From Buxus sempervirens (Eukaryota; Streptophyta; Magnoliopsida; Buxales; Buxaceae): a stretch of 64,000 nucleotides of DNA. How positions within the stretch are numbered: position 1 is the stretch's first letter; each line of letters begins with the position of its first letter. Both the position numbers and the translations under genes were made by a program. The stretch lies in NCBI GenBank assembly GCA_947561395.2, contig OX387195.1, positions 25,187,126-25,251,125 of the forward strand, in the 5' to 3' direction. Below, one piece after another: positions 1 through 64,000 of this stretch. The notes beneath the pieces are model-generated. The model made no database searches, was not told where the DNA came from, and was given only the letters and a program-made list of their open reading frames with translations.

Positions 1-75
1 ATATGTCTGAGGTCAGTGAAATCATTCAAACTGGTTCATGGAATCAGTTGACTCACTTTTGAATTGTTTTAACAG

Positions 76-184
76 CTCGCAGGCACAAATACCAAATCCT
101 GATGATGAAGAGAGGGGCAGGGATCTTGATAGACCAAGACGAGCCCCTCCACCTCCCCGAGGAAAGCCCCCAGGAAGACCTTAA
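76..184 (+). CDS. Small secreted proline/arginine-rich peptide, paralogue 1 (last exon only)
   Basis: This is the 3' exon of the first of three tandem paralogues. It follows an acceptor (TTTTAACAG, ending at 75) and closes at a TAA at 182-184. Entering in the phase used by its paralogues it gives about 36 residues ending in DRPRRAPPPPRGKPPGRP. That tail matches the other two copies at the core D-R-P-R-x-x-P-P-x-P. The signal-peptide exon should lie left of the window, so the start cannot be given. The sequence after the stop has a CATGATTATGGCATCAT stretch resembling the segment after the stop of paralogue 3. I do not recognise the family. Processing to a short C-terminal peptide is an inference from size and composition. 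Confidence 0.6.
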
Positions 185-1584
185 CCGGCCTACTGGTGGT
201 GAGATGAGAGATCACAGGCACGGAGCAGTGCATTTCATGATTATGGCATCATATATAAACTAGCGTGCTTAAGACTAATATTTATGTATTTGATGAATAT
301 ATATCACCTCCCTCCATTGTAAGGTAGATGTTTGCTCATGTATGATGAGTTAGTTAATATATATATTTTAAATGTTTTTAATAGTGATGTAATTGAGAAG
401 TGCAATCGGAAAATATTTTAATAACTGTTTTTACTTTTTTGTTTTAACCTGTTTTACTACATTGAGCTCAAAGCAAAGCAAAGGTTCTAGCTAGGTAAGG
501 GAAATTAAATATCTACGGAAAAGTAAATTTGATGTCCGCAAAGAAGGGAAATCTATTACTGTTATAAAGCAAAGAGAGGGTTTTCCGGTTGATATTTTGC
601 ACCGAAAATGCCCTCCAAATAATCCCGATATTACAATTTTGTTACCCCACATCACCATCATAACCAACTCGATGAAATCGTATATAATTTTGACCTAAAT
701 TGGCCCAATATTGTTTCTCTAAGTGGGCGCTACATAAAAAGCACCAATATTGGGATTGCTCCACATGGAAGAATCTCACTTAAAAAGCAATGCTCCTCTT
801 TGTTTCTAATTTGTTACACGTATAGTGCGTGCATTTGCCTATTTATAAGAATTTAAAATTCTGCTAATATGTTTCAGAAAAATTTAAAACCATAGTAATA
901 TCCAACAAGAAAAAGTAACATATATAGACTGGATTATGATAACCTAAACTGAAGCGAAGTGAAGTGCCCATCGATCCCATAGTGGACTTCTCAGATAGGC
1001 AATCCTGGAACTCAAGAAGGTTAGAAAACAAATTTTATGGATAATTTTAACGGTGGAATGCATTCAGCTTTGGAGCAAACTAAATATCTCTGGCTTCATC
1101 ACCTGCTCAAATTTTTCTTTAAAGTGGATAGTTCCAGCACTATGTATATATGGTTCAAACAGCCTAATTAAAAGTTCTGCGTCACCTGCCCAAATTTTGC
1201 TCTAAATTGGGCAGTTCTAGTATTAGGAATGGTGAACTCAAATGATGTCAATTGTCAGGTCACTACCAAACATAACGAGCCTGATCTGCATAACTTCTTC
1301 AGCTGCTTAAGTTTTCAGTCTATTTGACTTCCAAGCAGTAACAATAACAACTTCCAAACACGAATTCGAGAATGGTTAAAATCTACGGTCCTGTCTGTGT
1401 TTGGAACCTTGGATTTGGGGAGAAAAGAAAAGAAAGCTAAAAAGGAAAAGAAAAATACTGATTTTATTTTCTTTTTTTGATGTTTGGATGAGATGAGAAA
1501 TGAGAAGAAAAAAATATATTTTAGTAAAGATGATGGGGTGGGGTGGTGGGCAGTGGTGCCAAGTGGCAGTGGGTGTGGTGGCAG
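185..1584. other. Spacer between peptide paralogues 1 and 2, no gene seen
   Basis: AT-rich non-coding sequence. It begins with the likely 3' untranslated region of paralogue 1. I see no exon, terminal inverted repeat or RNA gene that I can support. Confidence 0.4.
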
Positions 1585-1770
1585 GAAGTGGCAATGGGTG
1601 GTGGTGGTGGTGGTTGGCGGTGGTCGGTGGTGGTGGCTGGTGGGTGGTGGTGGTGGGCGGTGGTGGTGGGTGGTGGTTGGCGGTGGTGGTGGTCGGTAGT
1701 AGTGGCGGGCGATGGTGGGTTGTGGTGGTAGTGGGTGATGGGTTATGGTGGTGGTCGATGGTGCTAGTGA
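1585..1770. repeat. GGT/TGG-rich simple-sequence tract
   Basis: Degenerate trinucleotide repeat dominated by GGT on the plus strand, with occasional GGC and TCGG interruptions. It opens several spurious reading frames (Gly/Trp/Val-rich on plus, His/Pro/Thr-rich on minus). No splice sites or gene context support translation. It lies about 0.8 kb upstream of peptide paralogue 2. Confidence 0.8.
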
Positions 1771-2384
1771 TGGGATGGGTGAGTGGCGTGAATAGTGATA
1801 AGTGATGGTAAATTTTATTTTTTTTCAAAATTCCTACCTTTTTGGAAAAAAAATTTTTCACATTGGAAAGAAAGAGGAAAGAAAACTTAGAGAGAGAGGG
1901 AAAACTTTTGATAGTCAATTATGTTGTGATTAGCTTGCAACATTTGAAATATTTAGAATAATCCTCAAGATGACCAGTTTATCCCATCTCAAATCAAGCC
2001 CCATGGAGGATACTTTTGAAAGCATGAATAATTAATTTCATGATTTAATATCAGGCGATCTCATATTCATATTGGCTCCAACACAACCCAACTGATCGAA
2101 AGCTTTGGATTAATGACCATCATCTTCCATTTGACATCTCTGTTAGGCCAAGTAGCTACTTAAAAACCAACCCCTTCAAATGCAAGAACGCAAATGCACC
2201 ACTGGGTATAACTATAAATATAAATATTTCAACTTGTAAATGAAACAGTACACATGTGACGACCAGAAGTTTCCCGTTAGATTAATTCAAATATATTTTT
2301 CAGGGTCAAAGAGATAATTATTTTAACCCCATTAACGCAAATTCAATGGGTTGATTGGGTGTTGTACAACGTGGATCTGATAGA

Positions 2385-2420
2385 AGTCTGAAAGCATCTG
2401 GAGTAGGTTTTGATTTGGTC
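2385..2420 (+). promoter_or_regulatory. Conserved upstream block of peptide gene 2
   Basis: A 32-base block starting AGTCTGAAAGCATCT and continuing to TAGGTTTTGATTT recurs at 4065-4096 with only two mismatches. Its first base lies 183 bases before the ATG here and 156 bases before it in paralogue 3. The flanks are much less alike. A TATA-like run (TATATATAAG, about 2465-2474) lies between the block and the ATG. A shared regulatory role is inferred; it could simply be duplicated sequence that has not yet diverged. Confidence 0.5.
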
Positions 2421-2567
2421 GCTCAAGCACCGCTTAATACGAAAGTAAAACCGTGTGAGACAATATATATATAAGGGCGAATTACGATCCTACAGGAGAG
2501 AAGCTAGTACTTGTGCAACACAAATATCCTTAAAAGTCCCGCAGGCGAGTGAGATTTCTGATCAAAG

Positions 2568-2885
2568 ATGGGGTTGATGTGGCTACTTCTGCGCCTATGT
2601 TGCCTCATCCTTCTCCTCTCTCATCTCACTACTTGTCAAAGGTGAGTTGAATCATAATACCTCGATCATGCAGTAGTACTGTTGATCTACTTTAAATCCC
2701 AAGTGTTTTGTTTCAATATATTGGATTAATTGTGTTGGCTGACACATTTGGAATTATTTAACAGCGATCTGCAAACACCAGTTACACCACCACCGCCAAA
2801 GAGGGAAGAAGTTTGGGGCAAGAGCAAAGATAGGCCAAGACCAGGCCCTCCATCTCCAGGAGGAAGGCACCCAATACGTCCATAG
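2568..2885 (+). CDS. Small secreted proline/arginine-rich peptide, paralogue 2
   Basis: Exons 2568..2641 and 2765..2885, phase-consistent, 64 residues. Exon 1 is almost entirely a signal peptide: MGLMWLLLRLCCLILLLSHL, then TTCQ, with the intron just after the likely cleavage region. Exon 2 encodes a short charged, proline-rich tail ending DRPRPGPPSPGGRHPIRP before TAG. The intron is GTGAG...ACAG. No cysteine framework remains after cleavage, so this is not a defensin or RALF type. Proline and basic residues recall hydroxyproline-rich or post-translationally modified signalling peptides (CEP, PIP, systemin-like), but the sequence fits none of those signatures. The first ATG of exon 1 was chosen because its paralogue starts at the same place. 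Function unknown; an apoplastic signalling or antimicrobial role is inference. Confidence 0.72.
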
Positions 2886-3465
2886 GCGCAATGGTTCATA
2901 CAATACTCATGAAATCATAAAAGGGATGCTTAGGATTTGAGTTTTTTTTTTTCCCCCTTTTTCTGCAAGATAATGGGATCGTGTAATGCAAATATGCAGA
3001 TGTTTTAACAGTACTGAAATACCTCAAGACAGTTGAGGCTAAGTGTATAGTAAGGCTTGTATCCATTTATTGACTCAATATAAGTCACATATATAACAAG
3101 CATTGAACTGGTACAAAAGAGAGAGAGAAGAATACGCAAAACCTCAAAACTGCTACCGCAATGAACAATGAGTTATGAAGCAAAGTCACTCTACATGGCA
3201 GGAGGCAAGAGCTTACCGCGTCCAAGCAGAGCACTGCTTATCATGGCAAACTTGAACGCTGTGTCATCTGTGTCTCTAACCAAGACTGAAAACCCTTCCC
3301 ACCAAAGACATTAGTCGGGTACACGTGTAGTATTGCACATTTGCACGTATAAAGAAAGGGATAAAAATGAGGGGAAACGGTTTCACAACTTATTTTTAAG
3401 TTTTTAAAAAATTGAGACACTTTTGACTACTGTACCCCTATATTAATAGATCTTTACAATGATGT

Positions 3466-3806
3466 GTAGGTTTGTTTAAAAAAGTTCACATTTTGGTTGG
3501 CACGGTTCTCAAGGGACACAAGGCATTATGTATAGTTTAAGATTAAAGAAACTTGAAAAAGGGAGTTATTCCACATTCTTTGAAAAAGGCGTTATGTATA
3601 GTCCTTTTTTTGGTAACATTTTTTTTAAAGAATGTGGAATAACTCCCTTTTTCAAGTTTCGTTAATCTTTTTTTTGGTAACATTTTTTTTAAAGAATGTG
3701 GAATAACTCCCTTTTTCAAGTTTCGTTAATCTTAAACTATACATAACGCCTAGTGTCCCTTGAGAACCGTGCCAACCAAAATGTGAACTTTTTTAAACAA
3801 ATCTAC
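3466..3806. mobile_element. Foldback MITE with long inverted arms
   Basis: The left arm (3466 to about 3587, beginning GTAGGTTTGTTTAAAAAAG) is repeated inverted at about 3680-3806, with arms of roughly 120 bases and few mismatches. The centre holds a direct duplication of about 60 bases (TTTTTGGTAACATTTTTTTT followed by part of the arm). It has no coding capacity. It lies between peptide paralogues 2 and 3. I could not settle the target duplication, so the superfamily is open. Confidence 0.65.
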
Positions 3807-4064
3807 CGTTATGTATAGTCAAGTCAATGCGTTTATTATGTGTTCATCAAGGTAGCTGATTAATGGTCTTTTTTTTTTTTTTTTATGGGAAAGAAGAAAT
3901 ATTATAAATATTAAGAGTTATTCCGGTACAAATCTTGAATGAGTCCTACCCAAAAAATCATCCGAAACCAGCCTTCTTATACTATCTGGAATGTGAGTCT
4001 TCCACAAGCAAGGGAATTTATGGGGAAGCCAATTCTGTTGCGGACGGCTTGGAGCATGATTAAC

Positions 4065-4096
4065 AGTCTGAAAGCATCTCGATTAGGTTTTGATTT
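4065..4096 (+). promoter_or_regulatory. Conserved upstream block of peptide gene 3
   Basis: Second copy of the block at 2385-2420: same AGTCTGAAAGCATCT start and TAGGTTTTGATTT end, 30 of 32 bases identical. It begins 156 bases before the ATG of paralogue 3. Confidence 0.5.
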
Positions 4097-4220
4097 ACCA
4101 CTCCATTAATTGCCCAGCTTCTGCTTTCAGATCACTCTGTAAATACCAATCAGTGTAAGACGGTTTAAGATCAAAGAAAAGTGAGAGAACTGTTTGTGCG
4201 ACGTAATTCTCAGACGAAAG

Positions 4221-4520
4221 ATGGAGTTGTTGCCGCTACTTCTCCGCATATGTTGCCTCATCCTTCTCCTCTCTCATGTCACTTGTCAGAGGTGAGTTTA
4301 ATTAAAAAAACTTCTCACAGACCCTCCTGAGCTTTTAACTCCCAAGGGTTTTGGTTCTATATCTGGGGTTCTGATTTCTCTTACACTTGTAATTCCTTGT
4401 AACAGAGATCCGCCTACATTACCAAAGGTTCCTGATAGGGGCAGGGGCAAAGATAGGCCAAGGCCAGCCCCTCCATCTCCCGCAGGAGGGCGCCCAAGAC
4501 GACCATCGCCTACCCAGTAA
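4221..4520 (+). CDS. Small secreted proline/arginine-rich peptide, paralogue 3
   Basis: Exons 4221..4291 and 4406..4520, phase-consistent, 61 residues. Exon 1 gives the signal peptide MELLPLLLRICCLILLLSHV then TCQ, nearly identical to paralogue 2 (shared CCLILLLSH). Exon 2 gives a short Pro/Arg/Lys-rich tail including GKDRPRPAPPSPAGGRP, ending SPTQ before TAA. The G-K-(S)-K-D-R-P-R-P-x-P-P-S-P core is the best conserved part of exon 2, as expected if it is the mature peptide. The tail is longer than in paralogue 2 and ends differently, so the exact C-terminus seems free to vary. Not assigned to a named family; secretion is supported by sequence, function is not. Confidence 0.72.
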
Positions 4521-5525
4521 GTTGCAGGAAGAGAGGTCATGGCATCATAGATGGTGTTCCTAGTATTATGAAGAAACATTTGATTAATTCCCCTCCATTA
4601 TATGGTTCATTTGATTTAGTTTCTGTAATGGGATATTCAATCTGTATCATCGAATATTTTTAATAGTGAAACATAAATTACCTTCATCCTCTTTATTTTA
4701 TTAGCCCCTATTTATCAAATCTCCTAAATCAATCTAGCCATTGACCAACCAAAAACCAAGAAGAAATGAGGAGTTCTACGTACTGGCCAAAGCCTTTGCA
4801 TGACATGCAATTACCAACCATGTAGAGTCCCTTGATCAGTTTAAGAAACTGGACTTTACCCACCATGTATTTCACAAGTAGCAGGGGTTCGTGCCATTTC
4901 TGTAAGGGCCATGTGTGCCGTTTCACCAAAATTTCACTAATATGCTGCTCATGCTGCCACATTTTTTGCACAGCTAGGACAAAAAATTCCAAAGTAAATA
5001 AAATCCACGCAAGATACCTCATACCGAATCATGGCAAATGTTGTAAATCAAGAAGTAAATAATTCCAAACAAACAGTGGTAGCAGTAATCAAATCCCAAA
5101 GAACAGCATCAAAGATATACCAGTATTCTCCAAAAATTGTATGCAACTACAATGAATCAACAGATACAGGTAGCTTACAATGGGATGTAAGTTTACTAAC
5201 CTCTTCAAGAGCCAACTTCATCATAAACCCGCAAGACAGAAAACACTCACTACCATACAGAAAAGCAATATCTCAAAGCACGTAATCACTCAACCCTCAA
5301 TTCGAAAAATCTTCATATATGTCGAAAGCAAAATGATACCTTCATGCATGGTGAGTTCATGAAGCTAGAGCATTGAATGTCACATGTTCAAGAAAGAAAC
5401 TGTACATTGCACATATCATCTATGTCTCCAAGCGAGACCAAAATCCGCCCAACTTAGGATTTCTGGCCATTTTTCTCAGACAAAACCAAAGTCAAATGAA
5501 GAAGACACCAGGACCTGGCAGGTTT
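4521..5525. other. Intergenic spacer, no gene seen
   Basis: Probable 3' sequence of peptide gene 3 followed by the 3' flank of the minus-strand TPR gene. Short open frames here (for example 4729-5022 minus, 5031-5285 plus) lack splice signals or recognisable motifs, and I do not support them. Confidence 0.4.
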
Positions 5526-6001
5526 TTATCTGTATAGACGTGGAAGAACTTCATGGGCACTCACATCCAAAGCCTCTGGATACCTGAAAGTCATGGTATT
5601 TAAGATTCCATGTGGTTGCTAGAAAAGCCAAGAAATACTAAGCAAAACAATCACCCTATAGGTAGAAGAATGAACATGAAATCTGACACCCACCATTGCA
5701 ATCTGTCAATTAATTTTTTATGCTGCAATTTTTTTCTGGCTGTGTAAAGAATGTAATCATCAAACCACAATTATGTCAAGTGGATAATTACACTCAAGAC
5801 AGAATCAAACAATGTTTTCCATTATTAGTGTATCAGACACTTCGACAATGTGTCTCCATAGAAATATAGTGTGATTACACTAGAGACAGTTTATGATTTG
5901 TAAAAAACTTCATTCCCTTGTATATAAACACACATTGCTTTAACCATTCAGCTTAGGTGTTTGCATCCTTATGTGTCTCAGAGAGTGTGTGCGTGCCACT
6001 C

Positions 6002-6057
<56 letters not shown>

Positions 6058-6906
6058 ACAATGTCTGCCCCTTCTCAGTTGAACTAGGAATAAACCACAA
6101 TTTCCGTAGCTTAGGTGACTCAAATTGAACAAAGAAACCATCACTTTGCCCATGCCTCCATTTCCTGGAACCTTGTCCTTTCCATACCTGCGACCTTTGA
6201 TATATGAGACAGCACTATTTGGCATGGTTAAAATTTCAATTTTGTGCAACTTAGGAAATTTTGGTTTCTCATTACACTAATCAAACTGGAATCCAAAAAT
6301 TATTTATCATTTGAGTAAAGGATCTGGTTAATATCGAGAAAAGATTTTTCAAAACATTTAGCTATTTCAGAAATTTATATTTTTATATCTCAAAATGCTA
6401 AAAGACAGATATATTATTAACAAAATACCTAAAACCGGGCAAACATGTCCACAATTTCAGCAGTAAAAAGCAACTTCAAAACTCAGAAGCTAATTAAAAG
6501 TGCCTGGGCTCATCCAGATAGTAGTTGTTTATTCTTGGAAAGCTGGCAGTAGAAAAGCAATTGCAAACTTCAGAATGTGCTTTCTAGACTATGCCCTTTT
6601 TAGTATGGTGGTGCATTTTGAATAAGATAAACAAGAATATTAGAAGGCACAGAAAGATCCTGTAAAAAATGTTAAACAAGATTTTCTGTTATATATCACT
6701 ATGGAGTTCAACTGACCAAGAGCTGGGAGAATGGATTTTGTCTCCTACATGGATAAGATTTTACGCCTCTGGTAACAATCTTCATTCTCTGTTTCTGTCT
6801 CTTATTTTATTCTCTTCCATTTTTTGTAACCTTTCTCTGAGTTTCTCTCATTCCTTCAATCCTTTTTCTACTTGTCCTATGAAAATTACTAGAACTATGT
6901 ACAAGT

Positions 6907-6952
<46 letters not shown>

Positions 6953-9900
6953 TTTTGAGAGGGTGGAGTAGCTTTTCATTTTATGATAAGTCAGTAGAAA
7001 TTACCAGAATTTCTTAAAATTTTGTTTCAAGGAAAAGAACAAACCCAAAGGAAATCACTGGACAAAAGAAAACAGAATATACTGCCAAAAGAAGAAGAGG
7101 AGGGGGGATAGAGATAGAAACTTATGATTTATGTTAATTTCAATCAAATTCAAGTTATTTATCTAAAATTTAAGCGAACCCAAATCCTTCTCAGTACATT
7201 CAAGTTTGATCTGGATAGATTGTCAGTCATCTGTTCTGGAGCAGCAGAAACCCCATAACCTCCCAAATAGACCTTTCCTGGGTCCCCTAGTTGATGATTC
7301 CAAGGCTAGATCAAGCACATCTAACAATTGCAGCCATCTAAAGACTGATTTACAACGAATTATCCAAAACTATTCATGTAGCTAACCAAACAAAGATCAT
7401 CTGAGAAAACCGAATTTTGACCTAGAAATGTGGAGGAGTGTTTGGGTTACCCAAGAATTATTGTCACACATGCCGTCGATTTCACGTGATGAGAGGATAC
7501 AGTGTTTTACCTGAGGATAAGAGATGATACTTTTGGGAGTGGCCAAGCAAGCTGCTCTGGAAAAGGATTCCTCTGCATACTGCCTAAGAAATGAAAAACA
7601 GCTGCTGTGTGTATGTGGTGATTCAAATGCCTGTGTGATTGATAAGATAATGTTAAGCAACTAAAAAGTAATAATAGAAAAAGGAAAGAAAAAGTGAAAA
7701 AATACAACATACAAGCTGAAACTAAAAGAACAGAACAGAAAAATTATCATCTGCAACTATAGAGATTAGAAGCTTCATATACAATATTATACTCGCCAAA
7801 TAGGGCTTTCATCAGTAGTTCAACAAGAAAAAATAAGGTCTGCAAATGCTTCAGTGACAAAATCAATTACCATGAAGACTAAGATTGAGATTTTTAACAT
7901 GAAAAACGATAATGAATCAAGTAACATAGGAGATTTAATACCTTATCAATGTTGACAACAGGGGCATACTTATCAGTGTCTGTCTTTCCATCTTCAAGAA
8001 GGAAATTAACTCTTGCATCTACTTTTGCAGATTCATGCCATGATTTTATAGCTGTCTCCATTATATAGATTAGAAAAGAAAATATATCTTTCCAGCATTC
8101 TTCAGCTCCGTATTTTTCTGACTGCAAGGAGAACGCCAAAATTAATCCTCACTCTTCTGAGATTTACACAAAATTTTATTCACATGGTCGAAATAAGTTC
8201 TTCCAATATTAAGCATATAACTTCTTGAGTAACCTCATGCCTGTGATATAAATATGTCAACAAGACTTTGAAACCCCTATATATGTTAGATGGAAGGACA
8301 GAAACAAAATATCCACCACTGAATTAAAGCAATCTATGAGAGTCAAACAAAAGTAACTATTGTTGACAAATATTTAATACCATAAATTTCACAAATACAC
8401 GGTTTTGCGTGAACCCATATGTCAATCCAATCAAGTAGAACTCTTAACATCTTAAGAGAACACACCAGTTCTGATTTAAATGAGTTTAAATGCTTTGCCA
8501 CGTCAAAATCGGATCTCAACTTCTCCACTTCCTGGGCTCTCCTTTGATCTCTTGCCAATTGTTCAATTTTCCTTATTTTTTTTGAAACCTCTGTACTCTC
8601 TGGATTTTTCTGTAAAGCAATTTGTAAAGCAGCTAAGGCCTGCATTAGAGAATAATGGAGAAATCAGCTCGCAAATGCCAAAACTATGGTTTGCTGTCCA
8701 GAAGATTACCGAAACAAAAAGAATGGCATATCAACATACATCATCATGTCTTCCCATGGCCTCTAGTATACATCCTTTTCTGAAATGGCCCTAGACGTAC
8801 ATCAAAACCATAGCTGCTTAAGAAAACCATAGGAATTGACATTTATTAAAGATTTGGCCAATATACCTTTTCCCACTGAGGATTCAAGGAAATTGTTGTC
8901 TCAGCATCAGCAAGTGCTTTGTTAAGCTTTACCAGATGCAGAAATGCAGCAGCTCGGTTGCTGTCAAATGAGAACACAGCATAATGAAGATGAATTATTT
9001 AGAAAAGTACACCAAATGTGAGATGCATGCAACGAATATGCAAAAGCTACTCAGATTTCACAAAATTACAAAAGGCACCAAAATTCTAATCTAGAAATCA
9101 GGTAAACATAAAACAAGCATTAATAGTTATCATGACTAGCTCTTAAGCCTATTACCTTCCCACCTTGTTTAAAACAATATCACATCATTGGACACATTGT
9201 CCACACCAACCAACCACACAAAACCCTTTGATCACAACAACAACCCGAAGTGAGGATGCAAGTGTTCAAAGGGAGCACTCACAGAGATCTTCAGCTTTGT
9301 ATAAGCCAAGCTGCATGGATTCCTATCTCCCAATTATTCCTCATGCTGTGTAGATGGAATAATTTAGACAAACCTAAGCTAGCATCCTTCTCGTCCTTTT
9401 TAAACGAAGGAAGGGTGACTACTAGTGGCAGGTTCTTAAGTCTCAAAATTCCTTGCGGATTAAGACAATTTTAAAATTTTAAAGCTAATCAACTATAAAA
9501 ATAAATAATCTGGCGTCATTTGCTAGAATAAAACCATCCTATTGAATTGTCATATCCCCGTATGTCCCAATAAATATTCAAAGTTAACAAAATCCTGCCC
9601 CGGAAGAGACAGGTGAATTGATTCTTCAGTCCTTATAGCCCATTAGAAATCCCTCAGTGTTACCTTCTCGACCATCCAGTTAATGTTAGTTCTAGACAGC
9701 AATCCACGTTCACTAATGAACACATATGAGCAGTAATATCTCCACTAAATTTTTCAAGACATTCATGAACATACAAAGTTCAATATATAAGCATCCTTAA
9801 GGTTCAATCCAATGTTTAACCTTTTCGCATACTACTTTCTTTCAGTCCACATTTATAGAAGGAAAAAGGAGCAACCAAATTTGCATTTCGAGCTACAGTT

Positions 9901-10150
9901 CCAAATTTGAACAAGCTAAAAAGGAGGAAGAGCAAGGGAAAATAAAAAATAAATTCGTCAAATATAAAGCCCTAGTTTTCTACCTGTAAAGAGTAGGGTT
10001 TGAAGGATCGTTTTTAATGGCCTGAGTGTAAAGAGCAGCGGCTTTGAGATAGTTCCCGGCTTTGAAGAACTCGTTCCCCTGATCTTTCAAAGTAACCCAA
10101 CTTTCTGATGCCCGTGCAGCTGCAGCTGATGTTGCTTCTGTTTCTGACAT
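5526..10150 (-). CDS. TPR3: TPR co-chaperone-like protein (TPR3-like)
   Basis: Eight exons, complement of 9984..10150, 8867..8960, 8740..8790, 8466..8639, 7942..8121, 7511..7630, 6054..6187 and 5526..5583; all GT-AG and phase-consistent, 325 residues. The N-terminus holds three tandem TPR motifs (about residues 18-120), with WVTLKDQGNEFFKAGNYLKA and YSNRAAAFLHLVKLNKAL typical of Hsp90/Hsp70-binding clamp TPRs. A basic linker (KIRKIEQLARDQRRAQEVEK) follows, then a plant-conserved C-terminal domain with SEKYGAEECWKD, DTDKYAPVVNID and WFIPSSTEKGQTLC. It resembles the Arabidopsis TPR3 type in order and length. The expected role is a cytosolic adaptor for Hsp90/Hsp70; the C-terminal domain has no known activity that I can name. 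The gene is unusual for a pure C39 tract (6908-6946) in intron 6 and a dinucleotide repeat touching the exon 7 donor. Confidence 0.88.
6001..6053. repeat. Compound (GT)n(GA)n microsatellite abutting a splice donor
   Basis: GT repeats followed by GA repeats on the plus strand. On the sense (minus) strand of the TPR gene it reads GTCTCTCTCTC... immediately after exon 7, so the donor GT is the first dinucleotide of the repeat. Confidence 0.9.
6908..6946. repeat. Uninterrupted C39 homopolymer
   Basis: Thirty-nine consecutive C residues on the plus strand followed by CTC and a T run. It lies in intron 6 of the TPR gene, so the pre-mRNA would carry G39. Confidence 0.9.
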
Positions 10151-11667
10151 TTTATCCTATAATTCCAGTTAGGGTTCGTATTTGAATCTCTGTTTTGTTT
10201 TTAGGGTTTCTGATCTTGCTTTTGCCTCTTCGAACATACTCGAGACAACGAGACGACCGAAGGACTCTTGTTTCGTATAAGATCAAACTTCCGTTGATGG
10301 AAAGACCCGGACGGTTTAGTTCAAAACCCGGTTCAGCTTAACTAGATTTTCAAGATGAACCTCTCCAAACTTGGAAGGGGTTTTTTTTCTTCTTTTGAGA
10401 TTTAATAGGAATAAATCAGGTAATCAATTTAGATAAAAATATGATCACTAGAAATTTGCAATTACCTCTTTTTTGAGATCGTTTCATCTGAGTCATTCAG
10501 TGGTTCTAACATAAAACTTGCGGATGGATGGTACTTTTCAGTAATGGGGCCCACACCTCAAAATGTATCTCAACTGGTGGTTTCATTGAATCACCGGATT
10601 TTGGTTCTAGATTAAATGCTCACCTCTTTTCTATATTATTGTCAAGATATTGTTTTCTCTGATACCACTCAATGGTACTACAATGAAACTGACGAACACA
10701 TGCCCATTTTAGAAGGGGCCACATCCCTAAACTCCATCCAAGCCGATTGTATCTAGCGTTTCCGGGGTGGCGGTTGATGTGTCAAGTTTGGATGCTTCGA
10801 GGCTGAGGTGGCACGCTAGCAAAGTTTTGGGATGGCTCGAGATTATGTGTCAAAGAAAAGGCCGTTTGGGCTCCGGTACGTGGTGTCAAAGAAAGCTTCC
10901 CGGAGAAGCTTTCTTCTCGACGTTCTATCGCGAAGAAAGATCGAGAACTCCTCATCGACTGCCACAGTATCACGACGCTCGAAGCTTCATCAAATCTCCA
11001 AGGGCAGCACCTTCACAACAGCGTATCGGGGATCTGTCGAAAAAGCCCTTTCTCCTCCAACAACAAAAAAAAGAGCTTTCTGGAGAACTTTCTTCTCCAG
11101 TACCTGGCATATTGGGGATCTACGGAAAAAACCCTTGTCGCGCTTCTCAGGGCGACTCCTTGCTTCCCAACGGCGACTCTAGATGAAGCAATATGATCTG
11201 CTCTGTGAAGCAATCCACAACAGCCTTGCCGTTTCCGATCTCATATAGCAAAAGTCCCTCTTTCCGTCACCAACTCTCTTCGGTTCCCACTTTATAGGCA
11301 GGGAAAGTTCTAATACCGTTTTATCGCCCCGGAAGCCGATCGATCGCAGCCATCAAAGCCAACATCAAACTTCTGGATCATCAGGCATGATTGGCAACAG
11401 CTCAGAAACTTAAAATTGGCAGGTGGACTCAAAACAGAAGATTCGATTCACTTATGATGCTGGTTTCGTGGGCAACGAGAATCGCCAAAGCGCCAAAAAC
11501 AGATTTTGGGTTCTGGAAACCCCTATTTCCGGTAAGTGGTTTTGAATTGTGTGTGTGTTTTTTTTTAAACTCTTTTTTCGAAGTTAATGTTTTGTCCGAA
11601 TATATTTCTAATTATTGTGCTTTCTTTATTTCTTCATTTTCCTGTAAGTTGTTGTGTTGTTGTGTAG
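10151..11667. other. Spacer upstream of the TPR gene, unassigned open frames
   Basis: 10151-10330 is the likely 5' untranslated region and promoter of the minus-strand TPR gene. From about 10767 to 11390 the GC content rises and long frames open (10767-11186 and 10832-11182 plus), but the frames conflict and I recognise no domain. The stretch has imperfect internal repeats, such as GGGGATCTGTCGAAAAA near 11030 and GGGGATCTACGGAAAAAA near 11115, and GAAGCTTTCTTCTC / GAACTTTCTTCTC. It may be old mobile-element or exon debris. Confidence 0.3.
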
Positions 11668-11788
11668 CGGCGACGGTGAGCATGTTTAGACCCCCAAGAA
11701 TGACGATCGGAGCGCGGAGGAGGAGCTTAAGAACTGGGACGCTGAGTTCGTCAAGGTCGATCCGGCCACCCTTTTCGATCTAATTTTG
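11668..11788 (+). pseudogene. SKP1: SKP1-like exon remnant
   Basis: The frame 11681-11788 reads HV*TPKNDDR followed by SAEEELKNWDAEFVKVDPAT and LFDLIL, which is the central part of plant SKP1/ASK proteins (SCF ubiquitin-ligase adaptor). It stops exactly at a GTGAGG donor, after LFDLIL, the usual intron position in plant SKP1 genes. A TAG (11687-11689) sits where the family has Glu. The N-terminal half is missing upstream, and I cannot find the second exon (AANYLNIK region) in the next 3 kb. It is therefore a truncated genomic copy rather than a spliced retrocopy. Similarity is certain; lack of function is inferred from the stop and missing parts. Confidence 0.75.
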
Positions 11789-14700
11789 GTGAGGATTTCT
11801 CCCTTTATTTTTCTCCGATTTGTCGACTGAAGGGTTTTCTTTCACATGTTTGTGCGTTTATTCTAGGGTTCGGGACTTTTGAAACCGGAATTATTCTTTT
11901 TTTCCCCTTTTATTTTGAGGATTGTTACGTAGGCACCGGGATTAGGGTTTCTGGTTTATTTCTGTTGGACAGTATTTTTATTCTTTTTAATGTTATGCAT
12001 ATGTTATATCGTCGATGTTATTCGTTTTATCTTTTGGCACGTTAATAAAACAGGGTGAAGCAAGATCCTGTAAATGCATAAAAGTGGTTCTGAGTACATC
12101 TATTATTTTTTCTTGGAAATTGTTGATGAAATTTGAAATAGGAAATAGATTTTTAATGAATCTCAGTAAGGATTTGTTTCAATGCTGCGAATATGTGATA
12201 TCGTTGATGTTATTCGTTTTATCTTATGTTATGTTAATAAAACATCTTGAAGCAAGATCCTGTAAGTGGAGAAAGGCCGTGTTGAATATATTTATTAAAA
12301 CTTGGTATGCACGAGCTTCTATTGGCAACGAGTTTCATGATTTGTCGTGTTGGATCTGTTTTCTCTGAAGTTAGTGGAAAAAATGTTCACTATAACCAGC
12401 TAGCCAGCTGTGGCTGTTTGTCTCGTTGTTTCGATCCTAGAAGAAATATATGCTACAAAGGGATATTTTCTTGAGCCTACTTATAGAAATAGGAAATGTG
12501 AAATTTTTCTTCCGTCAAAAGAGTGATTGCTGGAGTAAAGAAGAATGGAGGGCATAACTTACCCCTTTGAGAAGTAGATTTGCATGGAATATGTATACGA
12601 GCCTCAAACTTTTGTCAGAAATGTATGTAAAGATGAATGAACGTACAGCATGTAGAAATTACTTAGTTATCTATGTGTTTTATGGATGTTTCTTCATGCA
12701 CTGTGTAATGTGTATGACCTTTTATATAGATGTTTTATATGTTTCCACTGATTTCAAGATAAAGGGAGTCAAAATCAAACCGCAATTCAGAACTTTTTCC
12801 TGCTTCACATGGAAAGCAACATTCAATTGCATTGGTGGCTTGGTACTCAAGAACGGCATTTGAATTTCAATTGAATGTGTCTCAAATGCATCTTTACTAT
12901 CACTAACCATTTCTTTGCTCAATGCTTATTGCCAATTATTTCACCTGTAGCATACAGTCTACAATATTTTTTTGTAATACTCATTAATAAAATGTCCAAA
13001 GCTTTTACCGCATATTGAAAACACTTTTTGCTCTCTTTTCTCATTTTAGCATAGCCACCAATTTAGTTTCCTATTGTTAGTTCTTAAATTTAAGATAGAA
13101 CGGCATATGAATAATGCAGCTGAACCCACTTTAATCTCTCCTTACAGTGAATTTTACTTATTTTTCTACTCTTTCAGTGACTATAATAAATTCCTATTCT
13201 CTTCTAATTTGCTTTCAATGTTTACAGACATATGCAAACACCGCACATCATTATCATCATGTGTTTTACTGTGGTATGGTTATAAATGATGCTTTCATCA
13301 AGATTTTGAATTTTCTACTAATCTAATCTATACTTCCTCATATGTTAGCAGATCCACCATAAAAAAAAAAGTAACATTGAATAAAGGTTATTACCTATAA
13401 AACAGAATTTTGGAAATTGATCCGAAATAAGTGTTCTTGTTTACTTATAGTTTTTGGATTTGAGATATATTCCAGAAGCTTTTAAGAGTGAGGCAGGCGG
13501 GGAGGGATGCAAATGACATTTGAGCTTACATTTTTTTTCCATAGCTGTGGGTTGTGGTTGATGGCAAAAGGAAGTAACGGTACATTTACTTTTATGAAAC
13601 TATTCAATATCTGTCAACAATCGTCAGTTATTTCAAGTTCCAAGAGTCAAGACAACCTATTTTCAAAAAATAGGAAAAAAAACAAGCAAAGTTTCTAATC
13701 TGGTCCAAATCTGAAATATTTATAACTATGAAGATGCTTTTTTGTACTTTCTCATTCAGCTATAAACCTGTTTAATCTCCTCTTTTTCATAGGATGATGC
13801 TGACATTAAGGATTGTAGCAATCTGAAGAACTTCAAGCAAATGGTAATGATGAGAAGCATGACAACTTAACTCTCAAAATTCTGTATTTCGTGCTCAAAT
13901 ATGTAGCAAATTTTTGAAATCTAGAGCTAACAATTTATGTCCAAAATGGCTGAAAATTTGAGAAATAACTGATGTGGCATGTATGTTATGTCCAATGTGC
14001 ATGATGGATGTAGACATGCTCAAAAATTCCTGTTTCAAAACTTGCGTCTATTGAAATTGTGGCTGTGCTTTTCTCCTATAATATACTTCTATCATAGGAT
14101 CAGTATTACTTATAATGCAGTTTTACAGTTGTTATTATAAAGTAAGAGAGCAAAGTCTTTAGTCAAATTGAAACCGCCAGTGCTGTTGTTAAGGTGGTCG
14201 CTTTAAGAATGGGATCTTCTATTTGCTGTGTTCTCACTGTTTTGAACAGCAAACACTATGTTTGATCTGTAAATTTGTTTCATAGAAAAAGTCCTCTCTT
14301 TCTTTTCCAAACAGAAACAAATGCAATTTATGCATCTCAATTAAATCTTACGCTCATTTACATCAGAGTGCCTGTGCGATCTGCTAGTATATATTATTAT
14401 ATTATATACTAGTGTTGCATAATAGGGCAATCCCCAGTCGCAACAAACTTTCCATTAATTTCTTCCAATACATAGCAACATAGGCAACCACAGGCCCCTT
14501 TCAGATTACAACACGCACCAAAGGCCCATTTCAGATTACAACAAGAATAGAGAAAATTTCTTCATCCCAACAAAGAAATAAGAAAAATTTTCTTAATGGT
14601 ATTATTGCAAGCATTTGCGAAGGAAAACGTAAGCAATTAAGAAATCATATTAACGTCATTCATCACTCCGAGACATGGTTAACTAAAACAATAAACATAA

Positions 14701-15027
14701 ATAATGACTGACATTTTTCCATCACTAATATTATAAGTTTTGCATAACAAGGCAATGCACACGCACAACAAACTTTGCATCAATTTCTTCCAATATATAT
14801 TGGCCAACGAAGTATAATGTTTCCTACTATTAAGTCACCCTTTATTGGAAAACCCCATGAATACTCACAAAATCTTAAATAAATTTTAAGGCTATGTTTA
14901 TTTACCAACTGAAAAAACGAAAAAAAAAAAAAACTGAAGCATCCTATAACAATCTTGTAATTGGCCTCATGGCACAATATATCAAGCTATATATCAATCT
15001 CGTCGTTCTGATCTGGACCTCAGGTCC
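11789..15027. other. Gene-poor AT-rich stretch after the SKP1 remnant
   Basis: Mostly intron-like sequence. Contents are a roughly 192-base duplication (listed separately), a possible isolated exon-like block at 13793-13843 (acceptor TTTTTCATAG, donor GTAATG, reading DDADIKDCSNLKNFKQM) that I cannot assign, and two partial direct repeats (about 14418-14480 and 14746-14806, sharing CAACAAACTTT and ATTTCTTCCAATA). No supported gene. Confidence 0.35.
12003..12370. repeat. Tandem duplication, about 192-base period
   Basis: GATGTTATTCGTTTTATCTT recurs at about 12014 and 12206, each followed by a GTTAATAAAAC and GAAGCAAGATCCTGTAA segment. Both copies lie in what would be the intron of the SKP1 remnant. 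Confidence 0.65.
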
Positions 15028-18000
15028 TCATCTGGAAGTAGGTTGTGGAAACTTGCTAAAAGTAGACTTAATAAGACCAAAGAAGAAAGCGAACCGTGAA
15101 GAAAACAAAACCGGCAAACATGCAGCTGCATAAAGTGGGTAAGCTGCGTATTTCAGGTTATCTTTGACTACGAAGAAATGACCAGAACAGAAAGTGATCA
15201 TCATGGCAACAATAGAGATGAAGAGACAGCCCAGACCAATCATAAACTTATTCGGCAAGTCGCTGGCAAAGTCCTTCGCTCTGTACCGGGATGTAAGAGT
15301 GGCCAGAAACATGATCAGAGAGGTCACCGAGAAGCACAAAGCCAGTAGTGAAGTGATGGCAAAGAGGCTAAAAGCAGGCTGGCCTTCGAGCGTTGGCGTC
15401 CCATATTCTTCCTTAACCCCTCCTGGCACGGTGGACGACGAGGTAAAAGCCACAGTTGCAATGAGCGCAGCCATCAACGAGCACGACTGTGAAGTATTGT
15501 TTAGCCATTGGACTCCCTCCTTGACCAAATCCTTGTGTGTTTCATTGAATACCTCCTTAGGGGTCAGGCCTTTTGTGTTGTAACGAACAAAGTAGTGTCG
15601 GGGCATAGAATATTTAACAAACTGCATCATATCATCAAGCATAGATTGTTAGTTAAATCTTCAAAAACCAATTATTCAACCTCAACACCATATTTCTGTA
15701 ACCGCGTACAACTATTGGAGATTGTATGTCGGGCTACAAGTAAATCTAGATAGTTCTTAACGGATTCTAATTTAGGCTCAGAAATTGGCCCAGCTGATTT
15801 TCTATAAATTTTGGGCTTTTGAATTCTAACAAATTGAGGAGGCTATTTGAAAACTTAAAATTCGTACAATCAACGGCTGATTTTCTATAACCACATACAG
15901 CTATTTGAAAACTTAAAATTCTGTAACCAAATGATTTTCTATAAATGTTGGGCTTTTGAATTCTGACAAATTGAGGAGGCTATCAAGAGATAAAGGGCTA
16001 ACCTTGTACCATTTGACTTCCCATTGCATTTGTAAGGCTGCGCCTGGAGTTCGCCATGGCTTATGCTTTCCTAGTGTCGCCGCTAGATGCAAGGCACTGT
16101 TGCCTTGATTATCCAATTTACGAAATACGCTTTCCTTTAGGAAACGATCCTGTAAAAGCATGTATACGTGGGGTTGTCGGTTCTCCACTGCCAAAAGCAC
16201 CACATTCTTCTCATCTAAATCTGAATCGCGGATCGCCAATGGAAACATGTTGAGGATTTTCTCCACCATTTCTATCACCCCGTACTTTGCTGCAAGTAAT
16301 AAAGGCGTCTCCCTCTTCCCTGTCTCATTCTCTGTCTCAATATACTAAAGGTCACTCTAGGCAAAGCAGCTTTTTAAGCAGTACGTATATGCACGGGCTT
16401 CCAAATGAGGGGATAGGAGGAAATATATAATAATAAAAATGATGGAGAAGACAACATTCACAATTTTACCTTCTTTCTCCCATACAGAAGTTTTTTCAAG
16501 CATTTGATCCATGACCCGAATCGCCCATTCGTGTTTTTCTTTCTTATCTTGAATCTTTTGCGCCCTTATAGATCCTGCACACACAAACACATAAACAATT
16601 CTGATCGATCCTCATATACCCAAAACAGTGGAATAAGACGCTAAACCACATGACCAAGTAATCCGAATTCTAGATTTTGTTGTTACAAACCTAATCCGAG
16701 TACAATATTTAACAAGCCCTTCATTACAAGCTTGAAGAAGAAGAGCAAGGTTTCATAATTGGGCGGAACCAGTCCGGATCTTTGCGGCTTGAGATTTGGA
16801 TCTTTTGCAGCTGTAGACAAGATTGGAGCCAGAGATTAGTAAAGATGCAAAGAATTATTTGAGTTTTAACACTTAATTGTGTAATTAAGAGTAATCTCTT
16901 AGTGGCTGGACCGTGCATTTTACGGTTGAGGGGACCACTCTAGTTCAAAATGGTTCAAATCACCTACGAACAACCAAGGGGAAACATAAAAATTTCCAGA
17001 TCACATGTTTTTTCACAGCTTCACACCTAGATTTTACTAGGTCATCCTCATAATCAAATTGGAACACTGGGAAACAAAATGTTGAGATGATCGGTTCGCA
17101 GTTCAACCAGGGTCATGTCTTGTATTAAAAATACTGATACTTGCATGTAGGTGCAATGGCTGTAAAGAAAGATGAAATGAACTGTGGGGATTGGGATCCT
17201 CACTCTATACTTACGTTTACATGATCTGATCTGTGTTGCATTGGATGACTCTCCTTCATGAAGTTGAGCACTAGTTGGATAGGGTCCTCCAGGACCACAA
17301 AATGAGCTTTTAGCAATGAGCAAGAAGAGGATCGACAAAGACATAATTGGCAATTTTAAAATGGATTAATTTCAATTTTAAAATGTATGTCAAGAAATCT
17401 TCACCTTGAGAGCCATCGCGACTCACTTTGTTAGGATTCTCTACATCTGGTGGATTGCCATTATTTTTTCCACCTCGAACTGGGAAACAAAAAGTAGCCC
17501 GTTAGAACCCTTTCACAGATTTCAATTGAACAAAGTTACTCTGTTATAGCTGTGAATTAATGGTTCTGCCCTAGAATACAATTACACCCAGAAAATCTAA
17601 CGGGATTATTTAGATACCGTAACATTTCAATGGAAGAAATCCCAGAAAATTACCTAGCACCTTGATAGTATTCATCGGCAACAGAAATAAGTTTACTATC
17701 AACTTAAAAACTGTCAACTTAATAATCATCATCAGCAACCAAAAGAAGTTCTCACAGGTTCTGTAGTTATCTGGATATTTAGAGCTGCGTTTGTCTTCTG
17801 AATCGTCCTCGTAATCCTCTTTGCTAAGTGTTTCCTCCGCAAGCGGGTCAACGAACACGCCTAGAATGTGACAATCGGAGATATATAATATGTGATAAAT
17901 AAAAAAACACGACAATAGCATGTTACTCTCCATGTTAAATGGAGCTGAAAAGTATTCGAACCCGATTCCAGTCTCGATTTACTTTTCATAAATGAAGTGA

Positions 18001-20013
18001 GTAGCAAGAGAACGGTACATGGCTAGCTTTTCATTTAGCTAGCCACCTGTTCTGGGATTCTTACTGCGGTAGATGATTTGGTCGTAAATTCCAAGGCGAC
18101 TACCGCTTTTGAAAGCAGATGGCTTAGTGGCAAGAACATGGAGAGCGGTTTGTCCTTTATTATTCTTCCAGTCAACAAGACCTTCGTACAGGTTAATTAT
18201 ATGATAAGCCAAGCCTGTAAATTAACCACGGAATGAATGATGAGCTCAAGAACATGTCCGTCCACGTAAATAAGATGGAATTATGCTCACCGAAGTAATC
18301 TCCAAAGATGGCACAGTGAAGAATGGTATCCCCATCGCTCAACCTTGTACAGTAGGAGCAGCCTGCAATACAATACTTTGGGGACTGTTCATGGAGGCAA
18401 AGAAAAGCTTTTGTTTTGCCATTTAGGACAGCCAAGAACAGAGGCGTCTCGTCGTCATGGTTGCGGGCACCGATAAGCTGGGGATATTTCTCGGGGATGC
18501 ACTTGCACATGGCAACCGTTCCCAGTGCTGCTGCTAGATGAAGAGGAGTGTTTCCTCTCTCATCCTTTGTACTCAGAGCTTTGTACTCGTTATTGGGCGG
18601 AAGTAGTCCCACCAGCTGCCGAACGAGATCAACTTTGGCGTCTGAAACCGCGATGTGTAAAGCTGTCTCGCCGTCATGGTTGCAGGTTCCGATAAGTTCG
18701 GGATCTCTCTGGGCGATGTAGCTGCACATGTCATCCATTCCTAGTGCTACTGCTAGATGAAGAAGAGTGTTTCCTCTCTTATTACCTGCACTCAGAACTT
18801 CGTGCACGTTATCGGGCGGAATTAGCCCCACCAGCTGCTGAACAAGATCAACTTTGGCGTCTGAAAGCGCGATGTGTAAAACTGTCTCGCCATCACGGTT
18901 GCGGGTTCCGATAAGTTTGGGATCTCTCTTGACGATGTAGCTGCACATGGCATCCATTCCCAGTGCTACTGCTAGATGAAGAAGAGTGTTTCCTCTCCTA
19001 TTACCTGCACTCAGAACTTCGTACACGTTATCGGGCGGAATTAGCACCACCAGCTGCCGAACGAGATCAACTTTGGCGTCTGAAAGCGCGATGTGTAAAG
19101 CTGTCTCGTGGTCATGGTTGCGGGTTCCGATAAGTTTGGGATCTCTCTCGACGATGCAGCTGCACATGTCATCCATTCCCAGTTCTACTGCTAGATGAAG
19201 AAGAGTGTTTCCTCTCTTATTACCTGCACTCAGAACTTCGTACGTGTTTTTGGGCGGAATTAGCCCCACCAGCTGCCAAACGAGATCAACTTTGGCGTCT
19301 GAAAGCGCGATGTGTAAAGCTGTCTCGCCGTCATGGTTGCGGGTTCCGATAAGTTTGGGATCTCTCTCGACGATGCAGCTGCACATGTCATCCATTCCCA
19401 GTTCTACTGCTAGATGAAGAAGAGTGTTTCCTCTCTTATTACCTGCACTCAGAACTCCGTACGTGTTTTCGGGCGGAATTAGCCCCACCAGCTGCCGAAC
19501 GAGATCAACTTTGGCGTCTGAAAGCGCGATGTGTAAAGCTGTCTCGCCGTCATGGTTGCGGGTAATGATAAGATTGGGATATCTCTTGGCGATGCAGTAG
19601 CACATGGCAACCGTTCCCAGTGCTGCTGCTAGATGAAGAGGAGTGTTTCCTCTCTCATTCTTTGCATGCAGAACTTCGTACACGTTATGGCGTGGAATTA
19701 GCCCCACCAGCTGCTGAACGACATCAACTTTGCCCTCCGAGACAGCGATGTGAAGAGGAGTGTTTCCTCTCTCATTCTCTGCACGCAGAACTCTGTTCAC
19801 GTTCTCGTCGGGGATTAGCTCCACCAGCTGCTGAACGACATCAACATTGCCCTCTGAAACCGCGATGTGTAAAGCTGTGTCTCCTGACATGGTGATCTTG
19901 GTGTCTTGAGCCTCGGGGTTCTGCTCAAAGATCTCCACCACCTTTTGCCAATTGCCATTGATGACTTGCCTCCGCAGGGATTCAGAGTCCATTTCTTCTA
20001 TTGGCTCACCCAT
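15028..20013 (-). CDS. Ankyrin-repeat PGG-domain membrane protein (ACD6-like)
   Basis: Nine exons, complement of 18291..20013, 18047..18214, 17654..17860, 17405..17479, 17215..17286, 16691..16810, 16470..16574, 16003..16331 and 15028..15621; GT-AG throughout and phase-consistent, 1130 residues. Residues 1 to about 570 are ankyrin repeats ([40 protein letters not shown]). A variable acidic linker follows, then a helical segment ([20 protein letters not shown]), two further ankyrin units ([26 protein letters not shown]) and a C-terminal PGG domain with about four membrane helices (PGG at about 998-1000). This architecture is the ACCELERATED CELL DEATH 6 / ITN1 class of plasma-membrane or ER proteins linked to salicylic-acid immunity and cell death. 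The small linker exons 4 and 5 are the least certain. The ankyrin region is unusually uniform (see the 219-bp array). Confidence 0.87.
15795..16000. repeat. Direct duplication inside intron 8 of the ACD6-like gene
   Basis: TGATTTTCTATAAATT...GGGCTTTTGAATTC and AAATTGAGGAGGCTAT occur at about 15795-15847 and again at about 15932-15983, with a third partial copy (CTGATTTTCTATAAC) between. The period is about 137 bases. The second copy ends next to the exon 8 donor. Confidence 0.65.
18500..19720 (-). repeat. 219-bp tandem ankyrin-coding array
   Basis: The string CTGCTAGATGAAGAAGAGTG recurs at about 18750, 18969, 19188 and 19407, exactly 219 bases apart, with more diverged units at both ends. 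Each unit is 73 codons and contains two ankyrin repeats. Neighbouring units differ by only a few bases while the frame is kept, which indicates recent unequal exchange or gene conversion within exon 1 of the ACD6-like gene. Confidence 0.88.
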
Positions 20014-23000
20014 CGAATGTGGTTGATTTTGGGTTGAAGTACTGGATGTGAATGGCTGTAACTGTTATTTATTGTAGGCTGTTTCCCACTTCTCAACCAA
20101 GCCTCAACTGTGCAGAAAATAACCTCGTCGTACACCACGTGACTTGCGAACCTAGTTTGAGTGTATTCTTGTGGGTATGACAAGCAAGTCTTGTAGTTTC
20201 TTGTTCTATTTAAACAGTAATGTAAAGGGATAGCAACGTATGGAATGCCTAATATTTTATTTGGGTTTGTTATTAAAAGAGAGTTTCCTCTTTAAACAAA
20301 CTACTTCCTTCTCCATCGTTATCTCCATTCGTCGTAATTACGTCCAAACCCTGTTCACCCTTTCTCTTCTGTCAAAATAAATAAATAAGGGAAGACTGCT
20401 ACAGTTGGGTTTGTACCATTTATTTTTTTCTAAATTTAAATAAAAGGTTCTTGCATTTTATCAAGGACTAGCTGCAATTTTTCACAAAAGAGAAAATTGA
20501 TTTTAAGGAAGTGTAAGTGAGGCGTGGAGCATCACACATCCACTGTTTGTCTTTTTAAAGAAAATTCCAAACCGAGAAGGAGTAATTAGTAATTCCCACG
20601 TATTTGTGGGATCCATGTATTCAATGGGCCTTCATTGTAAGACAACCAACCAACGCAACGTATTCAATGGGCCTTCATTGTAAGACAACCAACGCGGCGT
20701 ATTCAATGAGCTGGGCCTTCATTGTAAGACAACCAACTCGGCGTATTCAATGGGACTTCGCATATTCAATGGGACTTAAAGACTCTTTTCTATGGAAAAG
20801 TTGAAATTATTTCGTGCAATAATGAGGGCAAAACGCGTACAACTGAGCTTCTTACTGTTTTGTTTGCCCGCTTCGAAGCTTCATTTTCACTTCAAAGTAG
20901 GCACAAGCAAAAGTAATACGCGACTATGAACAGCCGGGGATATGTTCCAATTTCCAAAAGCAAGGATATGTCTGGACTCCATAAAATTCCTCTTATAATT
21001 GAGCTATAATACGTATAACATGGATAATTACGTCAACTCATTACCAGACACTAGCGCCGTGTGTGTAGATAAAAATTCTGGGACATGTAAGGCATAAGGA
21101 ATTGTTGAGGGTCACTTTTAGAAATTGAAAAAAATGAGAAAGACAAAGTTACCCATATAAATATATAAGGCAAAATGTCATTAGAAGGTTATTTTAGGAA
21201 AAAAATTTCAATTAGTTTGGCATGCTTCCCAAGGGGCACCTTGGGTTATATATAGCATAGAGCACAAATCGTATAGATATGCTCTTGCACATGGTAACTA
21301 TGAAATTAAAATACACCAATAATCTGTCTATTTTTTTCATAGCTCGTCAAAAGAATATAGTTTCCCTTGACAATAAAATACTCTGAAATTTTCGTGCTAC
21401 GATAACTAATATTAACAATCAATAATAATTTACACTAGGAAAAATATAAAGAAAAAATTTTGAGTATTTATAGAACATACTATTCTATTTGAAATTATAT
21501 GTACATCAAGTTAAGTTCTAATAAATTTCTTCATTTCATTCATTAAAAATCATTGGATTAGTTTTGACAATTAAACTTTAACTAATTCATGCGAAACTTA
21601 ATTTTATTAGTTAGGCTTTCGTTCCTAACTTTATTCAGTAATGTAAAATTTATTTAGTAATTCTAGTATAAAATTTCTAGAATAAGGCGTTTACAAACCA
21701 AAAAAGAAAAAAGAAAAAAGGAAAAAAAATCAAATCTTTAGTTCTAAAAATTCAAATATGTTGCGTATCGATATTAAGATCATGTTCAAGCATTGAGTGC
21801 ATTCTACTTGGGGGAATATTCATGAAAAAGACTGAATTAATTAGATAATTTATGATCATATGATTATCATATCCACCTTTTTTTTTTCTTTTTTTTTTTT
21901 TGGACTTTGATCTCACATTTCCAAGAGCTTTATACCATCTAAAAGTACATAGTACGTGAAATCTCTAAACTCAAAGAGCAAGATGATAATGAGCATATTT
22001 AATCCCTTCATTAAGCCTCATCAAATGGAAGTAGGTTCCTATCATATTCAGGAGTAACATACCACAATCCAGTGCCTACTCAAACTTATATTTCAATAAA
22101 TTCCAACTCTCATCTGTTTAATGCAAAAGTCTACATACAATTTGCCTAGTGCTTTACAAGTGAACCAATTATTAAGAAATGGATATAATCAGAATTATTA
22201 TCCATCTTTGTCATCACAGTTTATCAGTAAATTGTGAACAATCAACATTTTCACATAGACATGTATTATTAAAAAATGGATATAATCTGAGTGTGAAGTC
22301 AACATTTTTCCAGACCTTCAAGCTTCAAAACCTTCTAATTAAATATCTCAATCAACTTCATGCAGCATACTGTAACGCATTCTTTTAGAAATGTATGTAA
22401 CGCATTCTTGTAGATATGTACATACTTAGCAGACATGGGTATACACAAACACACTGTTAATATTTGTTTATATGCAGTAGTTGTGAAAATATAATTAACC
22501 TTAATTAATTGTCTCCATTCTTTCCTTACCCACAAGTTCTTTATCCCCATTTGGCTCTTCACTTTTCTCTTGAAACTTCATATCTTCTTGTACGATATTT
22601 CAACACTTCCAGAGCAACACTCCTGGCAAGGCCTAGCAGAAAACCTAGCTTCTAGGATTAATCCCGATGTGACGGATGTAATAAATCTATCTTATGTATA
22701 TAGCCAATTATACGATAGCAAAAATAGTGAGCTATACACTAAAGCACTCGAGATTATCACAGTATGGGAACCTCTGTAATTCTCGTCTCTACGATCAGTG
22801 CCTCTTTGTGGTAATTCTATTTTTCCGGTACCCAATTGGATTTTAATATCATCATAATAAGTATAATTTGGATCACTTTAGCGTTGATATTCTACACAAG
22901 ACTCCATAAGTTTAAGTGGCATAATTTTTTTTCCAGAAATTTTTTTATCAATTCCTTTCCATTGGGTGTGACAGTAGCACTTGGACCACCATCTCCACCA

Positions 23001-23327
23001 ATTCTTCAACCTATTCAGTTTCCATCCGCTCCTCACATTCCTCTAAAGTCTAAAACATAAAAAATGAAAATGAAACAAAAATCAGTAATTTCAACCATGA
23101 TTCCTAAATTTTATAAGAAATATAATGAAATGGACCAGGAGAAAAAGAAAAGCAGACAGATCATCATTTCCAACAGAGACTACAAAATTTGTATGCATAA
23201 CTTAAGAAACTAAAGGGAAACATAAGATATCTATAGAAGTGCCAATTAGAATGGTCTGCTTACAACATAGAAATGCAGGAATATGACACCATCCAGTTCT
23301 GTATTTGTTTTTGTTTTTTTTTTTTTT
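20014..23327. other. Intergenic region, no supported gene
   Basis: The promoter side of the ACD6-like gene is followed by AT-rich DNA. Two plus-strand frames, 22570-22779 (69 aa) and 22836-23060 (74 aa, starting with a hydrophobic stretch), are AT-rich and unlike plant nuclear exons. I could not assign them. The rest contains only A/T tracts and a minisatellite at 20617-20775. Confidence 0.35.
20617..20775. repeat. Short minisatellite
   Basis: Units beginning TATTCAATGGGCCTTCATTG and ending AGACAACCAAC repeat about three times at roughly 40-base spacing, followed by two shortened units (TATTCAATGGGACTT). Confidence 0.85.
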
Positions 23328-23535
23328 GGGAAATTTACAGCAACACCCCCTGAGGTTTGGAGAAAGGGCACGGACACCCCCTATGGTTTAAAAATAATCA
23401 CTTATAGCTCCTAAGCTTTTCAAAACAGTCACTTGATACCCTTGCCGTCAGTTAGAAAGCAACAGTGTTAACTTTATAAATTTTAAAGACCAAACTACCC
23501 CTTCTCTCTTAAACAGTCACCCGCCCCTTTCTCTC

Positions 23536-25812
23536 TGTAGACACCCCAAATTGCACAAACAATCATCAAAAATCATTATCTCCTGGAAAGCCAGCACAGA
23601 ATTTGAAGAAAATAAACTTTTACCTGTATCCGGATACTCAATCCGAATACAAGTACTCCTTCCTGTATCCGGATACTCATACCGGATACATGTGAGCCTT
23701 AGTGTATCCGGTACCATGTACCGGATACCTTAAGGCCCTTTTTTATCCGGTCTGATATACCGGATACCTTAAGTTTGCTCAAAATTAGGGTTTTCCGAGA
23801 GCTTTTCACTTTTACCATCATGTCCCTCATTAAATGAGGGGAAATTGCGGAAATAACCTTAGGGTTAAGGTTGGGGGGTTCTAGACATTAAGTTGTGTCT
23901 ACCAATGACCTTAGTCTTTGCCTATAAATAGGAGCCTCCTCCTTGAGCAAATGGCACACAACTCTTGTTTTGAATTCTCGTAAAGAAGAACTCCAAGAGA
24001 AGAAGAAAACCGCTGCGGAATCGCCTCCAGAACTCAGGTAAGCCTCAACTTTTCTTTTTATTTTCTGTCTTTACATTCCTAGATCTAGATCTCTTCTTCT
24101 ACCTTTCTGTAGTGTAAAGCCTTGTTTGTATGTGTGGAAATCCTTCCCCGGCTCAAAGTATCTCAAGACTCCCCTAGCCGTAAAACGTGAAGGCGGATCT
24201 AGGAGAAACGAGACTGGGGATTGACCCTAGTGCTAGAACCTATGTAGCATAAGGCTTTTTTGATTGATTGTAAACCGTTCCATATTCAAAGTACCCTTGA
24301 TTATCTTAAAGAGAACAGAGGGAAACGATAATGGAACGGAACCCTAGGCTATGCTAGAACCTATTTTGTTAAATCTATATGCATGATATGTGGTTGTATT
24401 AATCTTACTTGGTTTTCCACTCTTGCACACATATTACACTTTTTTTTGGGGAATAGGCTCATACTTGGGGTTTATTGCATTTATTGTGATAAATCTCAAA
24501 TAAATGGCCTCAATCAAATTCTGGAGTGTTTTTAAATGTTTTTCAAAGGTTTTATATTCATTTTGCACGAACCACACACTTTTTGTCACATTTCGGATTT
24601 GGTTTTACTCAAAAGTGGCTTAGCTTGACAGCACCTGTACCCTTACTTCGGACGCCCATAACTTCATCATCCGGATGAATTTTGGGGCGATTCCAGAACC
24701 ATGGGAAAGGTGAGGCTGTCTAGTTTATGTCCATCAAATTTCACAAATTTCTATCAAGCGGATTTTTGACACCTCTCTGTCGGAGTTGAGTGGACAGTTC
24801 AGGTTCAAATACAGAGCTTGTCACTTCGACGGACCGCCATGTGTTCGTTTTAAGTCCGATTCGAGTGATTTTTGTTTCTGAGTACTCCTTTATGAGTCTA
24901 TTTTCAAATCCAGTTGAATTCATAATTTTTGGATCCCATTTGAATTATTGGTAGCCGATTTACTCAGAACTGTTCATTTGTACTTTTCTGGGTAAATCTG
25001 TGATCTTCGGGCCCTGTTCGGGAGACCACCCAAGGCACATCCGAAGGGATTTTTGTATGAGGCTAAATTCTTTTGAAAGATGGCCATACAAACTTCAATC
25101 ACACCAAATTTCGTGGACTTTTATGTAGTGGATTTTCCTAGACAATTTTCCAAAGTTGCCCACTTACCACTTTTAAAAATCCCCAGCAGCAACTTCAAAG
25201 GAGCATAACTCCTAGATTTTTCATCGGAATGAAGTGAAATTTTGCATGAGACTCTTATTTACCCTAATCTTTCAAATGGATTTGGTTTGGTTTAATTTAG
25301 AATTGGATTTGAATGATTTCAAGGCAAATGGCATACTTTTTACCGAATTTGATTTAACTTGGTTTTGAGCAACTTGAGCTTTGATTTCCATCTTTTGAGA
25401 TATTCCAGAAATGATATTGACATGAGAGAGGATCTAGAACCCATTTAGATCTTCATGTGGAAATATCATACATTGGTCTTTTTTCAAGGTTTCTCATGAT
25501 TTTTAGCAAGCTTTCTTACTTTGTTTTTTGCATGAACATACACTTGGCAACCACTTTGTGTGGATGAATGGGGGTGCCTAACACCTTCCCCCGTTCATAA
25601 TCTAATTCCCTTACCCATCTCTGGATTTTATTTTCAAGTAGGGTTATTTTTACCCTAGAATGTTTCTTTTGGCTATTTTTGCCTACTTTTGAACTCTTTG
25701 GTGTCCATTCTCACCCCAAAATCATGAATGGTGGCGACTCTCCCGTTTTTATTTCGAGCCCCGTGTGTTGACGGAGGGATGATCACACCGGTGATTTTTC
25801 CCATGTCTCACA
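23536..25812 (+). mobile_element. Solo LTR, Tat/Ogre-like Ty3-gypsy (copy 1)
   Basis: Begins TGTAGACACCCC and ends CTCACA. It is flanked by the 5-base direct repeat CTCTC (23531-23535 and 25813-25817). A core promoter CCTATAAATA lies at 23921-23930. The motif GGTGGCGACTCT sits about 80 bases before the end, as in copy 2 at 38414-40845. No gag-pol is present, so it is best read as a solo LTR of about 2.28 kb left by recombination. It interrupts the Pack-MULE and is therefore younger. Imperfect repeats of TATCCGGATAC occur near 23630-23770. Confidence 0.75.
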
Positions 25813-25961
25813 CTCTCATAGAACCTCCATTCCTCCCCCTTCAACGAACCCTTCTTCTTCCTCTTCAAACATTACCGGAGTTTCTAGTGTGTGTAAACCA
25901 GAAAATATCTTCTCATCACTCTCTCTAGGTCTTTTGAACCACTATAGCTCTCTAAGATGAG

Positions 25962-26207
25962 TCACTTTCTGGTGAATGTATCATCCCAGGAGCCAATTGG
26001 GAACCCAGGGATATAACATCTATTGCCCCCACTACTATTTCCCAAGCTCCCATCATCTAGGCTACCTGCGTTGATGCTTTCACTCCCAATTTCAGAGATC
26101 TGAGACACTCGCCCTGAAGAAGTAGGCCGCCCAGATGAAAAGTTCATCTGAAATTTCCCATGCCTCTCATTACAAGGTAACTTGTTTTCAAATGATTCAT
26201 TTCTCAA
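25962..26207 (-). pseudogene. bHLH transcription factor fragment (bHLH122/130, FBH class) captured in the Pack-MULE
   Basis: The minus-strand frame contains FQMNFSSGRPTSSG, VSQISEIGSESI and GNRCYIPGFPIGSWDD. This ordered set of motifs is typical of the region upstream of the DNA-binding domain in plant bHLH122/128/130-type factors (the FLOWERING BHLH clade). The basic helix-loop-helix itself is absent, and the frame ends soon after WDD with unrelated residues. It lies between the element's termini with no intact promoter or partner exons, so it is a captured fragment. Assignment rests on remembered family motifs and needs a protein search. Confidence 0.6.
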
Positions 26208-26458
26208 ATGCGATCACAAAGCAAATATTCAGCAAACTGGATTTATTTTTATCTAAGACCTAAAAAGAAAAAAAAGGAATCTTTTCGTGGGCATCTAAAA
26301 TCATAGCTCTGGATAGATTTAATAAAACAATTTGATTTTGTGGAATCTTTGAATATAATTCAATTGCAGAACAAAATTATCTGCAGAGAATCTATACGGC
26401 AGGAAAAAAGGGAGCCTTTTTGAGTGATCGCTCTGAGTTACTTTGTCCGAAAATATGA

Positions 26459-26912
26459 CCAATTCATCCAAAAGCAAGTGAATCACTTCAGAAAATCTAT
26501 CTATCAGGGAAGCATATCGTCTGCAGCAAAACCCTAGATGTAGATCATAAGCATGTGACACTAATTTATACTTGGGCAGTCACTAATGCTGGAATTCTTG
26601 ATCTTGCAAACAAGTGGGAGCTGAAGAATCTTTGCCTCCGTATACCCATTTGCTTGAGGTTTGCGTCGCCCTTGTGAGTCTGTTACCAATTCATCCAAAA
26701 GCAAGTGAATCACTTCAGAAAATCTATCTATCAGGGAAGCATATCGTCTGCAACAAAACCCTAGATGTAGATCATAAGCAGGTGACACTAATTTATACTT
26801 GGGCAGTCACTAATGCTGGAATTCTTGATCTTGCAAACAGCTGGGAGCTGAAGAATCTTTGCCTCCGTATACCCATTTGCTTGAGGGTTTGCGTCGCCCT
26901 TGTGAGTCTGTT
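26459..26912. repeat. 227-bp tandem duplication inside the captured nsLTP segment
   Basis: Copy A 26459-26685 and copy B 26686 to about 26912 start CCAATTCATCCAAAAGCAAG and differ at only a few bases. The unit includes the C-terminal coding part of the nsLTP fragment and its following sequence, so the duplication happened during or after capture. Confidence 0.88.
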
Positions 26913-27165
26913 GAATAACATAACACAAGCAAACTGGGTCTTTGTTCCTCGTATCGGTTGCAGCAGTGCAGCACTCTATTAAAGGCGATTCTTTCTTCTC
27001 GATGACAAAGTTTAGACACATCCCCACCTTTCCAACCACGCTGCCACACCTTTGTTCCAAGGAACCCGAGGCATCATTTGCCGCAGCAGCACATATGGCT
27101 GAATAGCAAATACACGAAATAAGAAGAAAAACCAAGAAAGGAGATTGGATTCTTGTCTCAACCAT
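26788..27165 (-). pseudogene. Non-specific lipid-transfer protein (type G-like) captured in the Pack-MULE
   Basis: The ORF starts with a signal peptide (MVETRIQSPFLVFLLISCIC) and shows the eight-cysteine motif C-X9-C-X14-CC-X12-C-L-C-X29-C-X9-C (QRC, GMC, ECC, VCLC, VCK, DCP). This is the framework of GPI-anchored or xylogen-type lipid-transfer proteins, secreted proteins that move cuticular or membrane lipids. The frame ends at a TAG just after DCPSIN. One base away the frame continues LVSPAYD, matching the usual L-x-P tail, so a one-base frameshift truncates it. The Ser/Pro linker and GPI signal are missing, and the 3' part is duplicated (26459-26912). It could still express a short secreted eight-cysteine protein. 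I call it a captured fragment because of its position between the MULE ends. Confidence 0.75.
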
Positions 27166-27623
27166 CTTTAGTCCTTCACCGGATCTCTCCGTTTCTCTCT
27201 GGCTTGAATACCCTCAAGAAAGAAAGAAAGAAGCAGATGAGAGAAGAGACAACTTTACTCTTTTAAGAGAAAAAGATCAACGTGGAGACGGTAGTGGGGA
27301 TCGAAGGGTGGAGTACGGTTGCAAGGCTGTCTCAATCTTAAATGTGGCTATGCAGTTAGGTGGAGATGTCTCTTGTTGCAGGCGAACCCTTTGGGGAGGA
27401 AGAGGTTCACTTGGAGGAGAAAAGGTCAAGTGAGGGTTTTTACAATAGAAGGGCAATTTGGTCTTTAAATTTGGTAAAGTTAACACCGTTGCTCTCTAAC
27501 TGACGGCAAGGGTATCAAGTGATGGTTTCGAAAAGCTTAGGAGCTATAAGTGATTATTTTTAAACCACAGGGGATGTTCGTGCCCTTTCGCCAAACCTCA
27601 AGGGGTGTTACTGTAAATTTCCC

Positions 27624-28861
27624 TTTTTTTTTAATGTTTTTATTTTTCTATTTTTCATTCTTTACCGTCCATAAGAATGTCATAGGCCACAGAGGCTTAA
27701 ATTTCATACTAGCAAAGTCTCCGACAAAAAAAGTAATAATATTTATATTACATGTAATATGATATAATATTATATTATCAATTATATATCATATAATAAA
27801 ATATATTATATTATAATACTTATAATGTTATTATTTATTATAATATGTTATACATAATCTCTAAAATCACAGATTTTGGAAATATAAGCATCAATGTGCA
27901 TAATCCCTATAATCACAAAAAAAAAGTAGATTCTTATTATGGCCTTGATTAAACAATCTGTAGAATCCGGCCTTAAAATCCCAACCAAACACACTTTTTG
28001 GATTATAGAATCGGATTTTATTAGAATCCAGATTCTATAATGCCCCCGAAAAGCCCCCTGGTATCATTAGATTCTTGATCAGAGAAAATGCGTTCTTTTG
28101 TTACTCTATGATTTAAGAATTAAATATACCCTTCTACCTTTTAATTCAACCCACAACTATTAGAGGAAATGGTCTCCAACTGGTCATATTTTATCTCTTA
28201 GCCTTGTTAGTATGCATAGAACATGCTTAAGATGGCAAGAGGGGATGGATTCGGGTGGATTTTGAGACACCCTAGCCCATAATTATAACTATTTAGCCTA
28301 AAACTGCAAATAGGGTAGATTTGGGTTGTGATATGTTTGGATTTAGCCCAATCTAAAATTAACGAGCCCAAACTAATCCCAAGCTCATTAAACCCAAATC
28401 CAATCTAGGCATTATTCTTTGAGTTTAGATTGACACAAACAAAATAATTTTTTAAATATTTCATTTATTTTGGTTATGAATGCAAATGTTTGAACATTAC
28501 ATTCATTCTAAGATTATGAGTTTGTGTATATAAAGATCATTTTCAAATTATTTATCCGAGAAAAAATTTCACAAATTTGTTATCACAAATCAATGAATTT
28601 ATGTTCTATTGTAATCACGTAACTAGAAAGATGGTGTAAGAAGAAAAAAAGAAAGTAAACAATATGCACACCTACTTATTTACAGATATGCATGTGTGTT
28701 ATTTGGGGGTGGCATCTGATGTGTTAGGTTCGGGTTACCTCGGGCTGACGTGGCCGCCTCGGCCAGCTTCGGGTGCCTGACCCTCTTATTTAGGTGCAAA
28801 CCTCTAATTTTAAAACCTTTTTTTTTTCAAACGTTCTCTTTGTCTTCTTGCACCCTCGGGC
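27624..28861. other. AT-rich spacer, no gene seen
   Basis: It includes an extreme AT stretch (about 27735-27850, TATAATATTATA-type runs). The remainder shows no exon, TIR pair or RNA gene that I can support. Confidence 0.4.
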
Positions 28862-29600
28862 TAGGGGTGGCAATCGGTCAAATACGGATCGGATATATGT
28901 ATATTCGTATTTGAATCAAAATTTTATCGGATCTTAGATTTCAGATCCGTATTCGAACCACGGATCTAAATCCTATATTCGAATTCACCAATTTCAGTTT
29001 CAGATCGGATTCAAATCGAATTCGGATATATATCCCACTCAATGCCAGCCCTACTCAGAGAGGGATTTAAATGAAAAATGGGTTTAAACTTCAAATTTGA
29101 AGCACCACGCAACAGTGGATATTGAGTGACTAACAAAAAAAATCGTAACCCGGAACTTAGAACGACCAGCCTGTTCTAGACAATGGAATTTCAGAGCAAA
29201 AAAGGTTTCAAAATAGAGGGTTTTGGAATTTGTTCTTTTAGTGGGTTTGCAGGTACCAGTTGCCGGAGGGTGACAGCGACAAAGAGGAGAGAAAGTTTAG
29301 ATTTAGGGCAAATCGTTCCCTAAAGGTTTTTGGTTTTAGTTATGATGGTTCAACCGTAGTTTATAAATGGTCTACAGTCTAACCAATGTCTGCTCTGGGT
29401 TTATGTATAGGATATATATGATTTCGGTCGGATCCTATTCGGATGGGATATATGTATATTCATATTTGAATCCGAATTTTTTCGGATCTTAGATTTCATA
29501 TCCATATTTGAACCGAGGATCTTAGAATTTGGATTGAATTCACCAATTTTGGATCTGTTTCGAATCCAATTCGAATACATCCGACCCATTGCCAGCCCTA
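28862..29600. mobile_element. hAT-type non-autonomous element
   Basis: Ends are TAGGGGTGGCAATCGG on the left and, reverse-complemented, TAGGGCTGGCAATGGGTCGG on the right. They are bounded by an exact 8-base direct repeat CCTCGGGC (28854-28861 and 29601-29608), the length expected for hAT transposons. The interior carries two related segments rich in CGGATC/GGATATATGTATATTC, at about 28862-29056 and 29405-29600, so the element looks like two copies of a short MITE around about 340 bases of other sequence. No transposase is visible. Confidence 0.75.
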
Positions 29601-29969
29601 CCTCGGGCTCTTCTCTACTATTCCTAGCTGTTCAGTCGTGACTTTTCAATCTCTCTGTATCAATCTTCCTCTCTCACGCAGCCATTCGAGACTGTTCTTC
29701 TCTCTTACTCCCTCTAAGGCGCCGTCCGGTCTCACTCACTCCGCCGATGGTTAGGGTTTCTATTACTCCTTCTCAAACGACCTCTCTCACTGTTCGCTCT
29801 CTATCTTCCGGCTATCTTCCAGCCCGTCACCTCCGTTGTTCCTGAAATTCGGACGTAAGATTCCTAAATTACTGGAGCTCGTGAAAGAACACAACGCTGT
29901 CTCATCTCCGTCGTTATTTTTTTCTCCCTTTCTTTTCTATTGCTTCTGGTTACTCTCTTCCGATCAACA

Positions 29970-30354
29970 ATGGCGTTCCGTAAAACCCTAGCTCAGCGTC
30001 TCTTTGGCATAACCAAAATATCATCTTCACACCCTACCCTCACACTCGCTCCCATTTCCTCTCCATTGTTCCAAAAAACCACAATTCCTTCAGATCCCGC
30101 CTGATCAAGCAACCAGCGAGATTTCCTCCTCCTCCAGATCCCGGCGACAATGGCTTCTTCCGACGATTCCTCCAGAAGAGAAAGATTGTTCAATCTGCCG
30201 TTTCGCCGAATCTGCTGAGATCTCTTCCGGTATGAAACAAGCTGTTGGAGAAATTAAAAGCCATGAACATTTACAGTGATCGCATCCACCTAGATGGATT
30301 GAGTCCTCTGGAGAGGAGGTCGGAACCAAATCCAATGGAGGGAATATCGGTGTA
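29970..30354 (+). pseudogene. MCU: Mitochondrial calcium uniporter (MCU) first-exon pseudogene
   Basis: It starts MAFRKTLAQRLFGITKISSS, typical of plant MCU N-termini (mitochondrial targeting). After a one-base frameshift in an A run near 30076 it continues PPPPDPGDNGFFRRFLQKR, PNLLRSLP and NKLLEKLKAMNIYSDRIHLD followed by GLSP, the conserved N-terminal domain of plant uniporters. In-frame stops break it at LPV* and at ISV*, where the family has an open frame. The pore-forming helices and DxxE signature are absent downstream. The 5' flank (29690-29969) looks like a genuine leader, so this is probably a genomic fragment rather than a spliced copy. Confidence 0.75.
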
Positions 30355-31588
30355 GGATGCCCCGGCAGCTGCTCCGCAACAAACGAAGGCGGCTAATTTG
30401 CCTTCAAATCCACTTCCTCCAGCACAGGCTGGTGAGCTTTGTTTCCTATTTTCTTCTCATGTGTTTTCAATTCACTTCTTTGCTTGGGTGATTGGTGACG
30501 GAATTCGAATTTGATTATTTCCTTTATTTACTATTTTAATGGTATTTTATTTGAAATTTATTGGAAATTTTCTGCAATTATGTTATTTTACCTTCGGGTT
30601 TTTGCATTATCTAATTCGAATGGTCGGACCAGAAGAAGAACTGAAATTTACTTTTTTGCTATTATTGTTGCTCTGCAAATATAAATGTAAATTGGGTTTC
30701 TATCACTCCATTAATTCTGAATCCATTAAAACAAAGAAGATGGCATAGGCATACACATTAGTTACAGTATCCAGATCCGATCATTGAAGCTCATAGGTTA
30801 GGAGGAATTTATTTGCTGTTAACAAAAAATTAATTGACCTTTGCTAGCGATTGTGAGGAGGTGTAGGATGGTATTGTTGGTCCAAAAGGAATAGAGAAAG
30901 ACTAAAAGAGGACTTGAATGAAGTTGGTTAAGAAATATGTAGTGGATATAAATTAATGGGAGATAGGGTTTTTGATAGGTCAGAATGGAAAAACAGGATT
31001 TTTTTGCTGACCCTGTTAAATTGGGTAAGGCACTGCTGCTGCTGCTGTGTCATCGTTGTTCTGTGCATCTTGGATTGTCTAACTAGAATAACTACTGCAG
31101 GTTTATTGTCTCTATAGGATACATAAGTTGCTATAAGCACAGGGTTTACAATGGCTCCATCTAAAGAGAACAGTCCTCTGTTCCCGATCCTTTTTTTAAC
31201 TATAACGGCTCTGCCTTTAGTGCCTTACACAATTCTCAAGTTATGCCTTTACCTAAAGACTTCAATCAAAGCTTTCTTCATTAACCTTCAGTACCAATTT
31301 GTGCTGTGCTATAAACAAAAAAAGAAAGATTAGTTTAGCAAAATTTAAGATATTTGACAGCTTTCCCCATTATGGTGTATGATTTATTCGACCATATCTT
31401 GGGGCTAAATTCTAGGTATTTTGTCCAAGGTTTATGATCACATTCATTTGTTATACTGAGAATTTGCTTGAAGTACAAAGGTTTAGATCACCATACTTCA
31501 ATTGTTATACTAAGAAATTGCTTAAAAATTTTGTGGGATCCTATTCTCACTAAATTTCACCTTCGCAACTCTAATCCTTCTGTTTTAG
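30355..31588. other. Spacer between MCU and hydrolase remnants
   Basis: Intron-like sequence. 30355-30430 could extend the MCU-like frame (DAPAAAPQQTKAANLP) but I do not recognise it. No supported gene. Confidence 0.3.
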
Positions 31589-31755
31589 GATGATGGATAC
31601 ATTCTGAAGCACTCTGTGCTGGAGCTTGGCCAAGTTTAGAAGTGAGATGGGTAACAGGCGGACACATCTCATCTTTCATCCACCGCAATGATGAGTTCCG
31701 CAGGGCAATTGTTGATGGGCTTAATACATGGCAGTGGAAGAAATCTCCTTTGTGA
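31589..31755 (+). pseudogene. Terminal exon of a DUF2048 alpha/beta hydrolase (ABHD18-like)
   Basis: After an acceptor (TCTGTTTTAG) it reads DDGYILKHSVLEL and then, in another frame, AWPSLEVRWVTGGHISSFIH and RNDEFRRAIVDGL, ending KKSPL before TGA. VRWVxGGHxSSF followed by FRRAIVDGL is the C-terminal signature of plant DUF2048 hydrolases, and the H of GGH belongs to the catalytic triad region. A small deletion between LEL and AWP shifts the frame and exposes a TAG. No upstream hydrolase exons are seen, so this is an isolated broken exon. Confidence 0.65.
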
Positions 31756-32057
31756 TGGTAGTTTACGTATATATGTAGGGACATTGTGATTCTTAGGCAC
31801 TGATCTAGAGCCTCCTCTAATTCATTTTCACCCGTAACATGGAATCTTCATGAACACACCATGGATAAGAAGAAGGGAAAATGGGGTTGTTCTCTTATTT
31901 ATTTGAGCATGTGTGTTACAGGGAAGTTTTTCTAATAAAAGCAAGAGGTGTACACAAGCTTATTGAAAACACAAATAAACTGCCATGGTTCAATTCCATA
32001 GAGCCTCTCTGATCCCAAAACATTGTAATTAGCTTCAAGCCAAGGCCTAGAAGAAGC

Positions 32058-32089
<32 letters not shown>

Positions 32090-32997
32090 TTCAGTAAATG
32101 TATATTGTTAGATCTATATATTGCCCCTCCCTTCATGCATCATCTAAAACATAAATTACAGGTTGCAGATATTTAATCAGCGGCATTCCACAACCCTTTC
32201 ACTACGTACCCAGTAATAAATTGAGACCTCTAGACTCTTTATCATTTTCAAGAATAATAAATTGATATCCTTATTGGATATCAACAATGAGACTATTGTA
32301 TAGGCATATATAAAGCTCGGCCTGAAGTTGAGCTAATTCAGATTTAGCTTGATGTTAACCCTTACTAAGCTGAAACATTAGAGTTGCTAAATATTTTAAA
32401 TAAAAGTGAATTTATGCATTTCAGTCAAATCTTATACCATCTTGAAATTGTTTTTTTCGTTAGGTGAAATGTATTCTATTATGTCACAATGCGATGCACG
32501 GGCTGCCCGCTTGATGAACTCATTGACGAGTTGTAAAAAGAACAGTGGGCTTGCATGAACATCACGTTTCAAAGTTATCATAAAGCACTCTAGCCATTAA
32601 ACAGTACATATAATCCTGGGTAAGCTTGTAAAAGGGGTTCAACGGCACCCAATGGCTACTTGCCAAATCACCAAGCACACGGCAGTCAAGAATAAAGAGC
32701 GTGATGTCATGAGGTTGAAATCTTTGAAATCTCCCCTCCTATGGAATACCATAAAGAGAAAGAGGAACTGCTCATGTTCAGTCAAGAATCCCCTTTTTTA
32801 TCTCTGTAAGTTCTAAAGCGAGGCAGACAGTTGTCACAGTTCTTTAGTTAATTGAAGTAAAGAATCCTTCCTCGCTCGTACATGATCCATAGCAGCTGTT
32901 TAGATCTGTCCTCACTTTACTCCTCTCGGAGTCACTTTTAAGTAATTATAAAGATGGGAGTGCGCAGTGTCAGAAATTTGAAGGATCGATCACCAGC
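31756..32997. other. Spacer upstream of the b561-DOMON gene
   Basis: It contains an (ATT)n microsatellite at 32059-32089. The last few hundred bases should hold the promoter and leader of the gene at 32998. No other gene seen. Confidence 0.4.
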
Positions 32998-34963
32998 ATG
33001 TCTTCCTCTCGTGGCCTGGTAATCCTCATTTTGGCCTCTGCAACCTTGCTCTCAACCATTAATGCTCAGTCGCCCCTTTTATGCGATAAAAGATTCTCTT
33101 TTGATACAAGGGAGATAAAAAAGGTTAACAAATGCCAGAAATTAGGAGTTCTAGGTGCAGAGCTGGGATGGAATTACGACACTATTAATGGCAGCAAGAC
33201 GATCCACATCCTTTACGGTGCGCAGCTAAATGACGACCAAGGATGGGTCGCGTGGGGTTTAAACCCCACTCCTAGACCCCAAATGGTGGGAACCAGAGCC
33301 TTCATTCTGATCAAACAACCAAATGGGACGATGATGCTGAAGACATACAACATTACTATGTTTACCAAATTGGGTTGCGAGCTTAAACCATCAGGCATTG
33401 AACCAAGATATCAAATTCATCACATCGACTATCGAGCAGATACTCGCTTCCTTTCCATGTCACTGGCGATAATTCTTCCTTCTCAGTACAACATATCCAA
33501 CTTGAATCACGTCTGGCAAGTTGGGTCCAATGTCGATGATGACCATCCCAAGAAGCATGCCACAACCCTCCAGAACTTTGATAGCACAGAGACGATTAAC
33601 CTGGAAAACGGGGCACGTCGCAGCGCCGGGCATCGACGGCGTCATTTACGAGCTGTAAGCATTTTCCGATCATCTACAATGTGCAGATAGATGCTCCAAA
33701 TTAATTATAATTTATCTTTGAAGTGCCTCTAATAAATAAATATGTTGTTTGATTCTTGTGCAGGTTCATGGGATTTTGAACATAATTGGGTGGGGGACAC
33801 TCTTGCCTGTTGGCGCGATCTTCGCCAGGTACTTCAGGAGATTTCCTGTGAGAGTTGATAACTGGTTTAAACTTCATGTTTGTTGCCAGATCACAGGATT
33901 TGCTCTAGGCACGATGGGTTGGGGAATTGGGTTGTATCTTGGAAAGGCGTCCAAACAATATTCCTTCAGAATCCATCGGATTCTGGGATTTTTCATATTC
34001 TCCCTGGCAACATTACAAGTAATCTCTATCTATCTCTCTGCTTTAATTAATGATGATCGATCGATCGTTTCTCTTTCTCCTTTTCTTTTCCCTTTTTTTT
34101 TTTTGGGAAAATTACTGTACACGATATCTTTTAAAATATTATTCCAAAATACACTACCTTTATAATTAAATACCAAGTTTACACTTATGTTATAAACAAT
34201 ATGATAGAATGCCCTACTGCATATATCAGAAGACAAAAAATACCCCTTTTACCCCCGGTTTACAACTCACAAACCGGTCTAAACAATAAAACTATTGGAC
34301 CTTACTCCTTTATTTTGGTTGTTCCAAACCAAAAAAAACAAAAAAAAATTCAATCAAAACCTTTCTTCTACCTTCTTCTATGGCTAAAAGATTAACAGAA
34401 CATGGATTGGTACTACTACTGCGATTGGTGCTTTTGTTGTGTCTGCTTCTTACCTAACATGCTGAACCACAAGTATAAAAACTGGTTTATGAGTTGTAAA
34501 CTGGGGGTAAAATGGGCAATTTTTGTATTTTGACACATGTAGAAGGGCATTCCTTCATTTTGTTTATAAAACTAATGTAAACTTGACAATTAGTTGTAAA
34601 TGTAGTGTAGTTTAAAATAAATTTTTAAAAGATAGGGTGTACAGTAATTTTCCCTTTTTTTTTCCTTTCTTAATTCATGTTTACGTTTCTATATATATTC
34701 AGATGTCTTCGTTGTGGTTGAGACCCAAAATCGACGACAAATATCGCAATTACTGGAACATATACCATCACTTCGTGGGGTACGCATTGATCGTTCTAAT
34801 TGTGGTGAACTTGTTTCAAGGCATCGAAATTTTCAGGCCGTACAAGAACTGGAAAGTGGTTTATTTCGGAGTGCTTGGGGTGTTGGCTTCTTTAATTCTC
34901 GTATTGGAGGCTGTCACATGGATTAAATTTTTTTTTCAGAAAGCACGGGAAAGAAAAATATAA
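32998..34963 (+). CDS. Cytochrome b561 and DOMON domain-containing protein
   Basis: Exons 32998..33654, 33764..34018 and 34703..34963; GT-AG, all phase 0, 390 residues. A signal peptide (MSSSRGLVILILASATLLST) leads into an extracellular AIR12-like DOMON domain (GWNYDTINGSKTIHILYGAQ, GWVAWGLNP). Exons 2 and 3 encode the b561 core: helices with histidines in VHGILNIIGWG, KLHVCCQITG, RIHRILGFF and IYHHFVGYAL, the four positions expected to hold two haems. Such proteins move electrons across the plasma membrane, probably from cytosolic ascorbate to apoplastic acceptors. Length and exon pattern suit the family. The tail is short (FFQKARERKI). Intron 2 hosts a MULE-type MITE (34105-34654) without disturbing its splice sites. 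The exact substrate is unknown. Confidence 0.92.
34105..34654. mobile_element. MULE-type MITE in intron 2 of the b561-DOMON gene
   Basis: Inverted termini of about 110 bases start GGGAAAATTACTGTACAC on the left and the same, reverse-complemented, at the right end. Both sides are oligo-T, compatible with a 9-base T duplication (34096-34104 and 34655-34663), the same arrangement as the Pack-MULE. No coding capacity. Confidence 0.8.
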
Positions 34964-35067
34964 CCTGCAGCCACGTAGCAATCCTTACATTCCTGTCATA
35001 TTCTGAGTTCTTTGCCTTTTAGTCACAATGATCCTTTTCCATAATTTTTCTTTCTTTTTTTTTTCAA

Positions 35068-35520
35068 GAGAATTATGGAAAAGAGTCACTTTTGGTCTAT
35101 AATTATAAAAACATGCCACTAAGATCCCAATTTACAGAAACATATCACTTTTTGTTTATATTTGACTTGAAGGGTCACTTCTAAAAAATAATGTCATTTT
35201 ATTATAGACAGACCACGCTTGAGTCCACGTATGATGCGCTCATGTCCCACGTAGAATACGCTTGTATCGAGTCCACATATGATGCTCTCGTGTCCCACGT
35301 AGAATATACTTGTGTCCCATATAATAAGCTTGAGTTCTATGTATGATGAGCTTGTGTTTCAAGAAAATGATCTTCAAATTTAATTATTTTTCAAAATGAT
35401 TTTATAATTTAATTTCGACGGATGTTTTCATAAATATCGACAAAAAGTGACATGTTTCTGTAATTTGGAATCTTAGTAGCATGTTTTTATAATTATGGAT
35501 GATCATTTTCCATAATTTTC
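35068..35520. mobile_element. Foldback MITE with internal direct repeats
   Basis: The left arm from about 35068 (AATTATGGAAAAGAGTCAC) and the right arm ending at 35520 (its reverse complement begins GAAAATTATGGAAAATGATC) pair over about 90 bases. The interior (about 35210-35345) has imperfect repeats containing GTCCCACGTAGAATA. No matching target duplication was found. Confidence 0.6.
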
Positions 35521-37329
35521 GCAGCCATCACAATAAAATTGACAAAATGCCGGTTTGATTAGAATCTTATGATCACTTGTCAGTGGTAACTTGTTTTCAT
35601 TCCCCATAGTGGGTACTTTTCAATCATTTGTAACATTTTTGAGGAGCGTTTACCACAATAATCCAGAGGAAAACTGTTTTTGTTTTTACATTATCTAGTG
35701 TGATGCAGCAGAGAGATCAATTGAGTTTAAGTGTGATGTAACACTGATTGAGCTCAATGGTGAACCAAAGCACAAGGGACTGGCACCGCGACATGACTGG
35801 ATGTTCTTGTCCAGGAATGTGAATTTTTGGGCATTTGTCCATCTTATGTGCAATCTCCCAGGAACCATGAGATGATGAGAGTGTCTTGTGCAGCTGTTGT
35901 CTATGAAACCGTATAAATTTTTACTACTTTGGATGTGTCGCAGACGACAAGGTTTTCTGAATCGGTTGGAGTGGTACAGAACCAATTAACCTGCCAGATA
36001 AAAATTTTCATTCATCAATTCAAACATTACTTAGGAAAAGCGATAGGATGTTTAGAATTTCGTGGTGGAAATAACAACAGGAAACTCACTTTTTCCTTCA
36101 TCTCAATGTTCAGACGTAGAACGTCACTGTTGATGCCTGTATCTATATTATCTATAAAGAGAAGAGGAGGAATATTCCTTCCAGATTTTGACCCTTTCCA
36201 AACATTGTCATTTTCAAACAAAACAATTTCCTACTATTTTAAATATGTTATAACTATCTTGAACGGTTTTTCTTAGTGGGGCCCATGTTTTTTACGTGCG
36301 TAGCGCGTGCACCCCCTAGTATATATATATAACAAAACAAATCCAAATTAGGCTATTCAGACGGTATGGTATGAACCTGCACGGTCAATTAGCACAAGCC
36401 AAACCCAAATCCAAACTAAATGCTCACTTCAAATTCTTATTCTTGTTGGGTCGGGTGGACTGTAGACAGCCCAGTTAGAATTACACCTTTAGTTTAGCCC
36501 ATACCAAACCCACTTCTATGCCAATTGTTTTGGTAGACTATGCTATAAAAACATCAAAATATTGTTACTTTTAAGTAAGATATATATAAATCATTAATAT
36601 ATTTATTCATAAAATATGTATTTTGGTGTTGGATATAAGGAAAAACATATATTTTAATGGATTAAGATTGAATTCCGCCCCGTTGTGCTGAACATAACCC
36701 CAACCTAACCTAATTTAGAAAAGACCAACCTAATGGGAGGAAATGTGGAAGGTTACCCAATTAACTGTGACACATCCTAGTTTTTAATTCTTATTTGTAT
36801 TTTGATTTCAAATCTATTCTCATTTTAAACGGGTAAATGGGTATGCACTCGTGGAGTATGAACATGTCTAATCTAACTGCACCAAATCAAAATCTCCACG
36901 GCCAAAAACCAGTAAACTGAGCTGTGTTGCACCGACAGAGAAACACTTCGTAAGAATGTCAAAAAGGAATCGCGTAGGGACGTCAATAATTGATTCCCCC
37001 ACCAAAGCCTGCCGACCTTTTTGACTTGGTCTTGATCTTAAAAACCTTTTTCAACTTTTGTACTTCTTTACCGACGATGACCAAGTGCGTTCACAGAATA
37101 AGTTATGACGGGGGCGAAAGTGATACTTAAACGGTTAAACCGCGTCCCTCCTCTTCTATTCAACGCTCTAAAATATGAAAAATACCCACATCAAAGAAGA
37201 AGAAATTAAAGACAAGTATACCAAATCAATTCCCACTTCACCAATCTCCTTCAAGCTTTCTAGCTTTTAATTTTACTGCCCCCTTTTTGTCATGAAATGA
37301 TGCTGTGTTTAGGATTTTTTATTTTCTCT
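35521..37329. other. Intergenic region with one Helitron, no supported gene
   Basis: A plus-strand frame near 35720-35870 (reading CDVTLIELNGEPKHKGLAPR) looks protein-like but I cannot assign it. The rest, apart from the Helitron at 36142-36319, is AT-rich spacer. Confidence 0.3.
36142..36319 (+). mobile_element. Short non-autonomous Helitron (copy A)
   Basis: Starts TCTATATTATCTATAAAG after an A and ends CTAG before a T. A GC-rich hairpin region (GTGCGTAGCGCGTGCAC) lies a few bases before the end. TC start, CTRR end, 3' hairpin and insertion between A and T are the Helitron hallmarks. It shares internal sequence (GAATATTCCTTC, AAACAAAACAAT) with copy B at 42648. Confidence 0.75.
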
Positions 37330-37770
37330 GATCTCGACGGCCACGTTTGGATATGACGTCTCAACATTTGAAGAAAGCTTCACCTCCTTGGAAAATCTGG
37401 TGGTAGAAGGAATCAAGATGGCTGAGTTCCTGGGTATCGGAAAAGTAATTATAGAAGGCGACTGCAAGAGTGCTATCGACATCCTCTTGAAGAAGTCTTC
37501 ATCTCCTTGGAAAATCCGGGCACTGAGATGGAAGAAGCTTTCATCCTCATCTCATCGTTTGAAGAAATTGAATTCTCACTTGTTTTCAGAGAAATAAATA
37601 TGGTTGCTGACTTACTGGCTAATTTTGGAATAAGTAATTTCTCTTGTTACTAGAGAAAACGTCTTCCTTTGAGCATTAACTCTCTTTTGTTAGATGATAT
37701 TGCAGGCAGGACTTCGGTCCGTTATGTAAACCCAGACTAAGTATCTCTCTATTTCTTTAATAAAATGTTG
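37330..37770 (+). mobile_element. LINE 3' remnant (RNase H-like end)
   Basis: The frame contains GIKMAEFLGIGKVIIEGDCK followed by SAIDIL and, after a frameshift, SLVFREINMVADLLANFGIS, then an end resembling SLYFFNKMLL before an A-rich run. This is the RNase H-like C-terminal domain and 3' end of plant non-LTR retrotransposons. Stops and frameshifts make it inactive. The rest of the element is missing (5' truncated). Confidence 0.65.
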
Positions 37771-38408
37771 TTATAAAAAAATCAAAAATCTGACTTCTCA
37801 ACAAAGAAATATTAGAGTATCTTTTATTTATTTATTTTTCTTTTTTAGGTAATGATTAGGTCTCATGTGTTTGGTAATTTGACATACTAAATATAAGCAT
37901 TCTAGAACCAAAGTAATGTGCTGATTTTCTAATTGTTTTTCTATTTAATCTTCTCTATCTTTGTTATTAGCTCTCATATGGAAACTTCATTGCCTTGTCT
38001 TATCCCTTCTTTTATGTCTTTTATTTTAAAATCCCATTTTGTAATCCATTTGCATTCTGGCTTCAATTGGGTTTTCTCCATTTCCTGCCCTTTTCCTTCA
38101 AACATCTTCTTTTCTCCTTCCAACCAAAATTTTGGTCTTTGACTTCAATTTCTAGCTTTTTGTCCTCATACATGCAAGTGGGTCTAAATTAAACAAGAAA
38201 AAGAATCATGAGTATGGTGCTTGAACGGATCAGGGCAGGTGACTGTCTTGCCACCTACTAAAATTCACCCAATTAGCTGCATAGCATTGTCGAAGGACCT
38301 TGACATTGGACTCTGTCATCCACTCTGGTCCCATATTCCTTTTTCATTATGACAAACAAAACAGTGCAATCTCCCTACAGATCTCACTTATCCACAATAT
38401 TAATAAAG
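37771..38408. other. Spacer, no gene seen
   Basis: AT-rich sequence between the LINE end and the solo LTR. Short frames (37933-38192) have no recognisable content. Confidence 0.4.
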
Positions 38409-38413
38409 CCAAT

Positions 38414-40845
38414 TGTAGACACCTGATTTTTGCACCCCTAAAATGGCAAAAAATGAAAAGTCAAACTAAAAGTCAAACCCTAAGGGGTCAAAAATTGACT
38501 TTTTGATTCAAGTGAATTTGGCCATCAAACTTCATATCATTGGAAAGAGCATTTCGACACGGTTCCAACGCAACTGAATTTGCTGGAATCGGAGTCCAGA
38601 TGAAAAAGATATGAGCTGGTCAAACTTTTGGGGAGCAAAAAGTTGACTTTTTGCTCGACCCCAATTGAGCTGCCAAACTTGATCCCAATGGATAGGTGGT
38701 TCCGAGCTGATTCCAACGACACTAAGTTTAATGAAATCGGACACCGGATAAGGAAGTTATGAGCAGTTGAAGTTTCAGAAAAACTGCCCATGTGGCAAAA
38801 AGGCAGCAAAAATGGACTAAACCAATAAAATAAATAAGATAAATGTGTTTAACAATATTTTAATAAAGAGAATCTCGTTTTCTAATAAAATAATCGGAAA
38901 AATCGGATAAAAATCCTGCAAAAAGCCAAAATGAATAGAGGTTTGAAATCCACACATTTTTAAAACGTGCGGGACCGTATTTACATTACGGGCAGGGCAT
39001 GCCCGTATTTTAAATACGGGCACGCTTCTAGAAGGAAGACACGCGTCGCCGTACGGCGGAACACGCGTCCCGTACGGACGAATCTGCGATAATTGCAAAT
39101 ATTCGTTTTTCGCCCGTATTTGAATTACGGGCAAGGCACGCCCGTACTTGAAGTACGGGCAAGGCACGCCCGTAGTTCAAATACGGGCACGGGATTTTTG
39201 CCTATAAATAGAGAGGCCACCCCCCTTCATTTGGACAAGCCTTCTCCCCTGGCCATGACCCTCTCCCTCCTGGTGCACTCCATGGCCGAATCCTGCCATA
39301 CCACCACTCCACCACCCTAGACCTTTTTAATGCCCAAATTGCCCCTCCATCCCAAAACCATGCTCAAATACCCATAACCTTGTCTAAGCTTTGACCTTTC
39401 CTCTCCTTAGATTGAAGAATCTAACCAAGCCCTTCCCAATTCATCCCAGCAAACCTAGGAGGACGCGGAAGCGCTGCCCGAATCTTCAAAGAACCACAAA
39501 TCTAACAAAGCAAGCTAATTGCATTGTAAGTATTCTCTAATTTGAATAAATTTTGATTATGCTATTCTCTTATTTACTCATTTTTTTTTTATCACTAACT
39601 TGTTTGCTGTTTTGGATGAAATGAGAGGTGCCATAAGAATTTAAAATCAAAAGTATTAACCATTGTTGGAAATGAAGAAAAGAAAGTGCTTTCTCTTTAG
39701 AACAAAGTAGTCATCTCTAACCATTTAATGAAGGAGGATCAAGCCTTGCTTAAAGACACCTAATATTCCCTGTAAAACTCCCCCTTGTCCCTCCTCAAGA
39801 TCAACTAGAGACTATCCATGCAAGGTAGTCTTTCTTCAAGAAACATTAAAAGAAAAGGAAGATGGTCATTTGGGCCAAATGAGGCAAATGAAGTCTCTAG
39901 AAGAACTTTCAACCTTTGCTGAAGTTACCAGAACACTTGAAGAGGCCACGGAGATGATCCAGATTGAAATCGGCGGCAAAAATGCAAAGCAGGTGGCGCC
40001 CGTAAACTCAGGCCGGTCCAGCCTGGACCGTGTCTGATTCACGGACGAGGGGGACCGGATTTCATTCACGGGCGATGCTGGACCGTAAAGCAAACACGGG
40101 CGAAATGTAAAAATGATGTAAAAATGTAATTTCTTGGCCTGGTTGGACCAATTCCGGTCTAAGCCGGCCTGAACCACTCCCCTTAACCATTTTGGGCTTT
40201 CTTAAGCCCATTTTTGACCTTGGGCCTAGATAGGCCCACCAAGATTCCCTTGGGCCCACTTGAGGGCCCACATTGAGACCGGCCCATACCAGGCCCGTTT
40301 TCAATAAAACGGGCCCAGGCCACTAGACTTTGGCTAATGGGCCCATTCCAAGCCCACTAAGCCCAAACTAAAATTGTAAATATATAAAACTTAATAAAAT
40401 AACCAAATGGGTTACCCAATAACCCAACTGGGCCTAAGGCCCAACCGTGGCAACCCACGGGTCTTCCAACGGGACCCGGGTCCGACCCACTTCCTCTAGA
40501 TAGATAAAAAGATAAAATCAAATAAAAAGGGACCCACACCTCCAGCGGGCCCCGTCAGACCCAATAAGCAGCATGCTGGTCGAGGAAGGGTGAAATTGAC
40601 TCAAAAACCAGGGAGACCCGAGGGACCCGTCAAACCGACGGGGCGGACCGGGGTGTCTTTAGGACTTCCCCGGACCGTAACCGAGGACTTAGCTAGATCT
40701 CTAATAAGCCGCAGACCAGACTTAGACCCGGTTAGGGCAAAACCGTGTCTGCCTGCACTCTCAGGCAGTGGCGACTCTGAAAATCCCGAGGCACGCACCA
40801 AAGGCACGCCCGGTGTGCGATCTAGGCCAGGTTTAGGTGCGCACA
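38414..40845 (+). mobile_element. Solo LTR, Tat/Ogre-like Ty3-gypsy (copy 2)
   Basis: Begins TGTAGACACCTGATTTTTGC and ends GTGCGCACA. It is flanked by the 5-base direct repeat CCAAT (38409-38413 and 40846-40850). CCTATAAATA at 39201-39210 is a likely LTR promoter. GTGGCGACTCTG lies about 77 bases before the end, the same place as in copy 1. At about 2.43 kb with no gag-pol frame, it reads as a solo LTR. A periodic palindrome array lies upstream of the promoter (38974-39187). An alternative is a truncated element in which TGGCGACTCTG is the primer-binding site. Confidence 0.72.
38974..39187. repeat. Array of CCCGTA...TACGGG palindromes at 28-base spacing
   Basis: Palindromes of 19 bases begin at 38974, 39002, 39113, 39141 and 39169, mostly of the form CCCGTA-N7-TACGGG. 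39141-39159 (CCCGTACTTGAAGTACGGG) and 39002-39020 have perfect 9-base arms. Spacing between neighbours is 28 bases, separated by GCAAGGCACG-type linkers. The array ends 14 bases before the LTR TATA-like box. Confidence 0.85.
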
Positions 40846-40850
40846 CCAAT

Positions 40851-42299
40851 CCTGAGGAATATTCCTTAGGGATTCTAACCCTCCCTTTTTTTCACATAAA
40901 TACCGTCCACCGCAAACACACAAAAACCCCAAATAAAACCACCATCATAATCTACTTTCCAGCTTCAACTGCCCGCCTACTTTGATGTTGCACGGTTATC
41001 ATGTTCTCTACAAACAAAACTAACCAAAGAGGTGTGCCCACATGTAGTAGTGCATGTGCATGCCTCCGCTTGTGGCGAACTAAAACATCTAAATTAATCG
41101 AATATAGAAAAGATTTTCCCTAATCTCTCTCTCAATCATTTGGGTATTGTCATTCCAAGCAAGCAATATTTTAGAAATGCTCTTTTTTTCTATGGGAATG
41201 CATGCGCTATGTGCATAGCACAAGAATGAGAAGAAGGGCCTTTTGAGAATTGAATGTTATGTGGCTAGGTAGTTATGATATTCAAATAGGTGATAGTAAT
41301 AAACCTTAGTATTGAAGTAAATTGGGAAAAAAATGAAAGGCATACGTATTGAGTATAAAATGCCAAGCAGAAAACAAGGTTGGCTTTAAATAATAGTATT
41401 TGGCTTTATATATATATAGTTAGACTTTTAATTCAGAAACTTCTTATAAGGCAATTGCAATGGACAACACTTATATATTTGGTGAGATCATTGATTATTT
41501 TCCTTCCTACTCCCTTGAAATTTGTTAAGTCATTAATACAAAGCATGCAAATATTTAAGGCTTTCTGACATTTTATATATATCTCTAACTACCTTGCCAG
41601 CCAAGAAGGTAAAACCCGTGCAACTTGCTCTTTGAAGATCATATATATATGAGATCGTCAAAATGAAAGAAAAATAACCTAATAGACCATTACTTAAAAG
41701 CTACGTTTCCAGGTTATTAAGAACGGAGTTAGAAACGAAAAAACAAAAAAAGAATTATTAGTCAAGATAAAATGCCTACATTTCTTAGGATATTTACGAG
41801 AACACCTCCAAATTTTGAACTCGCGATCCATACACGTGTAAAGTGCCGACCGGGTGGGAACCCGTAAATTTGTCGAAGCAGACTTTAGCCCTTTCAGCCG
41901 GGCTACAAAGCAACAAAAATGAAGGAATCTAAGCTGCAACTTTCAATTACGAATATCCCGATAACCCTCCGGGCTCCAATCTTTCAACAACCAATGCTTC
42001 AATGGCCAAGTCATTTAAGCCTGAAGAGGGATTGGGCTAATTCCGTGGTTTTCGGCATGGAGAGAGGCATTTGTGCAAGTGAGGAAGATAGTTAAAGAAA
42101 AGACATGCTCCAGCTGACGACCCTCTTGCACATGCTCCAACATCGACTCTCCGCGGCTACAAAACGCCGAGAGGGACTTATCATTCCCTCCTGCAAATTC
42201 AAATATCCTTTTCAGGATGTCATTGGACTCGTAATGGGATGTATTGTCACGACATCTGACGGTCTTCTTTGAACTCGCTCTGACCAAGTCGGTTTTATA
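40851..42299. other. Spacer with no supported gene
   Basis: AT-rich DNA. The minus-strand frames 41694-41939 and 42015-42287 (the latter about 90 residues, hydrophilic) could be gene debris, but I recognise no domain and see no matching splice sites. Confidence 0.3.
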
Positions 42300-42594
42300 G
42301 GGGAAAATTAGTTTTTAGTGACAATTTTTTTAAAATAATTTAGATTCAGTCAGCTAATTCTTAAAAATTGAGAATTAATAATACTTTATTTAAATAATTA
42401 AGATTCAGTGTCATTTTTACTATTCATAAATTTTTAAAGTCTTTTGAATGCATGGTGAAAAGAAAGTTTTTATCAACAATAAATGACACTGAATCTCAAT
42501 TATTTGAAAAATGTACCATTAATTATCAATTTTTAAAAATTGGCCAACTAAATCTGAATTATTTTTAAAAATATCATTAAAAACCAATTTCCCC
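42300..42594. mobile_element. Foldback MITE, about 295 bases
   Basis: Left end GGGGAAAATTAGTTTTTAG and right end (reverse complement) GGGGAAATTGGTTTTTAATG, with inverted similarity over about 90 bases (including TTTAGATTCAG / CTAAATCTGAATT). The flanks are T-rich (TTTTATAG and TTTTTATG), suggesting an imperfect target duplication. Confidence 0.65.
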
Positions 42595-42647
42595 TTTTTA
42601 TGTGGAAACCGCGTGAACCGTGTGGTTTGTATTGATGCTGTAATTTA

Positions 42648-42826
42648 TCTATACTATTAATAAAGAGAAGAGGGGGAATATTCCTTCTAGATTCTGGTCC
42701 CATTTTCTTTTTTCAAACATTTTCCTTTCCAAACAAAACAATCCCCCATTATTTTAAACTAACTACCTTAGGTTGTATATATAAGTGGGCTACGTTTTCT
42801 ACACGCATAGCGTGTGCAGCCCCTAA
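42648..42826 (+). mobile_element. Short non-autonomous Helitron (copy B)
   Basis: Starts TCTATACTATTAATAAAG after an A and ends CTAA before a T. A perfect hairpin ACACGC-ATA-GCGTGT sits shortly before the end. It is 179 bases, almost the same length as copy A, with shared internal blocks. Confidence 0.8.
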
Positions 42827-43078
42827 TATATATCAAAAAAGCTGTCAAGAATCTAGTCAATGGTTTTAAGTGTTCCATTTTTTAATTTTTTTTTTTTTTA
42901 AACAGCATATTTAGTCAATGGTTTCATCCTTTAATTACATAGCAACAATTTGCAGTAAAATACTAATTCCATTACTTAATTAATTAACCTTGACTTTAGC
43001 AGCAATCAAAACCAATATAAATCCCAACCTTCATTTCTCTCCAGATGTCAGACCTTCAAGAACAAACATGTCTCCTTA
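42827..43078. other. Upstream flank of the LRX gene
   Basis: AT-rich promoter side of the LRX gene. The leader includes TTCATTTCTCTCCAG shortly before the ATG at 43079. No unambiguous TATA box chosen. Confidence 0.35.
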
Positions 43079-44317
43079 ATGGGAAAGCCTCATCTTAATC
43101 CAGCCCTTTGGGGCCTATTCATCTCCTTTTTCTTCTTCTTCTTTAAACCTTCAAACCAAGCATCCCCACCTCTCCCAAACCAGAGACTCCTAAATGCCTA
43201 CACAGCACTTCAAGCATGGAAACATGTAATCCTATCAGACCCCAGTAGCCAAACGTCAAATTGGTACGGCCTGGATGTCTGCAACTACACCGGCGTCTAC
43301 TGTGCACCTGCACCAGATGATCCTCACATAATCACAGTCGCCGGAATTGACCTGAACCATGGAAACATCTCTGGTTCGTTGCCGGAGGAGCTCGGCCTCC
43401 TCACCGATCTTTCTCTCTTCCACATCAACTCCAATCTTTTCTGCGGAACCATCCCACAAAGCTTCCGTAATCTTCGCCTTCTTCATGAGCTCGACGTCAG
43501 TAACAACCAGTTCTCCGGTCAGTTCCCTTCGGTCGTCCTCTGTCTTCCTTCACTCAAGTTTCTCGACATCCGATACAATCAGTTCGAGGGAAACATCCCC
43601 GATCGCCTGTTCGATTTGAATCTCGATGCGATCTTTATAAACAACAATAGATTTCGATGCTCCGTGCCCAAAAACATCGGCAACTCTAATGTTTCAGTAC
43701 TCGTCCTAGCCAATAATGAGCTGAACGGTTGCCTGCCTTCGAGTATAACAAAAATGGGGGAAACCCTACAAGAGATTATTCTCTTGAACGCTGGTCTTAC
43801 ATCGTGTCTGCCGCCGGAGATTGGGTTGTTGAAGAGCGTAACGGTTTTTGATGTCGGCTTTAACAAGCTGGTGGGACCGTTACCGGAAACAATGGGACAA
43901 ATGAAGAGCTTGGAGCAGTTGAACGTGGCGCACAACCAGCTTTCCGGTGAGATCCCGGAGAGTATATGTTCATTGCCGAACTTGGAGAATTTCACGTATT
44001 CGGACAATTACTTCTGCCGAGCACCACCAACATGTCTGAAACTACCAGATAAGGACGACAGGCAGAATTGTATTCCAGGTCGGCCATTGCAGCGGTCTGC
44101 CGATGAATGTGCGTCGTTCCTTTTGCGTCCTGTACACTGCAGTAATGAATTTGGCTGTTCGCCACCACCTCCTCCTCCTCCTCCTCCGCCACCACCACCA
44201 CCACCTCCTCCTCCTCCTCCTCCTCCTCCTCCGCCACCACCACCTCCTCCTGGCTGTTCGCCACCACCACCATCACCTCCTCCTCCTCCGCCAGCTGCTT
44301 ATTACTACCATCCATGA
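43079..44317 (+). CDS. Leucine-rich repeat extensin-like protein (LRX6/7-like)
   Basis: Single-exon gene, 412 residues. A hydrophobic N-terminal signal (LFISFFFFFF) precedes the LRX N-terminal domain (LLNAYTALQAWKHVILSDPS, NWYGLDVCNYTGVYCAP). About ten leucine-rich repeats follow (GSLPEELGLLTDLSLFHINS, LHELDVSNNQFSGQFP, LEQLNVAHNQLSGEIPESIC), then a Cys-rich hinge (PPTCLKLPDKDDRQNC, ADECASF) and a proline-rich C-terminus. LRX proteins sit in the cell wall, bind RALF peptides and coordinate wall expansion with FERONIA-type receptors. The extensin part is odd: a pure run of 30 prolines (44162-44251), a short second block and an AAYYYHP tail. It lacks the repeated Ser-Pro4 and cross-linking Tyr motifs of long LRX members, so covalent wall insertion is less certain. 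The first ATG was chosen since the signal follows directly. Confidence 0.9.
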   Translation: MGKPHLNPALWGLFISFFFFFFKPSNQASPPLPNQRLLNAYTALQAWKHVILSDPSSQTSNWYGLDVCNYTGVYCAPAPDDPHIITVAGIDLNHGNISGSLPEELGLLTDLSLFHINSNLFCGTIPQSFRNLRLLHELDVSNNQFSGQFPSVVLCLPSLKFLDIRYNQFEGNIPDRLFDLNLDAIFINNNRFRCSVPKNIGNSNVSVLVLANNELNGCLPSSITKMGETLQEIILLNAGLTSCLPPEIGLLKSVTVFDVGFNKLVGPLPETMGQMKSLEQLNVAHNQLSGEIPESICSLPNLENFTYSDNYFCRAPPTCLKLPDKDDRQNCIPGRPLQRSADECASFLLRPVHCSNEFGCSPPPPPPPPPPPPPPPPPPPPPPPPPPPPPPGCSPPPPSPPPPPPAAYYYHP

Positions 44318-44518
44318 CCATTTCATGGATTGTAATTCCTTTATTACTCTTTAGAAGGAAAGGAATTGTGTTTTTGTTTTTTTCAATTACTCCAAGCCAC
44401 AATAATGTCGCATGTAAAAATAAGAAATGCTATAGTTACTTTTTTTGTTAACAAGTACTTCTTTTTAATCGATTATTAGACTCATATTTTCAAATTCTCT
44501 GCGATGCTACCTTGGGAT
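44318..44518. terminator. Probable 3' untranslated region of the LRX gene
   Basis: AT-rich flank after the TGA. No classic AATAAA hexamer stands out, so the polyadenylation site is not placed exactly. Confidence 0.3.
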
Positions 44519-44850
44519 GTCTACTACAAACAATCATGCTTTTAGCGGCGGCCACAAAGTGCTGCTAAAAGCTCAAAAAAACGCCGCTAAAAGTATTAGC
44601 GGTGTTTTGTATAATGCCATAAATACCAGTGTCGCTAATTGAATTAGTGGCACTTGTAGTGGCGTTTTATGAACAAATCCCGCTATTCTTCTTATTTTAG
44701 TGGCGTTTTAGAAGTGTCGCTAAAATGTGGCCGGTCCAAGAAAGGAACCAATGTTGCCGGTTCAATTTATACTATTAGCGGAGAAACACCGCTAAAAATA
44801 GGATAACTTTTTAACAGCGTTTTCAGACAAACACCGCTAAAAATCGAGCC
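44519..44850. mobile_element. CACTA (En/Spm)-type terminal remnant
   Basis: A decayed terminus (CTACTACAAACAATCATG, compare CACTACAA) is followed at once by dense short repeats in both orientations: TTTTAGCGGCGG, CGCCGCTAAAAG, TTAGCGGTGTTTTG, TAGTGGCGTTTTA, ACACCGCTAAAAAT. Such GCGGCGTTTT/CGCCGCTAA subterminal repeats are typical of plant CACTA elements. The opposite end was not found and no transposase frame is visible, so it is probably truncated. Confidence 0.65.
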
Positions 44851-46197
44851 TGTAAATCAAAATACAATTCTGGTTGTTGATTTTTGATGGCTGTGGAACC
44901 TGTAATTCAGAATATAATTCTGCTAATTGATTTTTTATGCCTGTAGAACCTATAATTCAAAATATAATTCTAAAGCACATAACTGAATCTTTTGTTTCAT
45001 TGATTGTAGCTATCAACAATTTTAATATGATAACAAAATAAAATTTGAAGTACAAAATAAATCTAATAAAAGTTGACATCAAACACTATTTACATGTTCC
45101 AAAATAAGAATTAAATAGAAAAAGTTCATTTAATTTGTAATAAATCAAAGAAAGGACTATCTTCAGCTTTCCATCATCTCTCAATCATCTAAAGGTTGAG
45201 TACGAGAAGAACGAATGTCTGAACCTCCTTGCTTTGTAGCCTGCATATGATTCCACAAAATCATTATAAGTATAAAGCAATTCATGGCAATAATTAATCA
45301 CAAGTGGTATACTTAAATCAATACAAATTTAGTCTATACAAAACTAATAAACTACATTGCTTTTGTTCTTAAAGAATTCAAGAGTTAAGAAAATTAACAT
45401 AAACCAGGTCTTTTTTGAAATTTTATTAGACATGAAATTAAAATTTTCAAGAGAATACTACAAAAAAAAAGCATATGCAAACAAGTAAGAAGAAAGAATA
45501 GTAATTAAATAAAATTCTCATGTTACATTCAGTATAAGAATTTTTTATAATCTGAAATTATGAGGGCCATCATATTAGTTTCCTGCTACCATAGAAACCT
45601 GTTATAGCTTGGTTGTCTTGGTTTTCTGGTCTTCTATTATATCGAGCTTAGCTCCATCTTTTTGTTTCTTTTGTTGTTCCTGTAAACTTTTAGTACAATA
45701 GAGGCAGCTCTCTCTCTTTCTTTTACTTTTTTTCCCCTCTCCATGGTCTGGCCACTTGTCTAATTGGACCTAGTGGTATAATAAAACAAGTACAGTTATG
45801 GGTTGTAACCTGATTTTGATGGCAAAAGCTTTTCATCCATCTAGTCTGTCTGTAACTGAGCTACCTCCCTTTCCAATAAACTCAATTTATATCACATCAA
45901 GAGAACAACCTTACCACGCTAACACATGCAAAACTCTTCGATCATCAGTCCCGATTTCACCATTAAAAAGACTTGTCCATAATACTACACTCGGTTTTAC
46001 CTCTATCCCATCATTTATTTTACCCATAAATGAATTTCATCCCAAAAACCAAATCATTTTAGGCTAGAAATGAGTTCGAAGGCTTATCATAAATAAAGCT
46101 CATTCCCAGAATGAAAATCCAAACAAAACTCTTATTAGTTAAACTTTGATGTGACAACTAATTCTAATGTCAAATAGGTCTCAAAAAGGAAAAGTTC
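44851..46197. other. AT-rich spacer, no supported gene
   Basis: It includes a short direct duplication at about 44865-44960 (GAACCTGTAATTCA / GAACCTATAATTCA with AATATAATTCT) and possible further CACTA debris. The frame 45798-46067 is unsupported. Confidence 0.35.
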
Positions 46198-46353
46198 GGA
46201 CTCGCATCCTCTGCAGCGGAGGCTGCATACAGCCTTTCACATGAAGAGGGTGGGTCTGACCATTCATTGGAGGGCCCCACCATTCATTTGGGGGGCCCAC
46301 AGCCTTCATGTGAGAGGCTGTATGCAGCCTCCGCTGCAGACGATGTCCATCCA
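46198..46353. mobile_element. Small GC-rich MITE with 8-base target duplication
   Basis: Inverted arms of about 50 bases share CTGCAGCGGAGGCTGCATAC. The element is bounded by AAAAGTTC at 46190-46197 and 46354-46361. It has a length of 156 bases and no coding capacity. An 8-base duplication points to hAT, though a 9-base Mutator-type one with a mismatch is possible. Confidence 0.8.
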
Positions 46354-47252
46354 AAAAGTTCAGCTTCTGACTTGTTATTGGATCAGAACAGTGACATGCA
46401 CCTTTCAATTTACTTACTTTTTAAGCACGTTAATCCGACAAACAAACCGATAAAATTCAAGCCGATACTAAGACATATTGGCCGATACTTAAAACCTTAT
46501 TGGGTGGCTCTAGTTAGAAGGAGATCATCAACCTCAATCAATTAGTGAAGCATAAACTTTTCCAGGAAAAAATTTGGTTTGATATTACACTTAGAGATGG
46601 ATCCATTGAGACAACCAAAATATTTGCTATAGTGGATCTCATTAAGCCAACAACAAAACAACTTTAGTCATAACACGTGACCCATGAGTTTGGCTCAGCT
46701 AAAGCAATGTGATAAGTACCTATAATGCTTTTAACTCGATGGGCAACCGTGATTGCTGAATGATTGCTCCACAAGTTTGGCCTCATCTTGTAGAAGATTT
46801 GTGAGGCTTTGGAACAAGAAATTGTGGCTAGAGAGACTTGGGAATGCTTTATAAAATAAGAACCGTAGCTCATCACAAGCAATCACATTGGCCTAATGTA
46901 GCACCATTATCAGATTTTATTGTCATGTTGCATGAGTTCTTCCTTCTTAATCCAATGTGCGGTCGTGGTTCCTTTCTTTTATAAAAAGAAAATAACTATG
47001 ATTTGAATCCCTCTTGTTATGCATGTGATAGCAACCTGGTGTCAAGGCTAAAAAGAACAGAGGAATAGGATTCGAGGAGGCTGGGGTTGCAAGAGAAATT
47101 CACAAGCTTGCTTCACATAGAAGTACGTACGTCTAGTTTTGAACTATGAAATCATCTTAAATTTATTTATTTGTATTGTTTCTGTGTCAAATTCAAGTAA
47201 GCGATTCGTTAGTAAAGATGATAGGAAACTGGCTCTCTTTCCTTCAATGCAG
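46354..47252. other. Spacer with weak gene debris
   Basis: The minus-strand frame 46664-46882 contains HSAITVAHRVKSIIG, loosely like the H-loop region of ABCC transporters (TVITVAHR). The match is short and unsupported by other motifs. Nothing else recognised. Confidence 0.25.
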
Positions 47253-47618
47253 GGATAAAGTGGTGGATTTGGTTCATAATCGTGATAGCAACTGCTGTAG
47301 TCATTATTCTTTTTATATATAGCATCCTGTTATTTAATTTGGAGAAAACTCAGACAGAGAGGTTGCAATTCAAACTTTAATTTGAAATCATCTAAATACT
47401 AAGTTTCTTATAGTGAGATAATTTATAATGAAGTTATAAATGGCATCCTTGTGAAGAGGCTTTAACTTTCTATGAATATCCAAACAGGAGAGGAGGCAAG
47501 GCAAGGGAGGCTATTACTTGAATTAGGAGCTAATACGACAGCTGACAAGTTCATGAACACAAATGAGACTGGAAATGCAGACAAGAAGGGTCCTTATGTC
47601 AAGCAAGGCTATTGCTAG
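47253..47618 (+). pseudogene. S-domain receptor-like kinase remnant (transmembrane and juxtamembrane exons)
   Basis: Exon-like block 47253-47361 (acceptor TTCAATGCAG, donor GTTGCA) reads IKWWIWFIIVIATAVVIILF followed by IYSILLFNLEK, a transmembrane helix. Block 47488-47618 (acceptor AAACAG) reads GEEARQGRLLLELGANTTAD and onward, then a stop. The E-E-x-R-Q-x-x-L-L-x-E-L-G-A motif is typical of the juxtamembrane segment of G-type lectin S-receptor-like kinases of the CES101 type. The exon phases no longer agree and neither lectin nor kinase exons are present, so this is a fragment. Confidence 0.5.
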
Positions 47619-47886
47619 ATTTCAATTTATATAATCAATACTTCTTATGTTCTCCTTTTATAGAAATGTGATAGGAACCTGCTGTCAAGACTATACACTA
47701 AAACAAACAAGTGTGTCCTGCCATTCAGAATCCAAGAACAACTTGCATGCTAACTTGGTTTCAACACGATAAAATTAACCTATCAGGGTCTCTCTTTCAG
47801 CTCCTATTCATGAAGTCCATGTGCGTAGGCAATTAAATTAGAAAGTAAGTGCTCCTACAATGCGAGACTTCGTAGGTTCGAGTAAC

Positions 47887-48710
47887 TGTTGGGAAATATA
47901 TTTCCCTAAGTGACAAATTGCATGACAATACTTTGTGCAATCTGTTAAAAAATTTTGTGTGTAAGTGAATGATAAAATTGTTGGATTAAATGAATGATAA
48001 TAAGTTACAAGTTGAAAATGGTTGTGTGAATGTGGCCTATGTGTGCTACTAGCAGGGTTAGTTGTAACCTGCTGTAGCTACAGGCACAACTGGATTCTCG
48101 GGCAGTTATGAGAATCAGTTGGGTTTGTTTCAAGATAGTTAGGTTGTTTTCAAGATTAGTTACATATGATTACAGTAGTTATCAAGGGGTCAATAACTCT
48201 TGATTTAAAGGTTTTTGAAGCAGGGAAAAAGGGATTTTCGTCCAGGAGAGCTTGGTGAAGAGTGGAGCTGGAGGAGATCAGTAAGGGAGGTTGTTGCAGA
48301 CTTCTGGAAGACTGAGAAAGCCTTCAAAGAAGTAACATTCCAGATCTGTGAAAGAGTGGAATGGGCAATCATGAGCTGTCTCATGGTGATCAAGTGAAGC
48401 CTTGAGAATGCTGAAGAGGTTGAAGATAAATGTTTTGTTAACAAAGGTTGTGGAATCAACTTTGTAAGTGACTTTTTGTTTTGGTGAAAGTTTCTGTAAA
48501 TCTGATCATAGTTGAATTGTCTTTTTCATCTTAATACAAATGTTTCAGGCCTGGTTTTCCTCAAAGAAACTTGAGGTTTCACCTTGACAATTGTATAGAA
48601 TTTTCTTGTTAAATAGTGTGGTCTCTTATCACTGTTTTGTTATCTGGTATTGTAATCTTTTCTTGTTGTTTAGAATCCTAGAGAACAGGGACCTAAGATT
48701 AGAAATCTCA
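47887..48710. mobile_element. Solo LTR, probably Copia-type
   Basis: Begins TGTTGGGAAATATATTTCCC and ends AATCTCA. It is flanked by the 5-base direct repeat GTAAC (47882-47886 and 48711-48715). At 824 bases with no internal coding, it has the length and TG...CA ends of a Copia LTR. The frame 48215-48397 inside it is incidental. Confidence 0.7.
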
Positions 48711-48715
48711 GTAAC

Positions 48716-49247
48716 ACCACATAACCTTGAAAAATTATGATAAAATATGCTGCAATTTTAGCCTGAATTATTTCATGTTTTTAAGACTTGATACTGCCAC
48801 GTGAAGTATCCCATGGTTAGTGATTTTTCCTTATTATTAATGCTTTATGTGAGGCCTAGCTAATTGAGAAAACACAAAGCATGGATGCTATACATGGATG
48901 CATCTCGCTCTAATTGTTGAAATCATTTCACGCCAAAATTGCAGAAGATTTCGTTCCGAAAATTTTCAGTCACCTATATTGCCATATCTCGCATCATAGG
49001 AGACATCTTAGAGTCACATTACAGATTGTACAAACACTTTTTGTTGATAGTCATTTTTACATTACAGGTTAAGTGGAATTATGTGAGGCAAGGAAATACT
49101 ACAAAATCACCTTCAAATAATTTGTGTTATATGTTATGAACAAATTATGCTTGTATGTGCCAAGGTTTAAAAACTTGGGTATTGAATCGTATAGCACCGT
49201 TACATGCAATACCGATATTTTCTGGTACCAATATTGGACAGTACATA
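48716..49247. other. Spacer between two LTR elements
   Basis: No exon or repeat boundary seen. Confidence 0.35.
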
Positions 49248-49252
49248 GTTAT

Positions 49253-51466
49253 TGAAAAACAGGGTTTTGACTCTAAATACACCTAGAGGGGGGTGAATAG
49301 GTGAAGCACAGCGGAATAAAATTCTACTAATTAAAAACAAGTTCTTAATTAATAGGCATGCACAAGTCTTGATCAATTAATAACCAATCACATAAAATTG
49401 CAAATAAAGTAAAGAGACAACACAAGCAATTTTGGTGACGAAGGGAAAACTCTATGAGAACTCTCACTATCAGACAGGGTAGCATTCATTGCTTTCCCAC
49501 TTCCCTTACCTTTCAATTTCTTGTAAGTAGGACATTCAGCTCTTATGTGGCCAAACCCTTGGCAACCATGACACTTTACCTGCTGAGTTGTGTTTTCATG
49601 AATGTCTTTGGTTTCCCTAGGTTCTTTCCAAAATTTCCTCTCCTTGCTAGAAGTCCCCCTAGACCATTTATTGCCCTTTTTGTTTTTCCTAATCTTAAAC
49701 ATCTTTCTAAAACTCTTCACAAATTGGGCAATCTCCTCATCATCCACCTCATCATCAGACTCATTAAAAGTCTTTCCTTTCATGGCTCTAAGAGCAATGG
49801 ATTTGCTCTTTTTGGTTTGAGGTAAGGTAAGCTCATAGGTTTGAATTGATCCTATTAGGTCTTCAACCCTAATTTTGTCAATGTCTTTGCTTTCCTCTAT
49901 GGCTGTTACCTTGGGTATAAACCTCTCAGGGAGAGACCTAAGGATTTTTCTCACAACTCTGTTTGGAGGAATTTTGTCACCAAGGTTGAAACTAGAATTC
50001 ACTATGTCACTGAGTTTGGCATAAAACTCATCAAAGGGTTCATCCTCTCCCATCTTCAATTCTTCAAACCTAGTGATGAGCATCTGTAACTTAGAATTCT
50101 TCACGAGGACAGTTCCTTCATGAGTGGTTTCCAGAATTTCCCAAATTTCTTTACCGGTTTGACAAGTGGACACCCGTTTGAACTCATCAACAGAAATTGC
50201 ACTAAAGAGTGCATTGACACCTTTACTATTGTGGTTGACTTCAATTAACTCTTCCCTAGTGTATTGGCTTGGGTCTTTGGGTTTAATCTCACCATCTATG
50301 GTAATAGTGGGTGGAGACCATCCTCTCTCAACACTTCCCCAAACCCTTTCATCAATAGCCTTAAGATAGGCTCTCATACGAACTTTCCAATATGCATAAT
50401 TACCACCATCAAAGAAGGGTGGGGCAGAGGAAGACTTGTCCATGACTAACAGAGTCAAGGATCTGGTTACCCGCTCCGATACCAATTGAAAAACAGGGTT
50501 TTGACTCTAACAACACCTAGAGGGGGGTGAATAGGTGTAGCACAGCGGAATAAAATTTTTCTATCAATTAAAGACAAGTCCTTAATTAATAGGCATGAAC
50601 AAATCCTCAAGGTAATTCCAGAAATCAAATAACTAATCAAAAGCAATTAACAAGCCACCCAAATTGCAAGCAAATAATTAAAGCATGTAAAGTAAGACAA
50701 AACAAGCAATTTGGTGACGAAGGGAAAACTCTATGAGAACTCTCACTAGAGAAAAACCCTCCGGGCTATGCAGGAGCCACCTAAAAGATCCAATATGAAA
50801 AGAAGACTTACAACCTGTAGTTCAGACGACTCAACATCCCTATGCTAGACTCTGCAACTCACAGACTTGAAAGTATCTGAGGAACTCCTCAGATTTGCTC
50901 CACAGCAACACTTCAGAACTCTGAAGATCTTCTCACACGATCACCCAAACGAACTCACCTGGTATCCGTAGGAACTCCCACGATCAATCTCTCCAACCCG
51001 GAACTCCAAGGTAGAGGAAGGAAGAAGAAAAGAAAGGTTTTATGGCTCAAAAGATGAAAACCTAGAATAAGGGTTTTCATAAGAGAAAAGGATATTTAGG
51101 GCTTCTAAAACGTAGCTCTCTTAGGTTTAGAAGGTCCCTAATCTTATTTAAAGGTTCCCCAAAAAGTTTGAAGTCAATCCGAATTGAAACGAGTAAGTTA
51201 TGTAATTTTTCGTAACTTTTCGGAAATTTTGCTGTTTGAACGTTCGAACGCTCAGCAAACGTTCAGCAAACGTTGCTCTCCAGAAATTGAACGTTCGAAC
51301 GGACAGAGAACGTTGATCAAACGTTGGGCATAACTTCTTCAATTTGACTCCGATTTTGACGCCGTTTGAACCATGTCTTCTTGGACTCAACCTAAACATT
51401 CTAAACACACTTAAACACATTCTTTTTGACACTGAATTAAGCCAAACTAAATTATTAAACCTTACA
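49253..51466 (-). mobile_element. Deleted Copia retrotransposon (intact 5' LTR, gag only, truncated 3' LTR)
   Basis: Minus-strand element bounded by GTTAT on both sides (49248-49252 and 51467-51471). The 5' LTR is 50487..51466 (980 bases, TG...CA on its own strand). Two bases inward is a primer-binding site TGGTATCGGAGC (50473-50484, minus), one base off the usual TGGTATCAGAGC that pairs with initiator methionine tRNA. Gag follows. The 3' LTR survives only as its last part, 49253 to about 49469 (shared landmarks CAGGGTTTTGACTCTAA, GAGGGGGGTGAATAGGTG), directly fused to gag, so protease, integrase, RT, RNase H and most of the 3' LTR are deleted. Confidence 0.88.
49388..50443 (-). CDS. Copia gag polyprotein fragment
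   Basis: Starts MDKSSSAPPFFDGGNYAYWK (the ATG at 50443 is preferred over an in-frame one 14 codons upstream that lies next to the primer-binding site). It then shows the UBN2/gag-polypeptide domain (GKEIWEILETTHEGT, LITRFEELKMGEDEPFDEFY, ILRSLPERFIPKV), a basic stretch and a zinc knuckle CHGCQGFGHIRAEC (C-X2-C-X4-H-X4-C). About 350 residues. The last roughly 25 residues after SDSESSH come from the fused 3' LTR. The gag has no internal stop, but the element cannot move by itself. Confidence 0.88.
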   Translation of the reverse strand: MDKSSSAPPFFDGGNYAYWKVRMRAYLKAIDERVWGSVERGWSPPTITIDGEIKPKDPSQYTREELIEVNHNSKGVNALFSAISVDEFKRVSTCQTGKEIWEILETTHEGTVLVKNSKLQMLITRFEELKMGEDEPFDEFYAKLSDIVNSSFNLGDKIPPNRVVRKILRSLPERFIPKVTAIEESKDIDKIRVEDLIGSIQTYELTLPQTKKSKSIALRAMKGKTFNESDDEVDDEEIAQFVKSFRKMFKIRKNKKGNKWSRGTSSKERKFWKEPRETKDIHENTTQQVKCHGCQGFGHIRAECPTYKKLKGKGSGKAMNATLSDSESSHRVFPSSPKLLVLSLYFICNFM

Positions 51467-51471
51467 GTTAT

Positions 51472-52226
51472 ACTAGCTTATAAAACTCGTACTTCACGAA
51501 ATTTAAAACTACGATTATGAAATACCCGAAGCCGATAACATTAGCAAAACTGGATTTGGCAATCAACATGAAAGGAACACAAATCATAACCATAGCTAAC
51601 ATAACTACTATAGTTACGAATTGTTTTTAAAAACTTTACTAAACGCATTTTATTGGATTTTAAAATAATAATTGATTTTTTTTCTTCACTTATTTCAAAA
51701 AATACAAAAACAACTTTCAAAGTTTTTGATTTTCAAATGGTGTTTATATATATTAAAAAAAAGGAAACTTTCTTATCGTAGCTCGTATGATAGCTCAGAT
51801 CAGAATGTCTAACGTTGGCCCACTCATCAAGAGCCAAAACAAGCCAGGTTCATTGCCCGGTTTGGTTCATTTGGCTTGAAAAGATCTGCGGGTCAAATCG
51901 GGGATATGGAATCCTGGATTCGCAAGTCAAGAATCGGACGGCTAGGATCATCTGATCATCCCGTTAAGCCTGCCTTTATCGATCAAAGAAGCCGGGGAGG
52001 AACCCAGAGTCCCGAAGTGCTGGACTTCCTCTGGAGAGTGCAGATGCAGAAAAAGTTGAAATAAGAAACAAGTGCTTGTCATCATCGCATCTCTGCACTA
52101 CCCCACAACCCAACGATACAGATCCAAGGCCGGCCTTAGACAAAGAGAGATCCCTCCCGCTCTTTCTACCTTCGCAGTCAGTAACGAAGCTATTGGGGTG
52201 AGATTTGTTCTGTAAGCTTTACGAGG
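51472..52226. other. Spacer and EMC2 promoter
   Basis: The last few hundred bases should contain the promoter and leader of EMC2. The frame 51876-52064 has no recognisable content. Confidence 0.35.
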
Positions 52227-55200
52227 ATGGTTGGGGCAGCAGAGGAGGTCGAGTTGAATAGACTTGAGAATCAAGTTGATAATGGTGGGGGAGGGGCCTG
52301 GGAGTATCTCTGTCTCGTCAGGAAGCTTAAGGTTCGGCGTTCGGAGAAGGTTTTGAAACACGGACTGTCGATCTTGGAAGATCCCAAGAAGCGATTAAAA
52401 CTCGGTGGAGAGGGTGAGTTTTGTCTCTTCTTCACTTAGTTTTATTTCTGGGTAATTGTAAGACTGGAAATGGAATTGATCTTGTTTCTAGGGATTGTGT
52501 TGAAGAACTGAAACCATGGGTTTTGCAAATGGGCATCCAATTCTTCATCATCATTATCATCTTCTTTTTTCTTCCTTCGTTTTCGAATTGCTTTTTTAAG
52601 AATTTGGAAAAGTTTTCGTTTGATAATTATTGCTAGAAACTGATATTTGTTTTTCAATCATTGGTTCTACTGTAATCCTTTGGGCATCTTTGAAACTGCG
52701 TATTTGAATCCCATGATACTCATGTCTTCAAATGAGTTCCATGTGAACCTGATGCCTCATATCTTGAGCCAAGCCCTTTTTCCTAGGACTTGATTTTAAT
52801 GCACTTTAAGGTTGCAATAAGAATTCAGTTGTTTAATATGTACATAAAACTATAAAAGGAAAGGTTAATATTAGTCGCATTGATTTCTCTTCTTTTTCCT
52901 TTTTCTTGTGATGGAACAATTTCAAAATTTTCTTTTTGTAAGTATAAATTTTCATTTTTTTTTCGCATATGCTGAAGGAATCCTAAACATGCATACTCTA
53001 GGGGTTTGGAAACTTTAATTGAATGTTTTAACTCTTTAAACTTACATGGTTCATGAATATGCACTTCTGAATTTTTTTTGGGGTCAAAATTTGATTTTTT
53101 TTTTTTTTCATAATTTCAATTTTACTTTTTATTTCTTATATCTTACGCCAATTTTTGGCTCAACATATATATCGCATGCTCATGTGGCTTTCCACGTCAT
53201 ACCTTAGCATTAAAACATGCGCTGAGATAGGAACAATTATCTGTTTCAGTAACAGACATGACATAACGTGTATCTATTTCCCTCTGCAGAATGGACTCTT
53301 TACGAGCAGGTGGCTATTGCAGCTATGGACTGCCAATTTCTTGAAATTGCAAAGGCAAGTGTACTGAAAATATTTTTGTCTTCTACTTGCTTTTCAAAAT
53401 AGGTTATCTTAACTTAGTTGTTATTGAAAACATTCTATAATGTTGGCTCTGGTGCAACCATTGAAATATTCTTGCCTTATTGTGTGTAGTTGTGCACCCA
53501 TGTCAATATATGTTTCAGGTTCTGGTTTACAGAATTCTGAATCTTAGCCCAACTTAGAATTAGATTGGATTCTTATTTATAACCCTTGTCCAACCCAATG
53601 TTCAAAACCCAAGCCAACACAACCCAAATCTGGATTGACTTAGTTGGGCTTGGGCTAAATTTACATAACTGTTGCCCCGAAGTTGAATACACACTTGTGC
53701 ATAACCTCCATGCTTGCATAGCTAATGCCTATTCATGGATATACATTGTAAGTTGAACTTGCTTGTTCATTTTTCTTTTCTATATATGCATCTTATTGTG
53801 TTTTCATGCACATTCCATACACAGGTACAAAGTAGTCTGCATTTCAGGCTTTTTTTAACCTGCTTCAGACACTCAGATCATTTATGTTGCTTTTGCCTCT
53901 TTGAACTCCCTCTTGTCCATCCCTTCCTCTGTGTATCAATGCAAGAATGCCTTCATCTTGAATGTGGCTTTGAATTTTCACTCACTTGATGGACCGTCTC
54001 CTGTGTCAATGTTGAATTCCCAATGAATGTCAATGCCATTTTTAGCCCCGTTAGTGGGATATCGCACACGCTTGACTTGAAATTGAATGGGATCCACTCC
54101 ACAAAGTATGAGTAATTGCTGTTCTGCACATTGATCATCTGCTCATCCACACCATTTTTGACATTATTATCTCAAAAGAATTTATAAAAACAGGCCACTC
54201 ATCAACCACAATTGGAAATAAAATCACAACATGCAGATGCTTATGAATGTTATTTCTGCCCTATCCTTTTTGCTATTTTAATTTCCTGTTTGCTTCATTC
54301 TGCTGCCTATGCCCAACCATGGGAAATTTATTATATAGCGTTTGTCCTGAAATTTGTCTAATTCTACTTCTAATATTTTTTGCAGAATTGCATAATAGCC
54401 CTTCAGAAGCAATTTCCAGAGAGTAAAAGGGTTGGTGAGTTTAACAAACTTAAGAAAATAAAAATATAATATGCATTACTAGACTATTAGTTAGATAATG
54501 TGTTCTAAAGATAACTATGAAAATAATAATTAATTAAAAGAAAAGAAAAGAAAAAGTTCAGGAATGCAACATAAAGAAAACCAACAAAGGTAAGATTCAT
54601 GTTACTATAGTAGCAGTGCAAGGATGGTTCAACGGATCCTTTGCATGTTGAAAGTGTAAGATATAGCATAGCATGGATTGTTAAAAAGGCATCTCTTTTT
54701 TTGTAAGCCTAGAACAATTCAAAGGACATTTTAAAATTGTCTTTATAATTCAATCTGTGATTTCAGTAAAACTCTAATATGTGAGTAGATAATTTCTTTT
54801 TGACCATTGACAGTAATATCATAAATCAAAAGTGAATGGAGGTTATACACTAGCTAAATAGGTTAGCATAGGAATAACAAAAAAAAATATCCATTTGCCA
54901 TATGCCAATAAGGAATACCCTAATACAAAGAGTCCTTGCCCCAATCCTAGCATGATTATCGGCCAACCTGCTAACATGTGGACATAAATATTCATCCCAT
55001 TTGCTAGAGCACACCACAATCAGGCTAGATACAACGTCCTCTAGAGAGTGCCTCACCATGGGTAAGTCTAGAGACCATGAAGGAGGGATCTCCCTTTAAC
55101 TTCTTGTCCTGAAAATGCAGTGATCTTGCCTCTTGCAACCCTTTACCTCGTGAGGGATATTTGCTCTCATTGCATTTCCTTCCTTGATCAATCAAACCAA

Positions 55201-58200
55201 ATGCCTTATACCAACTAGCCAGGGTCAGTGATATGAATCCTGTTCCTCCATTTCAATCTATCAAAACCTTAACTTCAGTTAGCTTGTGGATACTCAAATC
55301 CTTTCTAATTGGCCCCATTCATGTTCTTTTGCTCTTCTCTTTGCCCTATTAGATCCTGCAATGAGTACCTTCGTATGCAGTTACCTCCTTAGGTATTTCT
55401 TTTGTGTGCCCAAACTATCTTAACATACTCTCCTTTATTTTATCATTTATTTGGGTGATGCCTGACCAGTTTTGCATTTATTTATGTCCTTCTTTGATGA
55501 AACCAGAATATGCATGTCAATATAGTTTGGGCAAATAGGCTCCTATCAAGTAGGCTCCTATCAAAGATAAAGCTTAATTAAACCTCTCATAGAAAGCTTC
55601 TAGTTAACTTGAAAATATTCCTACTTGGTATACAAGAGAGCAACCAAACTTCAGTATCTAATCAACTGACACTTGTAAATTTCTAAACTTCAGATAGGAA
55701 CAGACTGAAGTGGCTGCTACTAACATAATGAAATCCATGGTCAACTTTAAAGCCTTCTCATCCTGGAATGTCTTCTTGTTCCTCTCTATTCATAATGACC
55801 AAAGGTCGCAGAAAGGCATTGCTCTATATAACTGCCTTTCTATTTTCCATAGGCGAGGGAATTTTCATTGAACCAATAAAGATATCATATCCTGTGAAAA
55901 ATGCTGCCGCACCACCTTAGCTAAACTGTAACCGATGAGGAAATGATCTACGTATGACGATCATCTACGGGGACAGGACTACACAATTTCATCTCCACCA
56001 AACCCCATATAGGGTGAGCACACTGGTCCAGGTAGAAGACTTCATCTTAGGCGGAATAGAAGTACCCAGATCTCGCAAAAAAGAAAAGATCAAGAGTTCT
56101 ATCACTTTAAAGTTGGAGGAAGAAAGACAAAGTCAAACATATTCTATTATAGTCACAACTCCAGATGCAACAGTCAGAAACCAACAAGGGATAAGAATAT
56201 ATCATAGAACATGTGTAAGAAAATTCGCCCACATCAGCTCAGCAATGAACATGTCTGATGTGGAGATTCTAGACCAGCCCCTGATAATGAAAACTTTTTA
56301 ACATGAATTATCTCTCCAATAAAAAAATGGCAGAACCATTCTCCTAGAGAAAAACATAAGTGGAGTGGTGCGGTTAGAAAACATACGACCTATATTTGCT
56401 TATTATGAAGGAAACCAAGAATCTTGAAATATCAAACATAAAATACTTGTACAAAAAACGAAAAACAGAAAAGAAACTTAAAATACTTGAAGCAACTCAA
56501 AACCCAAGGAAACGCAGTCTTGTCCATCACAGATTTAACAAGAACTATAACAAACATCATCCTTCTTTTTGGATTAGGGGAGTGTTTAATGTTATTTTAT
56601 TTCATCAAAATGAGTATTTATTACGTGATATCTCTTGAAGATGCCATTATAACCAAAACAATAAAGCCTTTATATTACGCGTTCGACCTCAGATAGGATT
56701 GATCCCATCTTTGTTGCTAGTTACTATACCGTACCACGCACCTGCCTGACAACACCACATAGAGGGGTAGAAATGAAAATATCATGTCACATGACCCAAT
56801 AAAATAATAGAAACTTGAAGGAAAAAATAAAATCAATTATTTCAGCCAGTAATAGTTCTTATAGCTTGCATGGAAATCATTATTTTTCTGTTCCAATATT
56901 CTTTTATGTAATGTGTATCAATTGGCAATCAAAATATCTAAATTTAAAGATCAAAATTGACCGGTGACAACAGATCATTATTCATGTCCTATATCTCCCT
57001 ATCCTAACCATGGGCATCACCTCTGTAAGTCCAAATGTAATATAGCTGTATTAGATGCCTTTTAAATGGGCCTGGATAAGAATTTATGTGCATGAGAGGG
57101 ATGTGGAAATAGTTCACAGGTCAACAATTATTATATAATTAGGTAATTGTATTATATTTTTGTTGTTCTATTCCTCACGTCCCAGTGATTTGTGGTAAGA
57201 GTACAATAGGTAATTTCTTTGTCTCTTGAGAGGCTTTGCTGTTGGATTATAGCCATCACTTTGGTCAATTCACAGGCAAGTTAGAGGCGATGTTGCTTGA
57301 GGCAAAGGGATCATGGGCAGATGCAGAAAAAGCTTATTCGAGTCTTCTGGAGGACAACCCACTTGATCAAGTAAAACCTTTGATTTTCTTTCAATGATAG
57401 TTTTGTGGTTAGAATTTCCGATGATGGTTTTTCTCCAAGAAATATAATCAAGTGTGATCTCTGAATTGTAGGTAATCCAAAAGAGGAGGGTAGCCATGGC
57501 AAAGGCACAAGGCAACATATCACAGGCCATTGACTTGCTTAATAAGTATCTTGAAGTGTAAGCCAGATATCAAAGCTTTTTACATTACTCGTTATTTTTG
57601 GTACTAACTTGGCTGTTATGGCTTTCTTATCTTTTCTTTTTCTTTTTTTTCATTTCCAGATTCATGGCAGATCATGATGCATGGAGAGAACTTGCTGAAA
57701 TTTATGTTTCCCTGCAAATGTAAGATTTCTAGAATGTATTATTGAAATTTAAGTAGGTACTCATGCAGTTTTTAGTGTGTTTGGCGATGCATTGTTTTGA
57801 AGTTTGAACCATGATGAATGATGGTAGAAAACAATGTGTTGCTTATTCCAGTCAACCTGGTGGATCGTGCCTACCCTGTTAAATTCCACTGGGCTATTTG
57901 ACTTGGTAGTTCTAGATGTGTCACAACTCACAAGTTCATGTCTTGCCTGTGGTTAACTTTTCATATTTGTCCTGATCAGGTATAAGCAAGCAGCTTTCTG
58001 TTATGAAGAGTTGATATTGTGTCAACCAACAGTTCCTCTCTATCACCTAGCTTATGCTGATGTAAGTAGCATTCCTATTTTTTGTTCCCCATCCTTATCT
58101 CATTTATACTTCTGATTGGTTATGTGGGTGGGTGGGTACATATGTTTATAACAAATAATGTAAGGGCAAAATATCTTCCAATCTTGTAAAAGAGCCTCCA

Positions 58201-60144
58201 AATGTGCACACTTTTGGAGATGGAAGAGCAGGAAACAAACAGATGTAATAGTTGAATTTCATTCTCTCCATTCTCTTATCAGATTTTCAAAAATTCTGTT
58301 GTTCCTCCTTACACAAGCATCACATGATAGCAAATTGACAAAGCTTAAGAGCAGCCTAACCCTTCTCTGTCTCACTATTGGCCAATAACAAAGCATCTTT
58401 AGAACAATCCTAGGCACGCTAAATCCTATAAAATCTTGTTGCCCGTGATTTTTTTAGTAGCTGATGTCAGTCTTCTTTTCCCAATATTGTTGTAAAGCTA
58501 GATTATACTCATACTTTGTAGGCGAGTTTTGCTTTCGTGATTCATCTTGCCCTTTTCTTATATCTTTCTTTAGCAGTCTCTCATTTAGTGCACAAAAAAC
58601 TACTTCTTGTTGGATTTTAGTCATATAAAATCACATTTAGTGGCTTCCTATCTATTATTTCAACTAAAAGTTTTCCAAGACCAAAATTGATCTTTTTTTA
58701 GCAATCCAAGATTGCTAATGCCCAGACGGGATGCATCTTCTGATTAGCTCTCTTTGTTAAATACATCAAAGTGGTGACACCCTCACAATGTGTCCCCATA
58801 TATTGCAGCAATGGAGATGATTTCTTTCCTTTCCTGTACTGATAGGCATTACCCTATTTAATTAGGTAAGTAGTGGCTTTGCAAGGCGTGTATCCATTCA
58901 AAACACAGCACAAGATGTTGAACATGACAGCCGATAGGAATTAGTAGTTTGGATCTTTATACAGCATCATGTCATAATATATTGCATTGACAGTTGACAT
59001 ATTATCTTTCTAACTTTATTCATGTTCGAAAAAATTAAATCAAACTTCAAATGATGCCTATCAAAGAAAATAAACAATAAAAAACAAAAAAGTTCTATGC
59101 ACATGATTTTTTTTCTCTCCAAAAGTTTTCCAGAAAATGTTACATCTATTTATTTTTTAATTTTCTTGGATAAGCATGTGTTTTGAGGGTATATATCATC
59201 TTACATTTCATAAAAAAATGGCCATAGATTGAACTATGTTATTGTTTTTGTCCGCCAACAGGTGCTTTACACACTTGGTGGACTAGAAAATCTACAAACG
59301 GCAAAGAAATACTATGCATCCACAATTGAATTGACTGGGGGAAAGAATACAAGGGCACTTTTTGGTATTTGTTTGGTGAGACATTTCTCTATCTTTGTCT
59401 ACCTCCCCCCCCATGCCTCTCCAGACACCTCTCTCTCTCTCTCTCACATGCACCCACACAACCAAACACCACATTGGGTTAGTTTATAGTTTCAATGAAA
59501 AGATCACAATGTTAGTTAAAAAATTATGTAAATGATAAGAATCAAACACAGCATTAGAATCTGGTTCTGCATATTGTTATCATATTCATCATTTGAGTCA
59601 CTCTACCTATGAAGAACTTTGTTCTCCCAGGGAATTGAATTTTGCACACTGTTCATTTAAGCCAAAAAATGTTTTGCTGTCTGATATTCATGATCATTCA
59701 ATCATGTGCATCCTTTTGTCCAATAGTTGTTGTAGTTTGGAACAGCTGAATGGCGGGTCCTCACATTCTACATATCTGTGGCATGTCCTGATGTTGTGCA
59801 TATAAATTGCCAATTCCTACTTGTACTCCCAAGCACTTTTTTTTCTCTCTTGTTTGCCCACTGTGAATATCACTTGAGTGTGTCACCCTTCCTTTATATC
59901 ATGATCTATTTCTTCTTGTGTTTTTTCAATTACACTGTTGGGTAACCAAAAAGTGATTGATTCTGTTATTCAGTGTACCAATGCCATTGGGCAGCTGTCG
60001 AAAGGACGGGCTAAGGAAGACAAAGAGAGCTCAGAGTTGCCCTCTCTTGCGGCTACAGCCTTGGAGAAAATCTACAAACAGAAGGCTCCCAACAAGCTAC
60101 CTCTGCTTACTGCCGCCTTCAGAAACATGAAGCTTCTGTCATGA
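52227..60144 (+). CDS. EMC2: ER membrane protein complex subunit 2 (TPR protein)
   Basis: Nine exons: 52227..52413, 53290..53354, 54386..54434, 57276..57370, 57472..57557, 57660..57719, 57980..58061, 59262..59375 and 59974..60144; phase-consistent, 302 residues, the expected family length. Motifs are [113 protein letters not shown] and [17 protein letters not shown], all typical of plant EMC2. EMC2 is the cytosolic TPR-solenoid scaffold of the ER membrane complex, which inserts tail-anchored and multipass proteins. Intron 2 has a GC donor (AAAG|GCAAGT at 53355) in otherwise ideal donor context; every other intron is GT-AG. Intron 3 (54435-57275) holds LINE debris and an unassigned ORF. The start is fixed by the conserved N-terminus. 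Confidence 0.94.
55350..55900 (-). mobile_element. LINE reverse-transcriptase tail remnant in EMC2 intron 3
   Basis: Minus-strand translation shows two decayed pieces typical of plant LINE polyproteins: [19 protein letters not shown] and DEKALK (about 55730-55830; compare the W-x-x-W-R-E-R-N-x-R-x-F pattern of RT/zf-RVT tails), and [19 protein letters not shown] (about 55370-55440; compare MLRWFGHV-x-R). Both Trp codons have become stops. Boundaries are approximate and the two pieces may be separate insertions. Confidence 0.5.
55954..56301 (+). other. Unassigned 115-residue open frame in EMC2 intron 3
   Basis: It begins [20 protein letters not shown] and is compositionally protein-like ([35 protein letters not shown]). 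A second frame at 56396-56638 is lysine-rich. There is no splice support for inclusion in EMC2, and I do not recognise a family. Remnant of a retroelement or of an integrated plant pararetrovirus are possibilities I cannot decide between. Confidence 0.3.
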
Positions 60145-61770
60145 CTCCTTTACTAGCAGGGTTCTTTCTCATCTTGTTGAAAGGAGAAAGGGCTGAGATA
60201 ACCAATGCTTTGAATTTTATTTTAATTTTTTTACTTTTTAATTTTTATTTATTTCTCACTAGTAATTTTCCCCCTATTTTATCCATTTCAACTATCATGA
60301 TCTGGTGTATGTTGCCATGGTAAGCAATCGGAAAAATATTTGAATTTATTTCCCAAGCATTAAAATTGCAGGCAAGAGTCTGATCCTAGAATAAATTCAT
60401 TGTCCAACTAAAGTTTAGCCCTAAAAATCATCTTTCCATAAACATTGGAGATGTTTCTTGATTTCGTTCATTAGATTAATGTTTAACATGAAACACTTTA
60501 ATCTATTCGTTTAGCTTCTTTAGATTGTTTTAGTTATTTGATTAATGTTTATATGTTGCAAAGTCCTTTATGAGAAAGGAAAGAAAAATCAACTAAACAT
60601 CAAGGCTTGGGATGGGACACTAGTGGGAGGCATCCCATTGAAAACCTAGCATGACACAAACATGGATGGAAGTCGTAGTTAATTTGGAATTGGACCTATG
60701 CCATGTAAGTAACGAAAAAATTGGTAAAAAAAACAAAAAAAAAGGTTCTAAAATCCCTTCCATAGAGGGAAAATGAGTAACACCACATTCCAAGTTAGGA
60801 TACCAAAAGTTTAAAATTAACATGCAAGCAAATATCAAAAGAATTTGCATAAACTAAAGTTTATTTTTTCTGTATAAATAGAATTTTTTCAGTGATATCA
60901 TGTATAGTTGAACCCATACACAATCAAGTATAACTAATCGTTTCTCAGCACGCAGCCGTCCTGAAAATTTCTCTCTCCTGTATTAAAAAATGAAGAAGTT
61001 TTTTTTTTTTTTTCTTACTTTCAAGACTGTTGTTTGCCAAGGTAACAAGCAATGATTAATTTCAATTGTAGATGATATCAATCCGATTTCAGACCTTTTT
61101 CCTCCTTTTTTTTTTCTTTTTTTTCTTTTTTTTCTTTTTTTTTATTTATTTTATTAAGGAATACTTGGGAAAGGAGAACACACACCCAACCACTTATGTC
61201 CAAGGGGGAGCGTAATGTTCTTTTAACACGCGTGAATCGCATAATGTGCCAACTCGGACAACTGTCTATACGAGGCTCACAAACCTAAACACTGTTGTGT
61301 TTTCTTCCTGTTACCCTACCTCGCCTATAATCTCATTGGCGGGGTGGGGTGGTGGATTCTTGTGAAAATGCCTTTCCCTTGGCATTCAATTCGACACTGG
61401 TGATACCAAGTCATTATTGCTCAAAATTAGCTGACTAAAACTAGAAAATAATTTTAATAAATAAAAACAAAATTTTTGGCTTTAGAAATATGTTTCAACA
61501 AAAAAAAAAGGAAAAGAAAAAAAGAAATTTGAAACCATGATTTTAGATTTGAAAAATTGGTTTAATTTCATAGATTTGAAACCATGGTTTTAGGATCTGG
61601 ATGAAGAAAAAAACTTGAAATGAAATAAGAATTCTAGAAAGAAAAAAGAAGAATAAGATGAAGAAATAAGAAAAGGAGGAAGAAGAGGAAGGTGGTATCT
61701 CAACAGTCAACACTCCAATCAGGCACACTCGAGCTTTAGACATCAATTAATTTGTTAGAATATATAATAA
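60145..61770. other. EMC2 3' flank and spacer
   Basis: 60145 to about 60330 is the probable 3' untranslated region. Further on are long T-rich runs (61085-61160, TTTTTTTTTC units), A-rich runs near 61500-61520 and no supported gene. Confidence 0.4.
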
Positions 61771-62012
61771 CTAGAGCAATGCACGAGCTATACGCATATA
61801 TAGTAAAAAAAAAAAAAAGGAACAAAGAGGTTGTTGGTAGTTCGTTTGATATGTAGCAGTATGCACAAAAAAATTAGAAGTAAAAAGGCTCTGGACATTT
61901 AGTTATGACACGTGGTGGTAACAAAAAATAAAACTGAAAAGAATTGGAGGGTTTTTTTGGAAAATGAATGTCAGCAAAAAAAAAGTAGGATTGGCTTTAT
62001 AATGATAATAGA
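61771..62012 (-). mobile_element. Short non-autonomous Helitron (copy C)
   Basis: On the minus strand it starts TCTATTATCATTATAAAG after an A (62012 downward) and ends CTAG before a T (61771). A GCGTATAGCTCGTGC stem-like block lies just before the end. 242 bases, no coding. Confidence 0.7.
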
Positions 62013-62126
62013 TTTATTTGAAATTATTGGAAATCATTTAAGCTTTTTTTTTCTATATTTATAATATAATAATATCATTGAGTTGCTTGCGCATGATCCC
62101 ATGGAAGACCCTGCAGCATCACATTC

Positions 62127-62155
62127 GTGGGATGTTGCAACGTGTAACATCCCAC
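62127..62155. repeat. Perfect 10-base stem hairpin
   Basis: GTGGGATGTT, loop GCAACGTGT, then AACATCCCAC. Related to the GGGATGCTA units 100 bases further on. Confidence 0.85.
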
Positions 62156-62247
62156 GGTTGCTGCACTTTTCACATTTTTCAATTCGAAATATTGGTTTAA
62201 GTGATATTTCACATTTAAAAATACCGATAAAAAAATAAAAAAAAAAG

Positions 62248-62336
62248 GTGGGATGCTATACGTGGTACATGCCCTTGGATATAATCTTTAATGGGATGCT
62301 ACACGTGGCACATGCCCTTGGATATAATCTTTAATG
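62248..62336. repeat. Two-copy tandem repeat, about 45-base unit
   Basis: GTGGGATGCTATACGTGGTA and ATGGGATGCTACACGTGGCA each continue CATGCCCTTGGATATAATC, then TTTAAT. Confidence 0.9.
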
Positions 62337-62488
62337 ATTCACCAGCTGTTGGATTGTCCATGTGATCTTTTCTGAATTTGTTGCTGGAGATACACGCACC
62401 GTAGTATGACTGCGCTGGTAATTTACGTATATGGCGTTTCCGTAATTTTAAAAAGAAACAGTGGCAAATTCGACTTGTGACATAGCTC

Positions 62489-62537
62489 TATAAATAGTTT
62501 ATAGAGTTCAGAATTTAGGTTTTGAGGATTAGGGTTT
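62489..62537 (+). promoter_or_regulatory. RPS3A core promoter: TATA box and telo box
   Basis: TATAAATA at 62489-62496 lies about 112 bases before the ATG. ATTAGGGTTT at 62528-62537 is the reverse of the telo box AAACCCTAAT, a known element of plant ribosomal-protein promoters close to the transcription start. Together they fit growth-linked expression of the S3a gene. Confidence 0.6.
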
Positions 62538-62607
62538 TTACTCACAACCAGTGTCGTCGTCGTGCTCTGTTTCGGAAGTTGCCCTAAGAACCTCATCTCC
62601 GTCGACA

Positions 62608-64000
62608 ATGGCGGTCGGGTAAGTACCTTTCTCCTTAACTGTATCTAATCTGTCGTCTTAAAGTCTGTCCTCACGGGTACCGGAATATTCATCTTTGTGC
62701 GTTTTACAGGAAGAACAAGAGGATTTCGAAGGGGAAGAAGGGAGGAAAGAAGAAGGCGTGAGTAAAAGATAAAAAAATGGGTTACATAGGTTGAAGTTTT
62801 TCCAAATTTTCTTCTGAAGTAGATCTATTGATTCTGATTCTCGTTTTACAGTGTTGATCCCTTTGCTAAGAAGGATTGGTACGATATCAAAGCACCTTCG
62901 ATCTTCAATGTGAGAAACGTTGGTAAAACACTAGTTACCAGAACGCAGGGAACCAAGGTCTGTAAATTTGTCTATTCAAATTTTCACATCACTGATCTTT
63001 CCTGTTCTGTTTTTTTTTTTTTAACTGCGATGAACCGTCTATTCAGTCTCTTCATGCGATATGGCGTTATTTTGATTGATTGATTGATTTGTGAAACCTG
63101 TATCATTGTGTTCAGGATTGCAATATCAAGATAAAAATTGAATAATTTATGGGGAATTGGCATAGCAGGAAATTGTTATGAAGCTTTATCAATTGAAATC
63201 GGAGGAAGTGGAATCTGTTTTTGAATCTTAGGGGAGGTGTCGTTTGTAAACTCATCTTTTAGTGAAAGTTCCAGATATGATTAAAACCTGAATACCTGAG
63301 TAGAGGAAAGGGTCAAACAAGGACGGCCAACCTGCAGCTGGCAGTTAGTGACCTGCGTCATAAAGTCTCCAAAACCTAGATGACTAGGGTTGAGACATGG
63401 TACAATGCCCACAGAAGGTCTTGCCACAAAAATCTTCCCAATAAAGATTGGGAAGTTAACCATAAGGGGAGGCTACGTCCAAGAGAGTCAAGCTGGCTGC
63501 AAAGTTTCTGTCGGGAAATTAACCCTATGGAGGGCCTATGACGAAGAGAAGCAATCTGTTCATCCACCCTGAAAAGAGTCCTTGCTTCAGCAAATCAGCA
63601 CATATATCATCAAGCCTCTGTCAAAGAAGACACCTTTTTTGGGATACAGACACTTCCCAAGTAGTGAAAGTATTGTCATATCTATTAGATTACTGATAAA
63701 TGTTAGAGATGGACTTCAAACCCAAACAAATTCCTTATCTTCTGCCAAATCTGAATAGCCTCAGCTGATACAGAATTACAAGATGAAAGAAGAAGAAATA
63801 ATTTGATCCGTAATTTGTGTTAGTAATGTTGGAAGAAATACATTGTTCTTGGAAACAACTTTGAAATAATCAATTAATCTTTGGACTTCAACGTATTGCA
63901 TATAATGTTATTTTCCCTTGTAATACTTGTTCCAGTTTCTTGTTTAAGGTTCTTGTTGAATGCATTTCTTCTAGAGCCAAAATGCAGTGGTTCAGTGAAA
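62608..64000 (+). CDS. RPS3A: 40S ribosomal protein S3a (eS1), first three exons
   Basis: Exons 62608..62618, 62710..62757 and 62852..62957, phase-consistent, giving [20 protein letters not shown] followed by [20 protein letters not shown] and [15 protein letters not shown]. This is the N-terminus of plant eS1/S3a, a structural protein of the small ribosomal subunit on the platform side near the mRNA exit. Exon 1 is only 11 bases. A GTCTGT donor closes exon 3, and the next exon (expected to continue IASEGLKHRVFEV) is not found before the window ends, so intron 3 exceeds 1 kb. The remaining 62958-64000 shows no other gene. The gene is cut by the right edge, not broken. Confidence 0.93.

Follow-up and report, generated by a model that had tools for sequence, protein, structure and literature searches.

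The left end of the 64,000-nucleotide stretch of Buxus sempervirens DNA analysed here (contig OX387195.1; hereafter the window) supports a tandem family of small two-exon genes encoding secreted-peptide-like products. Three head-to-tail genes, as an earlier note on this DNA had proposed, are confirmed in position, reading frame and splice sites; they lie at about 1–184, 2568–2885 and 4221–4520. Exon 1 encodes a hydrophobic signal-peptide-like leader in both genes where it is visible (genes 2 and 3), and exon 2 encodes, in all three, a cysteine-free Pro/Arg tail of 36–40 residues with the core D-R-P-R-x-x-P-P-x-P. The peptides may be signals or defence peptides. The parts of the genes are as follows:

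1..11, plus strand: gene 1, tentative 3′ end of exon 1, codons ATA TGT CTG AG (I-C-L-S with the split codon)
12..75, plus strand: gene 1, intron of 64 nt, GTCAGT...TTTTAACAG, donor predicted
76..184, plus strand: gene 1, exon 2 and stop; acceptor TTTTAACAG then C; S-SQAQIPNPDDEERGRDLDRPRRAPPPPRGKPPGRP, stop codon at 182–184
2568..2641, plus strand: gene 2, exon 1, ATG at 2568; signal-peptide-like MGLMWLLLRLCCLILLLSHLTTCQ-S
2642..2764, plus strand: gene 2, phase-2 intron of 123 nt; donor CAAAG/GTGAGT, acceptor TTTAACAG then C
2765..2885, plus strand: gene 2, exon 2 and stop; Pro/Arg tail ending in KSKDRPRPGPPSPGGRHPIRP, stop codon at 2883–2885
4221..4291, plus strand: gene 3, exon 1, ATG at 4221; signal-peptide-like MELLPLLLRICCLILLLSHVTCQ-R
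4292..4405, plus strand: gene 3, phase-2 intron of 114 nt; donor CAGAG/GTGAGT, acceptor TGTAACAG then A
4406..4520, plus strand: gene 3, exon 2 and stop; tail RDPPTLPKVPDRGRGKDRPRPAPPSPAGGRPRRPSPTQ, stop codon at 4518–4520

The protein of gene 2 comprises 64 residues and that of gene 3 comprises 61. The start codon of gene 2 follows an in-frame TGA 9 nt upstream and has A at −3 and G at +4. All three genes carry a phase-2 GT–AG intron—with a predicted donor in gene 1—and the splice junctions put forward earlier for genes 2 and 3 (2641/2765 and 4291/4406) agree with the frames and the GT–AG sites at the sequence level. An acceptor one base later in gene 3 (exon 2 from 4407) breaks the frame and was rejected. 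The core varies by copy—DRPRRAPPPP, DRPRPGPPSP, and DRPRPAPPSP—within a pattern that is invariant across the three copies, D-R-P-R..PP.P.G..P.RP, and the spacer is variable. Tails this short and rich in Pro would be expected to lack an ordered structure.

The earlier proposal that the cluster runs past the left edge of the window is supported by bases 1–75, which align with the end of exon 1 and the intron of gene 2 (score 42; shuffle mean 22.5, reached by none of 2000 shuffles) and more weakly with gene 3 (score 27, reached by 90 of 2000). Ungapped, bases 1–32 match the splice registers at 2631 and 4281 at 21 and 22 of 32 positions, and at least 21 matches occur at 2 of 63,892 plus-strand positions, a scan range that includes the 2631 and 4281 sites themselves. 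The donor and the last 11 exon-1 bases of gene 1 probably lie inside the window and the remainder to its left.

Paralogy and conservation of the copies

Genes 2 and 3 encode proteins that share 67% identity. In tblastn within the window, with filters and composition correction off, the pair of genes 2 and 3 reaches E values of 2e-13 to 6e-13, and gene 1 matches genes 3 and 2 at 3.8e-7 to 1.7e-5; the same search yields no evident fourth copy. Gene 3 also matches the poly-Pro tract of a neighbouring LRX gene at an E value of 1.4e-4, so these values are flattered by composition, and the tail-to-tail scores were therefore tested against composition shuffles. The score is reached by none of 2000 shuffles for genes 2 and 3, by one for genes 1 and 3, and by three for genes 1 and 2. 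Scans for tRNA genes and Rfam families gave no matches.

Between genes 2 and 3, identical aligned columns amount to 63 of 71 in exon 1, 79 of 100 in exon 2, and 82 of 112 in the intron. The similarity of their upstream sequence is at shuffle level, with the exception of one 32-bp block:

2385..2416, plus strand: conserved 32-bp upstream block of gene 2, −183 to −152
4065..4096, plus strand: conserved 32-bp upstream block of gene 3, −156 to −125
2464..2475, plus strand: TATA-box-like TATATATATAAG of gene 2, about −104, a sequence match only

The two blocks are identical at 30 of 32 positions amid diverged surrounding sequence, and no third copy occurs in the window on either strand at up to 8 mismatches. 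W-box and similar short motif matches are also present upstream and are given no weight as evidence.

Relation to known signalling-peptide families

The precursors of 61 and 64 residues are short, their leader hydropathy rises to 2.9 (window 11), and the C-terminal core, conserved and free of cysteine, comes after a variable region; a short precursor with an N-terminal secretion signal and this order of regions are both criteria for plant small secreted (post-translationally modified) peptide precursors, of which proteolytic release and Pro hydroxylation are further hallmarks. A motif scan of the three tails found none of the cores that mark PIP, IDA, CEP, CLE, or Tyr-sulfated peptides, in line with the earlier note: S[GAV]PS, GxGH, SPG[IV]GH, [RK][RK]HN, and the CLE core, which is P-x-G-P-[DN]-P, are each missing from 3 of 3. 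The PSK/PSY/RGF type is marked by Asp-Tyr (DY), found in 0 of 3 tails, and SCOOPs are marked by a Ser-rich SxS core, likewise in 0 of 3 when the translations are read by eye.

Placing the signal peptide in the first exon and the mature peptide in the second is described as a usual plant layout, one missed by gene finders (PMC3924332). PROSCOOP genes, as described in PMC6382344, have two or three exons, encode 72–117 residues with a signal peptide and no cysteine, and form tandem clusters; two members had been missed by annotation, and none was detected outside Brassicaceae in that account. The genes studied here resemble them in the small secreted precursor, the lack of cysteine, the tandem clustering and the two exons, and lineage restriction and unannotated members are further PROSCOOP traits in common. 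However, their precursors are shorter (61–64 residues), and they have a Pro/Arg core close to the C-terminus and no Ser-rich core as in SCOOP. The PIP/PIPL and IDA/IDL families share with them the short precursor, signal peptide, variable region, and Pro-containing C-terminal core (PMC4526919), but 0 of 3 tails have SGPS with C-terminal GxGH (PIP/PIPL) or SGPS followed by (R/K)(R/K)HN (IDA/IDL). In addition, the Arabidopsis genes of these families are described as intronless (PMC4526919), unlike genes 2 and 3, and probably gene 1, with their phase-2 intron. A Pro-rich C-terminal core is also common to CEP, and gene 2 alone has SPGGRH, but the C-terminal SPG(I/V)GH of CEP (PMC4526919) is found in 0 of 3 tails.

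The best explanation, tentative and a little short of probable, is a new family of short secreted prepropeptides from tandemly duplicated tiny two-exon genes—probably phytocytokine-like and with a PROSCOOP-like organisation. Exon 1 would supply an ER signal peptide, and exon 2 a short variable spacer with acidic residues, followed by a basic proline-rich C-terminal end. Upon removal of the leader in the ER, the core prolines would be hydroxylated and possibly arabinosylated, and an apoplastic protease would cut close to the D-R-P boundary between acidic and basic residues. The product, a peptide of about 17–21 residues, would then act on neighbouring cells via a surface receptor, by analogy with phytocytokines such as SCOOPs, and may have a role in stress. 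Counting against this prepropeptide family are the dN/dS values of 0.65–1.03 given below; the 64-nt intron predicted for gene 1, which is very short for a plant; the TATA-like box, which lies near the start in gene 2 only, the nearest one of gene 3 being at −318; and the absence of a homologue outside the window in the collections searched.

Pfam gives no match to the three peptides at E values up to 10, and the PDB sequences give none to gene 3, the only query used there. A large protein collection, the only searched set known to hold many plants, yields 16 candidates for query A1 (genes 2 and 3), none at E ≤ 1, and 40 for query A2 (all three genes), none at E ≤ 10. A close plant relative is probably missing from this collection, because the neighbouring LRX gene, taken as a control, has a top identity of 75% among the matches listed (120 of 991). 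Viral and prokaryote contigs, where none is expected, contain no relative among 82, 441, and 253 pattern matches. Among open-licence PMC papers, searched mostly with general terms, titles and abstract openings name no family with this core, and the DRPRP matches are in unrelated papers.

Alternative readings

The main rival, unlikely on balance, is a plant proline-rich antimicrobial peptide (PrAMP-like): the secreted basic Pro/Arg tail would attack microbes directly and might enter bacteria in the manner of the PrAMPs of insects and mammals. Box 1 of PMC7736402 lists for this class a Pro content of at least 25% and a net charge of at least +1, with a PRP motif as indicative, and gives antimicrobial action and DnaK or the 70S ribosome as target as essential. 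The tails are Arg-rich and contain 28, 30, and 32% Pro at net charges of +2, +4, and +7 (His excluded), and PRP occurs in genes 2 and 3 and is lacking in gene 1, a sequence-level likeness to the class described in PMC7736402. The best single match to nine known PrAMPs is no better than that of composition shuffles (in genes 1, 2, and 3, 644, 284, and 386 of 1000 reach it). Summed over the nine, the score is reached by 277 of 1000 shuffles in gene 1 and by 88 in gene 2, so the likeness is mostly one of composition; the summed score of gene 3 is reached by 18 of 1000. Pro in such a plant context is likely hydroxylated, unlike in animal PrAMPs, which speaks against this rival.

Short plant Pro-rich peptides have been described before. 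BnPRP1, reported as the first plant Pro-rich antimicrobial peptide and restricted to Brassicaceae (PMC4575134), features PPT repeats and a neutral net charge (PMC7736402), whereas the tails described here are cationic and PRP-type. Ma1 and Ma2, which are Arg/Pro-rich and candidacidal, were picked out of a banana protein through a database search (PMC10044544), and as protein fragments they differ from the genes in the window—a distinction by description, not by sequence. A lineage-restricted cationic PRP-type family convergent on the ribosome- or DnaK-directed PrAMPs of animals, or a peptide that is both a hydroxylated signal and an antimicrobial, is quite unlikely.

Diverged members of the SGP-rich hormone superfamily (CEP/PIP/IDA), with a core degraded from SPGxGH or SGPS, would account for RPRPGPPSPGGRH of gene 2. 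It agrees with a CEP string at 6 of 13 positions (reached by 129 of 5000 shuffles), with SPGVGH at 4 of 6 (154 of 5000), and with a PIP-like string at 5 of 9 (289 of 5000). Genes 1 and 3, however, lack this likeness: for every one of the three strings, their best match is reached by at least 1019 of 5000 shuffles. The SGP-type cores and the CLE core are absent from all three tails, and the intronless Arabidopsis PIP/PIPL and IDA/IDL genes (PMC4526919) add to the case against such an origin, which is very unlikely.

Small hydroxyproline-rich cell-wall or arabinogalactan-type peptides, structural and not signalling, deserve equally little credence. The products are predicted to be secreted, Pro-rich, and basic, and the PPPP stretches in genes 1 and 2 would be suitable for Hyp-O-arabinosylation, including after Ala, on the general account of PMC8012813. 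However, the core residue order is kept between the copies, the tails have only 36–40 residues, and the three tails, as translated, contain no Tyr, no Ser-Pro3+ run, and no repeat structure.

Selection, decay and meaning of the family

The dN/dS between paralogues, a check proposed earlier, lies at 0.65–1.03 and gives no clear sign of purifying selection. For genes 2 and 3 it is 0.80 overall (leader 1.02, spacer 0.70, core 0.65), and gene 1 yields 1.03 against gene 3 and 0.97 against gene 2. The nonsynonymous proportion between genes 2 and 3 is 0.117 in the leader, 0.124 in the core, and 0.419 in the spacer, which thus diverges more. Because of these ratios, and despite the conserved exons and three open frames, there is little sign of amino acids, rather than DNA, being kept, and selection at the protein level is not proven. 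Exon indels between the two genes net to multiples of three—3 nt in exon 1 and 18 nt in exon 2, the latter split as 4, 11, and 3 in the DNA alignment—and five of the six intron indels are of 2 nt.

That the copies are non-functional or decaying tandem duplicates, with frames open by chance, would fit dN/dS near 1 and the lack of homologues in the collections searched but is very unlikely. Each of the three copies has an open frame and splice sites, and the exons and one block upstream have been preserved where the intron and flanks have decayed. In neutral simulations of one gene pair, modelling substitutions without indels, the start codon, splice dinucleotides, and frame come through the observed number of substitutions intact in only 5.4% or 2.4% of runs.

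If expressed, the genes would add a secreted-peptide family with a core unlike those of PIP, IDA, CEP, CLE, Tyr-sulfated peptides, and SCOOP. Genes of this sort, whose two exons are each no longer than about 120 bases, tend to escape standard annotation and peptide catalogues. The tails offer ready-made synthetic peptides for probing orphan receptor kinases. As they are cationic, and PRP occurs in two of the three copies, they also offer a way of asking whether plants have animal-like proline-rich antimicrobials. If the reading as convergent PrAMPs were true, this would be a dedicated plant gene family with the net positive charge that BnPRP1 lacks.

Gene models and the left edge of the cluster

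The earlier note's description of three head-to-tail genes was borne out on re-examination of the window sequence: exon 1, seen in full for genes 2 and 3, encodes a hydrophobic, signal-peptide-like leader, and exon 2 a Pro/Arg-rich tail, in which a variable spacer precedes the core D-R-P-R-x-x-P-P-x-P. The translated products of gene 2 (2568–2885) and gene 3 (4221–4520) are MGLMWLLLRLCCLILLLSHLTTCQSDLQTPVTPPPPKREEVWGKSKDRPRPGPPSPGGRHPIRP and MELLPLLLRICCLILLLSHVTCQRDPPTLPKVPDRGRGKDRPRPAPPSPAGGRPRRPSPTQ, respectively; exon 2 of gene 1 (approximately 1–184) yields SSQAQIPNPDDEERGRDLDRPRRAPPPPRGKPPGRP, the codon of the initial S being split with exon 1. The introns of genes 2 and 3 span 123 and 114 nt, and both are of phase 2 with donor GTGAGT and acceptor AACAG.

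For gene 1, exon 2 alone had been recognized. Window bases 1–11 are tentatively assigned to the last part of its first exon and bases 12–75 to its intron, likewise of phase 2—tentatively because 64 nt is short for an intron. Bases 1–75 align to gene 2 with a score of 42 (shuffle mean 22.5; reached in 0 of 2000 shuffles) and to gene 3 with a score of 27 (reached in 90 of 2000). Ungapped, bases 1–32 agree with the donor registers of the two paralogues at 21/32 and 22/32 positions, and at least 21/32 matches occur at 2 of the 63,892 plus-strand positions scanned, a range that includes both paralogous sites. The leader of gene 1 falls outside the window, and the cluster runs past the left edge, as had been suspected.

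Paralogy, conservation, and selection

Within the 64-kb window, tblastn recovered the three copies and no clear further one; composition affects its E-values, since poly-Pro stretches give weak matches (down to E 1.4e-4). Observed tail–tail scores were reached in 0 (genes 2 and 3), 1 (genes 1 and 3), and 3 (genes 1 and 2) of 2000 composition shuffles. In the DNA alignment of genes 2 and 3, identical columns number 63/71 for exon 1, 79/100 for exon 2, and 82/112 for the intron. Flanking sequence is close to or at the level of shuffles, both over the 100 bases preceding the ATG (48/90) and over 300 bases downstream (179/271). One 32-base block upstream of the genes (30/32 identical; −183 to −152 in gene 2, −156 to −125 in gene 3) could be a regulatory element.

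In neutral substitution simulations (observed rates, indels excluded), 5.4% or 2.4% of runs kept the ATG, the splice dinucleotides, and the frame. By the Nei–Gojobori method, dN/dS between genes 2 and 3 is 0.80 overall, with 1.02 for the leader, 0.70 for the spacer, and 0.65 for the core; gene 1 gives 1.03 against gene 3 (25 codons) and 0.97 against gene 2 (18 codons). Because these values rest on few sites (12–46 synonymous), they neither prove nor exclude selection; a clear purifying signal is absent, and the result counts against a functional protein.

Neighborhood and searched collections

The window is plant DNA as judged by gene content: seven ORFs were scanned and a family was found for all but one, namely LRR, ankyrin-repeat, PGG-domain, DUF568, and LTP-like proteins and a copia-type gag. 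Features of the window are as follows:

1553–1763, low-complexity GGT-rich tract between genes 1 and 2
3466–3594 / 3678–3806, inverted repeat between genes 2 and 3 (arms 129 nt, 94% complementary, 83 nt apart)
3605–3733, direct duplication of 64 nt overlapping this inverted repeat
15028–15648, minus strand, PGG-domain ORF close to the ankyrin-repeat ORF
18193–20064, minus strand, ankyrin-repeat ORF (623 aa), presumably ACD6-like
26458–26912, 227-bp unit present twice in tandem (97% matches) and overlapping the LTP-like ORF at its 3′ end
26788–27213, minus strand, LTP-like ORF
49388–50506, minus strand, copia-type gag ORF (372 aa)
62249–62336, 43-bp repeat in two tandem copies (95% matches)

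The inverted repeat at 3466–3806 resembles a MITE or hairpin element and could yield small RNAs. Within the ankyrin-repeat ORF, a 219-bp unit is repeated 5.9 times in tandem (90% matches, 18446–19732).

No relative was found in Pfam, PDB sequences (gene 3), the protein collection, or the viral and prokaryote contigs, and term searches of the PMC literature, at listing level, returned no family with a D-R-P-R core. These negatives are weak evidence of novelty, because unannotated two-exon genes would escape protein collections and because proteins and viral and prokaryote contigs were searched rather than plant genomes. The LRR protein at 43079–44317 is LRR-extensin-like, with 991 matches at E ≤ 1e-20 in the protein collection, the named ones from plants of many families. 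The collection thus covers many plants, yet species near Buxus sempervirens are probably missing, since the top identity is 75% among the 120 of 991 matches listed; this absence of a close relative further weakens the negatives.

Relation to known peptides and proposed working

PIP/PIPL and IDA/IDL peptides are described with SGPS plus GxGH or (R/K)(R/K)HN, their Arabidopsis genes being intronless, and CEP with the C-terminal end SPG(I/V)GH (sections of PMC4526919). None of these four motifs, nor the CLE core or DY, occurs in any of the three tails. The gene 2 tail bears some CEP/PIP likeness, with three test strings matched as well in 129, 154, and 289 of 5000 shuffles; the same strings revealed none in the tails of genes 1 and 3.

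All three tails have the composition named in the definition of proline-rich antimicrobial peptides (PrAMPs) excerpted from PMC7736402. The best match to nine known PrAMPs was reached in 284–644 of 1000 shuffles, and the summed scores in 277 (gene 1), 88 (gene 2), and 18 (gene 3, marginal) of 1000. Among plant examples, BnPRP1, reported as the first plant Pro-rich antimicrobial peptide, carries PPT repeats (abstracted from PMC4575134) and is listed as charge neutral (PMC7736402), and Ma1 and Ma2 are described as candidacidal Arg/Pro-rich pieces of a banana protein (PMC10044544).

Plant secreted signaling peptides are laid out in this way, with a leader followed by a short spacer and a C-terminal end that is basic and Pro-rich. 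In organization, the nearest known system is PROSCOOP, for which the relevant parts of PMC6382344 describe 14 genes in Arabidopsis, tandemly arrayed and each with two or three exons; two are unannotated, none was detected beyond Brassicaceae, and the encoded precursors are 72–117 aa long, with a signal peptide and without cysteine. Following PROSCOOP-like families, the leader would be removed from the precursor, which would then be hydroxylated, cleaved close to the D-R-P boundary, and act through a receptor. The three genes probably constitute a new family of small secreted peptides in plants.
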